Source: Prevotella sp.
GTDB taxonomy: Bacteria; Bacteroidota; Bacteroidia; Bacteroidales; Bacteroidaceae
DNA: 64,000 bases
Reading direction: 5' to 3'
Assembly (NCBI GenBank): GCA_017458225.1
Contig: JAFTFX010000022.1
Coordinates: 1 to 64,000 of the forward strand
The position numbers were made by a program, and so were the translations under genes. The notes beneath the pieces were generated by a model, which saw only the letters and a program-made list of their open reading frames with translations, had not been told where the DNA came from and made no database searches. Positions 1 through 64,000 of this stretch are shown here, piece by piece. Each line of letters opens with the position of its first letter. Within the stretch, counting starts at the first letter, position 1.

Positions 1-86
1 GAGAGACGACCCAGACCGGACTGGTAAAACGCTTGCAAGAGAGATAAACGCTCTTCTTCACTGTAATTCCTTCGACTTTTACTCAT
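1..86 (-). CDS. N-terminal fragment of a probable transposase or HTH protein, cut by the window edge
   Basis: The minus strand from 86 down to the edge is open for 28 codons and begins MSKSRRNYSEEERLSLLQ. A basic start followed by an acidic-polar helix of this kind is common in the small DNA-binding subunit of IS transposases (IS66- or IS3-type OrfA), but nothing beyond the first helix is visible. An inverted repeat lies just upstream at 94-119. The assignment to a transposase is inference from this short stretch only; another helix-turn-helix regulator is possible. Confidence 0.4.
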   Translation of the reverse strand, partial: MSKSRRNYSEEERLSLLQAFYQSGLGRL

Positions 87-93
87 AATTGTT

Positions 94-119
94 ACACATT
101 TAATTGGTTATAAATGTGT
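94..119. repeat. 9-bp inverted repeat upstream of the edge ORF
   Basis: ACACATTTA at 94-102 and TAAATGTGT at 111-119 form perfect 9-bp arms around an 8-bp centre. The repeat sits 8 bp upstream of the start codon at 86, so it could be an operator or an element end. No further IS end is recognisable. Confidence 0.4.
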
Positions 120-214
120 CTACCTATATCAGTATAAGTCACAAATACCGCCAATTTGTAGTTTACACTTACAAGCAAAAGCGTCGGATAACGCAACATG
201 TAAGGCTATTCTAC

Positions 215-249
215 TAAAAAGAAGCACCCACCGTTGAGGTGAGTGCTTC
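215..249 (-). terminator. Rho-independent terminator of the ribosomal operon
   Basis: On the minus strand a 12-bp stem (GAAGCACTCACC with GGTGGGTGCTTC, one U-G pair) closes a 5-nt loop and is followed by a run of five T. It lies 34 bp after the rplQ stop and ends the long minus-strand operon. Confidence 0.9.
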
Positions 250-282
250 TTTATCAGTAGAGTTGTGTTCAATCTCGAGAGA

Positions 283-801
283 TTATTCAGCCTTGGGAGC
301 TTCTTCTGCCTCAGCGGCAGGAGCCTCTTCAGCAACGGCTTCGGCTGCGGGTGCCTCCTGTGCAGGAGCCTCGGCGGCCTTTGTAGACTTGCGAGAACGG
401 CGGGTTGCCTTCTTCTTGGTCTCGTTGGTCTTAGCCATTTCGGGATCAAAGTCTACCAGCTCGATGAAGCAGATCTGAGCAGCGTCGCCCTGACGGGTGC
501 CGAGCTTGATGATGCGTGTGTAGCCACCGGGACGGTCGCCTACCTTCTGCGATACTTCGCCGAAGAGCTCCTTGATGGCATCTTTGTTCTGCAGGTAGCT
601 GAATACTACACGACGGCTGTTGGTAGAGTCCTCCTTTGCCTTGGTGATGAGGGGCTCCACGTACTTCTTCAGGGCCTTAGCCTTTGCCACGGTCGTAGTG
701 ATTCTTTTGTGCATGATCAGCGAGATGGCCATGTTGGCAAGCATGGACGCGCGATGCGATGCAGTACGACCGAGATGGTTGAATTTTTTATTATGTCTCA
801 T
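283..801 (-). CDS. rplQ: 50S ribosomal protein L17
   Basis: L17 of the large subunit, near the exit of the peptide tunnel. The start [17 protein letters not shown] is the diagnostic L17 motif. The protein has 172 residues, longer than the roughly 120-130 of E. coli, because residues about 135-172 form a low-complexity tail of Ala, Glu and Pro (repeats of EAPAAEA). Acidic tails of this kind occur on other Bacteroidetes L17 proteins; their role is unknown. It is the last gene of the operon, after rpoA, and is followed by a strong terminator. Confidence 0.97.
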
Positions 802-813
802 TGTTTCTTTTTT

Positions 814-857
814 CTTATGGGACTTATAGGGCTTATAGGACTATGGTGCCTATAGGC
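814..857. repeat. 9-bp tandem repeats in the rpoA-rplQ spacer
   Basis: The spacer between the rpoA stop and the rplQ start is made of about five 9-bp units of the form CTTATRGGN (cttatggga, cttataggg, cttatagga, ctatggtgc, ctataggct). The same unit type fills the proA-argF' spacer at 37743-37841. Confidence 0.8.
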
Positions 858-1850
858 TTACTCCTTGTCCAGTTTATACTTACTGATGTCGGTTCCAAAC
901 GACAGATTCAGACTCTCGAGCAAATCATCAAGCTCAGTGAGCGATTTCTTACCGAAGTTGCGGAACTTCAAAAGGTCGGTCTTGTTGTACTGCACGAGAT
1001 CGCCGAGCGTCTCTACGTCGGCTGCCTTCAGACAGTTCAGTGCACGAACCGAGAGGTTCATGTCAACGAGCTTCGTCTTCAGCAACTGGCGCATGTGGAG
1101 CACTTCCTCATCGAACTCCTGGTTGCCCTCGACATCGTTGGTCTCGAGCGTGATCTTCTCGTCGGAGAAGAGCATGAAGTGGTAGATAAGGATCTTGGCT
1201 GCCTCTTTCAGAGCGTCCTTCGGGTGAATGGAACCGTCCGTGGTCACTTCCAGCACGAGCTTGTCGTAGTCGGTCTTCTGCTCGACACGATAGGGCTCTA
1301 CCGAGAACTTGACGTTACGGATGGGGGTGTAAATGGAGTCGATTGCTATTACGTTGACATCGGTGCAGAACTCACGGTTCTCGTCAGAGGGAACATAGCC
1401 GCGACCTTTGTTTATCGTAAGATCAATCTGCATTGAAGCTTTTGAGTCGAGATGACAAATCACCAAATCGGGATTTAACACTTCAAATCCGGTCAGATAC
1501 TTGCCGATGTCACCGGCCTTGAACTCGGTGGAATTCTCAACGGTGATGCTGACTTTCTCGTTCTCGAATTCTTCTACTACTTGCTTGAACCTAACTTGCT
1601 TCAGGTTCAAGATAATGTTGGTCACATCTTCCTTTACACCAGGAACGGATGAGAACTCGTGCTCAACACCGGCAATGCGGATGGTGTTGATAGCGTAGCC
1701 CTCAAGCGATGAAAGGAGTATGCGGCGCAGGGCGTTGCCGATGGTTACACCGAAGCCCGGCTCCAACGGACGAAATTCGAACTTGCCGAACTTGTCGTTG
1801 GCTTCCAACATTACCACTTTATCGGGTTTTTGAAATGCTAATATCGCCAT
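858..1850 (-). CDS. rpoA: DNA-directed RNA polymerase alpha subunit
   Basis: The alpha subunit nucleates assembly of RNA polymerase and contacts upstream promoter DNA and activators. The 330-residue length is normal. The N-terminal domain (about 1-235) has the conserved [20 protein letters not shown] stretch at residues 33-52. The C-terminal domain (about 250-320) has the helix-hairpin-helix motif around [10 protein letters not shown]. Its position between rpsD and rplQ is the standard alpha-operon order. Confidence 0.98.
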
Positions 1851-1864
1851 TAATTTAATGATTT

Positions 1865-2473
1865 TTAGTTCTTAGAGTACAACTCAACGATTAACTGCTC
1901 CTTAATGTTCTCGGGAATGTCGGCGCGCTCGGGGCGGTGCAAGAACTTGCCTGCCTTCTGCTGCTCGTCCCACTCAATCCAGGGGTACTTGCTGTGGTTG
2001 AAACCTGCCAGTGCCACCTCGATGACCTCGAGAGACTTGGCTTTCTCGCGAACGCCGATGATCTGACCGGGCTTCACGGAATAAGAAGGAATGTTCACTA
2101 CCTTGCCGTCGACAACGATGTGGCGGTGGCCAACGAGCTGACGGGCGGCTGCACGGGTAGGAGCAAGGCCCAGACGGAATACCACATTGTCGAGACGGCT
2201 CTCCAGCAGCTGAAGCAGCACCTCACCGGTGATACCCTCAGCCTTGGCGGCTTTCTCAAACATGATGCGGAACTGGCGCTCAAGCACTCCATAGGTGTAC
2301 TTGGCTTTCTGCTTCTCTGCCAGCATGACTGCATACTCCGACTGCTTGCGGCGACGGTTCTGGCCATGCTGTCCAGGAGGGAAGTTTCTCCTGGACAAAA
2401 CTTTGTCCGGTCCGTAGATGGCTTCGCCAAAACGGCGGGCAATTTTAGATTTCGGTCCAATATACTTTGCCAT
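1865..2473 (-). CDS. rpsD: 30S ribosomal protein S4
   Basis: S4 is a primary binder of 16S rRNA in the small-subunit body. At 202 residues it starts [17 protein letters not shown] and contains the S4 RNA-binding domain (about 90-150) with [20 protein letters not shown] and [11 protein letters not shown]. No zinc cysteines are present near the N terminus, so this is the zinc-free form. It lies 14 bp upstream of rpoA, consistent with co-transcription. Confidence 0.98.
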
Positions 2474-2513
2474 AATTATAAAAAAGTGTTTTTGTTTTTT
2501 TACTTATTAGAAA

Positions 2514-2549
2514 TACTAGTCCTACTAGTCATACTAGAGCTACTAGTCT
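2514..2549. repeat. 9-bp tandem repeats in the rpsK-rpsD spacer
   Basis: Four 9-bp units in exact phase (tactagtcc, tactagtca, tactagagc, tactagtct) fill about half of the 81-bp spacer. Each contains the ACTAGT palindrome or a one-base variant. Confidence 0.8.
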
Positions 2550-2554
2550 TTTTA

Positions 2555-2944
2555 TTAAACGCGACGGCGCTTCGGGGGACGGCAGCCATTGTGTGGCAGT
2601 GGCGTAACGTCGACAATCTCTGTTACCTCGATGCCTGCACCATGCACGGCACGGATGGCCGACTCACGACCGTTACCGGGACCCTTCACGTAGGCCTTCA
2701 CCTTGCGCAGACCCAGGTCGAAAGCAACCTTTGCGCAATCCTCGGCTGCCATCTGGGCAGCATACGGGGTGTTCTTCTTAGAACCACGGAAGCCCATCTT
2801 ACCTGCCGACGACCAAGAGATCACCTGACCCTCGTCGTTAGCCAAAGATACGATAATGTTATTGAAAGAACTGTGAACATGAAGCTGGCCAACGGCGTTT
2901 ACCTTCACGTTTCTCTTCTTAGAAGCGACTGTTTTCTTTGCCAT
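2555..2944 (-). CDS. rpsK: 30S ribosomal protein S11
   Basis: S11 belongs to the platform of the small subunit, near the mRNA exit channel. The 129-residue protein has the conserved block [16 protein letters not shown] (about 22-37) and the C-terminal [20 protein letters not shown]. It follows rpsM in the usual alpha-operon order. Confidence 0.98.
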
Positions 2945-3021
2945 AGTAATTCTTAATTCTTAATTGTTCATCGCGAATGCGAAAACTCTTAATTCTTAAC
3001 TTTTAATTCTTAACTCTAAAA

Positions 3022-3402
3022 TTACTTCGTGGCCTTCTTCTTGTTTGCAACAGTCTTCTTCTTACCTTTGCGAGTGCGAGCATTGTTCTTCGTGCTCTGG
3101 CCACGCACGGGCAGACCATTACGATGACGGACACCACGGTAGCAACCAATATCCATCAGGCGCTTGATGTTCAACTGGATCTCGCTGCGGAGATCACCTT
3201 CTACTTTGAATTCAGCGCCGATGATTTCACGGATTTTGGCTGCCTGATCGTCGCTCCACTCGCTGACTTTCAGGTCGCGGCTCACGCCGGCCTTGTCCAA
3301 GATCTTTGCTGAACTACTTCGACCAATACCATAGATATAGGTCAATGCGATTTCGCCACGCTTGTTCTGGGGCAAATCTACTCCAACAATTCTTATTGCC
3401 AT
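3022..3402 (-). CDS. rpsM: 30S ribosomal protein S13
   Basis: S13 sits in the head of the small subunit and contacts L5 and P-site tRNA. The 126-residue protein begins [20 protein letters not shown], shows the helix-two-turn-helix region [18 protein letters not shown], and has a basic tail with [20 protein letters not shown]. The 77-bp spacer to rpsK is AT-rich with repeated ATTCTTAA octamers. Confidence 0.98.
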
Positions 3403-3517
3403 TTGTTGTTTAAATGATGAAAAATAATAAAATAAAAATCGATTTTCTGCTAAAAAGCATGCAAAGGTAAGGAAATAAGACGATATTTCCTACCTTTGTT
3501 ATGCTTATTTAACATTT

Positions 3518-3634
3518 TTAACCCTGACGCATCTTGTACTTGGGGTTCTTCTTGTTGATAACGAACAGACGACCCTTACGACGAACGATCTTGCAGTCGG
3601 GTGTACGCTTCTTCAATGATGCTCTTGTCTTCAT
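3518..3634 (-). CDS. rpmJ: 50S ribosomal protein L36, zinc-free form
   Basis: A 38-codon frame encodes a protein beginning [20 protein letters not shown] and ending KYKMRQG, an unmistakable L36. Canonical L36 binds zinc through a Cys-Cys-Cys-His set. Here only one Cys (residue 14) remains; residue 11 is Thr, residue 27 is Asn and the His position is Tyr, so zinc cannot be held. Zinc-free L36 paralogues are known in many bacteria. It sits between rpsM and infA, its usual place. Confidence 0.95.
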
Positions 3635-3652
3635 ATCGCTTTGTTGTATTGT

Positions 3653-3871
3653 TTATTTATATCTGAATACGATTCTACCCTTTGTCAGGTCATACGGACT
3701 CATTTCTACTTTCACCTTGTCACCGGGCAGGATGCGGATATAGTGCATTCGCATCTTACCGGAGATGTGTGCAATGATCTGCACACCGTTTTCCAGTTCT
3801 ACGCGGAACATTGCGTTCGAGAGACTCTCGATGATGGTTCCGTCCTGCTCGATAGCGGATTGTTTTGCCAT
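3653..3871 (-). CDS. infA: Translation initiation factor IF-1
   Basis: IF-1 binds the A site of the 30S subunit during initiation. The 72-residue protein is one OB-fold with the family signatures [21 protein letters not shown] and [21 protein letters not shown]. It lies 9 bp downstream of map and 18 bp upstream of rpmJ. Confidence 0.98.
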
Positions 3872-3880
3872 GCTTTAAGT

Positions 3881-4681
3881 TTAATAAAGTTTTCCTTCTA
3901 TTGATTCTACTTCTTCGAATGATGATAAGATCTCGGCCTTGCCCCGGCGGATGGCAATGGTGTGCTCAAAGTGGGCGGCAGGCTTGCCGTCGCGTGTGCA
4001 GACACTCCAACGGTCGGGTAGGAGATAGATGTCGCGCTTGCCCATGGTAATCATCGGCTCGATGGCGATGCACATACTGGCTTTCAGTTTTGGGCCTTCG
4101 CCTCTGCGGCCGTAGTTGGGCACGGGAGGATCTTCGTGCATCTCGCGCCCGATGCCATGGCCTGTGAGCTCATGGACGATACCATAGCCTTTGGCTGAGC
4201 AGTGCTTCTCGACGGTGTAGCTGATGTCTCCTACATTTGCTCCCGCCACTGCCACCTCGATGCCCTTGTAGAGCGCTTCCTTGGTGGTTCGAAGCAGCTG
4301 TTTTACTTCGTCGGACACTTCGCCTACACAGTAGGTGTAGCAGGAGTCGCCGTTGAAGCCGTTGAGAAGAGTTCCGCAGTCGATGGAGATGATGTCTCCC
4401 TCCTTGAGAACGGTTCTCGCGCTGGGTACCCCGTGAACCACTACATCGTTTACCGATGTGCAGATGCTTGCGGGAAACGGCCCTCCGTATGGATTAGGGA
4501 ACCCCTTGAATGTGGGGATTGCCCCGTTGTCGCGAATGAACTCCTCGGCAATCTTGTCCAACTGGAGGGTCGTTACACCAGGCTTGATATATCTTGCCAA
4601 TTCGCCAAGCGTACGGCCTACAAGTCGGTTGGCCTGGCGCATCAGTTCGATCTCGTCTTCAGTCTTCAGAAATATGTTCAC
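3881..4681 (-). CDS. map: Type I methionine aminopeptidase
   Basis: Removes the initiator methionine from nascent proteins. The pita-bread fold residues are visible: His in VVHGVP, metal Asp in SIDCG and FNGDS, His in TGHGIG, Glu in CIAIEPM. Length 266 is normal. The start codon is GTG (4679-4681): the only in-register upstream ATG region is interrupted by a stop. It lies between secY and infA, the common order where adk is absent from the cluster. Confidence 0.96.
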   Translation of the reverse strand: MNIFLKTEDEIELMRQANRLVGRTLGELARYIKPGVTTLQLDKIAEEFIRDNGAIPTFKGFPNPYGGPFPASICTSVNDVVVHGVPSARTVLKEGDIISIDCGTLLNGFNGDSCYTYCVGEVSDEVKQLLRTTKEALYKGIEVAVAGANVGDISYTVEKHCSAKGYGIVHELTGHGIGREMHEDPPVPNYGRRGEGPKLKASMCIAIEPMITMGKRDIYLLPDRWSVCTRDGKPAAHFEHTIAIRRGKAEILSSFEEVESIEGKLY

Positions 4682-4745
4682 TTTCGTGCACCTTTTCTCG
4701 TCTGTGCCTATGCAAGGCTCATGACTTCTTGAAAACGTTTATTTC

Positions 4746-6089
4746 TTAATAGGCTGCAACACCGCCACGGCCATGGATGCGGCCAGAGCTGAGCAGACCA
4801 TCGTAGTGGCGCATCAGCAGGTGGCTCTCAATCTGCTGCAGGGTGTCGAGCACCACACCTACAAGGATGAGCAGTGATGTTCCGCCAAAGAACTGGGAGA
4901 AAGCATCCTGTACGTCCAGCAGGCTTGCGAATGCCGGCATGATGGCGATGAAGGCGATGAACAGCGAACCGGGCAGCGTGATGCGCGACATCACCGTGTC
5001 GATGTAGTCGGCTGTGTCCTTTCCGGGCTTCACACCAGGAATGAATCCGTTGTTGCGCTTCATGTCCTCAGCCATCTGCGTGGGATTGAGGGTGATAGCC
5101 GTGTAGAAATTGGTGAATGCGATTATCAGCAGGGCAAACACCAAGTTGTACATCCAACTGTGGTGATCGAGCATGGCGCGGAGCAGCCAGCTGGCATTCT
5201 CCGGATTGGTGTACTGAATGATGGTCAACGGGATGAACATGATTGCCTGGGCAAAGATGATTGGCATCACGTTGGCTGCAAACAGCTTCAAGGGAATGTA
5301 CTGACGGGCACCGCCATACTGCTTGTTACCGACAATGCGCTTAGCATACTGTACGGGGATCTTGCGGACACCCTGTACCAGAACAATGGCTGCACAAACA
5401 ACTGCATAAAGAATGATCAGCTCGATGAGGAACATCACGATACCGCCACCGCTGATGGCAGTGAAGCGCGATGTGAGCTCCTGGATGAAGGCCTGTGGCA
5501 GGCGTGCCACGATACCGATCATGATGATCATCGAGATACCATTGCCTATACCTTTATCTGTAATGCGCTCACCCAACCAAAGGATGAACATACTTCCTGC
5601 GGCGAGGATGACGGTTGCGGGGAACATGAAGACGGGCCAGCTGATGCCTGTTGCCAGGGCAGCACCTGCCTGCATCTTCAGGTTGATCAGGTAGCTCGGT
5701 GCCTGAAACAGTAGGATGGCTACTGTCAGGTACCGAGTGTACATGCTGATCTTTTTGCGTCCGCTCTCACCTTCGCGCTGCATCTTCTGGAAATAAGGCA
5801 CAGCGACAGCAAGAAGCTGCATAACGATAGAAGCCGAGATGTAAGGCATGATTCCAAGTGCAAAGATAGATGCATTGGAAAATGCTCCACCAGAGAACAT
5901 GTCCAACAGTGACATCAAGCCACCTGCCGTCTGCTTTTGGAGCGTGTCCAGCATGCCGGGGTTGATACCGGGAAGTACGACGAACGAGCCAAAGCGATAG
6001 ATGGCCACGAACAATACCGTGATGCCAATGCGAGCCCGCAGGTCCTCAACCTTCCAAATGTTCTTCAGTGTCTCTATAAACTTCTTCAT
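4746..6089 (-). CDS. secY: Preprotein translocase channel subunit SecY
   Basis: Forms the SecYEG channel in the inner membrane. The 447-residue protein has about ten hydrophobic segments, an N-terminal FIETLKNIWKVEDLRARIG, and typical SecY blocks such as FALGIMPYISASIVMQLL (plug and TM2 region) and TLPGSLFIAFIAIMPAF. It follows rplO after 7 bp, as in most bacterial spc operons. Confidence 0.98.
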   Translation of the reverse strand: MKKFIETLKNIWKVEDLRARIGITVLFVAIYRFGSFVVLPGINPGMLDTLQKQTAGGLMSLLDMFSGGAFSNASIFALGIMPYISASIVMQLLAVAVPYFQKMQREGESGRKKISMYTRYLTVAILLFQAPSYLINLKMQAGAALATGISWPVFMFPATVILAAGSMFILWLGERITDKGIGNGISMIIMIGIVARLPQAFIQELTSRFTAISGGGIVMFLIELIILYAVVCAAIVLVQGVRKIPVQYAKRIVGNKQYGGARQYIPLKLFAANVMPIIFAQAIMFIPLTIIQYTNPENASWLLRAMLDHHSWMYNLVFALLIIAFTNFYTAITLNPTQMAEDMKRNNGFIPGVKPGKDTADYIDTVMSRITLPGSLFIAFIAIMPAFASLLDVQDAFSQFFGGTSLLILVGVVLDTLQQIESHLLMRHYDGLLSSGRIHGRGGVAAY

Positions 6090-6096
6090 GTTAAGC

Positions 6097-6543
6097 TTAG
6101 ATTATTGTTGCGTTTCCACCTACTGCTTTAATAGCCTCTTCGGCTTTCTTCGAGAAAGCATTGGCCTCTACTTCCAACTTGGCCTTCAGTTCGCCGTTGC
6201 CCAGAATCTTTACCAGCTCCTTGCCGTTGGTCAGGCCAGCGGCTACCAGCTCGTCGATTCCGATCTTGGTGAGGTTCTTCTCTTCAGCAAGCTTCTGAAG
6301 AGTTGAGAGGTTCACTGCGAAGTACTCCTTGTGGTTGATGTTCTTAAAGCCGAACTTAGGCAGACGGCGCTGCAGAGGCATCTGACCACCTTCAAAACCA
6401 ATCTTTCTCTTATAGCCTGAGCGAGCCTTTGCACCCTTGTGACCACGGGTAGAAGTGCCACCGAGACCCGAACCGGGACCGCGACCAATTCTGCGACGTG
6501 AGTGGGTAGAACCCTCAGCAGGCTTCAAATTATTCAGTTTCAT
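6097..6543 (-). CDS. rplO: 50S ribosomal protein L15
   Basis: A 148-residue L15. The N terminus is basic and Gly-rich, with RRRIGRGPGSGLGGTSTRGHKGAKAR, which threads into 23S rRNA. The C-terminal half is the globular L18e/L15P fold. It is directly upstream of secY. Confidence 0.98.
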   Translation of the reverse strand: MKLNNLKPAEGSTHSRRRIGRGPGSGLGGTSTRGHKGAKARSGYKRKIGFEGGQMPLQRRLPKFGFKNINHKEYFAVNLSTLQKLAEEKNLTKIGIDELVAAGLTNGKELVKILGNGELKAKLEVEANAFSKKAEEAIKAVGGNATII

Positions 6544-6575
6544 AATTGAATTCTCTTTTAAAAGTTGATGATTGT

Positions 6576-6752
6576 TTAGTCAATAACGGCCACCAGATGA
6601 TGAACCTTGCGAATCATACCACGGATAGCAGGGGTGTCTTCCTTCTCGACCACCTGGGAGATCTTGCGAAGTCCGAGAGCCTCGAGGGTACGCTTCTGGT
6701 CAACGGGATAACCGATCTTACTCTTTATCTGCTGAATCTTAATTGTTGCCAT
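6576..6752 (-). CDS. rpmD: 50S ribosomal protein L30
   Basis: A 58-codon frame between rpsE and rplO, starting [20 protein letters not shown] and ending [11 protein letters not shown]. The pattern KIGYP...[12 protein letters not shown] and the short length are diagnostic of bacterial L30. It begins 16 bp after the rpsE stop. Confidence 0.97.
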
Positions 6753-6768
6753 AGTCTTTGCCTCCTAT

Positions 6769-7281
6769 TTATCCTCTAAATACTTTGTCCATACTGATAC
6801 CGCGTGTGCCGGCCACGGTGTAGGCATCGCGCATCTGGCACAGGGCCTCGATGGTGGCCTTCACCAGGTTGTGGGGGTTCGACGAACCCTTCGACTTGGC
6901 GAGCACATCCTTAATACCGACACTCTCCAGAACGGCACGCATAGCACCACCGGCCACCAGACCAGTACCTGCTGCGGCGGGCTTCAGGAATACCTGTGCA
7001 CCACCGAAGTGTGCCTCCATCTCGTGAGGAATGGTACCATTCAACACAGGAACTTTTACAAGGTTCTTCTTAGCTGCCTCTACACCCTTGGCGATGGCGG
7101 CGGTAACTTCGCCAGCCTTGCCGAGGCCCCAGCCAATCACACCGTTGCCGTCACCGACAACCACGATGGCTGCGAAAGTAAAAGTGCGACCGCCCTTCGT
7201 TACCTTGGTAACACGGTTGATGGCAACCAGTCTGTCTTTCAGTTCTACGTCACTATTTACTCTAACTTTGTTCATTGCCAT
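6769..7281 (-). CDS. rpsE: 30S ribosomal protein S5
   Basis: S5 contributes to decoding accuracy and mRNA unwinding at the entry site. The 170-residue protein has the double-stranded RNA-binding fold at about 17-83 ([19 protein letters not shown], then [10 protein letters not shown]) and the C-terminal domain with [19 protein letters not shown]. It lies 6 bp after rplR. Confidence 0.98.
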
Positions 7282-7287
7282 AATCGT

Positions 7288-7632
7288 TTAAAAATTAAGT
7301 CCACCTTTACGTGCTGCATCAGCGAGCGACTTTACGCGGCCGTGATAGAGATAGCCGTTACGGTCGAAGACAACGGCGGTCACGCCTGCCTCCTTGGCCT
7401 TGGCAGCAATCAGCTCACCAACCTTCTCAGCCTGCTGAATCTTCGGCATAGCCTCCAGACCCAGTGAAGATGCTGCTGCGAGTGTTTTACCTTCCAAATC
7501 ATTAATCACCTGAGCGTAGATCTGCTTGTTGCTGCGGAAGACGCTCATACGGGGACGCTCGGCAGTGCCGAACACGCTCTTGCGAATTCTGTATTTGATC
7601 TTAATTCGTCTCTGTTCTTTCTTTGTTGTCAT
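7288..7632 (-). CDS. rplR: 50S ribosomal protein L18
   Basis: L18 binds 5S rRNA. The 114-residue protein begins [20 protein letters not shown] and has the conserved [19 protein letters not shown] and the final [20 protein letters not shown] block. It lies between rplF and rpsE. Confidence 0.98.
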
Positions 7633-7655
7633 GATAATTAATCTTTAAGCGTTAA

Positions 7656-8225
7656 TTACTTAGCTGAAGCCGACTTACCCGACTTGCGACGGATAACTTC
7701 ACCCTTGAACAAAATACCCTTTCCTTTGTAAGGCTCAGGCATACGGAAAGAACGGATCTTAGCACAAATCATACCAAGAAGCTGCTTGTCTGCGCTCTCC
7801 AGAATAATCTGGGGGTTCTGGTTACGCTCCGACTTCGTCTCAACCTTTACTTCTTTGGGAAGCTGGATGAAAATGGGGTGCGTATAACCGAGCGAGAACT
7901 CAATGAGGTTGCCCTGGTTGGATACACGGTAACCGACACCTACGAGCTCCATCTCCTTCTTGTAACCCTCGCTCACACCAACAACCATGTTGTTCACCAG
8001 TGCGCGATAGAGACCGTGGAAGGCCTGCTTCTGCTTCTGGTTGACAGGGCTGTTCTCGTCAATCTCGAAGGTCACGTGACCATCTTCGATTTTTACGTTG
8101 ATTGACTTGTCGACTTTCTGTGAAAGTTCACCCTTGGGGCCTTTAACGGTAACGACACCGTCCTTGTCCTGTGCTACGGTAACACCGGCAGGAATACTAA
8201 TTGGCAATTTTCCTATTCTTGACAT
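7656..8225 (-). CDS. rplF: 50S ribosomal protein L6
   Basis: The 189-residue protein shows the two repeated L6 folds. It starts MSRIGKLPISIPAGVTV and has the C-terminal signature PEPYKGKGILFKGEVIRRK. L6 sits near the factor-binding site of the large subunit. It lies in the spc order S8-L6-L18. Confidence 0.98.
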   Translation of the reverse strand: MSRIGKLPISIPAGVTVAQDKDGVVTVKGPKGELSQKVDKSINVKIEDGHVTFEIDENSPVNQKQKQAFHGLYRALVNNMVVGVSEGYKKEMELVGVGYRVSNQGNLIEFSLGYTHPIFIQLPKEVKVETKSERNQNPQIILESADKQLLGMICAKIRSFRMPEPYKGKGILFKGEVIRRKSGKSASAK

Positions 8226-8239
8226 ATTCTATCCTCCAA

Positions 8240-8635
8240 TTAATAAACGTAGCAAAGAACCTCACCGCCAATCTTCTGCTGTGCGGCCTCTTTGTCTGTC
8301 ATTACACCTTTAGACGTAGATAAGATAGCGATACCCAGTCCGTTAATTACTCGCGGCATGTCCTTGTAGCCAGTGTACTTGCGGAGACCTGGCGTTGACA
8401 CTCTCTTAAGATACTTGATGGCGTTCTCTTTGGTAGCGGGATCATACTTCAAGGCAACCTTGATTGTTCCCTGAGGGCCATCCTCGATGAACTTGTAGTT
8501 CAGGATGTAACCTTTCTCGAAGAGGATTTTTGTGATCTCCTTCTTCAAGTTTGAAGCTGGTACTTCTACAACACGGTGATTAGCCATGATTGCATTTCTC
8601 AACCTCGTCAGAAAATCTGCTATTGGATCTGTCAT
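8240..8635 (-). CDS. rpsH: 30S ribosomal protein S8
   Basis: The 131-residue S8 begins MTDPIADFLTRLRNAIMANH and ends with the diagnostic GIAILSTSKGVMTDKEA and a GGEVLCYVY terminus. It binds the central domain of 16S rRNA. In E. coli S8 is also the translational repressor of the spc operon; whether that holds here is not visible. Confidence 0.98.
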   Translation of the reverse strand: MTDPIADFLTRLRNAIMANHRVVEVPASNLKKEITKILFEKGYILNYKFIEDGPQGTIKVALKYDPATKENAIKYLKRVSTPGLRKYTGYKDMPRVINGLGIAILSTSKGVMTDKEAAQQKIGGEVLCYVY

Positions 8636-8696
8636 AAATTATAAATGTTTAATTAATCGGGACTCCCCCGACAATATTAAAAAATAATGCTCTTTC

Positions 8697-9014
8697 TTAC
8701 CAGCTGGCCTTCTTCACTCCAGGGATGAGACCGCTTGAAGCCATCTCACGGAACTGGATACGTGAAAGACCGAACTGACGCATGTATCCCTTGGGACGAC
8801 CCGTCACCTTGCAACGGTTGTGCAGACGGATGGGGTTGGCGTTACGGGGAATAGCCTGCAGCTTGCGGGCAGCTTCGTAGGCGGCCATAGCACCCTCTTC
8901 GGTGTTCACATCAGCCGTAGCGATGATCTTCTTCAGAGCGGCGCGCTTCTCAGCATACTGGGCAACCATTTTGGCGCGCTTGACCTCACGGGCCTTCATT
9001 GATTCTTTTGCCAT
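8697..9014 (-). CDS. rpsN: 30S ribosomal protein S14, zinc-free long form
   Basis: The 105-residue S14 has the C-terminal block [22 protein letters not shown] and the end [11 protein letters not shown]. The CxxC pairs of the short zinc-binding S14 are missing, so this is the long form. It starts 6 bp after the rplE stop. Confidence 0.98.
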
Positions 9015-9020
9015 ATTCTC

Positions 9021-9578
9021 TTAGTCTTTTTTAGCGTTCTTGAACGGGAGACCGAAAGCTTTCAGCAGAGCATAGCCCTCTTCGTCGGTCTTGGCCGTCG
9101 TTACGAAGGTGATGTTCATGCCCTGGATGCGGTCTACAGAATCGATATTGATCTCAGGGAAGATAATCTGCTCCTGAACGCCGAGGGTGTAGTTGCCACG
9201 GCCGTCGAACTTGCTCTCGATACCCTTGAAGTCGCGGATACGGGGCAGTGCGATGCGCACGAGCTTCTCCAGGAACTCGTACATGCGCTCGCGGCGCAGG
9301 GTGACCATCACACCGATGGGCATCTTCTTACGCAGCTTGAAGTTGGCGATATCCTTCTTCGAGTAGGTAGCCACGGCCTTCTGACCGCAGATGGCCGTAA
9401 TCTCGTTGATGGCCACTTCAATGATCTTCTTGTCCTGAGTAGCGTCGCCCAGACCCTGGTTCACGACAATCTTCTTCAGTTCGGGAATCTGCATGGCAGA
9501 CGTATAGTTGAACTGCTTCTTCAGTGCCGGAGCAATCTGCTCGCGGTACGTTTTCTTTAACTGTGCTGTATTTGCCAT
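9021..9578 (-). CDS. rplE: 50S ribosomal protein L5
   Basis: The 185-residue L5 contacts 5S rRNA and the P-site tRNA. Visible blocks are [36 protein letters not shown] and the C-terminal [19 protein letters not shown]. Its ATG shares a base with the rplX stop (TAATG), pointing to translational coupling. Confidence 0.98.
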
Positions 9579-9895
9579 TACTTAATCTCCTCCCCTGACT
9601 TTTTGGCAACACGAATCACGTTCTTTCCCTCATGCTTGATTGACACACGTGTGGGCTTTCCGCTCTTCGGGTCGATGAGACTCAAATTAGAAATATGGAT
9701 GGGAGCCTCTACTTTCTCAAAGCCTCCCTGAGGATTCTTGGCGCTCGGCTTCGAGCTCTTGTTGACGAAGTTCACTCCCTCAACAATAGCCTTCTGCTTG
9801 TCTACCAAGACCTTCAGCACCTTACCAGTCTTGCCCTTGTCCTCACCGGTCAGAACATAGACGGTATCGTTTTTCTTGATATGTAACTTGCTCAT
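9578..9895 (-). CDS. rplX: 50S ribosomal protein L24
   Basis: The 105-residue L24 contains a KOW motif at about 8-35 ([22 protein letters not shown]) and is an early assembly protein of the large subunit. The stop overlaps the rplE start as TAATG. The upstream spacer carries three TTTAAAC heptamers. Confidence 0.98.
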
Positions 9896-9897
9896 TT

Positions 9898-9919
9898 TAA
9901 ACTTTAAACTTTAAACTTT
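9898..9919. repeat. 7-bp tandem repeat in the rplN-rplX spacer
   Basis: Three TTTAAAC-type heptamers stand in tandem immediately before the rplX start. This resembles the other short arrays in spacers of this operon but with a 7-bp period. Confidence 0.7.
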
Positions 9920-9923
9920 AATA

Positions 9924-10289
9924 TTAAAGTACCTCAGGTGCCAAAGAAACGACCTTCATGTTCACGGCGCGGAGCTCGCGTGCCACGGGGCCGAAGATAC
10001 GGCTGCCGCGAAGCTCGCCGGCGTTGTTCAGAAGAACGCAAGCGTTGTCGTCGAAGCGGATGTAGGAACCGTCGGCGCGACGGATCTCCTTCTTCGTGCG
10101 GACGATCAGAGCCTTCGATACTGCACCCTTTTTCACGTCACTCGTAGGGATGGCGTTCTTGATGGCAACCACAATCACGTCACCTACGCTGGCATAACGG
10201 CGGCGGGTTCCACCCAGCACGCGAATGCACAGGGCCTCGCGAGCACCGCTGTTATCAGCTACTGTAAGTCTTGATTCTGTCTGTATCAT
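9924..10289 (-). CDS. rplN: 50S ribosomal protein L14
   Basis: The 121-residue L14 begins [20 protein letters not shown] and has the conserved [12 protein letters not shown] and [33 protein letters not shown] region. It forms an intersubunit bridge. It lies 2 bp after the rpsQ stop. Confidence 0.98.
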
Positions 10290-10291
10290 AA

Positions 10292-10558
10292 TTACTTAGC
10301 TTTTTCAACGATTTGTACTAATCTCCAGCGCTTTGTCTTCGACAGAGGGCGGGTTTCCATAATGAGTACGGTATCGCCTACCTGGCACTCATTCTTCTCA
10401 TCATGTACATGGTACTTCTTCGTCTTCTGGACGAACTTACCATAAATCGGGTGCTTCTCCTTGAACTTGGCAGCGATAACAATGGTTTTATCCATCTTGT
10501 TGCTGATCACGACACCCTGTCTTGTCTTTCTTAAATTTCTTGTTTCCATCTGGACCAT
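10292..10558 (-). CDS. rpsQ: 30S ribosomal protein S17
   Basis: S17 is an OB-fold primary binder of the 16S 5' domain. Key blocks are [27 protein letters not shown] and [23 protein letters not shown]. The listed start ([11 protein letters not shown]) gives 88 residues; homologues often begin at METRNLRK, so the second ATG at 10549 may be the true start. Confidence 0.97.
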
Positions 10559-10560
10559 TG

Positions 10561-10755
10561 TTATTTGTTAAGTTCTCTCTGACGGAGCTCCGTCTTCATA
10601 CGTGCGATGTCACGACGTGCAGCCTTAATCAGTGATGGATTCTCCAGCGGAGTGATGCTGTGGTTCAACTTCATGCGGTTGTACTTGTCAACCTCCGTCT
10701 CGATGCGCTCTGCCAATTCCTTGGTCTCGAGCTCTTTCAATTCCTTCGTCTTCAT
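10561..10755 (-). CDS. rpmC: 50S ribosomal protein L29
   Basis: A 64-residue helical protein at the tunnel exit. The signature is [19 protein letters not shown] and [19 protein letters not shown]. It sits between rplP and rpsQ with 2-6 bp spacers. Confidence 0.97.
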
Positions 10756-10761
10756 ACTTAA

Positions 10762-11190
10762 TTAAGCGTTTTTATCGTAGTCACGTCTTACAACAAACTT
10801 GGTCTTGACGGGCAGCTTCTGAGCACCGAGGCGCAGTGCCTCCTTGGCGACATCAAAAGGAACGCCCTCAACTTCAAAGAGGATGCGACCAGGTGTTACA
10901 GGTGCAACCCATCCTGCGGGATCACCCTTACCTTTACCCATTCGCACGTCAGCAGGCTTGCGAGTGATGGGTTTGTCGGGGAAGATGCGGATCCATACCT
11001 GACCTTCACGGTTCATATAACGGTTGATGGCAACACGTGCTGCCTCAATCTGGCGGCTGTCAATCCATTTGGCATCGAGTGTCTTGATGCCGAACGAACC
11101 GAATGCCAGCGTCGTACCACGGTGGGCGTTGCCTTTGTTGCCACGTCCGTCCTGCGGTCTTCTATATCTTACTCTCTTAGGTTGTAACAT
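10762..11190 (-). CDS. rplP: 50S ribosomal protein L16
   Basis: The 142-residue L16 begins [20 protein letters not shown] and contains [20 protein letters not shown] and the [20 protein letters not shown] block. It lies near the peptidyl transferase centre and 5S rRNA. Confidence 0.98.
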
Positions 11191-11214
11191 GATAGCTTCT
11201 TACTTTAAACAGTT

Positions 11215-11940
11215 TTACTTCTTCTTATTACGGAACTTGCGGCCATCAGCTCTGTTACCACCGTTTGCACGGCCACTCTGCTTCTCCTGCGAGAAGTTGG
11301 GGGCGAGGTCGACCTTACCGTAGATCTCACCACGGCAGATCCATACCTTGATGCCCAGCAGACCAACCTTAGTGAGAGCCTCTGCCTGGCAGAAGTCGAT
11401 GTCGGCACGGAAGGTGTGCAGCGGTGTGCGGCCTTCCTTGATCATCTCACTGCGGGCAATCTCGGCACCGTTCAGGCGTCCCGAAATCTGAACCTTAATA
11501 CCTTCAGCACCAGCACGCATCGTGTTGGCAACAGCCTGCTTGATAGCACGGCGATAAGCAATCTTGCCCTCAATCTGGCGGGCGATGTTCGTGGCAACGA
11601 TTGTTGCGTCCAGCTCTGGACGCTTCACTTCGAAGATGTTGATCTGGATGTCCTTGTCGAAGAGTTTCTTCAACTCGTCCTTCAGGTTGTCGACATCCTG
11701 TCCACCCTTACCAATGACGATACCCGGACGTGCCGTGCAGATAGTAATGGTGACCAGCTTCAGTGTGCGCTCGATAACAATCTTCGAGACGCTTGCCTTG
11801 GCCAAACGCTCACCCAGGTACTTGCGGATTTTCTGATCCTCTACCAGGTTGTCTCCGAAGTCCTTGCCTCCGAACCAATTTGATTCCCAGCCTCTAACGA
11901 TACCCAGACGGTTGCTAATTGGATTTACTTTCTGTCCCAT
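11215..11940 (-). CDS. rpsC: 30S ribosomal protein S3
   Basis: The 241-residue S3 starts [20 protein letters not shown]. It has the KH domain at about 60-110 ([23 protein letters not shown]) and the C-terminal domain with [21 protein letters not shown]3 lines the mRNA entry channel. It lies 4 bp after rplV. Confidence 0.98.
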
Positions 11941-11944
11941 TCTA

Positions 11945-12352
11945 TTATTCTTTTACGTCATTAGTTTTAGCGTCAACAAACAGCGTCACGTGGTTCGAGC
12001 GCTTGCGGATGCGATAGCCGCGTCCCTGTGGGGCGGGTCTCATGCGCTTCAAAGTAACGCCCTCATCAACGAAGATGCGAGTGATGAACAGCTCGCCGGC
12101 CTCGGCCTTGCGATCGTTCTTCTGTTCCCAGTTGGCAATAGCCGAACGGAGAAGCTTCTCCACGTCGGCAGCGGCAGCCTTCTTCGAGAAACGGAGTACG
12201 CCAAGAGCGCGGTTAACCTCCATGCCGCGAATCATGTCGACGACATAGCGCATCTTGCGCGGAGAAGAAGGACAGCCTTTCAGCTTTGCAAAATACTGTG
12301 TCTTAAGAGCTGCTTTTCTCTCTTCAGCCTTAATATGTTTTCTTGCTCCCAT
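11945..12352 (-). CDS. rplV: 50S ribosomal protein L22
   Basis: The 135-residue L22 has the family motif [24 protein letters not shown] and a C-terminal loop with [22 protein letters not shown] that lines the peptide tunnel. The spacer to rpsS holds two TTTTTAATTTTCAA repeats. Confidence 0.98.
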
Positions 12353-12391
12353 TTTTAATTTTCAATTTTTAATTTTCAATTTTCCCTGGGA

Positions 12392-12658
12392 TTACTTCTT
12401 GTTACCGGCGTGTCCACCGAAGCGACGTGTGGGTGCGAACTCACCGAGCTTGTGGCCTACCATGTTCTCAGTAATGTAAACAGGGATAAATTTGTTACCG
12501 TTATGAACTGCAACAGTGTGTCCCACGAAATCGGGGGAAATCATTGATGCTCTGGCCCATGTCTTGACGACTGTCTTCTTGCCGCTCTCATTCATGGCGA
12601 GAACTTTCTTCTCGAGAGAGACGTTGATGTACGGACCTTTCTTTAATGAACGACTCAT
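12392..12658 (-). CDS. rpsS: 30S ribosomal protein S19
   Basis: The 88-residue S19 begins [18 protein letters not shown] and has [23 protein letters not shown] and [17 protein letters not shown]. It sits in the head next to S13. The position between rplB and rplV is standard. Confidence 0.98.
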
Positions 12659-12680
12659 AATTTAACTCTTGATTTCTTGT

Positions 12681-13508
12681 TTACTTCTTGTTAGCTCTTT
12701 CAATGATGTACTTGTTTGAAAGCTTCTTCGGTGCGCGTGTCTTCAGACCCTTAGCGTACAGACCCTTGCGTGAACGTGGGTGTCCACCACTCTGACGGCC
12801 TTCGCCACCACCCATCGGGTGATCGTGCGGGTTCATCACAACACCGCGGTTGTGCGGACGACGACCCAGCCAGCGTGAGCGGCCAGCCTTACCAGACTGT
12901 TCCAGAGCGTGGTCAGAGTTGCCTACGGCACCAACGGTAGCCTTACAAGCAGAGAGAATCTTGCGTGTCTCACCCGAGGGGAGCTTAATCACGCAGTAGT
13001 CTCCCTCACGAGAAGTCAACTGAGCAAAATTACCAGCCGAACGAACGAGCAATGCACCCTGACCGGGACGGAGCTCAATGTTGTGAATCACCGTACCTAC
13101 AGGGATGTTGGCCAGCGGCAGGCTGTTGCCAATCTCAGGCGTAGCCTCGGCTCCCGACATCAGTGTCGTGCCAACTTGCAGTCCATTAGGAGCAATAATG
13201 TAACGTTTTTCACCATCTGCGTAGAAGAGCAGAGCGATGCGAGCCGAACGGTTCGGATCGTACTCAATGGTCTTAACTACGGCAGGAACACCATCTTTCT
13301 CTCGCTTGAAGTCGATCAGACGATACTTCTTCTTGTGGCCGCCGCCCATGTAGCGGACGGTCATCTTACCGGTGTTGTTTCGGCCACCGGTAGAACGTTT
13401 GCCGTAAACGAGAGACTTCTCTGGCACGGATGCAGTAATGTCCTCGAACGTGCCAATAACTTTGTGTCTTTGACCCGGAGTAACGGGCTTTAATTTACGT
13501 ACTGCCAT
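12681..13508 (-). CDS. rplB: 50S ribosomal protein L2
   Basis: The 275-residue L2 is needed for subunit joining and the peptidyl transferase centre. Domains follow the usual order: an OB fold (about 40-125) and an SH3-like fold (about 130-200). The loop [16 protein letters not shown] near residue 225 carries the conserved functional His. It starts 6 bp after rplW. Confidence 0.98.
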
Positions 13509-13514
13509 TTCTTA

Positions 13515-13958
13515 TTAATCGATATTGCTGTAAAAATCAATTTCGTTGCCTTCCTTCAATGTGACGATAGCCTTCTTGAAAGCATTCTTGTGGCCTTTCA
13601 CAAGGCCTGCCTTCGTGTAGCGCTGGCTGCGCTTTCCGGCGTAACGCATGGTGTTGACTGAGTCAACCTTCACATTGTAAAGAGCCTCGACCTCGTGCTT
13701 GATTGCTGTCTTGTCAGCCTCGGGCTTCACAATGAAAGCATACTGGGGACGAGCAGGCTTCTCATACGTGTAGATGGTCTTCTCTTTTGTCTCGTCAGCC
13801 TTGCCGCTGCGCTTCACGACGTAAGAGAGCTTCTCCTCTACAGCATGGTTCTTCTCAATAGTCTTCTGGCTGCGGGCGCGGAGCTTCTTGGCAGCCGAAG
13901 TCTTCTCTGTGATCTTGGTCGCTTTCTCAGTGACCAGGGGCTTGATGATAAATGCCAT
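13515..13958 (-). CDS. rplW: 50S ribosomal protein L23 with an internal insertion
   Basis: L23 sits at the tunnel exit and docks trigger factor and SRP. Usual length is about 95-100 residues; this one has 147. Residues 1-18 (MAFIIKPLVTEKATKITE) and 72-147 (YAFIVKPEADKTAIKHEVEA to FYSNID) match normal L23. Residues about 19-71 are an extra Lys/Arg/Glu-rich segment inserted between the first helix and the second strand. The reading frame is unbroken and codon use looks like its neighbours, so it is unlikely to be an assembly error. Confidence 0.95.
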   Translation of the reverse strand: MAFIIKPLVTEKATKITEKTSAAKKLRARSQKTIEKNHAVEEKLSYVVKRSGKADETKEKTIYTYEKPARPQYAFIVKPEADKTAIKHEVEALYNVKVDSVNTMRYAGKRSQRYTKAGLVKGHKNAFKKAIVTLKEGNEIDFYSNID

Positions 13959-13973
13959 ATCTATAGTCTCCTT

Positions 13974-14603
13974 TTACTTGTTTAAGATACCGTCGATCAC
14001 TGCCAGCGACTTCTCGGCAATCACCAGCACGTCAGCGTTCAATACCTTGTAGGTGTTGATCGTGGCTGCCTCCATCACCTCGGTGCGCTGCAAGTTGCGA
14101 GCCGACAAATATACGTTTTTGTTTGTTTCGGGCAAAACAAAGAGCAACTTCTTACCGTCGACTTTCAGATTTTTAGCAATATTTACCATTTCTTTGGTCT
14201 TTGGAGCCTCGAAGTTGAAGTCCTCAACCACCAATATTGCATTTTCCTGAGCCTTGTAAGAGAGAGCCGATTTGCGAGCCAGCTGCTTCACCTTCTTGTT
14301 CAGCTTGAAGCTGTAGTCACGGGGTGTCGGACCGAACACGCGGCCACCACCACGCAGCAGGGGTGAGTTGATGTCGCCATGACGAGCACCGCCGCCGCCC
14401 TTCTGGCGACCGAGCTTGCGGGTAGAACCGCTAATCTCGCTGCGCTCCTTCGACTTGGCATTGCCCTGACGCTGGTTGGCCATATACTGCTTCACGTCGA
14501 GATAGATCACGTGGTCATTAGGCTCAACACCAAAGATAGCCTCATTCAGAGTTACCTTTCTTCCGGTCTCCTGACCGTTGATATTCAATACACTAACTTC
14601 CAT
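13974..14603 (-). CDS. rplD: 50S ribosomal protein L4
   Basis: The 209-residue L4 begins [19 protein letters not shown]. It has the extended tunnel loop region with [37 protein letters not shown]. In E. coli L4 represses the S10 operon; here any such control would act on the long leader of rplC. It lies 4 bp after rplC. Confidence 0.98.
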
Positions 14604-14607
14604 TTTC

Positions 14608-15222
14608 TTACTTCTCGATTAAAAGAGTTGAACCATTGCATCCGGCGCAGCTGCCCTTCACAAGCAGAAGGTTGTGCTCGGGGATAACCTTTAATACTTT
14701 CAAGTTCTGCGTTGTCACGCGGTCGCCGCCCATGTGGCCACCCATGCGCATTCCCTTGAACACCTTAGCGGGGTAAGAGCAGGCACCGATAGAACCCGGC
14801 TTGCGCAGACGGTCGTCCTGACCGTGAGTGCTCTGGCCTACGCCACCGAAACCATGGCGCTTCACAACGCCCTGGAAACCCTTACCTTTCGAAGTTCCTA
14901 CAACGTCTACGAACTCTGCATCAGCGAAGAGCTCTACGGTGAGCGTGTCACCCAGGTTGTAGTCCTCGTCAAACTTGAACTCGGCCAAGTGGGCCTTCGG
15001 TGTTGTGCCGGCCTTCTTGAACACGCCCATCATGGGCTTCGTTGTGTTCTTCTCCTTTGCCTCGCCAAAACCCAGCTGAACGGCCTTGTAGCCGTCCTTC
15101 TCTACGGTCTTGACCTGGGTGACAACACAAGGACCAACTTCGATAACAGTGCACGGTACATTCTTACCGTCGGCACTGAAAACGGATGTCATTCCGATTT
15201 TTCTTCCAATCAATCCTGGCAT
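14608..15222 (-). CDS. rplC: 50S ribosomal protein L3, first gene of the operon
   Basis: The 204-residue L3 begins [19 protein letters not shown] and has [20 protein letters not shown], the region reaching the peptidyl transferase centre. In many bacteria rpsJ (S10) precedes it; here no S10 frame exists between 15223 and 15920 and a canonical promoter lies 188 bp upstream, so rplC heads the transcript. Confidence 0.98.
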
Positions 15223-15402
15223 TTCAGTTTTAAATTTAAATAATAAATAATGTGTAACTTTGTTTTGTTTCTTTTTAAGTGGCGCTCAACCCGATGCTCA
15301 TAAACACACTTAAAAAGGCGGCACTTGCTGCTTCTTGTTTGAAGGCTAAGTTGCTCTTTTCTAGCGTATTGTTAGCACGCGGGCCAGCGCAATACTTATT
15401 TT
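15223..15402 (-). promoter_or_regulatory. Long 5' leader of the ribosomal operon with hairpin and 8-codon ORF
   Basis: The transcript from the promoter at 15410-15440 has a leader of about 180 nt. On the minus strand CTTTTTAAGTG (15317-15307) and CACTTAAAAAG (15281-15271) form a perfect 11-bp stem with a 25-nt loop. A tiny [11 protein letters not shown], starts in the loop (15301) and stops in the 3' arm (15275), so its translation would open the stem. A smaller GTATTG/CAATAC pair lies near the 5' end. This looks like a leader for autoregulation or attenuation; that role is inferred. Confidence 0.6.
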
Positions 15403-15409
15403 GCGGCTG

Positions 15410-15440
15410 CAAAGGTACATATATTATTCTATATAATCAA
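15410..15440 (-). promoter_or_regulatory. Bacteroidetes-type promoter of the ribosomal operon
   Basis: On the minus strand TTG (15440-15438), 20 bp, then TACCTTTG (15417-15410) match the Bacteroidetes primary-sigma consensus TTTG-N19-21-TAnnTTTG. The start point would be close to 15402. Confidence 0.85.
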
Positions 15441-15564
15441 TACTGTGATATGGATATTTATAGTTATTTAACATACTTCATCTTTTTTAAGTTTTTCCTT
15501 TTGCCATCTGTTTTTATGGTCGAAAAAACTTTTTGCCAAATTTGCATACACTTCTGTCACTAAG

Positions 15565-15642
15565 GACATGTCTCCCTACATGTCTCCCCCTATGTCTCCC
15601 CCCATGTCTCTCCACATGTCTACCTACATGTCTAACTACATC
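15565..15642. repeat. Imperfect 11-13-bp repeat array (ATGTCTCCC type)
   Basis: Seven ATGTCT-containing units of 11-13 bp follow each other (catgtctcccta, catgtctccccc, tatgtctcccc and so on). Read on the plus strand they would encode MSPYMSPPMSPPMS-like peptide, but the promoter at 15648-15678 starts downstream of them, so expression of that frame is doubtful. Confidence 0.8.
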
Positions 15643-15647
15643 AGGTA

Positions 15648-15678
15648 TTGCAGAAGTGAAATAAAAGTTGTAACTTTG
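15648..15678 (+). promoter_or_regulatory. Promoter of the VapE-family gene
   Basis: TTG at 15648-15650, 20 bp, then TAACTTTG at 15671-15678 match the Bacteroidetes promoter pattern. The transcript would start near 15685 and carry the 22-bp array in its leader. Confidence 0.8.
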
Positions 15679-15711
15679 CAGCGCATTTCACCAAGAGAGG
15701 TGAGGAGGCTC

Positions 15712-15887
15712 GCTCTGATAAACGTCAAGTTCTGCTCTGATTCGCGTCAGATTCCGCTCTGATTCGCGTCAGATTCCGCTCTGATTTGCGTCAGATTGCG
15801 GTGAGATATGACGCAGATTGCAGTGAGATTCAATAGCGATTGCAGCGAGAAATGACGCAGATTGCAGCGAGATTTGCTATTAATTGC
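15712..15887. repeat. Eight phased 22-bp tandem units upstream of the VapE-family gene
   Basis: Units begin at 15712, 15734, 15756, 15778, 15800, 15822, 15844 and 15866, each exactly 22 bp with no spacers. The second and third are identical. The first four contain or resemble TCTGA-N6-TCAGA, a small dyad; the last four drift to GAGA...ATGACGCAGATTGC and related forms. The array ends 33 bp before the start codon. It may be a binding array (iteron- or operator-like) or a structured leader; function is unknown. Confidence 0.9.
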
Positions 15888-15920
15888 AACATATTTAACC
15901 ATAAAAACACACAAAGAGAC

Positions 15921-17189
15921 ATGAAAAAAACACAACAATCACTCCGTCAGTGGAGAAAAGAAAAAAGTATGGTGGCCCTACTGGCTGAGCAGTTCGAACA
16001 GAAAGAGCACCAGGTGGGTAGGGAAACAAAACAGTTGATGAACTATCTGGAAGAGCACTATCGCTTCCGCTACAACACCATCATGGGCTATTGCGAGTAT
16101 CACCTCGCCGGCGAGACCGTCTGGAGACCCGTCGACGAGCGAGTGGAGAACACGCTGGCCATGGAGGCGCGTATGGCAGGTGTCAACATCTGGGGCACCG
16201 ATGTAAAACGCTATCTCGGCTCACTCAGGGTGAAGGACTACCACCCCGTCAGGGCTTTCCTGGACAGCGTGCGCGGCACGTGGGACGGGCGCGACCACAT
16301 TGGTCGCTTGGCGGCCACCGTTGACTGTCGTTGTCAGCAGTGGCCACGGTGGCTGCGCACGTGGCTGCTGGGCGTGGTGGCCCAGTGGATGGGGCTGAAC
16401 CGCCAGTATGGCAACAGCGTGGTGCCGCTGCTCATCTCTGGGCAGGGCTTTGGCAAGTCCACGTTCTGCCGACAGTTGCTGCCTGCCGAGTTGCGCTGGG
16501 GCTATACCGACAGTTTGCTGCTGGGCGAGAAGAAGCAGGTGTTGCTGGCCATGAGTCAGATGCTGCTGATCAATCTGGATGAGTTCAACCAGATATCGCG
16601 CAAAGTGCAGGAGGGCTTTCTGAAGAATATGCTGCAGTTGCCGGTCGTCATGGCGCGACGGCCCTATGGCAAGCATGTAGAGGAATTGCCGCGCATGGCC
16701 TCGTTCATAGCCACGACGAACATGCGCGACGTGCTGGCCGATATTTCCGGCAACCGCCGTTTCATGGCCATAGAGCTGATGGGCCCCATTGATACGCAGG
16801 CCATGCCTGACCCGCGACAGCTCTATGCCCAGGTCTTGGATGCGCTGGAACGGGGCGAGCGCTACTGGTTCGACGATCAAGACACACAGGCGCTGATGGA
16901 ACATAACGAGCAGTATGAGCAGCAGTCGCCTGCCGAGCAGATCTTCCATGAGTGTTTCGCCCCTGCAGCCACTGAGGCCGATGGACAGTGGATGACGGCA
17001 GCCACCATTTTCAGTGAGTTGCGCAAACAGGCAGGTGCGGCGATACCCACCACCGCGCTGGCCACCTTTGGTCGGGTGCTGGCCCATGTTGATGGCTTGC
17101 AGCACAGGCGCAGCTGCCACGGCAGTGAGTATCTGGTGACAGCAGTGTATGCAAAAACGCCGAAAATAAAAATGGCGGAAAATGAATAG
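15921..17189 (+). CDS. VapE-family P-loop ATPase
   Basis: Virulence-associated E family proteins are superfamily-3-helicase-like ATPases found in phages, genomic islands and phage satellites. The ATP site is complete: Walker A SGQGFGKS (173-180), Walker B LINLDE (216-221), sensor IATTN (263-267), and NRRF (278-281) with the probable arginine finger. The start at 15921 (422 residues) is preferred over an ATG at 15840 inside the repeat array, since it follows AAAGAGAC and matches a normal MKK start. No primase domain or primase gene is adjacent. Whether it acts in replication of a mobile element is inference. Confidence 0.8.
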   Translation: MKKTQQSLRQWRKEKSMVALLAEQFEQKEHQVGRETKQLMNYLEEHYRFRYNTIMGYCEYHLAGETVWRPVDERVENTLAMEARMAGVNIWGTDVKRYLGSLRVKDYHPVRAFLDSVRGTWDGRDHIGRLAATVDCRCQQWPRWLRTWLLGVVAQWMGLNRQYGNSVVPLLISGQGFGKSTFCRQLLPAELRWGYTDSLLLGEKKQVLLAMSQMLLINLDEFNQISRKVQEGFLKNMLQLPVVMARRPYGKHVEELPRMASFIATTNMRDVLADISGNRRFMAIELMGPIDTQAMPDPRQLYAQVLDALERGERYWFDDQDTQALMEHNEQYEQQSPAEQIFHECFAPAATEADGQWMTAATIFSELRKQAGAAIPTTALATFGRVLAHVDGLQHRRSCHGSEYLVTAVYAKTPKIKMAENE

Positions 17190-17217
17190 ATTTTCCAGTA
17201 GGCGGAAAACTGCGGAC

Positions 17218-17283
17218 TTTCAAACCCATCAGGCGGCAGCATCCCAACGATGCTGCCGCTTGGAAATTTGGATTGTTGTTCTG
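17218..17283. repeat. Hairpin-bearing direct repeat, left copy
   Basis: Begins TTTCAAACCCATCAGGCGGC and ends GGATTGTTGTTC; inside, GCGGCAGCAT (17233-17242) and ATGCTGCCGC (17250-17259) form a perfect 10-bp stem. It lies between the convergent VapE-family and PIN genes and probably serves as their shared terminator. A second copy is at 17934-17999. Confidence 0.85.
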
Positions 17284-17294
17284 ATTAGATAATA

Positions 17295-17717
17295 CTACTT
17301 AGTGTTTTCAATTAGGCGCAATCCTTGACGACGATAAAAGGGAAATTTTGTGTCTGAACTAACCAATGTCATCTTGTGAGATATTGCTTGCGCAATGATG
17401 ATGTGGTCGAAAGGATCTTTGTGCTCCTGAAGCTCGTTAATTTGGAGCGATGCCAATGTGCGTATGACATTTATATCAGTATTGTCTATTTCTACTGAAG
17501 GGTCATTTAGTACAAAGGAGATCATTTCGGCCTCAGTCTTCCATATGTTTGACAATAGTTTCTTAGTTCTGAAAGCTGTTACCAATTCTTGTAGGCTTAC
17601 AATACTCAAATATTTCAGATTTTCTGGATCTTCGAGGTATGCACAAACATCTTTGGTTAATGACTGTCGGTCGTTAACCATATAAACATAAATATTAGTG
17701 TCGAGTAAGAGTCGCAT
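17295..17717 (-). CDS. PIN-domain ribonuclease, probable VapC-type toxin
   Basis: The 140-residue protein is a single PIN domain. Acidic metal ligands are in place: Asp6 in LLDTN, Glu44 in SLQEL, Asp101/Asp104 in KDPFDHIIIAQA, Asp122 in SSDTKF. PIN toxins cleave tRNA or rRNA and are held in check by a cognate antitoxin. The ATG overlaps the stop of a 34-codon upstream frame as TAATG, the usual antitoxin-toxin arrangement. The pair is flanked by copies of the hairpin repeat. Specific RNA target unknown. Confidence 0.85.
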   Translation of the reverse strand: MRLLLDTNIYVYMVNDRQSLTKDVCAYLEDPENLKYLSIVSLQELVTAFRTKKLLSNIWKTEAEMISFVLNDPSVEIDNTDINVIRTLASLQINELQEHKDPFDHIIIAQAISHKMTLVSSDTKFPFYRRQGLRLIENTK

Positions 17718-17821
17718 TAATCTAAAACGATAGGGTCAGTAATCGTGATACTTCCTTGAGTCGCTTCATAATACTCCCAAAACTCCTTTATCTTTTCTTC
17801 ATTCTGTTGTGGGTTGTTCAT
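17717..17821 (-). CDS. Very short probable antitoxin partner of the PIN toxin
   Basis: A 34-residue frame, MNNPQQNEEKIKEF to ITDPIVLD, overlaps the toxin start by TAATG and lies 25 bp downstream of a canonical promoter. It is acidic and partly helical in appearance. No AbrB, RHH or Phd DNA-binding domain fits in 34 residues, so it may be a neutralising peptide only, or the remnant of a longer antitoxin. Confidence 0.65.
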   Translation of the reverse strand: MNNPQQNEEKIKEFWEYYEATQGSITITDPIVLD

Positions 17822-17845
17822 ATGCTGTTTTTTTTTATTCGACGG

Positions 17846-17877
17846 CAAAAATACAACTTATTTCTTAAACCGTCAAA
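17846..17877 (-). promoter_or_regulatory. Promoter of the PIN toxin pair
   Basis: On the minus strand TTTG (17877-17874), 20 bp, TATTTTTG (17853-17846): a full match to the Bacteroidetes consensus. The leader would be about 17 nt. Confidence 0.8.
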
Positions 17878-17933
17878 TTTTCCCCTGTTTTTTTGCCGAT
17901 AGGTGGAAAATGGCTGACTTTAATACGGCGAAT

Positions 17934-17999
17934 TTTCAAACCCATCAGGCGGCAGCACCGCTGGGATACTGCCGCCTGGAAAGTTGGATTGTTGTTCAG
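17934..17999. repeat. Hairpin-bearing direct repeat, right copy
   Basis: Shares TTTCAAACCCATCAGGCGGC and TTGGATTGTTGTTC with the copy at 17218-17283. The stem is kept (GGCGGCAG at 17948-17955 with CTGCCGCC at 17969-17976) although the loop differs. It lies just past the stop of the small peptide gene and could end its transcript. Confidence 0.85.
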
Positions 18000-18010
18000 A
18001 GCGGGGGAGG

Positions 18011-18172
18011 TTAGTCCTCGTCGTCCCAGAAACCGCTACGGCCGAGTTGCGTGTCGCCGCCTTCTGGATTGTAAGTCCCCTTGTCTCCGCCACCGTATGA
18101 CGTGTCTTGCATCAGAGATGAAACATTAAGGACCACTTCAAAAAGTGTGGGTTGAATATATTTCTTTTTCAT
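18011..18172 (-). CDS. 53-residue Gly/Asp-rich small protein
   Basis: The frame starts MKKKYIQPTLFEVVLNVSSL, continues MQDTSYGGGDKG and ends GFWDDED. The layout, a basic KKYIxPxxxVV start, a short hydrophobic stretch, then a Gly- and Asp-rich tail, matches a class of small proteins I associate with Prevotella and Bacteroides genomes; no function is known to me. It starts 14 bp after the stop of the large secreted protein and is probably co-transcribed with it. A ribosomally made precursor peptide is one possibility, but no modification enzyme is nearby. Confidence 0.7.
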   Translation of the reverse strand: MKKKYIQPTLFEVVLNVSSLMQDTSYGGGDKGTYNPEGGDTQLGRSGFWDDED

Positions 18173-18185
18173 TGTTGTCTGTTAT

Positions 18186-21100
18186 TTATTTGAAAATTAC
18201 TTTTTTTCCGTTTACGATATACATACCTTTCGAGGGCTTGTTCACTTGCTGTCCATTCAGGTTGAACACCTTTGCCTCTCTGGTAGCTTTACTTTCTATC
18301 TCAGCAATGCCCGTTGTCTCTTCATCGCTGAAGATAAAGGCTATGCGGCTACCGTTAGATTCCTTCTTCAGAGCAGTTTCGGAGTGCAGATAGGCTTTCC
18401 CTGCTCCTGATGTAGTTGCCGAAGCAACATTGTAGAAACCAACACCGTTACTTCCGTTTGCTAAAATATAGTTGTACGAGCCTGTGGTAGATGCAGCAAC
18501 TGCAGTTGAAGACAATGTGCCTACCATGAGGTTTCCATCAATGGCATCAGCAGATGGAATGACGGGAATAGAATAGGTATCTGCATCGCCTTTTATCACG
18601 ATGCCTTCTTCTGCAGGTATTTCGTAGATGCGAGTAAACAGCACAGTGTTGTCGCCATCGAGTGAAGCCTTATATGCTTTTACTGTCTGGTGAGTAAAGT
18701 CAAGTGCAGAAGAATGGCAGAATGTGGCTAAGCCTGCAGCTGATACCGTAACAGAAACGGTAGGAAGTTTCTTGAGAGAGAACCCTTTTACGGTAGAACG
18801 GCCGCTGCGGCCTGCTACGGTAAGCTCATAGTTTCCTGCAGCACCCGTCTTAAAGCGGAATGTCTCATTTTTGTAGTTTGCGTCAGTACCTTTATAATTT
18901 CCTGTATTACCATCGTAGTTCGTGGCTGCCAGACCTTCGCTTGCGTCGTTGAGAACTGAAACTGTTCCGCCGCCATCTTCATTGCTGCTGTCCCATCCTG
19001 CATGACGGAACTTCAGTTCATAGACCGTGTTTGCCTTCAGAGGCATCTCAAATCCCGTGGTGCCACCGTAAGTAATGCTTGAAGCACTAGTGACACACAC
19101 ATAGTTACTTTCTTGGCCAACCCATTCGCTATGAGTCCAACCAATGGAACTAATGTCTGCCACGAAGTTGCCACTATTGCTGATGGCATTTACACTGCCA
19201 TCATTGGGCTGACAGTTAGTAATGGCAGAATGAAGTGTGGCAGAAGAGCCTGCAGCCACCTTGTCAGCGTCGACTGCATCTTCAGTATAGAATGCCTTGA
19301 CTGCGGCAGTATTATAGGGGGCGTATTCACCATCTTCAAAGCCTAGTGTGTAGCTGCCAGGTAGCACATTTGTCAATAAGGTCTGATAGAGCGTGTTGGC
19401 AGCAGTCGTTGCTCCAGCGGCAGTTGTTGAACTACTATTCCATGCAGTTGTGGCATCTGTGTGAGCGGCACTGATATTATCAGCAGTCGCAATTGCGGAA
19501 GTCAAACGGTTCCATGCCGTGACTGTTGCTGCTGCAGTAAAGGTCGTAGTAGCACTTATTAATGCGTCCTTGGCAGCATCAATTGCGTCAGCATCTGACT
19601 TGTCAAGACTTCCGTCAGCGTCAATGGCTGCAAGAAGGTCTGCCTTCTCTTGTCCTTTTACATTGGAGTATGTGGAATTGTCGCGAGCCAAGGTGGCATT
19701 ATTCATTGCTATATTGTAGGCAATCAGCGAAATGTTAGCCTCGTTATCGGTAAGCACAGATGCATCACAGAAGCTCACCCACATGTGTTCTGTTGTCGCA
19801 ACAGCGTTGACGGATACGTTGACGGTTGCAGCAGATGGTAAAGTGAATTTCACAAATCGCCATTCCCAACCATTTCCACCGTTTGTTTGCAAGTTGGCTC
19901 CGCTATTGTCTCTCGTGTTGCAGAAAGTGTCATTGGGATCGAAACTTGTTGCACCGCTAGTGGTAATGCCTAATCCACGGTCACCACGTGGGAAATCGCT
20001 TACTGAACCAAGTGTTGTTTCATCTTGCTTCGCAACAAGGCTTAAAGTTACACCATCGCTGTTAGCTTGACGACCTGCTACTTTAAATACATAATTGCCT
20101 GCAGGCAGCTCGAGGTTTTGTTCGTATTTAATAGTCCAAGAACCTGTTCCCCAAGCCTCGCTCGATTGCTCCAAATATGGGTTGGCTTCACCACTCCAGT
20201 GTTGTGCACTAAGAGAGCCCGTAGGGCCTGTTGTAGTCCATTCACCAAGTGAAACACCATGAGCATAGGTTGTGCTTACATAAGTGTATTCAGCAACTTT
20301 CAAGTTCTGAGTGCTTGTCAATGCTGTCGCGGCAGTAGTAGAAGATGTCGCAGCATACGAACTTGCGTCTATTCCCAATGATGTCGCTTTCGTGATTTCA
20401 TTTGCCAAAGCATCATAATTGGTTTTAGCTGCAGTGAAAGCGTCAATGGCATTCCGTAGTTCATTGTTTGCAGTAGTCCAGCCTGCTACAGATTCTGTCG
20501 GAGTCACACTTTTCTTTGTGCTCAATGTAGTCCTTTCAGAGCCTGTAATATTTTCATAGATAGAATTTGCTAAGAGAGCAGTTGCTGTTGATTGTCTGGC
20601 ACTAAATGAGCTCTTAAGCTCAGTTAGAAGTGGTTCGACACCAAGATAGGTTAATTTAAAATCATCGAACTGCATGAATTTGGTGGAATGAATACCAATT
20701 TCAGCATTACCACCTCCAACGATAGAAAAACGGGCTGTTAGTGTCTGCCAGTTAGCAGAACCATTCCAAGGTGTTTTAATATCTGATACATCAAAGGGAG
20801 CTGAATACGAGGTTTCTCCACTTACTTTTGCATATGTACATATATCGTTAGATGCTGATGTTTCTGTTCTTGCAGATGCACTGACTTCATATAATCCCTC
20901 GGGAAGATTTGTAATCGTTTGATATACCTTGAATTCTTGAGGGGTACCAGCCCAAGTTTCAAAAGCTTTATTACCATCAGCAGGATTATCAGTAATGTCT
21001 CGAATATTACTCCATCCCGTTTGTTTAATTAAGTAAGTCCAGCCTGTTGCGTATTTATGGCCATCGGCATTTTGTTCAATCGAACTTGAGGCATCTTTTG

Positions 21101-21770
21101 TGCCAGTATAAGTACCAGCTTCGAAAGAAGGATTAATAATCAGTTCTGTTAATTCAATGTCATCCTCTAATACCTTAACCAAGGTCATCGGACCTACAAC
21201 GCACCAAGAGCAATAAGTATTAATAGAGCCATTTACACCGACATTAATTGTTTGCTTTGAGTCTAATGTGAATTCTAAAGTGTTTAGGAAAGCCTCTTTG
21301 TTAAATGCATCGGCTGCTTTTTTGGCGTCATTATTTCCATCATAACTATTGAGCCCTCCAGATTCTAGGCCTACTAAACCAGTGGTCTCACTTCCTGCTA
21401 TTAATGAAGCTTTTGAAGTGCCATTTCCATCACCTTCTCGATAAAATCCGTAGGCTGAAAGCCGATAGGTGCCTGAAGTTAAGGTCACTGGTTGTGTAAT
21501 AGAAAACTCTTGTGTCGAACCAATGGAAGTTCCTGGATTTGCAGACCAAGAATGATAAAATTCAATCATGGGAACTTCTCCATCCGTGATATGTCCATAA
21601 TTGTTTCCTACATTAGTCTTGGTAATAGTCCATCCTGATGTAGAAGATAAGTTTGCGTCAATAAGGCGAGTAGATGTTATGTCAATTGTAACATCATCAG
21701 CCCACGCCAAATTGCCCCCCCCAGTAAGCATAGTGAGGGCTGTTAATAAAAATAATTTTAGTTTTCTCAT
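18186..21770 (-). CDS. Large secreted multidomain protein with C-terminal sorting-type tail
   Basis: 1194 residues. A signal peptide is clear (MRKLKLFLLTALTMLTGGGNLAWA). Three or more beta-rich segments of galactose-binding or carbohydrate-binding type can be guessed at about 30-200, 205-370, 510-680 and 860-1030 (for example YRLSAYGFYREGDG, GLYEVSASARTE, GNYVFKVAGRQ, NTVYELKFRHAGWD). They are separated by Ala/Thr-rich helical linkers (about 380-500 and 690-850) resembling FIVAR-like spacers. The end, VFNLNGQQVNKPSKGMYIVNGKKVIFK in outline, is the recurrent surface/secretion tail of this genome. No catalytic domain is recognised; glycan binding is a guess. Confidence 0.8.
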   Translation of the reverse strand: MRKLKLFLLTALTMLTGGGNLAWADDVTIDITSTRLIDANLSSTSGWTITKTNVGNNYGHITDGEVPMIEFYHSWSANPGTSIGSTQEFSITQPVTLTSGTYRLSAYGFYREGDGNGTSKASLIAGSETTGLVGLESGGLNSYDGNNDAKKAADAFNKEAFLNTLEFTLDSKQTINVGVNGSINTYCSWCVVGPMTLVKVLEDDIELTELIINPSFEAGTYTGTKDASSSIEQNADGHKYATGWTYLIKQTGWSNIRDITDNPADGNKAFETWAGTPQEFKVYQTITNLPEGLYEVSASARTETSASNDICTYAKVSGETSYSAPFDVSDIKTPWNGSANWQTLTARFSIVGGGNAEIGIHSTKFMQFDDFKLTYLGVEPLLTELKSSFSARQSTATALLANSIYENITGSERTTLSTKKSVTPTESVAGWTTANNELRNAIDAFTAAKTNYDALANEITKATSLGIDASSYAATSSTTAATALTSTQNLKVAEYTYVSTTYAHGVSLGEWTTTGPTGSLSAQHWSGEANPYLEQSSEAWGTGSWTIKYEQNLELPAGNYVFKVAGRQANSDGVTLSLVAKQDETTLGSVSDFPRGDRGLGITTSGATSFDPNDTFCNTRDNSGANLQTNGGNGWEWRFVKFTLPSAATVNVSVNAVATTEHMWVSFCDASVLTDNEANISLIAYNIAMNNATLARDNSTYSNVKGQEKADLLAAIDADGSLDKSDADAIDAAKDALISATTTFTAAATVTAWNRLTSAIATADNISAAHTDATTAWNSSSTTAAGATTAANTLYQTLLTNVLPGSYTLGFEDGEYAPYNTAAVKAFYTEDAVDADKVAAGSSATLHSAITNCQPNDGSVNAISNSGNFVADISSIGWTHSEWVGQESNYVCVTSASSITYGGTTGFEMPLKANTVYELKFRHAGWDSSNEDGGGTVSVLNDASEGLAATNYDGNTGNYKGTDANYKNETFRFKTGAAGNYELTVAGRSGRSTVKGFSLKKLPTVSVTVSAAGLATFCHSSALDFTHQTVKAYKASLDGDNTVLFTRIYEIPAEEGIVIKGDADTYSIPVIPSADAIDGNLMVGTLSSTAVAASTTGSYNYILANGSNGVGFYNVASATTSGAGKAYLHSETALKKESNGSRIAFIFSDEETTGIAEIESKATREAKVFNLNGQQVNKPSKGMYIVNGKKVIFK

Positions 21771-22101
21771 AAAATTGTTATTTAGTTAGTTTACGATAAT
21801 TGTCTTCTCTACTTCGTTATAATATATAATATGGTGTAGTAGTTCAGTGAATCACACGGCCTCACGGCTTCAAACTGCAAAGGTATGAAATAACTTAGCA
21901 GGGTGATAAAAACAAGATGCCAATTAAAGATGATTATGCTTGTTTTGTATTTATTAACACATTGTATGCGCCTCCAAACTGCTTAGTAAAATACGTATCA
22001 AATACAAAACAATAACATTTTTAGCCATTTATTTTGTCTTTTCGCTGAAAAAGCGTACTTTTGTAGCCATATTTATATATAAATAATGTAATTCTTATAT
22101 T
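21771..22101. other. Divergent intergenic region
   Basis: 331 bp between the minus-strand secreted protein and plus-strand fumarase. It holds a strong promoter for fumarase (22033-22063) and a -7 match for the other side, TACCTTTG on the minus strand at 21885-21878, without a well-spaced -33 element. Nothing else stands out. Confidence 0.6.
22033..22063 (+). promoter_or_regulatory. Promoter of the fumarase gene
   Basis: TTTG (22033-22036), 19 bp, TACTTTTG (22056-22063): full Bacteroidetes consensus. The start point would be near 22070, giving a leader of about 30 nt. Confidence 0.85.
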
Positions 22102-23751
22102 ATGGCAACACCTGTAGCATTCAAGTACGCCCCGATGTTTCAGCTGGGCGAAGACAAAACCGAGTATAGACTATTGACGAAAGACGGCGTGAGCGTCGCC
22201 CAGTTCGAAGGCAAGGAAATCGTGAAAGTGTCGAAAGAGGCACTCACACTGTTGGCCCAGCAGGCCTTCCACGATGTGGAGTTCATGCTGCGCCGCGAGC
22301 ACAACCTGCAGGTGGCTGCCATACTGAACGACCCCGAGGCATCGGAGAACGACAAATATGTGGCCCTGCAGTTCCTGCGCAATGCCGACGTGGCTGCCAA
22401 GGGCGTGCTGCCCTTCTGCCAGGACACGGGCACGGCTATCATCCACGGCGAGAAAGGTCAGCAGGTGTGGACGGGCTTCGAAGACGAGGAGGCGCTGAGC
22501 CTGGGTGTCTATAACACGTTCACGCAGGACAACCTGCGCTATTCGCAGAATGCACCGCTGAACATGTACGACGAGGTGAACACCCGTTGCAACCTGCCGG
22601 CACAGATTGATATTGAGGCCACCGAGGGTGCCGAGTATCGTTTCGTGATGGTGGCTAAGGGTGGCGGCTCGGCCAACAAGACTTATTTCTACCCCATGAC
22701 CAAGGCTACCATCCAGAACGAGGGCACGCTGCTGCCGTTCCTGGTGGAGAAAATGAAGAGCCTCGGCACAGCTGCTTGTCCGCCTTACCACATCGCCTTC
22801 GTGATCGGCGGCACCTCGGCTGAGAAAAACCTGCTCACGGTGAAGCTCGCCTCCATCAAATACTATGACTCGCTGCCTACCACGGGCGACGAGACGGGCC
22901 GCGCTTTCCGCGACATTGATCTGGAGAACAAACTGCTGGAAGAGGCTCACAAGATTGGTCTCGGTGCACAGTTCGGCGGCAAGGCTCTGGCTCACGACAT
23001 CCGTGTGGTGCGCCTGCCCCGTCACGGTGCCTCTTGCCCCATCGGCATGGGCGTGAGCTGTTCGGCCGACCGCAACATCAAGGCAAAGATTAATCGCGAC
23101 GGTATCTGGCTGGAGAAGATGGACTCGAACCCCTGCGAGCTGATTCCTGCTGAATATGCCAAGCCCGGCGAGGGTGGCAAGGGCATTGGGATAGACCTGA
23201 ACCAAGGCATTGATGCCGTGCGTAAGGAACTGACGAAGTATCCTGTCTCTACCCGTGTTAACCTGAAGGGCACCATCATCGTGGCTCGCGATATTGCCCA
23301 TGCCAAGCTGAAGGCACGTCTGGATGCAGGCGAGGGCATGCCCGAATACTTCAAGAAATATCCCGTGCTCTATGCTGGTCCTGCTAAGACTCCAGAGGGC
23401 TATCCCTGTGGCTCGATGGGCCCGACGACAGCCAACCGCATGGACCCCTACGTAGACGAGTTCCAGGACAATGGCGCTTCGCTGGTGATGATTGCCAAGG
23501 GCAACCGCAGCGACGTGGTCACTCAGGCCTGCCAGAAGCATGGCGGCTTCTATCTGGGCACCATCGGTGGTGTGGCTGCTGTGCTGAGCCAGTCGAGCAT
23601 CAAGTCGATTGAGTGCGTGGAATATCCCGAGTTGGGCATGGAGGCCATTTGGAAGATTGACGTTGAAGGCTTCCCTGCCTTTATCCTCGTCGACGATAAG
23701 GGCAACGACTTCTTCAAGCAGCTGAAGCCGTGGGCACCGTGTAAGAATTGA
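22102..23751 (+). CDS. fumA: Class I (iron-sulfur) fumarate hydratase
   Basis: Interconverts fumarate and malate in the cytosol. In Bacteroidales this step runs toward fumarate and succinate in the fermentative branch. The 549-residue length is that of the E. coli FumA/FumB type with N- and C-terminal domains in one chain. The three cluster cysteines are at 106 (CQDTG), 226 (ACPP) and 312 (SCPIG), which fits the known 4Fe-4S ligand spacing. [13 protein letters not shown] and GGTSAEKNL belong to the substrate region. It has its own promoter. Confidence 0.95.
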
Positions 23752-23781
23752 GTTTTGAGGATTGCGATTTGAAAAATCAGA

Positions 23782-25362
23782 ATGAACAAAATTCTTTCAT
23801 TATTCTGTCTGGCCCTCCTGCCGTTTACGGCTGTAGCACAAGATGATTTCGTGGTGAGGCATGAGGGCTGCCTGCCAGATGTGGAACCGACGGCTGCCGA
23901 TGGGACGCTGCTTGCCCCAGCCAAGCGTGGGTTGCCGGCCATCATCAACCAGTGGGATCCCAACCGTGTTTATCATCAGCTGGTCATCCTGGTCTCGTTT
24001 GCCGGCGACTCAGTGGAGTTCAGTCGTGAAGATCCAAAGGCAGCCTATGATGCCATCTTCAATCAACCCGGCTATAACGAGCGCAAAGGCCCCGGCTGCA
24101 TGGCCGACTACTTCCGTGAGCAGTCGGGCGGAATGTTCAATGTGCAGTTCGATGTCTATGGTCCTTACAAGGTGAGCCAGAAGGCACAGCCCACTGAAAA
24201 GCCGACCGCCAATACAAGGAATTACGGAAAAGCTGCGCTGATGGAGGCTACGAACATGCTCCTGCAGGAACATCCCGACATAGACTTCTCGCAATATGAC
24301 TGGAATGGTAATCACAGTGTCAACCAGGTGATGTACATCTGTGCTGGCTATGCAGGAAATGTCAGTGCAGACATTGCCTATGGATATATCTGGCCCAACA
24401 CGTCGACTTTCACTACCATCACCACCCCTGATGGCTACAAGATTTCAGATTATACTGCAAGTGCCGAGCTGTGGCCCAACAATGCTTCGTGTGGCATAGG
24501 CACCATCTGTCATGAGTACACCCACAGTCTGGGTCTGCCCGATGTGTATCCTACATCGTCTTCGGCCGGTTTCTCAGTGCTTGACGAGTGGGACCTGATG
24601 GACGGTGGCAACTTCACTAACTATGGATGGTGTCCCCCTAACTATACACCATTGGAGAAGATGTTGTTGGGATGGATTACACCTGTGGAACTGACGGAAC
24701 CTTCAACGGTTAAAGACCTGCAGCCTTCGACTGATGGCGGCGACATCTACCGCATCAAGCATACCGACAATGAGTGGCTGCTTCTGGAGAACCGTCAGCA
24801 GCGCGGATGGGATGCCGGCGCACCTGGTCATGGCTTAGTAATCTACCATGTGAACTATGAGGCCTCACGCTGGGCAGGCAACACCATCAACAATAATGCT
24901 TCGCAGCGCGGCTATTCGCTGATGGCAGCCGATAATAGGAACTATGATGCGTGGGGTAGCTATATGGATACCAATAAACTAAGTACTTATGTCAACAGTG
25001 GCCACATGAACAGTCGTTACCTGAGCACTGCACCCTATCCCTATGTAGATGGGGCGGCTGTCAAGGATTCTCTGACCGACAGTTCCGTGCCAGCCACTCA
25101 GATGTATAATAAGAATGCTGCAGGCAATACACTGCTGGGCATGCCCATCACAGATATTCAGCAGGCAGCTGACGGCACCGTGTCGTTCGACTTCATGGGC
25201 GGCGGCACACTCTTGTCGGTCCGCGAGGTGGCATCGCCTTCTGTTCGCCAGTCGGTTGCCGTCTACGACCTGAACGGTCGTCAGCAGCAGAGCCTGTCAG
25301 GACGCAAGGGCATCTACCTTGTCCGTCAGGCCGATGGAACAATCAGGAAAGTGCTTAAATAA
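23782..25362 (+). CDS. Secreted M6-family metalloprotease
   Basis: 526 residues with a signal peptide ending AVAQ (1-20). The zinc motif HEYTH is at 244-248, followed by GLPD with Asp254, the M6 (immune inhibitor A-like) arrangement HExxHxxGxxD. The upstream region has [13 protein letters not shown], typical of the family. The C terminus, [20 protein letters not shown], is the surface/secretion tail. It lies 30 bp after fumarase, but a functional link is not evident. Confidence 0.9.
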
Positions 25363-25396
25363 ACTTTATATTTATTTTTTCAAAACAAACACAATT

Positions 25397-26191
25397 ATGA
25401 GAGTTATTATTGAACCGAATTATGATTTGATGTCACAGTGGGCAGCAAATTATGTGGTGGAGCGTATCAACGCTGCTAAGCCGACGAAAGAGAAGCCCTT
25501 TGTGCTGGGCCTGCCTACAGGCTCAAGCCCCATCGGCATGTATCGTGGCTTGGTGAAAGCCTATCAGGAAGGACGTGTGTCGTTCAAGAACGTGCTAACG
25601 TTCAACATGGACGAGTATGTCGGCCTGCCCGAAGAGCATCCTGAGAGCTATCACTCGTTCATGTTCACCAACCTGTTCAACCACATTGACTGTCCGAAAG
25701 AGAACATTCATATCCTGAACGGCAACGCTCCTGATCTGGCTGCTGAGTGCGCACACTACGAGCAGATGATTGAGGAAGCCGGCGGCATCGACCTGTTCCT
25801 CGGCGGCATTGGCCCTGACGGCCATATCGCCTTCAACGAACCGGGTTCAAGCCTGTCGAGCCGTACCCGTCAAAAGACCCTCACCACCGATACCATTATC
25901 GCCAACAGCCGTTTCTTCGAGAACGACATCAACAAGGTGCCCAAGACGGCGCTGACCGTAGGCGTAGGTACTGTGATGGCAGCCAAGGAAGTGATGATTC
26001 TGGTGAACGGACATGCTAAGTGCCGCGCTCTGCAGGCTGCTGTTGAAGGCAGCGTCAACCACATGTGGACCATCTCGGCACTGCAGATGCACCAGCATGG
26101 CATCATTGTGGCCGACGATGCTGCCTGCGAAGAGCTGAAGGTGGGCACCTATCGCTACTTCAAGGATATTGAGCGTAACAACCTGCTCTAA
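25397..26191 (+). CDS. nagB: Glucosamine-6-phosphate deaminase
   Basis: Converts glucosamine-6-phosphate to fructose-6-phosphate and ammonia. The 264-residue chain has [13 protein letters not shown] (phosphate loop), [16 protein letters not shown] with the catalytic Asp, and [17 protein letters not shown] with the active-site Asp, His and Glu. The start at 25397 ([10 protein letters not shown]) is preferred over an in-frame ATG at 25319 that lies inside the upstream protease gene. Confidence 0.96.
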
Positions 26192-26224
26192 AATCTGAAT
26201 TCTAAACTCTTAACTTTAATAAGT

Positions 26225-27535
26225 ATGTATTCCCCCTACTTCGAGCCCGAACTCGAAACCATGTCGAGAGACCAGCTGGAGGCGCTGCAGTTGGAGCGTT
26301 TGCAAAAGACCGTACGCCACTGCATGAACTCTGAGTTCTACCAAGCGCGTTTCAAGGAACTGGGCATCACGCCCGATGATATCCGTACGCTCGACGATGT
26401 CAGGAAATTGCCTTTCACCACCAAGGAAGATCTGCGCAACCACTATCCTTTCGGACTGGCCTCCGTGCCTCTGAAAGACTGTGTGCGCCTGCACTCTTCG
26501 AGTGGCACCACGGGCAATCCCACCGTTGTGCTCCACACCCAGCGCGATCTTGACGAATGGGCCAAGGCCGTAGCACGCTGTCTGTGGATGGTCGGTTCGC
26601 GTCCTGAGGACGTGTTCCAAAACTCGGCAGGCTATGGCATGTTTACGGCTGGTCTGGGCTTCCAGTATGGTGCTGAGCGGGTGGGAATGCTTACGGTTCC
26701 AGCTGCCGCCGGTAATACCAAGCGGCAGATTAAGTTTATTCGCGACTTCGGCACCACCGTGCTTCACGCCATCCCCTCGTATGCCTCACGTGTCTACGAG
26801 GTGATGCGTGAAGAGGGTGTCGACCCGCGTCGCGATACCAAACTGCGCGTGCTCTGCATAGGTGCCGAGCCGCATAGTGAGGAACAGCGTCAGCGCATCG
26901 AGCAGCAACTCGGCGTGAAGGCCTACAACTCATACGGCATCTCGGAGATGATGGGGCCGGGGGTGGCCTTCGAGTGCCAGGAACAAAACGGACTGCACAT
27001 CTGGGAAGACTATTTCATTGTGGAGATTATCGACCCTGTGACCCTTGAGCCCGTGCCCGACGGACAGTTGGGCGAGCTTGTGCTGACCACCATCAACCGC
27101 GAGGGCATGCCCCTGTTGCGCTATCGCACACGCGACCTCACTCGCATCCTGCCCGGCGACTGCCCCTGCGGCCGCCACCACAAGCGTCTGGCCCGTCTGC
27201 AAGGCCGCAGCGACGACATGATGATTCTGAAGGGTGTCAACATCTTCCCCATCCAGATTGAGAAGATTCTGCTGGGCTTCCCCGAGCTGGGCACTGACTA
27301 TCTCATCACGCTGGAGACCGTTGATGGCGGCGACATTATGAGCATCGACGTTGAACTGGCCCGTTTGGACAGCGACGACTACACACAGTTGCAAGCACTC
27401 ACCAAGGAAATCACCCGTCAGCTGAAGGATGAAATTCTGGTTACGCCCAAAGTGCGTCTGGTCAAGAAAGGCTCCCTGGGAGCCAGCGACGAGAAAAAGG
27501 CCGTCCGCGTTCGCGACCTACGCAAGTGTTTTTGA
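26225..27535 (+). CDS. paaK: Phenylacetate-CoA ligase
   Basis: An AMP-forming ligase of 436 residues. The P-loop is HSSSGTTGNPTVVLHT (about 89-104), with YNSYGISEMMGPGV (acid-core motif) and RYRTRDLTRI, then the C-terminal AMP-binding domain with RSDDMMILKGVNIFP. In anaerobes these enzymes activate or recover aryl acids from aromatic amino acid breakdown. No indolepyruvate oxidoreductase genes are adjacent here. Confidence 0.92.
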   Translation: MYSPYFEPELETMSRDQLEALQLERLQKTVRHCMNSEFYQARFKELGITPDDIRTLDDVRKLPFTTKEDLRNHYPFGLASVPLKDCVRLHSSSGTTGNPTVVLHTQRDLDEWAKAVARCLWMVGSRPEDVFQNSAGYGMFTAGLGFQYGAERVGMLTVPAAAGNTKRQIKFIRDFGTTVLHAIPSYASRVYEVMREEGVDPRRDTKLRVLCIGAEPHSEEQRQRIEQQLGVKAYNSYGISEMMGPGVAFECQEQNGLHIWEDYFIVEIIDPVTLEPVPDGQLGELVLTTINREGMPLLRYRTRDLTRILPGDCPCGRHHKRLARLQGRSDDMMILKGVNIFPIQIEKILLGFPELGTDYLITLETVDGGDIMSIDVELARLDSDDYTQLQALTKEITRQLKDEILVTPKVRLVKKGSLGASDEKKAVRVRDLRKCF

Positions 27536-27592
27536 AACGAAATTTCGCAGTAATTAATTACTAATACATTATATATATTATAGAAAAGCATT

Positions 27593-29113
27593 ATGGCAAA
27601 GAAAGCATTACTGATGATTCTCGACGGATGGGGAATCGGACAGCACGGCAAAGGCGACGTGATCTACAATACGCCTACTCCTTATCTTGACTATCTGACA
27701 GCCGTTTCGGCTCACTCGCAGCTGCAGGCTTCGGGCGAGGACGTGGGTCTGCCCGACGGACAGATGGGCAATTCAGAGGTGGGCCACCTCAATATCGGTG
27801 CCGGTCGCATCGTCTATCAGGATCTGGTGAAGATTAACCGTGCCTGCAAGGACAACTCTATCGTAGAGAACCCACAGGTGAAGGCCGCCTATACATACGC
27901 CAAGGAGAACGGCAAGAAGCTGCACCTGATGGGCTTGTGCTCCGATGGTGGCGTGCACTCCAGCCTTGACCACCTGTTCAAACTCATCGAGGTGGGCCGT
28001 CACTATGGTCTGAAGAACCAGACCTTCATCCACTGCTTCATGGACGGTCGCGACACCGACCCGAAGAGCGGCAAGGGCTTCATTGAGCAGGTCACAAAGG
28101 TGTGTGCCGACAACGACGCAGCCATTGCCAGCATCGTGGGCCGCTTCTATGCTATGGATCGCGACAAACGTTGGGAGCGCGTGAAGGAAGGCTACGACCT
28201 CATTGTGAATGGCACCGGCAAGCAGGCCACCGACATGGTGCAGGCCATGCAGGAAAGCTATGACGAGGGCGTGACCGACGAGTTCATCAAGCCCATCCAC
28301 AACGCCTCGGTAAACGGCTGCATCGAGGAGGGCGACGTGGTCATCTTCATCAACTTCCGTAACGACCGTGCCAAGGAGCTCACCGTGGCGCTCACACAGC
28401 AGGACATGCCTGAACAGGGCATGAAGACCATCCCCGGCCTGCAGTACTATTGCATGACCCCCTACGATGCCAACTTCAAGGGCGTTCATATCCTCTTCCC
28501 CAAAGAGAATGTGGAGAACACGCTGGGCGAGTATCTCTCACAGCAGGGCAAGAAGCAGCTGCATACCGCTGAGACCGAGAAGTACGCCCACGTGACGTTC
28601 TTCTTCAACGGCGGTCGCGAGGCTCCCTATGAGAACGAGGACCGCATCTTGGTTGCCTCGCCGAAGGTGGCCACCTACGACCTGAAGCCTGAAATGTCGG
28701 CCTACGAGGTGAAGGACAAGCTGGTCAGTGCCATTGGTACCCAGCAGTATGACTTCATCGTAGTGAACTTCGCCAATGGCGACATGGTGGGCCATACAGG
28801 TGTCTACAACGCCATTGCCAAGGCCGTCTGGGCCGTTGACAACTGCGTGCGCGAGGTTATCGAGGCTGCCAAGAAGAACGGCTACGAGGCCATCATCATT
28901 GCCGACCACGGCAATGCCGACAACGCCATCAACCCCGACGGCACGCCCAATACGGCTCACTCGCTGAACCCCGTGCCCTTCATCTACGTCACCGACAACA
29001 ACTCGGCTACCGTCAAGGACGGTCGTCTGGCCGACGTGGCACCCTCCATCCTCCACATCATGGGCTTGGAGCAGCCAAAGGATATGACGGGCGAATGCCT
29101 GATCTGTGACTAA
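27593..29113 (+). CDS. gpmI: 2,3-bisphosphoglycerate-independent phosphoglycerate mutase
   Basis: Interconverts 3- and 2-phosphoglycerate in glycolysis using two manganese ions. The 506-residue protein has LLMILDGWG at the N terminus, the nucleophile Ser in [17 protein letters not shown], the phosphotransferase loops [12 protein letters not shown] and [11 protein letters not shown], and metal ligands in [11 protein letters not shown] and [12 protein letters not shown] strong terminator follows. Confidence 0.97.
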
Positions 29114-29135
29114 GCACGCTTTTTTGGCATAAAGT

Positions 29136-29177
29136 AATAGTGAGAGACAAGACCTTCTTGCGCTCTCACTATTTTTT
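29136..29177 (+). terminator. Terminator after gpmI
   Basis: AATAGTGAGAG (29136-29146) and CTCTCACTATT (29163-29173) form a perfect 11-bp stem with a 16-nt loop followed by a T run. Confidence 0.9.
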
Positions 29178-29338
29178 GTTGGCGGTTATACGTATGATGA
29201 ATAGAGATAACGTCTGCATTTCATAAAACACGAAACGTAAAATATGAAAACATGATTTTGGCAGAGCGATAGGAAAAGTAAATTCTCTGTATTTTTCCTC
29301 CGAATCGCTTGGCGGTTCGAATTTTTCGGACTGAGCCC

Positions 29339-29476
29339 TATAATGCTAGTGGCATCCGCGTTCCCGTAGCTCTCTCCCGTCAGGGTAGTGATGTCATGCT
29401 CCCTCTTTCTGCAATCCCCTCTGGAGTATATGTTCTCAGTGTCAATGGCCGTACTTCTAAATTCACAAAGCCATGA
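29339..29476 (+). pseudogene. Orphan C-terminal sorting tail of a lost secreted protein
   Basis: The open frame reads YNASGIRVPVALSRQGSD, then IPSGVYVLSVNGRTSKFTKP and a stop whose TGA shares bases with the next ATG (CCATGAAG). This is the end of a surface or secreted protein, with no signal peptide or body in front of it. The frame is blocked by a TAA near 29278. It looks like the remnant of a deletion. No other gene is seen between 29114 and 29472. Confidence 0.65.
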
Positions 29477-31440
29477 AGAAATTGTTTCTATGTTTGCAGT
29501 TTGTCATGGCTGTTGTAACAGGCAAGGGCCAAACCATTGGTGAAGCCTTCTATATCTATCGCAACGACGGTCAGTTCAATGCCTTTTTCCGTGATGAAGT
29601 AGATAGTATAACCTATTCCAACTACGATGCCGACAGCGTGTTCTACGACGAGGTTGTGATGCAGGTGGTATATTCTGCTGACAGTGTATATCGCATACCC
29701 TTAGCAGTTGTTGACAGTGTGGCCTTTGTCACACCCGAGACAAAATATAAGTCTGGAGTTGTTAAGCTTGAAGGATTACTGCGTGAGCATTTGATATTGG
29801 TGATGGGTGATACAATTCGTTTCGATTTGTCAACACCGATGAGTATCGTTCCCCATGTAGGGGATAAGTTGGCGACACTTGAAATGAGTGAGTTCTCATT
29901 AACAGGGAGTATGGTCGCTTCTTTAAGGTTAGCTGCGTGGGACATCATACCCTGACAGAGCATTTCGGCGCTACAGGTAAGTTGTCATGGAAAAGAGATT
30001 TTGGAATAAATATTCCTATAGGAGGGGTGCCTGTATGTCCATATCTCCAATTCTTTATAGAGCCAGGCCTTTTCATAAAGGCAGAAGTGGAACTCTCGTC
30101 ACAATTGACATATACGCATCGTTTTAACACAGTGTTTAATAATGAGTATAGCAGTAGGGAAGAAGAGGTTGGTAGGAATATCAATCAGCTGATTCCTGTT
30201 TCTGCTGATGTTTCAGGCGAAGCAATGTTGGATGGAAATTTTGCGGTTGGTGTGTATTTTGAATTTGGTGTTCAGGCATTTAAAAAGAAAGACTTGTTTA
30301 GCGTTAGTAAGTCTCGGAAAAAATGACTTCATTGGTAATGCTCTTGATGCCAGTATGAGTGTTACTGGTACTTGTCTTCAGCCGGTAGACGTTGGTTTTG
30401 CCTTAAGAGATGAAAACGGAACCATTGTTGATACCTATTATAGTAGTGATAGATACAAAAGTGGCTCTACCGTATTGGAACATACCTTTGGCAATCTGAG
30501 AAATGGACAGAACTACGAACTATATCCTGTAGTAAGTTTGCGTGGGTCAGATATGCTGGTCACTCCCCAGGCTGGTCACAATCTGGAACTTCAGGTTTCG
30601 TCTGTAGCAGCCTCTTCTGTAACAAATAGCAGTGCCGTTCTTGCAGGTCTGATTGTAGATTATCACGGATCAATGGCTATTGATAGTTATGGTTTTTCCT
30701 TGAATGGAAAGGATTACGCTTCCAATAATATGGATAGTCATGGGCGTTTCACCCATAAAATAGAATCATTGCAGCCAAGTACTGATTATGAGTTCATGGC
30801 CTATGTTATTGTCAACGGCGTAAGGTATGTTGGCAAAAGTGTTCAATTTAGGACAGAAGAAGATAAATTTCATTATTGTCCAGATGATAATCATCCTCAT
30901 GCTATAGATCTATGCCTGCCCTCTGGGACAAAGTGGGCCTGCTGCAACGTGGGTGCTAGTGCGCCTGAAGGTTATGGCAATTACTATGCATGGGGAGAGA
31001 CAAGTACGAAGAGCGTGTATAGTTGGGATAAGTATCAGCATTTAAGTTCGTGGGGTGATGCTGTAAACATCGGCAGCGACATTGCTGGTACTCAATACGA
31101 TGCTGCTACGGCTAACTGGGGTGGCCCTTGGCACATGCCCACACTGGCTCAGACACAGGAACTGTTGGATAACACCACTTCTGTGTGGATAACCGAGAAC
31201 GGCCTGTATGGCCGTAAGTTTACCGGGAGTAATGGTTACGCGGTGTTCCTTCCCGCTGCGGGCTACTGTAGCTGTAGGCATGAACCTGACGAATTAGGCC
31301 AGCTCGGCAACTACTGGTCGTCCTCGCTTGACGAGAATAATCCGCTCTGCGCGTACATCATGAACTTCTATTTTGGGGACGTGTACTGTGGTGTCAGCTA
31401 CGGTCGCGTCGACGGTCTATCCGTGCGTCCCGTTCGTTAG
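29473..31440 (+). pseudogene. FISUMP-domain surface protein interrupted by two frameshifts
   Basis: The reading frame changes twice. Frame 1 covers 29473-29955 (signal peptide MKKLFLCLQFVMAVVTGKGQ and a GEAFYIYRNDGQFNAFFRDEVDSI domain), frame 3 covers up to 30326, and frame 1 resumes to 31440. The second shift coincides with a run of six A at 30318-30323 and would rejoin RKNDFIGNALD. The last part has fibronectin-type strands (30500-30860) and a FISUMP-type domain from about 30900 (DLCLPSGTKWACCNVGASAP, YAWGETSTKS, WGGPWHMPT). Either a pseudogene or two sequencing indels; the decayed stretch upstream favours the former. Confidence 0.65.
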
Positions 31441-31454
31441 TAATCTGCTGAATG

Positions 31455-32597
31455 CTATGGTCTGATGCGTCGCTGATACTGTTGGCGGAACCATAGTTCA
31501 TAGACCGCATCGACGAACAGCAGACGGTCGTCTTGTTGCTCTATGATGTCAAGTTCTTGCAACCGATGCTTGTTGCGGGTGATAGTCTGCATGTTCCCCA
31601 AATTATATCTGGTGACAACAGCCTTTGAACTCAGCTTTGTCTCGCCGTTGCTGACCGCTGCCAGCATGCCTATTTGTGCTGGAGTAAGACTCTCGGAATC
31701 ACTCATGAACATTGGAGCATTGGTGTCTATGAGCAATTGCAACTGATGTCGGAAAATTTCCTCTGTCACCTCATCGTCTGTATTCGACCAGACAAAGAAA
31801 CTTAGCTGCTGGACATACCATGAGTGACATTTCACGATGTCACAGATACGTGCCGCCATCTCCTCGCTAATCGTCTTTCCCGTTTTGTGGAATCCGTCTA
31901 TGATGTAAGGTATCCAATAGTCACGACTAATCTTTTTCAGGAACAGTACTTGTCCGAAACGATAGAAGGGATTGCTGGCATTTCCGAAAATATCCATCAT
32001 CATGTGCCGTTTGCTGCCATAAAAGCAATAGGTGGTATTATGCTGCAACTGCCATTCTGAGCGCATCTTTCCTTCCAAACTTTTCCATTCGGACAGTGTG
32101 GCCAGTTGTTGAAATTCGTCTATGCACACGATGACATGCAGTCCTTTTGCCTGAGCAATTGTTTCTGGCAGTCGCAATATTTCCTGGGTGCTCTGCTCTA
32201 AAGGATTAATTCTTAAATCCATGGAGAACGAATTGTGGGCATCGTCTTTTATCGTGAAACTTGGGGTAATTACGTTGATAAATCTCTTGATGTCTTCAAA
32301 CCGCTTTTCTATTGTAGACGACGTACTTTCTATGACTGCCGAGGCGAAAGCGTTCAGAAACTCTGACATTGACGTGACGCTGAATGCATCAACATAACAT
32401 ACTCGCACAGTTTTGTCTTCAGCCAACAACTCATTCATCGTCTGCCTCACTAATGATGATTTCCCCCAACGGCGAGGCGAGATGAGCATCACGCTGATAC
32501 CATTGGATAGAAACGTCTTCAGTTGCTTGCGGTCTTCTACACGGTCAATGAAATTGTCTTTTTCGGCTAATTCGCCATAAACAAATGGTCTATTCAT
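31455..32597 (-). CDS. AAA-type ATPase of the archaeal-like ATPase family
   Basis: The start MNRPFVYGELAEKDNFIDR at 32597 is preferred over an ATG at 32633, because a promoter -7 box (32623-32630) lies between them; this gives 380 residues. Walker A is ISPRRWGKSS and Walker B is VIVCIDEF. The C-terminal part (about 310-380) looks like a winged helix (SLTPAQIGMLAAV, LQELDIIEQQDDRLLFVD). Proteins of this family are common and poorly understood in Bacteroidales. Two palindromes sit just upstream. Confidence 0.8.
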   Translation of the reverse strand: MNRPFVYGELAEKDNFIDRVEDRKQLKTFLSNGISVMLISPRRWGKSSLVRQTMNELLAEDKTVRVCYVDAFSVTSMSEFLNAFASAVIESTSSTIEKRFEDIKRFINVITPSFTIKDDAHNSFSMDLRINPLEQSTQEILRLPETIAQAKGLHVIVCIDEFQQLATLSEWKSLEGKMRSEWQLQHNTTYCFYGSKRHMMMDIFGNASNPFYRFGQVLFLKKISRDYWIPYIIDGFHKTGKTISEEMAARICDIVKCHSWYVQQLSFFVWSNTDDEVTEEIFRHQLQLLIDTNAPMFMSDSESLTPAQIGMLAAVSNGETKLSSKAVVTRYNLGNMQTITRNKHRLQELDIIEQQDDRLLFVDAVYELWFRQQYQRRIRP

Positions 32598-32622
32598 CCT
32601 TTCTTCGTTGTTTTTTGCGCTA

Positions 32623-32666
32623 CAAATATACAAAATTATACATCAATGTATAATACATCGATGTAT
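32623..32666 (-). promoter_or_regulatory. Promoter -7 box with two adjacent palindromes
   Basis: On the minus strand TATATTTG (32630-32623) matches TAnnTTTG. Directly upstream are a near-palindrome TATACATCAATGTATA (32637-32652) and a perfect palindrome ATACATCGATGTAT (32653-32666), about 15 bp apart and on the same helix face spacing of roughly 1.5 turns. They cover the -33 region, so they look like an operator pair. The absence of a clear -33 TTTG suggests activator control or weak basal activity. Confidence 0.6.
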
Positions 32667-32724
32667 AATTTTTGTTTTTTTAGTATTTTCCGGAATCTCC
32701 GTCTAAGGCTCTACTTGATGCTGC

Positions 32725-32769
32725 CTTCTTGCCGTTCTGAATATCAAGGCCTCACTGAGGAGTGTTGAC
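32725..32769 (-). repeat. Relic of a sorting-tail coding sequence at the symporter 3' end
   Basis: These 45 bp match 34156-34200, the tail of the adjacent GH27 gene, at 39 of 45 positions and in the same reading frame. The symporter ends ...APVNTPQ where the GH27 reads ...RAVTTPQ, and after the stop the sequence would continue GLDIQNGKK. Confidence 0.8.
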
Positions 32770-34131
32770 AGGTGCGTCTTCCTGCATCTCCTCGTCTAAG
32801 CGATTGCCCCACAGGTACTTCTTGGTCTCATTGGCTACCACACCACTTAGCAGCAGAAGGGCCACCAGATTGGGGATGGCCATGAGGGCATTCATGGTGT
32901 CGGCAATGTTCCAGATGATGTCGAGGTTGATGATGCTGCCGAAGAACAGGGCAACGATATAAAGAATGCGATAGAAGCGGTTGGTCTTGCGACTCTCAAT
33001 ATAGTTCACGGCACTTTCACCGTAGTAGCTCCATCCGAGGATAGTGCTGAAGGCAAAAGTGAGGATGCCGAAGGTAAGCAGCGGCGCACCGATATAGGGA
33101 ATCTTAGAGAAAGCAACCTTCGTCAGGGCGGCTCCGTCGGCATATGTGATATCGGGATAGGCCAGAATACTGCTGACCAGTACTAGTCCCGTGAGTGCAC
33201 AGATGACCACGGTGTCCCAGAACGTGCCCGTACTCGACACCAATGCCTGGCGGACAGGGTTGCGTGTCTGGGCAGCAGCGGCCACGATGGGGGCCGAACC
33301 CATGCCACTCTCGTTACTGAACAGTCCGCGGGCAATGCCGTAGCGAGCTGCCATCATGACTGTTGCTCCCACAAAGCCGCCGCCGGCGGCCGAGGGATTG
33401 AAGGCTGAACGGACAATAAGTTCGATGGCCGGCCATACATAGTAGCTGTTCATGCAGAGGATGACGATGCACCCCAGCACATAGAGAATGGCCATGAAAG
33501 GCACCAGAATTGTACAGACACGGGCGATGGCTTTTACACCACCGAGGATGACCGAGGCTGTGAGCAGGCAGACAAAGATGCCCACTACCCAGTTGGGGAT
33601 GCCGAAGGTCTCGCTGGCCAGTAGGGCAATGCTGTTGGCCTGCACCGTGCAGCCGATGCCGAAAGAAGCCAGAGCAGTGAAGACTGCAAAGAGCACGGCC
33701 AGCCATTTCATGCCGAGACCGTGCTCCAGTGCATACATCGGACCTCCGTATGTGCGACCGTCTTCTCCCTTGACACGATATTTCACGGCCAACAGCCCTT
33801 CGGCATATTTCGTCGACATGCCAAAGATGCCTGTCAGCCAGCACCACAGCACAGCACCGGGACCGCCCAGTGCTACAGCTGTGGCCACGCCAACAATATT
33901 TCCTGTTCCGATAGTGGCTGCCAAAGCCGTAGCCAAAGCACCGAACTGGCTCACGTCGCCTTGTGCCTTATCGTCTTTCTGTACCGACAGGCGGATGCCA
34001 GTCAGCAGTTTGCGCTGCGGAATGCGCAGGCGAAAGGTCAGAAAGAGGTGGGTGCCTAAGAGCAGAATGATCATAGGCCACCCCCAAAGGAATGAGCTTA
34101 GCAGCTGGAACAGGTCATTGATGGCATCCAT
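32752..34131 (-). CDS. AGCS-family sodium:amino acid symporter
   Basis: An inner-membrane carrier of the alanine or glycine:cation symporter family, 459 residues from the ATG at 34131 (a GTG at 34140 is a possible earlier start). About ten to eleven hydrophobic segments are visible, with family motifs GALATALAATIGTGNIVGVATA, GGPGAVLWCWLTGIFGM, and NESGMGSAPIVAAAA. The extreme C-terminus appears to be borrowed from a sorting-tail relic. It starts 9 bp after the GH27 stop. Confidence 0.92.
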   Translation of the reverse strand: MDAINDLFQLLSSFLWGWPMIILLLGTHLFLTFRLRIPQRKLLTGIRLSVQKDDKAQGDVSQFGALATALAATIGTGNIVGVATAVALGGPGAVLWCWLTGIFGMSTKYAEGLLAVKYRVKGEDGRTYGGPMYALEHGLGMKWLAVLFAVFTALASFGIGCTVQANSIALLASETFGIPNWVVGIFVCLLTASVILGGVKAIARVCTILVPFMAILYVLGCIVILCMNSYYVWPAIELIVRSAFNPSAAGGGFVGATVMMAARYGIARGLFSNESGMGSAPIVAAAAQTRNPVRQALVSSTGTFWDTVVICALTGLVLVSSILAYPDITYADGAALTKVAFSKIPYIGAPLLTFGILTFAFSTILGWSYYGESAVNYIESRKTNRFYRILYIVALFFGSIINLDIIWNIADTMNALMAIPNLVALLLLSGVVANETKKYLWGNRLDEEMQEDAPVNTPQ

Positions 34132-34140
34132 CTGAGTCAC

Positions 34141-36645
34141 TTACTTAATAGCAATCTTCTTGCCGTTCTGAATGTAGAGGCCCCGCTGAGGAGTGGTGAC
34201 GGCGCGTCCCTGAAGGTCAAACAGGACCTTGCCCTTCAGAGATGACGACTGCTGTCCGGCGGCAGCACGGGGCTGCAGGCTCTCAAGGCTGGTTGGAATC
34301 TCGTTGTTGCCCAGACGGAACAGTTTCACGCCGTGGCTGGGAACTTTGGTGCTGAGGGTACCCGTAATGGTGCCGATGCTCTCCTTGGCCCAGATGTCGT
34401 AGACGGGAACAGCCTCGTCGGCACCGAAGCCCAGTTGGGTGAGGTCGAACTCATAAACGTCTTGCTTGGTGACGTAGAAGATGAACTCCATCGTAGTGCC
34501 TGAAGAAGAGGTGTTGTCGGTATCACAGCTGCTGTCGTAGCCGCAGAGTGCGCGGAAAGTTTTCCACGAGTGACCGCTGGGCAGGTTGTAGACGAGCGTG
34601 CACTGTGCGTTGAGGCCCAGACCGGTGGTGTAGCTCTGGCCTTCCACACGGAGCGTACCATTCTCCACGTTCTTGTTGACATGCAGAGAGCCCCATTCAG
34701 AAGTGTAAGAGGCCTGCTTCAGCGTAGTGAGCGATGTCTCGTTGCCCTCGGCATCGATAAGCACGGGGTTGATGAGGTCGGCACGGTCGTAGGCAAAGCC
34801 GTCACCCCAGTTGCTCACCACAATCTTCAGTTGCTCAGCACCCTCGATGTCGCATTCCAGTGTTTTCGACTTCGTACCAGTGCGTGAGATAAGGCCTGAA
34901 CGGACGGCGGCATCGTCCTGCTCGTCGGCCAGTGGGTTCTGGTCGAACACCATGAAGCGGATAGATGTTGTGGCTCCTGTCTGGTTGATGCCGGAGTCGT
35001 CGGCAGCAGCCATCGCCTTGAAGCGCACCACGTCCATGTTATCGGGGATGGTGAAGAAGATGGCAGCATTGGCATCGGTAGAGAAGCCGCGGTCATAGCT
35101 GGTGCCCATCACCTTCATCTTGCCGCCGTTGTCTACGTTCTTATTCTCGTAGATGCGGTTGAAGTAGCTCTTAGTATAGTCGCGTGTCTTGTAGGTACCG
35201 GTGAGGGGCACTTCCGTACCGTCGCGCAGCACCAGCGTGGGGTTGATCCAGTCTCCATGGTCGTAGTTGTAGTTGTCGCCGCCGTCGTCGACCACGAGCA
35301 CCAGCGTCTTTGAGCCTTCGGGCCACTCAATATCCACGTCGACGGCATGTCCGTCGGTGGTGTAGGCCACGGTCTCGCTCTGGTAGAGTGCCTTGGCACC
35401 TACAATCCATCGGGTGTTGTCACGTTGGAAGAGCGCCAGGTATTTATTACCGCTGTAGGGATGAGTGGATGTCCACACCACGCGACCACGGTCTTCGTCG
35501 TTCAGCACTTGGTGGGCATCAACGGCATATTTGTGCATCTGATGGTACTCCTCGTTGTTCAGCAGTGAGAGCGTGAAGGCATCGTTGCGTGTCATCTCGC
35601 CGCCAAAGAACAGCGGTGAGTGACAGATGCCCCAGAGCGACATCATGGTCAGCTGCTCGTTCTGCGTCAGGTTGGTCCAACGGCCGCTCTGTGCCGAGGT
35701 GTAGCCAGCATCGCCGATGGTCATGGCAATCTGTCCCAGCGGCAGCATGTCGCAGTCAGCATAGTTGCCGGGCCGAGCATACTTGCTCCACTCGTTAGCC
35801 TCGTTGAACACGGCATCGACGGCACTCCAGTTGTCCCACAGGTCGTCCATCATGCGCCACATGTTGGCGTTCTCCAGACATTCCTGTGCATAGACATACT
35901 GCGTCTTGCCAGGCGACAGTGACAGCACGATGGGGCGGCCAGTCTGGTCGATGGCCTTGCGAATCATGTGAATCTCGTCGGTATAGAAGGGACGGCTCAG
36001 GTCGTCAATCTTCAGGAAGTCGACACCCCACTCGGCATAGAGATCCATGATGCTGTTATAATAGAGCTGACCGGCCTCGTTGTTGCGCACCAGCAGATTG
36101 TCCTTCAACCATGTGCAGGGTGACGTGGTGCCGTTGTACACCTGACTCCAGGCCGTGCCCTCGCTGCCCTTCAGTTTGTATGAGCTGCCCACGACGCTCT
36201 TCGGTACGCCGCGCATGATGTGGATGCCGAACTTCAGTCCCATGGCGTGGATGCTGTCGGCCATTGCCTTGAAGCCGATGTTCTGGCCGTCCTTCATACA
36301 CGATGGGAAACGGGTGGGCGAGGGTAGGTAGCGGCCGTACTCGTCGAGCACGTAGCCTTGATTGCCGTTCTGGTTGTAGTTGCCGCCACCCAGCGAGGGA
36401 TGGTTGCAATACCAGCGGATGTCCACCACCACATACTCCCATCCATGACGCACCAAGTCGTTGTCAACCAGGTACTTTGCATTTTGCATCACCTCTTTCT
36501 CAGTGACGCTCGAGTAGTAGCAGTCCCATGAGTTCCATCCCATGGGCGGTGTCATGGCCCATGTGCGGAAGGTGGCAACCTCGTCCTGTGCCTTTGCTGT
36601 GGTCAGCAGTGCCATAAAGGCAAGAAAAGTCAGTAGTCTTTTCAT
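34141..36645 (-). CDS. GH27 alpha-galactosidase with NPCBM-type modules
   Basis: Secreted enzyme removing terminal alpha-galactose. Signal peptide at 1-20 (ends AKAQ). The GH27 barrel (about 28-430) starts TPPMGWNSWDCYY; the nucleophile Asp214 is in FLKIDD and the acid/base Asp lies in MWRMMDDLWDNW. Two NPCBM-like modules follow (about 435-590 and 590-760), each with YTKSYFNRIYENKNVDNGG or TSEWGSLHVNKNVENGT. The tail is VLFDLQGRAVTTPQRGLYIQ. The true start is ATG 36645; a TTG two codons upstream also keeps frame. Confidence 0.92.
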   Translation of the reverse strand: MKRLLTFLAFMALLTTAKAQDEVATFRTWAMTPPMGWNSWDCYYSSVTEKEVMQNAKYLVDNDLVRHGWEYVVVDIRWYCNHPSLGGGNYNQNGNQGYVLDEYGRYLPSPTRFPSCMKDGQNIGFKAMADSIHAMGLKFGIHIMRGVPKSVVGSSYKLKGSEGTAWSQVYNGTTSPCTWLKDNLLVRNNEAGQLYYNSIMDLYAEWGVDFLKIDDLSRPFYTDEIHMIRKAIDQTGRPIVLSLSPGKTQYVYAQECLENANMWRMMDDLWDNWSAVDAVFNEANEWSKYARPGNYADCDMLPLGQIAMTIGDAGYTSAQSGRWTNLTQNEQLTMMSLWGICHSPLFFGGEMTRNDAFTLSLLNNEEYHQMHKYAVDAHQVLNDEDRGRVVWTSTHPYSGNKYLALFQRDNTRWIVGAKALYQSETVAYTTDGHAVDVDIEWPEGSKTLVLVVDDGGDNYNYDHGDWINPTLVLRDGTEVPLTGTYKTRDYTKSYFNRIYENKNVDNGGKMKVMGTSYDRGFSTDANAAIFFTIPDNMDVVRFKAMAAADDSGINQTGATTSIRFMVFDQNPLADEQDDAAVRSGLISRTGTKSKTLECDIEGAEQLKIVVSNWGDGFAYDRADLINPVLIDAEGNETSLTTLKQASYTSEWGSLHVNKNVENGTLRVEGQSYTTGLGLNAQCTLVYNLPSGHSWKTFRALCGYDSSCDTDNTSSSGTTMEFIFYVTKQDVYEFDLTQLGFGADEAVPVYDIWAKESIGTITGTLSTKVPSHGVKLFRLGNNEIPTSLESLQPRAAAGQQSSSLKGKVLFDLQGRAVTTPQRGLYIQNGKKIAIK

Positions 36646-36713
36646 AAACAATGATAGTTTTAGAAGTTGGTATTGATGGATTGTCTTGTCGTCGTAAACA
36701 GCAGTGTTCTGTT

Positions 36714-37736
36714 TCAGAGTGCCTCCAGCATGCGCTTCAGCACCACTGAGCAGGAAATCTCGCGGTTGGCAGCCTCGGGGATGACCAGCGAGTTGGGACT
36801 CTCAATCACGTCGTCGGTGACAATGAGGTTGCGACGCACGGGCAGACAGTGCATGAACTTGCCGTTGTTCGTCCACGACATGTGCTCGGTGTCCACTGTC
36901 CATGAGCGGTCTTCGCTGGTTATCTTTCCATAGTCGGCAGGATTCGTCACGCCGGGGTTGCTCCAGTTCTTGGCATAGATGAAGTCGGCCCCTTCAAAGG
37001 CTTTCCTCTGGTCGTATTCTATGCGGGCGTTGCCTGTGAATTTCGGGTCGAGCTCATAGCCCTTTGGGTGAGTAATCACGAGGTCTACATCCTCAGCAGC
37101 ATTCATCCATTCGGCAAACGAGTTGGGCACGGCTTGCGGCAGGGCGCGGCAGTGGGGGGCCCAGGTGAGTACGACCTTAGACCTCCCCCGGCCCCTCCGA
37201 AGGAGGGGAGTGCCTGCGGTTTCAGAAGCCCCTCCTTCGGAGGGGTTGGGGAGGTTCTCCTTAATCGTAATCAAATCGGCAAAGGCCTGCAGCGGATGCA
37301 CCGTTGCCGTTTCCATGGCGAAGACGGGGCGGCCAGAGTATTTGATGAACTGATGGAGCACCGTTTCGGCATAGTCGTATTCGCGGTCGGTCAGTCCGGC
37401 AAACGAGCGCACGCCGATGATGTCGCAGTAGCAGCCCATCACGGGGATGGCCTCCAGCAGATGCTCGCTCTTGTCGCCGTCCATGATCACGCCGCGCTCA
37501 GTCTCCAGTTTCCACGCACCGGCATTCACGTCAAGCACAATGACGTTCATACCCAGGTTCATGGCTGCTTTCTGCGTAGACAGACGGGTGCGCAGGGAGT
37601 TGTTGAAGAAAATCATCATGAGCGTCTTGTTTTTGCCCAGATGCTGATATTTGAAACGGTCGTTCTTAATCTCGAATGCCTCGGCCAGCGCTCTGTCTAG
37701 TGGGCCTAGGTCTTGTACGTTGATAAAACTTTTCAT
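36714..37736 (-). CDS. argF': N-succinylornithine carbamoyltransferase with an inserted repeat peptide
   Basis: Carbamoylates N-succinylornithine in the arginine pathway of Bacteroidetes. Length 340. Carbamoyl phosphate motif SLRTR (47-51), HPLQ (147-150), PQAVPNSFAEW and HCLPVRR are intact. Residue 90, the published specificity position (Pro in the B. fragilis enzyme, Glu in acetylornithine enzymes), is Ser here. Residues 161-185 (NLPNPSEGGASETAG...GRGR) are encoded by a 75-bp palindromic element (37181-37255) and replace a short loop, YKKTARP, in B. fragilis. It is preceded by proA. Confidence 0.92.
   Translation of the reverse strand: MKSFINVQDLGPLDRALAEAFEIKNDRFKYQHLGKNKTLMMIFFNNSLRTRLSTQKAAMNLGMNVIVLDVNAGAWKLETERGVIMDGDKSEHLLEAIPVMGCYCDIIGVRSFAGLTDREYDYAETVLHQFIKYSGRPVFAMETATVHPLQAFADLITIKENLPNPSEGGASETAGTPLLRRGRGRSKVVLTWAPHCRALPQAVPNSFAEWMNAAEDVDLVITHPKGYELDPKFTGNARIEYDQRKAFEGADFIYAKNWSNPGVTNPADYGKITSEDRSWTVDTEHMSWTNNGKFMHCLPVRRNLIVTDDVIESPNSLVIPEAANREISCSVVLKRMLEAL
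37181..37255. repeat. 75-bp palindromic element inserted in frame in argF'
   Basis: The ends ACCTCCCC and GGGGAGGT are inverted, and each arm holds an inner hairpin (CCCCTCCGAAGGAGGGG on the left, CCCCTCCTTCGGAGGGG on the right). The full element can fold back on itself. It is exactly 25 codons long. Confidence 0.9.
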
Positions 37737-37742
37737 ATTTTT

Positions 37743-37841
37743 ATGGGGCTAATGAGTCTTATGAGTCTTATGGGGCTAATGAGTCTTATGAGTCTTATGG
37801 GGCTTATGGGGCTTATGGGCCTTATAGGGCCAATGGGGCGC
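37743..37841. repeat. Eleven 9-bp tandem units filling the proA-argF' spacer
   Basis: Units in exact 9-bp phase: atggggcta, atgagtctt (twice), atggggcta, atgagtctt (twice), atggggctt (twice), atgggcctt, atagggcca, atggggcgc. They run from 6 bp upstream of the argF' start to the proA stop, so nearly the whole spacer is repeat. Confidence 0.9.
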
Positions 37842-39028
37842 TATGGGCGTATTTGCCCTTCTCCCTCAATGAGCCATTTGTAGGTGGTGATTTCCTCGAG
37901 GGCCATGGGACCGCGAGGACCCAATTTCTGCGTGGAGATGCCAATCTCGGCACCCAGTCCGAACTGAGCTCCGTCGGTGAACGACGTGGGGGCATTCCAG
38001 TAGACGCAGGCGGCATCGACATGCTGTTGGAAGCGGCGGGCAGCCTCTTCATTCTCAGTGATGATGGCCTCGCTGTGGCCCGAGCCGTGGCGGTCGATGT
38101 GCTCCAAGGCCTCGTCAAGGGAGGCAACGGTCACCACGTTCATCTTGTAGTCCATGAACTCAGTGTCGTAGCGGCTCTCGTCGTCGAAGAAGAACTCCAC
38201 CTTTCCCTCCATCGGTGCCAGCAATGCAGGCAGGTCGCCGAGGCGGTCTTTGTGGATGAGCAGTGTGTCGAGGGCGTTGCATACGCTGACGCGCCGCGTC
38301 TTGGCATTGTTAATGATGGCGCGGCCCTTCTCCAGGTCGCCGTCCTTATCGAAATAGGCATGCACCACGCCGGCACCTGTTTCGATGACCGGCACACGGG
38401 CCGTGTCGCGAACAAAGTCAATCAGTTTCCGGCCACCACGGGGTATGCACAGGTCGATATAGCCCACGGCATTCAGCATCTCGCCCGTCGCCTCGTGGGT
38501 GGCAGGCAAAAGACAGACTACGTCTTCCTGTACGCTGTATTTTTCCAGCACCTCATGGATGATGGCCACTGCCTCACGGTTCGAACTGTCGGCATCCTTG
38601 CCGCCCTTTAGCACGCAGGCATTACCGCTCTTGAAACAGAGTGAGAATACATCGAACGTGACGTTAGGACGTGCCTCGTAGATCATGCCGATGACTCCAA
38701 ATGGCACACTGACGCGGCATAGACGCAGGCCGTTGGGCAGTGTCTTCTGCTTGGTGATGTGTCCGAGGGGCGAGGGTAGTGCTGCCACGTTGCGCATGTC
38801 GTGGGCAATGTCTTCCAGTCGCTTCTCCGTCAGTTGCAGACGGTCGTAGAGCGGATTGCTCTTCTCCATCTTCGCCAGGTCCTCGGCATTGGCTTTCAGA
38901 ATACGCTCCTTATTCTCAACGATGGCATCGGCCACAGCCAGTAGTATCTCGTTGCGCTGTGCGTCGCTGAGCAGTGCCAGACCCTTGCTGGCTCGCTTCA
39001 CACGCTCAAATGTTTCCTTCAATTGCAT
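37841..39028 (-). CDS. proA: Glutamate-5-semialdehyde dehydrogenase (gamma-glutamyl phosphate reductase)
   Basis: Second step of proline synthesis. Catalytic Cys is in NALDTLL region context ([15 protein letters not shown]), with typical [16 protein letters not shown] and [18 protein letters not shown]. The promoter -7 box TATCTTTG (39069-39062) puts the start point near 39055, so an ATG at 39064 cannot be used; MQLKETF (39028, 395 residues) or MQELT (39043) is right. It is followed by argF', with proB far away at 47868. Confidence 0.93.
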
Positions 39029-39061
39029 AGTCAATTCTTGCATTTGGTTACAATTTGCGTG

Positions 39062-39069
39062 CAAAGATA
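39062..39069 (-). promoter_or_regulatory. Promoter -7 box of proA
   Basis: TATCTTTG on the minus strand matches TAnnTTTG. A well-spaced -33 TTTG is not evident. Confidence 0.5.
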
Positions 39070-39102
39070 CCTAAAAACATTCAAATTTGTATAGAAACTC
39101 CG

Positions 39103-42100
39103 TTATTTTTTGTTGATTTGAAGAGAAACGCATTTTCTTTGTCGTCCGTCACGGGTTATAATGAATATTCCTTTCCGGGGGACGGCAGACAGACGGCGGC
39201 CTTGCAGGTCGTAAATGGCTGGGGCACCAGTGTTGCCAAGCGTCACACGGCTGATGGTCGAAAGATCACTCACGGGAATCAGCTCGAAGGGGAAGTCGGT
39301 GGGGCTGGTGCCAGTGGTATATGAGAACGTGCCGTCATTATCCGTATTCCAGAACCTGCTGCTTGAACCTGTGCCGGTGCGCATGGCGTAGCGCTCGATG
39401 CCCAGCGCTCCGTCCAGATAGTAGATGCGTATAGAGCTGGTCAGGCACATACCTGTTGACGACAGTCCCAGACTGTCGGGCAGTGCCTGCAGCGAATAGC
39501 GGTTGTTGGCAGAAGAGATATACCACACCTGCCCGTCAGACGGAGACTCTTGGCTGCCCTCAGTGAAGGTGACCTTCTGCAGTGCTCCATTGCAAGTCAG
39601 GTAGGTGTCGGTAGCAGCATGGCGAACCAAGTAGTTGCCGTCGGGCAGGCTGTGCTGGCTGTCGTTGTCGCGTATGAACACTTCGTAGGTGATGGTCTCG
39701 CTGTGGTCGGCCCAGCTGATGGTGACGGTGTAGATGCCCGATGTCTCGACGGCACCCAACGAGAGTGATGACTTGGAAGAACCGTCGCTCCACTGATAGC
39801 TCACCTGTCCCACGGTCGTGGGCACGTAGGGTTGCAGGGTCACCACATCGCCGCTGCTGACCACCATACGGGTGGTGTCCTGATAGACGGTGCCGTTCTT
39901 GATGATGCGCGGCTCAAGGTATTTCAGGTGGATGTGGAAGTTAACGGGCTCCTTGCGCTCACCCTGACTGAGAATGTAGGCCTGAATGGTGCGCTCGGTG
40001 GTGATGTGGCCGTAGTTGGCAGTGTTGCCGGTCTGTCCGTTGTCCCATTCAATGGCGACGTACCATCCGAAGGCCTCGTTGGCCGAGAGCGACAGCTTGT
40101 CGCCATAGTACACGGTGGCCACGGTGTCGCCCACCAGTTCGCCGTTAGCGTAGATGCTGCCGTTGGTGGCGCTGGGCGTGCAGTCGCCTTCTACGGCTAT
40201 CGAGAACATCTGTTCGCTCTTCACGCCGTTCTTGTTGGTGTAGGTGGCGCGATAGATGTAGCTGCGGTCGGCCTGTATGGTGATGTCCTTCGTCTGCTCG
40301 CCCGTGTTCCATTGCCACAGGCCCGTATCCTCTTCGCCTTCAGGCAACTGGGGCATCAGCGTCACCGTCTTGCCCTTGGCTACGGGCTGTGTGCTCTGCA
40401 CTATGTAGGTGTTGCGCAGTCCGCCCAACTCGTTGTGGTCGATGCTTTTTCCATCGAACACCATGCGTGGTGTCAGCAGGGTGGGGCGCTGATCTTCAGG
40501 ACACAGCTGCGTGGTGCGTGTGTTCATCAGCACCGAGTAGCCCAGATGGTCGTAGGCACCGCTGGTGGCACCCGTGCCGCCGGCATCTATGCCCATCTGT
40601 TGGTAGGCCTGTTCGGCGAAGGGCATCCTGACACCCTTCACGCCTTCGTAGTGGCCGATGACCGTTCCCCAGTAGTTGCGCACGTCTACCGGCTCAGCCG
40701 GACCCTCCATCAGCCAGCCGTTGTGCCAGGCCGTGCGGCAGTCCACATATTTATAATTAGTCCAAGGCAGTCCCTGCACGTTCTGCGTGCAGGCGGCCAC
40801 AAACTCGATGCCGGCAGCCATGCGGTTATCCATGTAGGAGAAAAGATCGTCGCCTTGGTTCCATGCCACGTGACAGATGTCTACGGCCAGACCCAGTGCC
40901 ATGGCAGCATGACCGGTGTCGCGGCCCGACTCCTGCATCTGCCCCAGCTTGCCGTATGCCCCCGTCTCCAGTTCCGACTCGCAGGTGGTCACCACCAGGT
41001 TGCCGATGAACTCAGTGCAGCCGTCGCTCAGGATAGGGTTGGCCGTGCGTGGGTCTTGGAACGTGCCCACCTGGTCGTACTTCATGAACGACATGCCCTG
41101 GTTGTAGATAAACACATCGTCGCACAGAATGCCGATGGAGATGACGGCCAGCGCATTGCATAGCGGCCAGTTGCTCCAGTAGTGGCCGGGGCGAATGCCG
41201 CCTTGGTTGCCGGTGTTCTGCCATGTGCCGTTACGACCGCGCAGGAAGCCTATGTTGCCGGGATACCACACGGTGAGCATCCACTGCTTGAAGGTCTCGA
41301 AGTCCTCACTTGTCCACCCCTCGTAGTCGCGCACCAACTCAGCGGCCTGTGCAAACTCATAGCCATAGAGGCCGGCGGCCAGTGCCCAGTTGCTGTCGCC
41401 GCTGACCAGCTTGCACGTGCGTGCCCATGCCATCAGTATGCGCACGGCAGCCTTGGCGTTGGCTTCGGTGCCCTCAATCTTCCAACGCAGGGCGTTCTGG
41501 TAGGCCATCGTGGCACCACGGGCGGCATTGATGTAGTTTTGGCCTGAGTCACCGCCACGGATGATGGTCTCCACGGGATAGGTCTGCACGCCCGACTGCG
41601 AGTACTCGGCAGCCTTCAGTTTGTTCCATGCCTCTGTCACCGTGGGGTTCTTGTCGGCCAACTGCTGCTTGATGCGGTCGAAGTCGGCTTGCGTGTGCAG
41701 TCCGCCCGGATGGCGGAAGCCACGGTCAGTAGCCCCATCCCCATCCCCTCCCTGCGATGGAGGGGCGATGAAAGATTTACCTTTGGCAGCCTTATAGAGG
41801 ACGATTACCTCTTTCAAATCGTTTGTATAATTGTCGAAAATCAGTTGGTTCATGTCTTGAGCGGCCATGTTGCGGGCCACCGTGACAGCATCCTGCAGCA
41901 TCACCACGGCTCCGGCAGGATAGTCGTCGGTATTGGTCAGCAGCCCTTCGGCCTCGCTGATGACTTGCAGCAACTGCTTGTTGTCGCCACCGCCCCCGTT
42001 GGCGTAGGCCTCTTCAAGATTCGTCAGCTGACTGGCCAGTGTACTCACCACCTCGTCGCTCACCGCCTCGTCATACAGGCGGAAGTCGGCCACGAGGGTC

Positions 42101-42753
42101 TGCTTCAGGTAGTTATCGCCCGAGAATGGCGCGCGCCCTATCCAGTTGTAGGCAGGTGCTGCCGTGAACGTCTCTTTCAGTACGGGCATGGTCGTGAGCT
42201 GTTTGGCGCGCTTGCCGTTCAGATAGAGCTCGCCCTTCTTGCCAGTCTGACGGTAGAGCATGTGTATCCAACTGCCTTTCGCGCTCTCAGTTCCCATCTC
42301 GAAGCCCGTTTCCGAGCCCCAGCCGCCCGTAGAGGTGGCCATGCGCTGCACGTTCAGGCGGTAGGCCGTATAGGGGGCCGAGGTCTGCGTGTTGGCAGCC
42401 GACTGCGAGAAGCACCACAGGAAATAGCCAGCACCCGACAGCGATGCCTCACTGTCCACGCGGTAGTAGACCGACACGGTGAAGTCTTCCAACTCTCGCA
42501 CGATGTTGCCTGCCTGCGCCGTCATGTCCAGATAGCCCGTTCCGTTGCCCAGGTTGAGTACATGGTATTGCCCCATCGGCACTACTTGTGCCGTGCTCAT
42601 CACTTTGGCCGTGATACCCGACACGGGGTCGGTCACACTCGTTCCCTGCACATTGCTGAAATCGAACTGCATCTTCAGATGCTCGTTCTGTGCCTGTGCC
42701 ATCGCTGTCAACAGACAGAGGCAGCACACCATCGTCCATACTCTTTTCTCCAT
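39103..42753 (-). CDS. Secreted LamG and alginate-lyase-family protein
   Basis: 1216 residues with signal peptide (ends AMAQAQ). A LamG/concanavalin-type domain covers about 25-245 (DFTVSVYYRVDSEA, WIHMLYRQTGKKGELYLNGKR). A helical FIVAR-like linker spans about 255-325, and an alginate-lyase-fold alpha toroid about 350-750 (RDTGHAAMALGLAVDICHVAWNQGDDLFSY). Beta-rich Ig-like regions follow to the tail IYDLQGRRLSAVPRKGIFI. Residues about 329-341 (APPSQGGDGDG) come from a palindromic insert. The uronic acid substrate cannot be told from sequence. Confidence 0.82.
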   Translation of the reverse strand: MEKRVWTMVCCLCLLTAMAQAQNEHLKMQFDFSNVQGTSVTDPVSGITAKVMSTAQVVPMGQYHVLNLGNGTGYLDMTAQAGNIVRELEDFTVSVYYRVDSEASLSGAGYFLWCFSQSAANTQTSAPYTAYRLNVQRMATSTGGWGSETGFEMGTESAKGSWIHMLYRQTGKKGELYLNGKRAKQLTTMPVLKETFTAAPAYNWIGRAPFSGDNYLKQTLVADFRLYDEAVSDEVVSTLASQLTNLEEAYANGGGGDNKQLLQVISEAEGLLTNTDDYPAGAVVMLQDAVTVARNMAAQDMNQLIFDNYTNDLKEVIVLYKAAKGKSFIAPPSQGGDGDGATDRGFRHPGGLHTQADFDRIKQQLADKNPTVTEAWNKLKAAEYSQSGVQTYPVETIIRGGDSGQNYINAARGATMAYQNALRWKIEGTEANAKAAVRILMAWARTCKLVSGDSNWALAAGLYGYEFAQAAELVRDYEGWTSEDFETFKQWMLTVWYPGNIGFLRGRNGTWQNTGNQGGIRPGHYWSNWPLCNALAVISIGILCDDVFIYNQGMSFMKYDQVGTFQDPRTANPILSDGCTEFIGNLVVTTCESELETGAYGKLGQMQESGRDTGHAAMALGLAVDICHVAWNQGDDLFSYMDNRMAAGIEFVAACTQNVQGLPWTNYKYVDCRTAWHNGWLMEGPAEPVDVRNYWGTVIGHYEGVKGVRMPFAEQAYQQMGIDAGGTGATSGAYDHLGYSVLMNTRTTQLCPEDQRPTLLTPRMVFDGKSIDHNELGGLRNTYIVQSTQPVAKGKTVTLMPQLPEGEEDTGLWQWNTGEQTKDITIQADRSYIYRATYTNKNGVKSEQMFSIAVEGDCTPSATNGSIYANGELVGDTVATVYYGDKLSLSANEAFGWYVAIEWDNGQTGNTANYGHITTERTIQAYILSQGERKEPVNFHIHLKYLEPRIIKNGTVYQDTTRMVVSSGDVVTLQPYVPTTVGQVSYQWSDGSSKSSLSLGAVETSGIYTVTISWADHSETITYEVFIRDNDSQHSLPDGNYLVRHAATDTYLTCNGALQKVTFTEGSQESPSDGQVWYISSANNRYSLQALPDSLGLSSTGMCLTSSIRIYYLDGALGIERYAMRTGTGSSSRFWNTDNDGTFSYTTGTSPTDFPFELIPVSDLSTISRVTLGNTGAPAIYDLQGRRLSAVPRKGIFIITRDGRQRKCVSLQINKK
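41731..41770. repeat. Palindromic insert in the alginate-lyase-family gene
   Basis: CCCCTCC (41745-41751) and GGAGGGG (41759-41765) form a 7-bp stem flanked by a CCCCATCCCCATC stretch. It resembles the arms of the argF' element and is in frame, placed in the linker before the lyase domain. Confidence 0.7.
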
Positions 42754-42786
42754 GTTGTTTAGTTTTTAGTTTTGCAATGTTGCCTG

Positions 42787-42794
42787 CAAAGATA
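42787..42794 (-). promoter_or_regulatory. Promoter -7 box of the alginate-lyase-family gene
   Basis: TATCTTTG on the minus strand, 33 bp upstream of the start codon, fits TAnnTTTG. No -33 TTTG at the usual distance was found. Confidence 0.45.
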
Positions 42795-42841
42795 ATCACT
42801 TTTCTGCAACTTTCATGTCCTTAATCGTCCCTTTCTGCAAA

Positions 42842-42876
42842 AAAAATCGTCCCAACGGTGTTTTGGAACGATTTTT
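42842..42876 (-). terminator. Probable terminator hairpin after the PspC-domain gene
   Basis: AAAAATCGT (42842-42850) pairs with ACGATTTTT (42868-42876), extended by CCAA/TTGG after one mismatch. T runs on both sides would allow function in either direction. It lies between the PspC gene and the promoter at 42787. Confidence 0.6.
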
Positions 42877-42946
42877 ATATCTGTTTTGGTGCACAAATGA
42901 TTTCAGTCCTTATTGCATCACGTTCTGTTCTGTGTTGAATGAGGTT

Positions 42947-43012
42947 ACAAACTCGTCGACTTTGTTCAACAAACTCGTCGACTTTGTTTAACAAACTCGT
43001 CGACTTTGTAAA
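42947..43012. repeat. Three 22-bp tandem units with dyads
   Basis: Units start at 42947, 42969 and 42991, exactly 22 bp each, with core ACAAACTCGTCGACTTTGT. In each, ACAAA and TTTGT are inverted around a GTCGAC-containing centre. With the hairpin at 43022-43044, this array occupies most of the 356-bp gap (42754-43109), which has no gene. Confidence 0.9.
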
Positions 43013-43021
43013 ACGGTTAAA

Positions 43022-43044
43022 GTGGAATGATATTCTCATTCCAC
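43022..43044. repeat. 9-bp perfect hairpin next to the 22-bp array
   Basis: GTGGAATGA (43022-43030) and TCATTCCAC (43036-43044) with a 5-nt loop. Without a T run on either side it may be an operator or an RNA 3' structure. Confidence 0.6.
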
Positions 43045-43109
43045 GCAAACCGCAGTGTGATTAGACTATTAGTCCATCAGCAGGGCTGCCGAATAAATAT
43101 CGCGTTTCA

Positions 43110-44294
43110 TCATTGCTTGCAAGAGTCTGTTTCCTCGGCCGTCAGTTGTGTCCAGTCGACTTGTTGCGAGTCGTCTTGATCCTCTTCGCTCGTCACCACG
43201 CCCTGATAGGTGTGCGTGAGGTTATACTCCACGGTGTAGTGCTGTGCCCTCATCTCAACGAGGGAGATCATGGTGGGGAAGAACACGCACAGCGACACGA
43301 ACCAGAGTACCAGCCACGTGATGCGCTGGGCGATGCCCATAGACTGCATCTTACCGGCCTTGCTAAGTAGCAGGTGGACGATGGCGTAGATGGGGATGAG
43401 CAGCATGAGCAGCAGACTGACGATGAAGGCGACGACCGTCAGGGGATGGGCGCTGAAGAGCTCGGGCAGCTGCATGTAGCCCAGGTCAAACGGCAGGTCG
43501 AGACCGGTGGTGTTGGGCAGGCTGAAGATGATGACAAAGGAGACAATGAGCGTCAGCAGGCCAATGGCCAGGCTGAGGCCTGCAAGCGCCATGGAAGCCA
43601 GGAAGATTCCCATGATGATCTTCAGCAGCAGGGAGAAGAAACTGCGCAGCAGGTTGGGCTGTTCTTCTTGATGTTCGTTCTTTTCGACCACCACGTCGGC
43701 CAGGTTCTGCGGTGTCACGTCTTTGCCCTCCATCTGTAGCAGCTGTTCGGGTGTCTTGGCTTCGGGCAGCACGATGGCCAGCACGATGTAGGCCAGCAGA
43801 CCGAACCCGTAGCCGAAGAACAGGATGACAGTCAGCAGTCGCCAGATGACGGGGTCGGTGTTGGTGTAGGTGGCAATGCCTGAGAGCACACCGGCCAGCA
43901 TCTTGTCCTTCGGGTTGCGATAGAGCTTCTTGCCGGCAGTGCGCGTGCGCACATTATTTATTACGTCTTCAGCAGCATCGCGGAACGAGTCATAGCGATG
44001 ACCGTCCGTTGCTCCGTTTGGCCGCTCCTCCTCACCGGCCAGTTGCTCGGGCTTCCCGATGCGTGTGATGATTTCCTTAACGTGGTTGATGGTGATGGCC
44101 TCGTTGCCCTGCTGCCTCAGTTCGTCGAACAACTCGGCGATGCGTGCCTCAATGTCGTCGACAATCTCGTCGCCTCCCTCTTGGCGGCCAAAGGCCGAAC
44201 GGAGCGAGTCGATGTAGTGCTGCAGCATCTCGTAAGCATCCTCGTCTATCTGGAAGAGACGGCCGCACAGGTTGATGGTGATATTCTTTTTCAT
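43110..44294 (-). CDS. PspC-domain membrane protein
   Basis: 394 residues. A cytoplasmic N-terminal part (1-115) with DEIVDDIEARIAELFDEL and HVKEIITRIGKPEQL is followed by the PspC domain (about 120-180: LYRNPKDKMLAGVLSGIATY, then FGYGFGLLAYIVLAIVLPEA). Four more membrane segments run to about 345. PspC proteins take part in envelope-stress signalling. The pairing with a PadR-type regulator 6 bp upstream is common in Bacteroidetes and suggests that regulator controls this gene. Confidence 0.9.
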   Translation of the reverse strand: MKKNITINLCGRLFQIDEDAYEMLQHYIDSLRSAFGRQEGGDEIVDDIEARIAELFDELRQQGNEAITINHVKEIITRIGKPEQLAGEEERPNGATDGHRYDSFRDAAEDVINNVRTRTAGKKLYRNPKDKMLAGVLSGIATYTNTDPVIWRLLTVILFFGYGFGLLAYIVLAIVLPEAKTPEQLLQMEGKDVTPQNLADVVVEKNEHQEEQPNLLRSFFSLLLKIIMGIFLASMALAGLSLAIGLLTLIVSFVIIFSLPNTTGLDLPFDLGYMQLPELFSAHPLTVVAFIVSLLLMLLIPIYAIVHLLLSKAGKMQSMGIAQRITWLVLWFVSLCVFFPTMISLVEMRAQHYTVEYNLTHTYQGVVTSEEDQDDSQQVDWTQLTAEETDSCKQ

Positions 44295-44300
44295 GATTCG

Positions 44301-44639
44301 TTAAATCTTGATTCTTAATTCTTTTAGGTAGTTCACTGTGTTCGACAGTTCCGTCCAGGCCCCGTCGAGTCCGTTGAGAAACTGTTCGCCCTCGCGGCTC
44401 AGGGCGTAGTACTTGCGGGGCGGCCCCTGCGTCGATTCCTGCCATTCGTAGGAGAGCAGCCCGTCGTTCTTCAGTCGCGTCAGCAGGGGGTAGAGTGTGC
44501 CCTCCACCACCAGCAGCTCGGCATCCTTCAACTTTTGGATGATGTCGCTGGCATACGATGGCTGGTGCTTCAGTAACAGTAGCACACAGTACTCCAACAT
44601 GCCCTTGCGCATCTGTGATTTTGCATTTTCAATGTTCAT
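44301..44639 (-). CDS. PadR-family transcriptional regulator
   Basis: 112 residues with the PadR winged helix: MRKGMLEYCVLLLLKHQPSYASDI, LKDAELLVVEGTLYPLLTRL, DGLLSYEWQES and GPPRKYYALSREGE. It acts as a homodimer on palindromic DNA. A 25-bp palindrome lies 49 bp upstream (44688-44712), consistent with autoregulation of the padR-pspC operon. Confidence 0.95.
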   Translation of the reverse strand: MNIENAKSQMRKGMLEYCVLLLLKHQPSYASDIIQKLKDAELLVVEGTLYPLLTRLKNDGLLSYEWQESTQGPPRKYYALSREGEQFLNGLDGAWTELSNTVNYLKELRIKI

Positions 44640-44669
44640 ACTTTCTGCCTTTTAAAGGGTTTCTGGGTG

Positions 44670-44712
44670 CAAAAGTAAGTAAAAATTTAGTACCTTGTAA
44701 TACAAAGTACTA
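44670..44712 (-). promoter_or_regulatory. Promoter and PadR-type operator
   Basis: TACTTTTG on the minus strand (44677-44670) is a -7 box. A 25-bp dyad spans 44688-44712, with TAGTAC and GTACTA outer arms and TTGTA/TACAA inner arms; only one pair besides the centre is mismatched. It covers the -33 region, so bound repressor would block the polymerase. Confidence 0.65.
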
Positions 44713-44793
44713 ATATTTTGCAGAGAATTAGGTATAATTAACAATCCAGATACGCATTTTTAATGTTCATCCACATTTTAAATATAGGAATAC

Positions 44794-44808
44794 GAACATG
44801 GGGCGCAT
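44794..44808. repeat. 15-bp direct repeat, copy downstream of the DUF4143 ATPase gene
   Basis: GAACATGGGGCGCAT is identical to 46279-46293. The two copies bracket the ATPase gene. Confidence 0.75.
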
Positions 44809-44859
44809 TAGGTATGAGGGTTTCGGTATTTGCAGGCATGCTGTTATACCGTTTTACGA

Positions 44860-46128
44860 TTAGTCTTTCAGACAGCCGAGAGGTACCACAAACACACCGT
44901 CAGGTCTTCTGTATGCATATGAACCGACGGCAGTCAAGACCATCATAAACGACGGTTCCTTCATCTTTGTAGTGTCAATGATCTTAGCAAGGGTCTTCAT
45001 GGCTTCAGCACCATCGTTTATCAGTTTTTCACCACCAAGTTTTATCTCTATTAGCGCGTATGTGCCGTTTCTGCGGTGCAGTACAGTGTCACATTCCAAC
45101 CCAGAACTGTCGCGGTAGTGATACAGTTTTCCATCAAGGACTTCAGCGAATACGCGCAGGTCGCGCACGGCCATATCTTCAAAGATGAGTCCAAACGAGT
45201 CTAAATCGTTCATCAGGTCGTTGGGACCCAAACCTAATGCTGCCGTACCGATACTGGCATCTACGAAATGACGGGTGTCGCTGGTTCGGATGGCCGATTT
45301 GCTGCGGATATTGGGATTCCATGCTGTCAGGTCTTCAACGACAAACAGCTTTTTCAGTGCCTTGATATAGTCAGCCACAGTATCCTCGTCCAGCGTGTTG
45401 GCATCGTTTGATAGCATATCAGCCTTGATGGTTCCGTATGACACCTGCTGAGAGATGTTACGCGCATACGAACGCAATAGCAGTCGGGCACGCTCAGCAC
45501 TCCTCCTTACACTGTCTACGCGCTGGATGTCGCGTTCGCATACGTCATCGACATATCCCAAAGCCTGATCCAAGGCTATTTCGCCTTCAAGGAGTGTGGC
45601 CTGTGGCCATCCCCCTCTACAGGTCAGATAGGCAATGTCCTGCAATTCCAAACTGTTCGGCTGTGGCTCGAATGTCTCACCGTCAAACAGGCTCCGAAGA
45701 CTGACGCTGCCAGTGGATTCGCCAGATTCAAACAGGCTCATAGGGCGCATTTTGATTCTGCCTATGCGTCCTGTACCGCTGTGGACGGTTTCTGCTGCCT
45801 GAGGTGTTACTGTAGAGCCCGTTAGGATAAATTGTGAAAACGCGCTCCGCTTATCGACTTCGTTTCGAATAGTATCCCATAGTTCAGGTATTGTCTGCCA
45901 CTCGTCAATTAGTCTTGGTATCTCGCCTTGCAGCAGTGTCTTCGAACTGATCTCCATCATCTGCTTGCTCTGTTTCAACACTTCAGTATCACCCAGGTCA
46001 AGCATGCTTTTGGCAATCTGACGGGCCGTTGTTGTCTTGCCGCACCATTTGGGACCTTCTATCAAGACAGCTCCTTTGCCAGCCAGTTTTCGAGCCAGCA
46101 GTCTGTCGGCTATTCTCAGTTTATACAT
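44860..46128 (-). CDS. AAA ATPase with DUF4143 domain
   Basis: 422 residues. The AAA_14-type ATPase part has Walker A IEGPKWCGKTTT (about 23-34), Walker B PRLIDEWQ and QFILTGST. The C-terminal DUF4143 part (about 200-420) ends with SGLECDTVLHRR and YALIEIKLGG, a D...ExK arrangement like PD-(D/E)XK nucleases. Such proteins are abundant in Bacteroidetes and often lie alone in variable regions. It is bracketed by a 15-bp direct repeat. No partner gene is evident. Confidence 0.88.
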   Translation of the reverse strand: MYKLRIADRLLARKLAGKGAVLIEGPKWCGKTTTARQIAKSMLDLGDTEVLKQSKQMMEISSKTLLQGEIPRLIDEWQTIPELWDTIRNEVDKRSAFSQFILTGSTVTPQAAETVHSGTGRIGRIKMRPMSLFESGESTGSVSLRSLFDGETFEPQPNSLELQDIAYLTCRGGWPQATLLEGEIALDQALGYVDDVCERDIQRVDSVRRSAERARLLLRSYARNISQQVSYGTIKADMLSNDANTLDEDTVADYIKALKKLFVVEDLTAWNPNIRSKSAIRTSDTRHFVDASIGTAALGLGPNDLMNDLDSFGLIFEDMAVRDLRVFAEVLDGKLYHYRDSSGLECDTVLHRRNGTYALIEIKLGGEKLINDGAEAMKTLAKIIDTTKMKEPSFMMVLTAVGSYAYRRPDGVFVVPLGCLKD

Positions 46129-46204
46129 TCCTATATTTACTCTTAATAAACACCGGGTGCAAAGCTACAGATTTATATTGAACTATGCAAATATTTTAGT
46201 ACTT

Positions 46205-46262
46205 TTCGGTTGTTTGTGATGGTTTTGTTCGGTTGTTTGTGATGGTTTTGTTCGGTTGTTTA
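46205..46262. repeat. 23-bp tandem repeat, 2.5 copies
   Basis: Starts at 46205 and 46228 with the core TTCGGTTGTTTGTGATGG and a partial third copy to 46262. The strand is T/G-rich. It lies upstream of the ATPase gene and downstream of the small gene at 46364. Confidence 0.85.
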
Positions 46263-46278
46263 TTATCCGCCATGAGCG

Positions 46279-46308
46279 GAACATGGGGCGCATCACTGCG
46301 CCCCATGT
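46279..46308. repeat. 12-bp perfect hairpin overlapping the second 15-bp direct repeat
   Basis: ACATGGGGCGCA (46281-46292) and TGCGCCCCATGT (46297-46308) form a perfect 12-bp stem with a 4-nt loop. Its left arm is part of the GAACATGGGGCGCAT repeat (46279-46293) also found at 44794-44808. No T run follows. Confidence 0.85.
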
Positions 46309-46363
46309 CTTTGAGCTCGGCTCTTCCCGGGTATAAAAAATTGACTACTGTTTGAAATAATAT

Positions 46364-46675
46364 TTAGCTAATAAAATTTGTTTTAACGGATGATGCGACC
46401 CTGCTTTTTGGGCTTTGGCTCTTCTGGCTTCTTGGCGCTGTCTGAACATGTGAGAAGTTGCCTACGGTTTCGTCTTTTACGTACTTGAAGTAAGAATAGT
46501 CTACCGAGCGGCACACGTATTGGTCGCCCGTTTTTTCGTCGACGATGGCCAAATCATTAAATAAATAGTCTTGCTCTTTGAGGAGATTTGCTACCGTCTG
46601 ATTGCCGAACCATACGTACATGAAGATTCGTGCTTCTTTTTTGGTCTGGCTCAAGGCGATGGGTGCATAGGGCAT
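46364..46675 (-). CDS. Uncharacterised small protein coupled to the BlaR1-like gene
   Basis: 103 residues, not recognised. The middle part (YVWFGNQTVANLLKEQDYLF, then IVDEKTGDQYVCRSVDYSYF) looks folded; the last 30 residues are Ser/Lys/Gln-rich. The start overlaps the stop of the BlaR1-like gene as TAATG, so it belongs to the blaI operon and may be a partner of the membrane protein. No membrane segment or signal peptide is visible. Confidence 0.65.
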   Translation of the reverse strand: MPYAPIALSQTKKEARIFMYVWFGNQTVANLLKEQDYLFNDLAIVDEKTGDQYVCRSVDYSYFKYVKDETVGNFSHVQTAPRSQKSQSPKSRVASSVKTNFIS

Positions 46676-47349
46676 TAGATAGATTCTGCAAGGTCGGCCT
46701 TCACCAGATTGGCATCAGAGAGCACTTGCACGGTGTCTTTCGTTTCTACCAGTGCTGGTAGCACGGTTGGCTCTGCCTGTTCTGTCGGGATAGGTTCGTC
46801 ATGGCTGCCTACGGTGGAGGCTACATAGTTGGTGACTTCCTGGACGAGCGAAGCGGCAGATCCGGTTCCCTCTTCCACTTTCTCTTCAATCTCGCTGATG
46901 GCTTGCGGACGGGCGAAGGCCACGACTGCCAGCGCACTCAGCGGCAGGAGATAAGCGGCTTTCAGGGCCACCCATCGTCGGGATGGTTTGCGGTACATCA
47001 TTTTGAATCTTCGTTTAATTGGACTTTGGTTGAATGCATTCTCTACACGAGGTAGAGCGAACAAGTTCGAGCGTTCCACAGGCTGCAGTCCCGTAGATGT
47101 CGCCTTGCGTATTAATAACAGCTGATATTCGTTTTCGTCGATGCCGCTGCGCAGCACACTGCGGTCAGCTTGGTATTCGTGTACGTCGCGCAGGTCTTGG
47201 CGCAGCACCATCGAAGCTGCAAGAATCAGTAGCAGTACGATGCGGTTCACGCTGTGCAGCGTTTCGCGCTTCATGAACAGTCCGTAGAGTGCGTAGAGCA
47301 TGGTGAGCACAACGGCCCACCGAATGATATAAATGATGAATGTTGCCAT
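46675..47349 (-). CDS. BlaR1/M56-like membrane protein lacking the protease core
   Basis: 224 residues. Two N-terminal membrane segments (3-25 and about 35-48) lead directly to RQDLRDVHEYQADRSVLRSG and YQLLLIRKATSTGLQPVE, the late part of the M56 peptidase domain, and then a third membrane segment (WVALKAAYLLPLSALAVVAFA). The HExxH zinc motif and some 100-150 residues that normally lie between are missing. The C-terminal 70 residues are acidic with no sensor domain. It follows blaI by 3 bp. Proteolysis of BlaI by this protein is unlikely. Confidence 0.8.
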   Translation of the reverse strand: MATFIIYIIRWAVVLTMLYALYGLFMKRETLHSVNRIVLLLILAASMVLRQDLRDVHEYQADRSVLRSGIDENEYQLLLIRKATSTGLQPVERSNLFALPRVENAFNQSPIKRRFKMMYRKPSRRWVALKAAYLLPLSALAVVAFARPQAISEIEEKVEEGTGSAASLVQEVTNYVASTVGSHDEPIPTEQAEPTVLPALVETKDTVQVLSDANLVKADLAESI

Positions 47350-47352
47350 ACG

Positions 47353-47712
47353 CTACGATCGCTTTTTTAGTTCATTGAGGAAGTCGAGCAGCTCCTGCTC
47401 GCTTACCTTTTCCTCCGTCACCAGCTGTGACACCAGCTCCATGTAGGAGTGCTTGAAGTAGCGGTCGACGAAGCCGCCCAGCTTCGAGCGGCCATAGTCC
47501 TCTTGCTTCACGATGGGGAAATAGATGTAGCCGCGCCCCTGCGGACGGTGGCTTACGAATCCCTTGCGCTCCAGCGACTGCACCATCGTGGCAACGGTGT
47601 TCACGTGGGGCTGTGGCTCGGGGTATTGCGCCACGATGTCCTTGGGTGCACACTCGCCCAATTGCCACATCAACTCCATCACTTCCTCTTCCTTTGCGGT
47701 TAGCTTCTGCAT
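47353..47712 (-). CDS. BlaI/MecI-family repressor
   Basis: 119 residues from MQKLTAKEEEVMELMWQLGE. The winged helix covers 1-80 (APKDIVAQYPEPQPHVNTVATMVQSLERKGFVSH, then GRGYIYFPIV), with a helical dimerisation tail. The start at 47712 is preferred to an ATG at 47793, as the promoter lies between them. A perfect palindrome at the promoter is the likely operator. The usual partner is a BlaR1 sensor protease, here defective. Confidence 0.92.
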   Translation of the reverse strand: MQKLTAKEEEVMELMWQLGECAPKDIVAQYPEPQPHVNTVATMVQSLERKGFVSHRPQGRGYIYFPIVKQEDYGRSKLGGFVDRYFKHSYMELVSQLVTEEKVSEQELLDFLNELKKRS

Positions 47713-47745
47713 ACTGTTTTCAACGATTTTTTTAGTTTGATGCTG

Positions 47746-47790
47746 CAAAGATATAATAATAGCACCGATACTTCCAAATATCGGTGCTAT
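47746..47790 (-). promoter_or_regulatory. blaI promoter with overlapping palindromic operator
   Basis: On the minus strand TTTG (47778-47775), 21 bp, TATCTTTG (47753-47746). The palindrome ATAGCACCGATA (47759-47770) / TATCGGTGCTAT (47779-47790) has 12-bp perfect arms around 8 bp and lies over the -33 box, the classic layout for autorepression. Confidence 0.85.
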
Positions 47791-47867
47791 CATTTAAATT
47801 ATTTTTTTAGTTGAAAACTATCAGTTACATTGTTGTTTGTGCTCCTACGCACAACGCGAACAGGGCC

Positions 47868-48653
47868 CTATCCGGCATTTACGCACGATGGAACAAACAC
47901 GGTGTGGGGCGTTTCACCGGGCCGCTCCAGCAGGTCTACGAGGATGTTTTCGCGCTTGCCGTTGGCAATGATGACGCGGATGCCGGCCTCTTGTATTTTC
48001 GTGGCCGTGGCATACTTCGACTGCATGCCGCCGCGACCGGCCGAGCTCTTCTCGGTCTGGATGTACTGAGAGAGGTCGGTGCCAGGGGCCACCTCTTTTA
48101 TTAATTGTGAGGCAGGGTCGGAAGGGTTGCCGGTGTAGATGCCGTCAATGTTGGAGAGCAGCACCAGTGTGTCGGCCTGCATCATCTGGGCGATGAGGCC
48201 CGAGAGCTCATCGTTATCGGTGAACATCAGCTCGGTGACGCTGACAGTGTCGTTTTCGTTGACGATGGGCAGCACCCCGTTCTCCAGCATCACGCGCATG
48301 CATTGCTGCTGGTTGCGATACTGCTCGCCGGGCTGGAAGTTCTCCTTCATCGTGAGCACCTGGCCTACGTGGATGTGGTACTCGCGGAAGAGGTCGTAGT
48401 AGAGACCGATGAGCTTGGCCTGTCCCAAAGCCGAAAAAAGCTGTCGCTGTTCCACGGAGTCGAGCTCGTGGGTGGCCCGCAACTCGCGGCGACCGCAGGC
48501 CACGGCTCCTGACGATACGAGGATGACCTCGCAATCCTGCTGGCGCAACCAGGCTATCTGGTCTACGAGTGCCGACATGCGCGTCACGTCAAGGCGGCCG
48601 TCGGGGCGCGTCAGCGCGTTCGAGCCTATCTTTACAACTATTCTGTTTCTCAT
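47868..48653 (-). CDS. proB: Glutamate 5-kinase, short form without PUA domain
   Basis: First step of proline synthesis, phosphorylating glutamate. The 261-residue chain has the amino-acid kinase signatures IVVKIGSNALT, ILVSSGAVACG, LPIVNENDTVSV and the GRGGMQSKYATA loop. The C-terminal PUA domain of the E. coli enzyme is absent. ATG 48653 is chosen; the TTG two codons earlier (48659) keeps frame. It follows the GH95 gene by 21 bp rather than standing next to proA. Confidence 0.93.
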   Translation of the reverse strand: MRNRIVVKIGSNALTRPDGRLDVTRMSALVDQIAWLRQQDCEVILVSSGAVACGRRELRATHELDSVEQRQLFSALGQAKLIGLYYDLFREYHIHVGQVLTMKENFQPGEQYRNQQQCMRVMLENGVLPIVNENDTVSVTELMFTDNDELSGLIAQMMQADTLVLLSNIDGIYTGNPSDPASQLIKEVAPGTDLSQYIQTEKSSAGRGGMQSKYATATKIQEAGIRVIIANGKRENILVDLLERPGETPHTVFVPSCVNAG

Positions 48654-48674
48654 TGTCAACCCCTTTCTTTAAAT

Positions 48675-51281
48675 TTATTCTGTGATACTGATTAGGTTGC
48701 TACCCTGCTTCAGGCGCACGGTTTTCTGCTTGCCGTTGACGGTCAGACTGACGCGACAGGGCTGCTGGGCCTCGATGGTGAGCGTGGTCACCTTGCCCTC
48801 GGCCCATGTCATGTCGACGGTGAGCGCGCCACGGGCCCGGATGCCCTTCACACTGCCGTCGCGCCAGTTGTCGGGCAGGGCAGGCAACAGCTCGATGGCG
48901 AGCGTAGGCCGTCCTTTGCGGTCGATGGAGTAGCGGCTCTGCATGAGCATCTCTATCACACCGGCACAGCCACCGAAGTTGCCGTCTATCTGGAAGGGCG
49001 AATGGGCATCGAGCAGGTTGGGGTAGGTGCCTCCGCCGCGGCGTGCATCGGGGCCCTTGTAGCCGTCGGGGCTGACGTAGGAGAGCAGCTTGCGGTAGAT
49101 GTGGTAGGCATTCTTGGCATCGTGCAGACGGGCGTAGAGGTTCACGCGCCAGCCTGTGCTCCAACCGGTGGTCTGGTCGCCCTTCAGTTCGAGGGTTCTC
49201 GATGCAGCACGGAGGATGTCCTCGGGGCGGTAGGGTTCCGATGGAGATGCATCGGACACTGCTGTTGGTGCATCGGGCACGGCGGCGATGGCCTGATGGC
49301 CGGGATAGATGCCGAAGAGGTGGCTCTGGTGGCGGTGGTGCGGGTCTTGGTCTTCCCAGTCGTAGAACCACTCCTGCAGGTTGCCTTTCTTGCCGATCTT
49401 ATAGGGCTGCAGACGGGCGAGCGTTTGCTGTGCCTGTCGCTGGAAGTCGCTGTCGATGCCCAGCACACGAGCGGCCTGCAGTGCATCGGCCAGACACTCG
49501 CGCGTCATGGCCAGATCGGCAAAGCCGCCATAGCAGGTGCGACCGTGGTAGCCCTCATCGTTGACGTAGATGTTCTCGGGCGAGGTGGCCGGTGCGGTGA
49601 TAAGATATTCGCGTCCGCTGACACCCATGTCACGGGTAGAAACGAGCCAGTTCATGCAGAACTCGGCTGCACCGCGCAGCACGGGGTAGTATTCGCGCAG
49701 GAAGTCGCGGTCGAGCGAGAAGGCATAGTGCTCCCAGATGTGGGTGCTCACCCATGCGCCGCCCATGTTCCAGTTGGCCCATGAGGGATCGCCGCTGTGC
49801 ATGCCCACCGGACAGGTCATGGCCCAGATGTCGGTGTTGTGGGCTAGACACCATCCGCGCTGCACGCCATAGTAGGCCTTGGCCGTCAGTTCGCCGGAGC
49901 CCTGCAGCTCTTTCATGAACGAGAGGAGCGACTGGTGCATCTCGGGCAGGGCGGCTGTCTCGGCAGCCCAGTAGTTTTCTTCAAGGTTGATGTTGGCAGT
50001 GTAGTTGCACGACCAGGGTGGCAACATCTTCTCGTTCCACAGGCCTTGCAAGTTGGCCGGCACGTTAGGCGTGCGCGAACAGCTGATGAGCAGGTAGCGG
50101 CCATACTGGAAATAGAGTGTCTCCAGTTGGGGGTTGAAGGTGTTTTCGTCGAGGTATTCGCGCAACTGCACGTCGGTGGGGCGGGGGGCTTCCGATGGAG
50201 ATGCATCGGACACTGCAGCTGATGTATCGGACACGGCTGCTGATGCATCGGACAGGGCTGCTGCATCGGAAACTGTGGTTTTCTTTCCTAACGAGAGCTG
50301 CACGCGATTATAGATGTTCTGATAGTCGGCCACATGGCGGCTGAGCAGGTCGGCAAAGCTGGTCGAAGAAAGATGGCGGAGCCGCTCGTTGGCAATGGCC
50401 TTGTAGGGGCGGCCTTCGTGGACGGGGTCTTTGTCGTAGCCGTTGAACGACGTGGCGCAGACCACGTAGAGCGTAGCCTCGCGTGAGCCGCTGATGACGA
50501 GCGCGGCGCTGTCGGCCCATACTGTCTTGCCTTGGTAAGCGTCGTCTGCCGTTGCCGAACGGTCGGCCTTTACCTGAATGGCTGTGCGGAAGTGGATGCC
50601 TCGCTCAGGGTCATAGCTGAAATGCTCCTCGCCTCGCTTCGCGTAGCTGGGCAGCGAGCTGTAGGCAGCATAGCCGTCAGCCTGCAATAGTTGGCCCTTG
50701 GCTTGCACTTCGTAGCGCAGTGGTGAGGTGAGGGATATACGGGCGTGCAGTCCCTGTGGGTTGTTGGTCTTGATGTGCACCACAAGCCCCGAGTCGGGAT
50801 GGGTGGCGAAGTAGGTCACGCTGTAGTCTTGGCCGTCGCGTTTCCACTCGGTATGCGCCGTGGCGTTGCCAATGTCGAGCCACCGACGGTAGTCGCTCTG
50901 TCGGCCCAGCGTGTCGAGATATTCTATCTGCAACTGTCCCAGCGGCTGGTAGTTCTGCGTGTAGTGGCCCTGCACCTTGCGTTGCAGTTTGTCGGCCAGC
51001 TGGTAGTCGCCTTGGCGCAGCGCCTCGCGTATGTCGGGAATAGCTTTATGGGCATCGGGTGTCTGCACTCGCATGTTGCACGGTTCGCCCGTCCAGAGAG
51101 TAATATCGTTCAGCGAGATTCTGTCAACACGGGTGCCTCCATAGACGGTGCCACCCATTGTGCCGTTGCCTATGACCAGTGCCTCTTCGAAGAAGTCGGC
51201 AGGCCGGTCATAGTGCAGTGTCTGTGCTGTGGCTATTGTGCTGACGCATGTTGTCAGCGCGAGAAGAATAGTTTTCTTCAT
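48675..51281 (-). CDS. GH95 alpha-L-fucosidase with two in-frame repeat insertions
   Basis: Secreted (signal peptide MKKTILLALTTCVSTIATAQ), 868 residues. GH95 features: LVIGNGTMGGTVYGG near the N terminus, YLLISCSRTPNVPANLQGLWN, NLEENYWAAE, and HNTDIWAMTCPVGMHSGDPSWANWNMGGAWVSTHIWEHYAF in the catalytic toroid, plus HRHQSHLFGIYPGHQ. The enzyme removes alpha-1,2-linked fucose in characterised members. Two loops contain AVSDASPSE-type insertions (about residues 336-364 and 667-682). The ATG overlaps the GH29 stop as ATGA. Confidence 0.93.
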   Translation of the reverse strand: MKKTILLALTTCVSTIATAQTLHYDRPADFFEEALVIGNGTMGGTVYGGTRVDRISLNDITLWTGEPCNMRVQTPDAHKAIPDIREALRQGDYQLADKLQRKVQGHYTQNYQPLGQLQIEYLDTLGRQSDYRRWLDIGNATAHTEWKRDGQDYSVTYFATHPDSGLVVHIKTNNPQGLHARISLTSPLRYEVQAKGQLLQADGYAAYSSLPSYAKRGEEHFSYDPERGIHFRTAIQVKADRSATADDAYQGKTVWADSAALVISGSREATLYVVCATSFNGYDKDPVHEGRPYKAIANERLRHLSSTSFADLLSRHVADYQNIYNRVQLSLGKKTTVSDAAALSDASAAVSDTSAAVSDASPSEAPRPTDVQLREYLDENTFNPQLETLYFQYGRYLLISCSRTPNVPANLQGLWNEKMLPPWSCNYTANINLEENYWAAETAALPEMHQSLLSFMKELQGSGELTAKAYYGVQRGWCLAHNTDIWAMTCPVGMHSGDPSWANWNMGGAWVSTHIWEHYAFSLDRDFLREYYPVLRGAAEFCMNWLVSTRDMGVSGREYLITAPATSPENIYVNDEGYHGRTCYGGFADLAMTRECLADALQAARVLGIDSDFQRQAQQTLARLQPYKIGKKGNLQEWFYDWEDQDPHHRHQSHLFGIYPGHQAIAAVPDAPTAVSDASPSEPYRPEDILRAASRTLELKGDQTTGWSTGWRVNLYARLHDAKNAYHIYRKLLSYVSPDGYKGPDARRGGGTYPNLLDAHSPFQIDGNFGGCAGVIEMLMQSRYSIDRKGRPTLAIELLPALPDNWRDGSVKGIRARGALTVDMTWAEGKVTTLTIEAQQPCRVSLTVNGKQKTVRLKQGSNLISITE
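49236..49280. repeat. Palindromic/tandem insert, copy 1 in the GH95 gene
   Basis: Contains TCCGATG and CATCGGA as a 7-bp inverted pair (49237-49255) and CATCGGG-type repeats after it. Encodes AVPDAPTAVSDASPSE. The core is shared with copy 2. Confidence 0.8.
50190..50275. repeat. Palindromic/tandem insert, copy 2 in the GH95 gene
   Basis: TCCGATGGAGATGCATCGGA (50191-50210) is followed by further GCATCGGACA-type units at about 21-bp spacing. Encodes tandem SDASAAV-like heptads ending AVSDASPSE. It keeps the frame. Confidence 0.85.
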
Positions 51282-53026
51282 AACTCTATTTTAAATACGG
51301 TTGCGGTGGTGAAAGGTATGGTGGTGGGAGTTGTAATTTCCATGCCGTCAGTGGTTTGCTTCCACTTCAACTTTCCATTGTGGCCGAGCATTGTTACGCG
51401 GCGTATCTTCTTGACCTGTTGCTTGCCCATCGACTTGATGGTAACTTTTTGACCAGCCTCGGGCGACCGCATGCAGAAAGCATAGAGGTCACCGCTCTTG
51501 CCCACGGTGAAGCGCAGATCTTGCGGCGTAAAGGGGAAATCGGCATGTTGCTGTTTCAGCGCGTGGCCGGGCAGTTTGCGCAGATGACCGTTATTGTCGA
51601 GCGGTCCCTCGCCGTAGGTGGTCCAGGCACGGCTGCCATAGACGGCTTCGCCGCACGTTTCCATCCAGCGGCCCACCTCTTCGAGCATCTGTTCGCAGGC
51701 AGGCTCAATGCTTCCGTCGGGTTTCATGGGGATGTTGATGGCAGCGCAACCGTCGCGGCTGATGGACTCGATGATATAGCGAATAACACTTCCTGCATCA
51801 TAGACGAAGCCAGGGGCATAGAACCAGTCGCCCACGGCCCCCTCACGCATCCACGGCTGGGCGGTGTTGATGCTGTCGGGCCATCCGAACTCGGCGGTGT
51901 TCACCGTACCATTTGTGGGGTGGCGGAACTTCACGATGCTGAACGTGTTCACCTCGCCGCGCTGCTTCAGTGTGTGGTTGTAGAAGTCGGCCATCACCAG
52001 TGGCATGGCATTGCATTTATAGAGCGTGCCTGTGCCTGTGCCGCAGAAAGGACCTTCCTTTGTGCCGTCGGTGTAGATGAAGTCAGGGTCGTAATTGTGG
52101 GTCACGTCCATCATACGCAGTGCCCACTGCGTGGCGAACCAACGGGCATAGTCCAGATGGTTCCAAATGATGCCATCCTTCGGCGGCGACCAGCCCGTGT
52201 GGGCCTTGGCATCTACATCTTCATATTCGCGCAGATCGATGCCATAGAGCAGGCGTGGGTCCAGTCCTTCCCACCACTTGCCTTTGCCGTCGGCCTTGGT
52301 CAGGTGACCGTCGTAGGGAACCCCTGCACGGTCGCCTTTTTTGTCGGCTCCGAAGGCAGTCTGCCACCACCACCAGGTGTATTCGTGGTGGAAGGTCACG
52401 CCGTAGCGCATGCCATACTTATGGCAGGCATCGGCCCATTCGCGCAGCAGGTCGCGCTTGGGACCTACATTCACCGAGTTCCACGGTTGGTATTGCGAGT
52501 TCCACAAGTCGTAGTTGTCGTGGTGCACGCCTTGGACGAGCAGGAACCGCGCACCGGCCTTCTGGTAGAGAGCCGTCAGCCGGTCAGGGTCCAACTTGTC
52601 AGGCTTCCACTGGTGCAGCACCTCCTTATAGCCCACCTCTGATGGGTGACCGTAGCGCTGCAGGTGGTTCTTATAAGCCTGGTGGTCTTCCTTGTAGAGA
52701 TTGCGGGCATACCAGTCGCCGCTCTCGCCGGCAGCCTGCGGACCAAAGTGCACCCAGATGCCGAACTTTGCCTCGCGCAGCCACTCGGGCGTGCCAGGGA
52801 AGTTGGCTTCGATGCTCTCCCACGATGGCTTGAACGGTCCCTCGGTGATGGGAATGTCGAGTTGTATCTCGCGAAACGTGTTGATGTCACCCAGTGGCAC
52901 GCTGCCAATAGCTTTCGGGGCATCCACCTCGGGCATGGGCGACAGTGCTGGCAAATCGCTGGCCGACTGTGCCTGTGACACAATGGCAACAAACAACATC
53001 AGCGCAATGGATAAACAGTTCTTCAT
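51278..53026 (-). CDS. GH29 alpha-L-fucosidase
   Basis: Secreted (MKNCLSIALMLFVAIVSQAQ), 582 residues. The GH29 barrel (about 80-430) has WLREAKFGIWVHFGPQAAGE, RFLLVQGVHHDNYDLWNSQY, and the probable nucleophile Asp in DPDFIYTDG. The C-terminal beta-domain shows LRFTVGKSGDLYAFCM and MLGHNGKLKWKQT. Its stop overlaps the GH95 start by ATGA, so two fucosidases of different families are made together. Confidence 0.93.
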   Translation of the reverse strand: MKNCLSIALMLFVAIVSQAQSASDLPALSPMPEVDAPKAIGSVPLGDINTFREIQLDIPITEGPFKPSWESIEANFPGTPEWLREAKFGIWVHFGPQAAGESGDWYARNLYKEDHQAYKNHLQRYGHPSEVGYKEVLHQWKPDKLDPDRLTALYQKAGARFLLVQGVHHDNYDLWNSQYQPWNSVNVGPKRDLLREWADACHKYGMRYGVTFHHEYTWWWWQTAFGADKKGDRAGVPYDGHLTKADGKGKWWEGLDPRLLYGIDLREYEDVDAKAHTGWSPPKDGIIWNHLDYARWFATQWALRMMDVTHNYDPDFIYTDGTKEGPFCGTGTGTLYKCNAMPLVMADFYNHTLKQRGEVNTFSIVKFRHPTNGTVNTAEFGWPDSINTAQPWMREGAVGDWFYAPGFVYDAGSVIRYIIESISRDGCAAINIPMKPDGSIEPACEQMLEEVGRWMETCGEAVYGSRAWTTYGEGPLDNNGHLRKLPGHALKQQHADFPFTPQDLRFTVGKSGDLYAFCMRSPEAGQKVTIKSMGKQQVKKIRRVTMLGHNGKLKWKQTTDGMEITTPTTIPFTTATVFKIEL

Positions 53027-53047
53027 TGTGTTGAGGGAGGTTTGTTA

Positions 53048-54709
53048 TTACTTCTTCTCGCTGTCTTTCTGACGTATCTCCACACGGCGAATCTTGCCGC
53101 TGATGGTCTTCGGCAATTCGTCGACGAACTCCACGATGCGGGGGTACTTGTATGGGGCAGTTTCTTTCTTCACGTGCTGCTGCAGCTCCTTTACCAAGTC
53201 GTCGCCGGCACGGTCTTTCCACTCCTTGCCCAGAACGACGGTGGCTTTGACCACCATGCCACGGATATCGTCGGGTACGCCGGTGATGGCACATTCTACA
53301 ACGGCGGGATGGGTCATCAGGGCCGACTCCACCTCGAACGGGCCGATGCGGTAGCCACTGGACTTGATGACATCGTCGATGCGGCCTTCGAACCAGTAGT
53401 AGCCGTCCTCGTCGCGCCAGGCCATATCGCCGGTGTGGTAGATGCCGTCGTGCCAGGCCTCGCGCGTCTTCTCTTCGTCGCGGTAGTAGCCCTTGAACAG
53501 GCCGACAGGCTTTCTGTCACCTACGCGCACCACAATCTCGCCCTTCTCACCATCCTCGCACGGTGTGCCGTCGGCACGCAGCAGGTCGATGTCATATTGT
53601 GCGTTGGGCATGCCCATTGAACCGGGCTTCGGCTTCATCCAGGGGAAGGTGCCCAGCGTCATGGTGGTCTCGGTCTGGCCGAAGCCCTCCATCATGCGGA
53701 TGCCGGTTTTTTCAAAGAACTTCTCGAAGACGGCTGGGTTCAGTGCCTCGCCGGCTGTGGTACAGTATTCGAGTGCGGACAGGTCGTACTTGCTAAGATC
53801 CTCGCGAATCATGAAACGATAGATGGTCGGTGGCGCGCAGAAACTCGTTACGCGGTATTTCTCCATCTGGCGCAGCAGCGTGTCAGCATTAAATTTCTCG
53901 TGGTCGAACACAAAGACCGTGGCCCCAGCGAACCACTGTCCGTAGAACTTGCCCCATACGGCCTTGCCCCAGCCCGTGTCGGCCACGGTGAGGTGAAGCG
54001 AGCCATCGTGCAGGTTGTGCCAGAACACACCAGTGGTGAGATGGCCCATGGCGTAGAGGAAGTCGTGGGCCACCATTTTCGGCTCGCCGCTGGTGCCGCT
54101 GGTGAAGTACATCAGCATCGTGTCCTCATTATTATTGACAAAGGCGGGCTTGGTGAACTGCGGAGCAGTGCCTATTTCTTTCAGATAGTCGCGGAACCCT
54201 TCGGGTACGTTCTCACCGATGGCGATATATTGCTCAACGGAGGAACTTTCAGACTTAGCCAGTTCTATCTGGCTTGTTACGTAGGCATCGTCGACGCAGA
54301 TGATGGCTTTCACGCTTGCGCGCGTATTCCTATATACTATATCGTGCTTGGTCAGCATGTGGGTGGCAGGAATGACCACGGCCCCCAGCTTATGCAGGGC
54401 TAGCATCACAATCCACCACTCGTAGCGGCGCTTCAGAATGAGCATCACAGGGTCGCCCTTGCCGATGCCAAGCGTCTGCAGATAACTGGCGGCCTGGTCG
54501 CTCTGCTCTTTCAGTTGGGCAAAAGTGGCACGTATCTCCACACCTTGGTCGTTGGTCCATAGCAGGGCCAGCTTCTCGGGGGCCTCCTTGGCCCACTCGT
54601 CCATTACGTCGTAGGCAAAATTGAAATGTTCGGGAATGATGAACTCCAGATGCTCATTGTAATCCTCAACAGACTCGAAGTGGGTCTGTTTCAAAAATCT
54701 TTCTACCAT
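53048..54709 (-). CDS. Acyl-CoA synthetase (AMP-forming, acetate or medium-chain type)
   Basis: 553 residues. The ATP motif is MYFTSGTSGEPKMVAHDF, followed by TGWGKAVWGKFYGQW, MMEGFGQTETTM and GRIDDVIKSSGYRIGPFEVE; the catalytic Lys is in TISGKIRRVEIRQ. The sequence style is that of acetyl-CoA synthetase-like or ACSM ligases; the natural acid is unknown. It starts 9 bp after the XRE-cupin regulator. Confidence 0.9.
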   Translation of the reverse strand: MVERFLKQTHFESVEDYNEHLEFIIPEHFNFAYDVMDEWAKEAPEKLALLWTNDQGVEIRATFAQLKEQSDQAASYLQTLGIGKGDPVMLILKRRYEWWIVMLALHKLGAVVIPATHMLTKHDIVYRNTRASVKAIICVDDAYVTSQIELAKSESSSVEQYIAIGENVPEGFRDYLKEIGTAPQFTKPAFVNNNEDTMLMYFTSGTSGEPKMVAHDFLYAMGHLTTGVFWHNLHDGSLHLTVADTGWGKAVWGKFYGQWFAGATVFVFDHEKFNADTLLRQMEKYRVTSFCAPPTIYRFMIREDLSKYDLSALEYCTTAGEALNPAVFEKFFEKTGIRMMEGFGQTETTMTLGTFPWMKPKPGSMGMPNAQYDIDLLRADGTPCEDGEKGEIVVRVGDRKPVGLFKGYYRDEEKTREAWHDGIYHTGDMAWRDEDGYYWFEGRIDDVIKSSGYRIGPFEVESALMTHPAVVECAITGVPDDIRGMVVKATVVLGKEWKDRAGDDLVKELQQHVKKETAPYKYPRIVEFVDELPKTISGKIRRVEIRQKDSEKK

Positions 54710-54718
54710 AAGTTAAGT

Positions 54719-55276
54719 CTATTCTATTGTAAATGCTAGGAATTTCACTGCTTTTTCACCGATGGCCAGCATGCCGTGGGGCTTCGAAGAGTCAAAATAG
54801 ATGCTGTCGCCTTCTTCGAGCACGATGGTCTTGCCGGCAATGTAGAGCTCCATGGAGCCTTCGAGTACCAGATTGAACTCCTGTCCGGGGTGCGTGTTCT
54901 TGTAGATGGTACGTGCGCCGGGCTTCGGCTCCACGGTAACGATGAACACGTCGGCCTTATGGTCAACGAAGCCGCTCACCAGCGACTGGTACTTATAGGC
55001 CTTGGTGCGCTCAATGCTCACGCCCTGGCCTTTTCTCACCACGAAGTAAGACCGCATGTGGGGAGTCTCAGCGAAGATGAGTTCTTCGGTCGATACGCCG
55101 TACTTGTGGGCGATGGCCATCAGTTTCGAAATGGTGATGTCCTGTTCGCCAGCCTCTATCTGCAGGTATTTCTCTACGCTGATGCCAATGGTCTCGGCCA
55201 CCTCTTCAGCAGGAATGTCGAGCACGTCGCGCAGTCCGCGCAGACGCTCGCCTATTTGTTTCAATTGTTCATCCAT
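54719..55276 (-). CDS. XRE-family regulator with cupin domain
   Basis: 185 residues: an N-terminal helix-turn-helix (about 7-66, RLRGLRDVLDIPAEEVAETIGIS, YLQIEAGEQDITISKL) and a C-terminal cupin (about 110-183, NTHPGQEFNLVLEGSMELYI, LEEGDSIYFDSSKPHGM) that may bind a small effector. The conjunction with the acyl-CoA ligase is common in Bacteroidales, so it probably controls that gene. A -7 box TACTTTTG lies at 55310-55303. Confidence 0.93.
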   Translation of the reverse strand: MDEQLKQIGERLRGLRDVLDIPAEEVAETIGISVEKYLQIEAGEQDITISKLMAIAHKYGVSTEELIFAETPHMRSYFVVRKGQGVSIERTKAYKYQSLVSGFVDHKADVFIVTVEPKPGARTIYKNTHPGQEFNLVLEGSMELYIAGKTIVLEEGDSIYFDSSKPHGMLAIGEKAVKFLAFTIE

Positions 55277-55302
55277 AGTGCTATTTTGCTGTTAAATCGC
55301 CG

Positions 55303-55310
55303 CAAAAGTA
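55303..55310 (-). promoter_or_regulatory. Promoter -7 box of the regulator/ligase/fucosidase operon
   Basis: TACTTTTG on the minus strand, 27 bp upstream of the start. The nearest TTTG lies 24 bp further up, slightly long for consensus. Confidence 0.5.
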
Positions 55311-55351
55311 CGAAGAAAAACTGATATTCTGATGCAAAACACAGAAATATG

Positions 55352-55382
55352 TTGGGTTAATCAGAACTTTTTCGTACTTTTG
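55352..55382 (+). promoter_or_regulatory. Promoter of the DUF4954 gene
   Basis: TTG (55352-55354), 20 bp, TACTTTTG (55375-55382): canonical match on the plus strand, divergent from the preceding operon. Confidence 0.8.
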
Positions 55383-55434
55383 CAGTCGGACACATTATGT
55401 GTTGATATGTTTTATTGAACACAAATTGTAAATT

Positions 55435-57288
55435 ATGAGAGACTACAGACAACTGACACAGGAAGAAATTGGAGTGTTGGAGCAGAATGCCTGCTGGGCA
55501 GAAGACTGGACGCGCGTGGAGGTGGCAGAGAATTTCCGCCCATACAATTTCCATCGTGTGATTTTCTATGGCGACATCCGCCTCGGCTCGTTCGAGAAGA
55601 GTGTGGAGGTGAGCAAGGGCTTCATGAAGCATTCAGGTATTAACGATGCCACGCTGCGCAATGTTTCGGTAGGCAACGACTGCCTGATTGAGAAGGTGGG
55701 TAACTTCATCAACAACTATACCATCGGTGACGACTGCTATATCTCGAATATCTCAACTATTGAGACCACTGAAGGAGCTACCTACGGTGCAGGCAGCACC
55801 ATCAGTGTGCTGAACGAGATGGGCGACGGCAATGTGACGCTGTTCCGCGAGCTGAACTCGCAGTTGGCTGCCTTTATGGTGAAGCATCACGATGACAAGG
55901 AATTAACCCGTCGGCTGCACCAGCTTATCGACGACGAGGTGCGCGTTTCAACCCCTGAACGCGGTATCATTGGCAACCGCGTAAAAATTGTGAATACCAA
56001 GGAAATTACGAATACGGTGGTGAAGGGAGACTGCGAGATCAACGGCGCGGCACGCCTCTCGGAGTGCACCATTCTGAGTTCGGAGGATGCCTCGGTGTAT
56101 ATTGGCACGGGTGTCATCTGCGAGAACTCTATCATCTGCGACGGCTGCTCGATCAACAACTCAGTGAAGATGCAGGACTGCTTCGTGGGTGAGGCCTGCC
56201 AGATCACCAACGGCTTCACGGCTGAGGCTTCGTTGTTCTTCGCCAACTCGTACATGGCCAATGGTGAGGCTTGCGCTGCCTTCTGCGGCCCGTTCTCGGC
56301 CTCGCACCACAAGTCGAGCCTGCTCATTGGCGGACAGTTCTCGTTCTACAATGCCGGCTCGAACACCAACTTCTCGAACCACGCCTACAAAATGGGCCCC
56401 ATGCACTATGGCACCCTGGAGCGCGGCACGAAGACGGCTTCGGGTTCCTACGTGCTGATGCCAGCTACAATAGGTGCCTTTTCGGTGTGCTTCGGCAAAC
56501 TGATGCACCACCCCGATACACGCTGTCTGCCATTCAGCTACCTGATAGCCTATGGTGAAACGATGTATTTGGTGCCCGGTCGCAACATCACCACCGTGGG
56601 TCTGTATCGCGACATTAAGAAGTGGCCCAAGCGCGACAAACGCTCAAAGCAGTCGAAGAAGTCGATTATCAACTTCGACTGGCTCAGCCCCTTCACCGTG
56701 GGTGAGATTATGCAGGGCATTGACATCTTGAAGACCCTGCGCAAGGCCAGCGGTGAGGATGTGACCACCTATAACTACCATGAGTACGTGATCAATGCCA
56801 CGTCGCTGAACAAGGGACTGAAATACTACGATATTGCTCTGCGCATCTACATGGGTGCCGTGCTGAAGCGCGCCACAAAGGAAGGGTTCTTCGGCTATCC
56901 CACTTCAGAAGTGGGCAAGGGACCGTGGACCGACCTGTCGGGCTTGCTGCTGCCGGAGAGTGAGGAGCAGCGACTTGTTAGTGACGTGAAGGAAGGGAAT
57001 ATTGAGACCATCTCGCAGGTGCTCGACCGATTCGACGACATCAACCGGCACTACCGTGACTACCGTTGGGCGTGGAGCTATCAGCTCATATTGGACTACT
57101 ACCATCTGAAGGAACTGGACGAGAAGGCTTGCGAGCGCATTCGTGAGGACTATGTGCGTGCTCGCCGTGCCTGGATTGCCGAGATTCGCAAGGATGCCGA
57201 GAAGGAGTTTGCTATGGGCGATGTTGAGCGCGAGGTCTATGAGGATTTCCTCTCGAAACTCGACCATGAGGTAGACTATGAGAATTAA
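55435..57288 (+). CDS. DUF4954 family left-handed beta-helix protein
   Basis: 617 residues, cytosolic, no signal peptide. The central half (about 60-380) is made of hexapeptide-like turns (TLRNVSVGNDCLIEKVGNFI, YTIGDDCYISNIS, VYIGTGVICENSIICDGCSI), typical of nucleotidyl- or acyltransferase-like beta helices. The C-terminal third is helical (WAWSYQLILDYYHLKELDEK). The family is widespread in Bacteroidetes and has no established function known to me. A sugar-nucleotide or acyl transfer role is a guess. Confidence 0.88.
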   Translation: MRDYRQLTQEEIGVLEQNACWAEDWTRVEVAENFRPYNFHRVIFYGDIRLGSFEKSVEVSKGFMKHSGINDATLRNVSVGNDCLIEKVGNFINNYTIGDDCYISNISTIETTEGATYGAGSTISVLNEMGDGNVTLFRELNSQLAAFMVKHHDDKELTRRLHQLIDDEVRVSTPERGIIGNRVKIVNTKEITNTVVKGDCEINGAARLSECTILSSEDASVYIGTGVICENSIICDGCSINNSVKMQDCFVGEACQITNGFTAEASLFFANSYMANGEACAAFCGPFSASHHKSSLLIGGQFSFYNAGSNTNFSNHAYKMGPMHYGTLERGTKTASGSYVLMPATIGAFSVCFGKLMHHPDTRCLPFSYLIAYGETMYLVPGRNITTVGLYRDIKKWPKRDKRSKQSKKSIINFDWLSPFTVGEIMQGIDILKTLRKASGEDVTTYNYHEYVINATSLNKGLKYYDIALRIYMGAVLKRATKEGFFGYPTSEVGKGPWTDLSGLLLPESEEQRLVSDVKEGNIETISQVLDRFDDINRHYRDYRWAWSYQLILDYYHLKELDEKACERIREDYVRARRAWIAEIRKDAEKEFAMGDVEREVYEDFLSKLDHEVDYEN

Positions 57289-57348
57289 GAACTTTTGGCT
57301 GAACCAAATGGTCTAAGCCGAGTGATGTATTATTTAGAATATAAAAAG

Positions 57349-60270
57349 ATGAAAAAGCTATTTGTTTTACCTCTTTGCCTTTTAGCCTCTATACTGCTTT
57401 TGACGGGCTGTCAGAAAAAGTATGAGGAGGTGAAAGGCGACCTGTCGCAGACGCGCATTTACACTCTGAAGAACGGACTGAAAGTCTACCTCTCAGTGAA
57501 CAAGGAAGAGCCGCGCATACAGACATTTATTGCTGTGCGCACCGGCTCGAAGAACGACCCTGCCGAGACCACTGGCCTGGCTCACTATCTGGAGCACCTG
57601 ATGTTCAAAGGCACCCAGCAGTTCGGCGTGACCGATCCTGAGGCTGAGGCTCCGCTGCTGGCCGACATTGAACAGCGCTACGAGCAGTATCGCAAGTTGA
57701 CCGACCCCGAAGAGCGTCGCGTGGCTTATCATGAGATTGACTCCGTGAGCCAGTTGGCTGCCCAGTATTTCATTCCCAATGAGTACGACAAGCTGATGGC
57801 AGCCATCGGTGCCGAGGGCACGAATGCCTACACCAGCGAAGACGTGACCTGTTACACCGAGGATATCCCCTCGAACGAGGTGGAGAACTGGGCCAAGATC
57901 CAGAGCGACCGCTTCAAGAATATGGTGATACGCGGCTTCCACACCGAGCTGGAGGCTGTCTATGAGGAGTACAATATCCACTTGACGAGTGATATTGACA
58001 AACTCTTTACCGCCATGTCGGCCAAGTTGTTTCCCACGCATCCCTACGGCACTCAGACTACCATCGGTACGCAGGAGCACCTGAAGAATCCCTCGATCAC
58101 CAATATCAAAGAGTACTTCAAGAAGTGGTATGTACCCAACAATGTGGCTATCTGTATGGCTGGCGACTTCGATCCTGACGAGGTGGTGGAGACCATTGAG
58201 AAATACTTTGGCGACTGGCAACCAGCTCTTGATGCCGACGGCAAGGTGGCCCAAGTGCAGCAGCCAGAGTTCCCTGAACTGCAACCCATTACTGCGCCTG
58301 TTGACACCACTGTTATCGGTCTGGAGGCTGAGACCATCTGGCTGGGCTGGCGCTTCGACGCAGCCAAATCGCTGCAGACCGACACCTTGCAGGTCATCGA
58401 GTCGATGCTGAGCAACGGTACTGCCGGACTCATCGACTTGGATATCAACCAGCAGATGAAGATGCTACAGGCGTGGGGTGGAGTACAGCCCTCCATGGAC
58501 TATTCGATGTTCTTGATGGCTGGAACACCGCGCGACGGACAGACTCTCGACGAGGTGCGTCAGTTGCTGCTCGACGAAATAGAAAAGCTGAAGAAGGGCG
58601 ACTTCTCCGACGACCTGCTGCCCTCGGTGGTGAACAACTTGAAACTGCAGTACTACAATGCGTTGGAGAATAACCGCGCCCGTGCCAACATGTTCGTGCA
58701 GTCGTTCATTCACGGCACGTCGTGGGAACAGGAAGTGAAGGCTTTTGAACGCATCGAAGGCATGACGAAGGAGCAGATTGTCAGCTTTGCCAACCAGCAC
58801 TTTGGCGAAAACTACGTTGCCGTCTACAAGCGGCAGGGTGTAGACCCCACGCAGAAGAAGATTGACAAGCCGCAGATTACGCCTATTCCCTCGAACCGCG
58901 AACTGATGAGCGACTTCGTGAAGGAAATTCAGAATAGCGAGGTGAAGCCCATTGAGCCGCGTTTCGTCGACTTCAAGAAAGATCTCGCCTTTGGAGAGTT
59001 GAGCGTTCCTTATATCTATGTGCAGAACAAAGAGAACGGTCGTTTCCAGTTATCGTTCCGCTATGACTTCGGCGAAGAGAGCGACGTGCGCTACAACTAT
59101 GCTGCCGACTATCTGGACTATCTGGGCACTGACTCGCTCACCAACGAGCAGATCAAACAGCAGTTCTATAAGCTGGCCTGCAACTACAATATCAGCGTGG
59201 GTGCGCGCAGTATCAATGTCAGTCTGAACGGACTGAGCGAGAACATGCCCGAGGCACTGGCTCTGCTGGAGCACCTGTTGCAGTGCGCCAAGGTTGATCA
59301 GGATGCCTACATGCAGTACATCGCCATCCGCGAAAAGGGGCGCATGGACAACAAGACCGACCAGCGCATGAACTTCCAGTATCTCGTGCAGTATGGTATC
59401 TATGGCCCCTACAATCCCTATCGCAACAGCCTCACGGCACAGCAGCTGGCAGCCATTAATCCGCAGGACCTGCTGGATCTGCTGCAGAACCTGTCGCAAT
59501 ATGAGCACACCATATTATATTATGGTCCTATGCAGGAGAAACAGTTGGCTGAGGCACTGTCTTCTCACCTCCAGCCTCTTGCCTCGCAACTCTTGAAAGC
59601 ACCTGAAGGCAAACACTACACCATGCAGGCTACACCTGAAAACGAGATTCTGCTGGCTCCCTTCGATGCCAAGAACATCTACATGCGCATGTATCACAAC
59701 GAGCTGGCCGACTGGAATGTGGATGAGGCTCCTGTCGTGGCACTCTTCAACGAGTACTATGGTGGTGGCATGAACACGGTGGTGTTCCAGGAACTGCGTG
59801 AGACACGCGGACTGGCTTACAATGCCTATGCTGCCTATGTGGAGCCTGGCTATCAGGGCGATCCGGAGTACTACTTCACCCACATCATCACGCAGAACGA
59901 CAAGATGATGGACTGTGTGCGACAGTTCCACGTCATCCTTGACAGCATCCCCCAGAGCGAGGCTTCGTTCCAGATTGCCAAAGATGCGCTCACCAAGCGT
60001 CTGGCCAGTCAGCGCACTACGAAGTTCGGTCTCATCAATGCCTGGCTCGTGGCAAAGCAGCGTGGCTTGGACTACGATATCAACGAACGCATCTACAATG
60101 CCCTGCCTGCTGTCACACTGCAAGACATCGTCAGCTTCGAACAGCAGCGCATGGCTCGCAAGCCCTATCGCTACATCATCCTCGGCGATGAGAAAGAGCT
60201 CGACATGAAGGCACTCGGACAATATGGCCCTGTGAAGCGGGTCAGCACCGAGGAGATTTTCGGATACTAA
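57349..60270 (+). CDS. M16 (pitrilysin-like) zinc metallopeptidase lipoprotein
   Basis: 973 residues from MKKLFVLPLC at 57349; an in-frame ATG at 57295 would spoil the signal. A lipobox LLTGC puts the lipid on Cys21. The inverted zinc motif HYLEH is at 79-83, and the distal Glu is in ELEAVYEEYN. Four M16 homology regions follow in the usual order, the C-terminal half being the inactive one (ELRETRGLAYNAYAAYVEPG). Probably periplasmic or outer-membrane peptide degradation. Confidence 0.93.
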   Translation: MKKLFVLPLCLLASILLLTGCQKKYEEVKGDLSQTRIYTLKNGLKVYLSVNKEEPRIQTFIAVRTGSKNDPAETTGLAHYLEHLMFKGTQQFGVTDPEAEAPLLADIEQRYEQYRKLTDPEERRVAYHEIDSVSQLAAQYFIPNEYDKLMAAIGAEGTNAYTSEDVTCYTEDIPSNEVENWAKIQSDRFKNMVIRGFHTELEAVYEEYNIHLTSDIDKLFTAMSAKLFPTHPYGTQTTIGTQEHLKNPSITNIKEYFKKWYVPNNVAICMAGDFDPDEVVETIEKYFGDWQPALDADGKVAQVQQPEFPELQPITAPVDTTVIGLEAETIWLGWRFDAAKSLQTDTLQVIESMLSNGTAGLIDLDINQQMKMLQAWGGVQPSMDYSMFLMAGTPRDGQTLDEVRQLLLDEIEKLKKGDFSDDLLPSVVNNLKLQYYNALENNRARANMFVQSFIHGTSWEQEVKAFERIEGMTKEQIVSFANQHFGENYVAVYKRQGVDPTQKKIDKPQITPIPSNRELMSDFVKEIQNSEVKPIEPRFVDFKKDLAFGELSVPYIYVQNKENGRFQLSFRYDFGEESDVRYNYAADYLDYLGTDSLTNEQIKQQFYKLACNYNISVGARSINVSLNGLSENMPEALALLEHLLQCAKVDQDAYMQYIAIREKGRMDNKTDQRMNFQYLVQYGIYGPYNPYRNSLTAQQLAAINPQDLLDLLQNLSQYEHTILYYGPMQEKQLAEALSSHLQPLASQLLKAPEGKHYTMQATPENEILLAPFDAKNIYMRMYHNELADWNVDEAPVVALFNEYYGGGMNTVVFQELRETRGLAYNAYAAYVEPGYQGDPEYYFTHIITQNDKMMDCVRQFHVILDSIPQSEASFQIAKDALTKRLASQRTTKFGLINAWLVAKQRGLDYDINERIYNALPAVTLQDIVSFEQQRMARKPYRYIILGDEKELDMKALGQYGPVKRVSTEEIFGY

Positions 60271-60283
60271 CTAATTCCTTTAT

Positions 60284-60322
60284 AAAAAAGCAGGACAGCG
60301 TAGAAAACTGTCCTGCTTTTTT
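60284..60322. terminator. Bidirectional terminator between convergent genes
   Basis: AAAAAAGCAGGACAG (60284-60298) and CTGTCCTGCTTTTTT (60308-60322) form a perfect 15-bp stem with a 9-nt loop, A/T tracts on both sides. It serves the M16 gene and the lyase gene. Confidence 0.93.
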
Positions 60323-60358
60323 GTGCCTGTATGTTTGTTGCCTGTACAGCTGCAGTTC

Positions 60359-63300
60359 TTACTTCACTGCCACTTTTCTGCCTCCTACGAGGTAGATGCC
60401 TCGGGACAGTCCGCGAAGAGCCTCACCGTAAGGAACGGCAGTACGAATCTTAACGCCGTCGGCTGAATAGACATCAACGGGACTTTCGTCGGTAAGAACC
60501 ATTGGAATTCTTGTCGTAATGGCAACAACGCGCAGCTTGCCGTCGGTGAGCAGGGTGGAGGCATCCATTTCGTAAGTGTTTTCGCCTTCAGACTCTACCT
60601 TTACTGTGAACTCGCCCGTCTGCGTGCCAGCGGTGAAGACGGTGATCTCGTCGCCTATCGACAGCGTGCGGTTGGCTGGCACACGCACCAGAATAGTGTC
60701 GCCGTTGTGACGGATGTTTCCACTGACGTTGAGTTTGCTATTGCTGGTAGCCGACAGTTGGCAGAGCACGATGGAGCCGTTGCTCAGCGTCAGGTTGCCG
60801 CCCACGCGCAGGGTGCCCACCGTTGAATTGATACCGCCTGTCACGATGCCGCCTTTGTTGACGGTCACACTGCCTGCAAGGGCATTGCCCGTGAGGGTGC
60901 CTCCGGCATTGACGGTAATCAGACCGCTAGTGAAGGCTGTCGACGTGCTGTTGTAGAGTTCGAGCGTGCCGCCGCTGACGGTGATGGGGGCGGTGTGGCC
61001 CACGGTGCGCAGCGTCAGCTTACCGGTTCCTACCTTCATGATGCGAGCGGCCTTCAGCAGTCCGTAGAAGGTGGTGTTAGTGTTCAGCGTGCCCACCTGA
61101 TAGGTGCTTGAACCGCCCAGTGTGGCATCGGTGGCCGTCGAGGCTGACGACAAAGCACCAATCTTCAAGGTGGCTGCCACCTCCGAGGCGGCACCGCTGT
61201 TGTAGTGGGCTACGTAGGTGCCTGCACTGACCACCAGTCGCGTCTTGCTCATGTCGGTGACGTTCGACATCAGACGGAAGTTGCCGCCTGCACCCGTGGC
61301 GGTGAGCTGACCTTCGAAGTTGGCGAAGTTGGCTCCCACGTCGCAGCGCACATACTTGGTCTCGATGGTCAGGTTGCCCGAGCCAAGGAACGTGCCGTTG
61401 ATCTTGCCGCGCGACGAGCCTTTAATCTTGTTCGTAGTGCCCTCGACAACGGTGACTGTATGGTTCAGGGTGGGAATGGTCGATGTGCTGTTCACGTCAA
61501 TCTGGTGCACCTCGCCGCCAGCCAGCACCATGGGTGAGCCACTGCGCCCGAAGGTGCTGTTCCAGGCTCCCTGTGCAATGATTCCCTGTTTCAGAATGAT
61601 ACCTGCAAAGTTATTGGCACCGCCGTAGGTGAAGTTCAGCTGTCCGGCACCTTCCTTCACCAGATAGCCTGTGCCTTTCACTTGTCCTTTCAGCGACAGT
61701 GCACTGTTCGACTGGCTGATGCGGATGGTGGCGGTATCGGTGAGGGTGATGATGCGGTCGGTGCCCATGTTGTCTTTGCTCAGCACCAGTGTGCCGCCGT
61801 TCAGCTGCAGATTGCCTTCGGCTGCCGTTGCCATGCCGATGGGGCTCTTTTGACCGCCGTCGTAGAAGCTGGGAACGGTGAGCGTGCCGCCCTTGTTAAC
61901 GATGGTCTTGCCGGTATATTCGCTGTATTTCGTGTTGAGCGTCACGCTGGCTCCGTCGTTCACCGTCACATCGCCCGTGCCCGAGATACCGCCGTCGCCC
62001 GAGAAGGTGTAGGTGCCGCCGTTGAAGGCAACACCGCTGGTAGGCATTTGCTCATTGACGGTGATGCTGCGGTTGGCTCCGCTGGCATCGAAGATGACGG
62101 CATCGCCCGGCACGAAGGTGGTGGCGTTGCCGCCCAGCAGGAAGTTCTCTGCCTTATAGTCCCACAGCTTGCTCTCTGCACCTGTCCACACCACGTTGGT
62201 CTGTGGCGCACGGGTGGCGTGTATCTTCAGTATGAGCTTGTTGCCATCGACCACGAAGTCGTAGTTAATGCCCTCAAGTCCGCGAGCCTTCAGCTTGGAA
62301 ACATCGCAGGTGAGCACTCCCGTACATTCGGCCACCACATAGTTGGCTGCATCGCTCGTTGTGAGGTTCACGGTGATATAGTTGGTGTTCTTGAAGGTAA
62401 GATCGCCTTCCACCTTCAGCATGCCGCAGGTGTAAAGCGACGGACAGTCCTCACAATCTGGGTCTAAGCGTTCGGTTTTCACTTCCAGATAGACATTGCC
62501 GGGAAGGGTCACGCTCTTTTTCGACGTGATGACACTCGAAGCATCCGCAGGCATCAGTCGACAGCCCTCGTAGTTGAGTGCACCCTCGAAGGTGATGGTG
62601 TCCTGCAGCGTGGCATTGCCGCTCAACGTTCCGCGTGCCCGCAGTTCCACGGGGCCTGCTATGGTGCCATTGACTGCAAGGGTGCCTTCGCTGATCAGGT
62701 TCTTACCCGTATGGGCAAGGTCGCAGTTGAATGTCACCGTTCCCAGCATCGACTTGATGAGCTGTCCGCTGCCCGTAGTGCCTTGACCGTTGAAGGTATA
62801 GTCATGTCCGCGTGGATTCATCAGATAGAGGATGGTGGGCTGTGCTGCTGTGCTGATTGTAACGGGAGCAGCATTGTTGCCCTGCAGGTCGAACATCACG
62901 CTTTTGCCACTTGCCATCTCGTTGAGCACATCAGCTGTATACACCGGCGGCAGGGGAGGCATGGGCATGCCGACACCCAGATAGAACGAGGTGTTGGGGT
63001 GCTGGTAGTAGCCGCGCGTGGTGCAGTCGAGCCGGTAGTGGGGGTCTTGCTGCAGACAGTAGATGCTGTAAGTGGTGGCAATGTTGGTGGTATAGCCCAC
63101 GAGTCCCGTACAAATATCGGCATTTTGCTTAGCCAAAATAATCTCCTCGCGCCAGTCGCCGGTGATGTCGCCCATGAAGGCTGGTCGGGTGCCGGTGCCG
63201 CCGTGGGTGGCCCAGCTGCTTTCCTGCGAGAACTCGCACAGGCGGTCGCCCAAAACGCGCGTAATCATCACATTGGTGCCCCAGCCGCTGCCGCCGGGTG

Positions 63301-64000
63301 AGTTGAGCCACTCGCGCTGCAAGCGTCCGTCCCACCAAACGCCCTCGAACATCGAGCCTGTGCGTGTCTGTCCGGTCTTCTCGCCCTTACAGTCGTAGAC
63401 GAATTCGTCGGCATAGCTCAGAATTTCATATCCTTTATGAGAGTCATCGATGTCCAGACAGGCACCACGGCCCACGTCGTAGACGCTGGGCAGGTACCAT
63501 TCCTTGATGGGCTCAGCCGTGCGGGCATCATAGAGAATCTGTCCCAGAAGGGCACTCTGCTGAATGGCATAGCCTTCCAAGCCTGGGCGGTCGGGGTCTA
63601 TGTCGCTGATGATGAAACGGTCGCCGTGGCCGATGCCTGTCGATGTGAAGCGGTCTTGTGCAGGATTCACTCCGTAGCCGCCAGCCCACATCTCGTCGCA
63701 ACCGTCGCCGTCGCTGTCCAGAATACGTATCTGGTGGAATTCAACACAGCCTGGTCTCTTCGGATTGCGCACCCAAGTATGGCTGTGATGCCAGTTGGTT
63801 GCAGTGCCTCCTGTCCAGTCGAAGTCCCATGTCAATATATAGCCGTGGTGCGACTTTTGAACGTCGCGGTCCTCACATTCCATGATGAGCGAGGGATGAA
63901 TGCCGTCAAGATAGGCAATGCCATAGTGGCCCTCCATGGCTCCATAGCCGAAGTTCATGTAGTTGCTGCGGTTGTTGCGGCGATAGGCATCGCCGTTGGG
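60359..64000 (-). CDS. PL11-type rhamnogalacturonan lyase with beta-repeat region (5' end outside the window)
   Basis: The frame is open to the edge (in-frame NGDAYRRNNRSNY precedes the ATG at 63958), so at least 1213 residues are present and the N-terminus is missing. The first part has the RG-lyase beta-propeller signatures DSDGDGCDEMWAGGYGVNP, DITGDWREEIILAKQ and PHYRLDCTTRGYYQHPNTSF, cutting rhamnogalacturonan-I. After about residue 350 a long Gly/Thr-rich region shows autotransporter-associated beta-strand (PATR-like) repeats (GKTIVNKGGTLTVPSF, SGGTLELYNSTS). The tail is GIYLVGGRKVAVK. Confidence 0.88.
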   Translation of the reverse strand, partial: PNGDAYRRNNRSNYMNFGYGAMEGHYGIAYLDGIHPSLIMECEDRDVQKSHHGYILTWDFDWTGGTATNWHHSHTWVRNPKRPGCVEFHQIRILDSDGDGCDEMWAGGYGVNPAQDRFTSTGIGHGDRFIISDIDPDRPGLEGYAIQQSALLGQILYDARTAEPIKEWYLPSVYDVGRGACLDIDDSHKGYEILSYADEFVYDCKGEKTGQTRTGSMFEGVWWDGRLQREWLNSPGGSGWGTNVMITRVLGDRLCEFSQESSWATHGGTGTRPAFMGDITGDWREEIILAKQNADICTGLVGYTTNIATTYSIYCLQQDPHYRLDCTTRGYYQHPNTSFYLGVGMPMPPLPPVYTADVLNEMASGKSVMFDLQGNNAAPVTISTAAQPTILYLMNPRGHDYTFNGQGTTGSGQLIKSMLGTVTFNCDLAHTGKNLISEGTLAVNGTIAGPVELRARGTLSGNATLQDTITFEGALNYEGCRLMPADASSVITSKKSVTLPGNVYLEVKTERLDPDCEDCPSLYTCGMLKVEGDLTFKNTNYITVNLTTSDAANYVVAECTGVLTCDVSKLKARGLEGINYDFVVDGNKLILKIHATRAPQTNVVWTGAESKLWDYKAENFLLGGNATTFVPGDAVIFDASGANRSITVNEQMPTSGVAFNGGTYTFSGDGGISGTGDVTVNDGASVTLNTKYSEYTGKTIVNKGGTLTVPSFYDGGQKSPIGMATAAEGNLQLNGGTLVLSKDNMGTDRIITLTDTATIRISQSNSALSLKGQVKGTGYLVKEGAGQLNFTYGGANNFAGIILKQGIIAQGAWNSTFGRSGSPMVLAGGEVHQIDVNSTSTIPTLNHTVTVVEGTTNKIKGSSRGKINGTFLGSGNLTIETKYVRCDVGANFANFEGQLTATGAGGNFRLMSNVTDMSKTRLVVSAGTYVAHYNSGAASEVAATLKIGALSSASTATDATLGGSSTYQVGTLNTNTTFYGLLKAARIMKVGTGKLTLRTVGHTAPITVSGGTLELYNSTSTAFTSGLITVNAGGTLTGNALAGSVTVNKGGIVTGGINSTVGTLRVGGNLTLSNGSIVLCQLSATSNSKLNVSGNIRHNGDTILVRVPANRTLSIGDEITVFTAGTQTGEFTVKVESEGENTYEMDASTLLTDGKLRVVAITTRIPMVLTDESPVDVYSADGVKIRTAVPYGEALRGLSRGIYLVGGRKVAVK

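Follow-up and report, generated by a model that had tools for sequence, protein, structure and literature searches.

Three described kinds of repeat come nearest, by their descriptions, to the element reported here. REP sequences, BIMEs and REPINs are extragenic palindromic repeats of about 20 bp that form genome-specific families (PMC3116915, PMC3733652), and REPINs sit beside RAYT genes (PMC3116915). PINSR of Prevotella intermedia is a 188-bp intergenic repeat, probably non-coding, whose copies number 177 in one strain and 184 in another; according to the sections of the report cited here, it is confined to one Prevotella sublineage and about three quarters of its sites are conserved between the strains (PMC4755523). 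BrickBuilt of Porphyromonas gingivalis is a dispersed intergenic minisatellite MITE with a 23-nt unit, present at 19 places (PMC4596501); its description gives it one tandem unit family, a leader and a tail that are non-repetitive, and IS5-like repeats at the termini. Our search, which covered open-access literature, returned no paper describing 22-bp arrays next to VapE or BT4734 genes and no account of what these VapE homologues do.

The element analysed here lies in a window of 64,000 nucleotides from Prevotella sp. (contig JAFTFX010000022.1), whose genome assembly is incomplete (75%; 2.24 Mb in 46 contigs). Like PINSR, with which it was compared by description only, it is an intergenic, dispersed repeat of a Prevotella genome; PINSR, however, is not described as an array of 22-bp dyads in the sections cited, is said there to be without terminal inverted repeats, and is not mentioned in connection with VapE. 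With BrickBuilt, as portrayed in the cited parts of its description, it shares the dispersed intergenic arrays of short units in a Bacteroidales genome, whereas a central inversion of the units, several switching families and the association with VapE set elements of the window type apart. REP sequences and REPINs are, as far as the cited accounts go, similar in being genome-specific extragenic palindromes of about 20 bp with copies beside one kind of gene. In contrast to them, elements of the window type neighbour a VapE helicase-like ATPase and not a tyrosine transposase, their units are in tandem 22-bp phase, and the family does not track the adjacent gene.

The array sits between a putative −7 promoter box and the VapE start codon (ATG at 15921). 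The features of the locus are as follows.

15566 to 15641, no strand assigned: separate array with a 12-bp period (ACATGTCTCCCC), found by TRF, 5′ of the putative −7 box.
15671 to 15678, plus strand: putative Bacteroidetes −7 promoter box TAACTTTG, a motif match only, which would place the array in a 5′ leader.
15709 to 15893, no strand assigned: whole element of the dispersed family, an array of 22-bp units with a forward half followed by an inverted half (family matrix matches in 22-bp steps, one of 44, in the order + + + + then − − −).
15712 to 15799, plus strand: four forward 22-bp units, of which units 2 and 3 are identical and units 2 to 4 carry TCTGA-N6-TCAGA.
15800 to 15887, minus strand: four diverged 22-bp units, three of which score as the same family, inverted.
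15921 to 17189, plus strand: VapE-like ATPase with DUF3874, 422 aa (Pfam, PDB 7pds, alignments).

For all boxes mentioned here we used TAnnTTTG, which we take to be the consensus of the Bacteroidetes −7 box. The original prediction of a VapE-family ATPase 3′ of the array agrees with Pfam, which assigns a VapE-like and a DUF3874 domain to the protein. It resembles a solved VapE-like protein (PDB 7pds, E 4.5e-13) and also matches phage helicase and primase families. The family named BT4734/BF3469 by NCBI has the same pair of Pfam domains and, in one plasmid record, a DUF6078 neighbour. The window protein differs from it in two respects: Pfam finds no BT4734-like N-terminal domain in its 422 residues, although the long homologue L039 has one, and the 1.3 kb 5′ of the window VapE gene yielded no DUF6078. 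VapE homologues of the window kind occur in 135 of 200 genomes of the genus, and the named relatives belong mostly to Prevotella, Prevotellaceae and other Bacteroidales, many of them from ruminants. A PIN-domain gene (17295-17717, minus strand) lies 3′ of the window VapE gene. The first gene of the ribosomal block in the window is rplC (14608-15222), and two rpsJ motifs had no match in the window.

The 22-bp phase that had been predicted over 176 bp stands. The lag-22 self-match of positions 15690-15900 scored 75, whereas none of 500 base shuffles exceeded 12 at any lag from 12 to 45, and TRF reported two stretches of period 22 (15711-15797, 4.0 copies, 87%; 15792-15873, 3.7 copies, 74%). The units are not, however, the eight exact copies that had been claimed. 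Among the eight 22-mers counted from 15712, identity holds only between units 2 and 3, the remaining pairs match at 7-20 of 22 positions, and the second half is diverged and mostly inverted. A family matrix built from the window array and other loci of the same genome recognised units 1-4 in forward and units 5, 7 and 8 in inverted orientation; unit 6 remained below threshold. The dyad TCTGA-N6-TCAGA attributed to the units holds for units 2-4 and fails for all others, and the dyad of the array consensus is not significant (p 0.086). Further intergenic arrays of the window lie at 42947-43009 (period 22, ACAAACTCGTCGACTTTGTTCA) and 46205-46261 (period 23), neither matched by the VapE-leader family matrix, and an array of TTATGGGGC-like units with a 27/9-bp period (37741-37839) fills a 104-bp gap between two genes. 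Arrays with a 12-bp period also precede a few other VapE loci; 5′ of DUF6078 they occur in 2 of 54 loci, without a pattern.

Used as a query, the window array matched its own genome at many further places. When at most three mismatches were allowed, a 19-mer core gave 43 matches, three of them in the window array, versus a single one for a reversed control. Units of the family were present in 37 of the 40 other regions fetched around these core matches, which together with the window makes 38 elements. In these elements, like-oriented units follow each other in steps of 22 bp in 138 cases and of 44 bp in the other 5, and orientation switches exactly once per element, always from plus to minus, at 25 bp (33 elements) or 47 bp (5 elements). 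An element spans 4-8 units, six in 22 of the 38. In 37 elements the two ends have a common terminal unit (consensus GCTGCAATTAGCGTCA) unlike the inner units, the whole element being an inverted array. None of 37 elements overlaps an ORF of at least 100 aa by more than 60 bp, and the flanking genes are co-directional in 16 cases, convergent in 12 and divergent in 8. Elsewhere, the matrix of this family matched twice in 400 kb of genome G045 and nowhere in 210 kb of three others including E. coli. The window array represents a single copy of an extragenic repeat element that is dispersed in this genome, and it is not a private VapE iteron. That its units might occur widely without VapE genes had been named as the finding that would speak against an origin, and none of the 37 other places is the second VapE gene of the genome. 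The 7.2-kb contig that carries this gene (contig 5) contains no unit of the family, but it starts inside the gene, whose 5′ side is therefore unseen.

A MITE or an element of the REPIN type, whose movement depends on either an IS transposase or a RAYT, would share several of these properties, namely dispersal, intergenic position, palindromic and genome-specific sequence and terminal units in common; dispersed extragenic palindromic repeats are what we found in the window family and in the families of other genomes alike. In genome G121, units of a dense family (core AAAAGCTAAG, 22-bp steps, fixed offsets where orientation changes) flank one RAYT gene on both sides at about 0.5-2 kb; near a second RAYT gene there is a 22-bp array with a different sequence. 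This proximity gets little weight because the family is so dense there. A RAYT driver was looked for in four genomes and rejected on the evidence of two of them. G024 has no match to Y1 transposases, and the own genome, incomplete as it is, has a single weak match with no family unit within 10.5 kb, so that the families of these two genomes do not adjoin a RAYT gene. Nor is there a signal of target-site duplication: no clear direct repeats at consistent offsets were seen in 37 elements, whose ends are only approximately placed. Movement by such a transposase is thus highly improbable in our view.

Arrays of this geometry are associated with VapE genes well beyond the window. We compared 40 loci of the same genus and the window, which provide 40 VapE 5′ regions, L037 having no upstream neighbour in its locus; these loci, like 20 + 20 further ones, were hand-picked from hit lists by homology and contig, without regard to arrays. 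With an array defined by a period of 21-23 or 44, and with gaps below 80 bp scored as misses (including L040 despite its array), arrays of the 22-bp type preceded VapE in 24/40 loci but occurred in only 6/152 other intergenic regions (Fisher p 9e-15), and 3′ of VapE in 4/37. In other genera the counts were 8/19 5′ of VapE versus 5/51 elsewhere (p 0.004). Among the best 80 of 221 named relatives, 79 could be counted, one having less than 200 bp upstream: an array lay within 400 bp 5′ of VapE in 53/79 and 3′ in 5/79, a stretch 1.5 kb beyond contained one in 1/71, and 26/79 loci remained below the array threshold. As the genomes overlap in part, the tests on the same-genus and the named set are not independent. 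For PF05272 genes of any kind in complete genomes, the excess was not significant (2/19 versus 3/84 other regions). The expectation that Prevotella VapE genes would each be preceded by a 22-bp array holds for many of the nearest relatives, and not for the PF05272 family at large.

Of 254 intergenic regions in stretches sampled from six genomes belonging to the same family, 28 contained arrays of the 22-bp type with many different sequences, whereas 50 kb of E. coli had none in 14 intergenic regions. Set against the VapE counts, this background indicates that such arrays occur generally in these genomes and are enriched at one kind of gene. Arrays accompany VapE relatives much more frequently than they occupy other intergenic gaps, a link that may have several causes. 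In our reading, 22-bp arrays are retained near VapE, probably as a control element.

The sequences of VapE-leader arrays differ from genome to genome. Four further VapE-leader arrays were searched genome-wide and all belonged to dispersed families. Such families occupy 12 places in G024 and 13 in G055; the first family of G035 has 13 places in its genome, two of which are VapE leaders, and a second family common to G166 and G035 has 9 places in each. Of the four genomes in which each of these families was sought, two or three lacked it, and the G055 family has a single match in G080, at a VapE gene. Each of the genomes searched has array sequence families of its own or has them in common with one close relative. 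A search of about 12-15% of the G045 genome with three of its VapE arrays gave no match. In G024, a second family lies beside four highly similar VapE regions, and a related array lies at a fifth VapE gene. These four regions of one complete genome (L068, L069, L192 and L193) resemble each other closely over several kb, with VapE proteins 97-99% identical and a common array family, which suggests a recent duplication of a larger element. In L202 (2514-2896) and L204 (2477-2860), 22-bp dyad arrays are located between two short genes; these look like genes for mobilisation or partition proteins, as we presume, and the arrays are possibly centromere-like sites.

Replacement of one family by another was seen at fixed sites. 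Between the related species G035 and G166, eight syntenic pairs had arrays in both genomes, four of the same family and four switched; as the regions were chosen for having array matches, the pairs are uninformative on array-free sites. In the pair L310/L338, the left flank matches, as judged by eye, as far as the array boundary. The VapE proteins of L040 and L042 are 89% identical and have arrays of different families, most of DUF6078 being missing on the L040 side, while two G035 VapE proteins of only 60% identity have a common array family. VapE thus does not dictate the array sequence, and the array sequence in G035 and G166, as judged from these comparisons, follows genome and site history rather than the VapE protein. 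The sequence families turn over while the 22-bp geometry stays. Near 6584-6700 of L317 (G035), a second type of 22-bp unit, GTCGAAGGTGCCGGCTCCGTGG-like, directly abuts an array of the A family by eye, so that arrays of different families can be neighbours.

Family replacement at one fixed site would also be compatible with a neutral minisatellite, generated by slippage or by template switching on quasi-palindromes and without function, for which the VapE gaps would merely be permissive. The arrays of many sequences in the sampled intergenic regions leave room for such a general mutational cause. A purely mutational origin is nevertheless rather unlikely, given that all 38 elements keep a 22/44-bp phase and change orientation in one direction only, and given the distinct terminal unit at both ends and the strong enrichment 5′ but not 3′ of VapE.

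The same comparisons bear on the iteron-type origin that had initially been proposed for this array. VapE, or DUF6078, would bind the adjacent array and open or prime the DNA, and the locus would represent a domesticated replicon. The 22-bp spacing and the dyads suit this idea, as do the kinship of the AAA+ helicase-like protein with helicases and primases of phages and the many VapE genes that adjoin arrays. A private iteron is rejected, however, on account of dispersal and family switching. The repeats are not private to the putative initiator gene, since 37 of 40 other regions contain family members and four of the eight window units have diverged, most of these being inverted, and in the G035/G166 comparison the site does not follow the protein. 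The BT4734-like N-terminal domain, which the cited part of one survey groups with AEP primases (PMC5862659), is the one absent from the window protein. Moreover, the VapE protein of L369 as a query matched 58 plasmid and 396 phage records, none with at least 60% identity, and seven loci from viral contigs reached at best 42% identity to the window-led alignment. An origin of the iteron type has accordingly become very unlikely.

A different active role for the locus would be that of a REPtron-like driver, in which VapE, with or without DUF6078, reads the shape, and not the sequence, of the 22-bp-phased dyads and copies or converts arrays throughout the chromosome. If so, the dispersed family would be a product of the locus, syntenic sites would switch family by array conversion, and the system would spread repeats by means of a primase-helicase in place of a transposase. 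VapE as the only driver was rejected on the evidence of G121, which has its dense family while its sole VapE-domain gene (L204) is without an array directly upstream. We see only a slim chance for a driver of this kind. Autoregulation by the VapE product via the array is possible, judging from the position of the array.

The usual place of the array at named VapE loci is between a DUF6078 gene and VapE. DUF6078, whose predicted model has a pLDDT of 92.8 and which has four invariant cysteines, is present in 68 of the 80 named loci, the best of 221 relatives. Where DUF6078 lay no more than 1.3 kb 5′, arrays were found in 54/68 of these loci, compared with 3/11 without it (p 0.001; 79 of the 80 loci counted). 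The corresponding difference in the same-genus set (18/22 versus 11/17) was not significant, and in other genera arrays occurred without DUF6078 in 12/20 loci. One Parabacteroides record has the order DUF6078, array and BT4734 gene, and two Bacteroides plasmid records have an HU gene in place of DUF6078 and no array. In the 54 of 68 DUF6078 loci with clean coordinates, a TAnnTTTG box lay within 150 bp before DUF6078 in 47/54, compared with 21/280 control stretches drawn regardless of coding. The gap between DUF6078 and VapE contained an array in 41/50 cases and a −7 box in 2/50. From this distribution of motifs, DUF6078, array and VapE look like one transcription unit. The order of array and promoter varies: in the window the array lies 3′ of the box, and in L057 and L063 it lies, by eye, apparently 5′ of a promoter-like box.

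Arrays in leaders or between cistrons might act as transcribed RNA elements whose hairpins control how the VapE message is translated or how stable it is. The boxes 5′ of the window array and of DUF6078, together with their rarity in the gap, are in line with this idea, and so is folding: as single strands, the 38 own-genome elements have a mean z of −7.3. The window array itself folds no better than its shuffles (z −1.4), and two other elements have values above zero. As the arms of an element pair not significantly better with each other than with the arms of other elements (p 0.07), the strong fold may follow simply from the inverted array, and arm pairing specific to each element was rejected. 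Selection for RNA hairpins was likewise rejected, there being no bias for G.U over A.C in the dyads (31 versus 37; 42 versus 41 in another count) and no excess of compensatory changes inside VapE arrays (12 versus 10.1 in shuffles). The absence of both signals is more readily explained by DNA sites that a dimeric protein binds than by RNA hairpins under selection. Furthermore, the elements are found in all gene orientations, and an Rfam search of 15200-17300 gave no match. Control by such RNA hairpins is, in sum, quite improbable.

In a hand-thinned set of 75 of the 80 named loci, from which duplicates or short ones had been removed and of which 52 have arrays, a dyad was significant (p ≤ 0.05) in 31/52 VapE arrays, with a span of 15 or 17 bp in 27/40. 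An earlier count gave 18/38 for arrays upstream of VapE, 7/16 for other arrays of the same loci and the window, 1/7 for arrays downstream of VapE and 1/17 for sampled stretches of G045. Because 7/16 other arrays of those loci have dyads, dyads are not special to VapE.

Family dispersal, the fixed phase and architecture, the enrichment at VapE genes and family switching at syntenic sites are established here. To account for them, we tentatively favour, with confidence just short of even, a dispersed REP-like DNA element whose dyads are bound by a dimeric protein and which is kept as a control element of VapE. Such an element would comprise about 4-8 units in a 22-bp phase, equal to two helical turns, with the left half forward and the right half inverted. 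Each unit would be a dyad that is bound as DNA by a dimeric sequence-specific protein, and the bound units would all face one side of the helix. The specificity of the binding protein and the repeat families would turn over together. Copies would spread or be replaced, in a manner on which we can only conjecture, and the array ahead of VapE would probably serve as a control element for the VapE cistron.

The results have a bearing on how such loci are interpreted. An iteron origin should not be deduced merely from a tandem array next to a replication-like ATPase; the genome-wide distribution of the array should be checked first. A companion array of constant 22-bp geometry and freely changing sequence provides a handle on the role of VapE, and the arrays provide a handle on how a repeat family is exchanged at fixed sites between related species.
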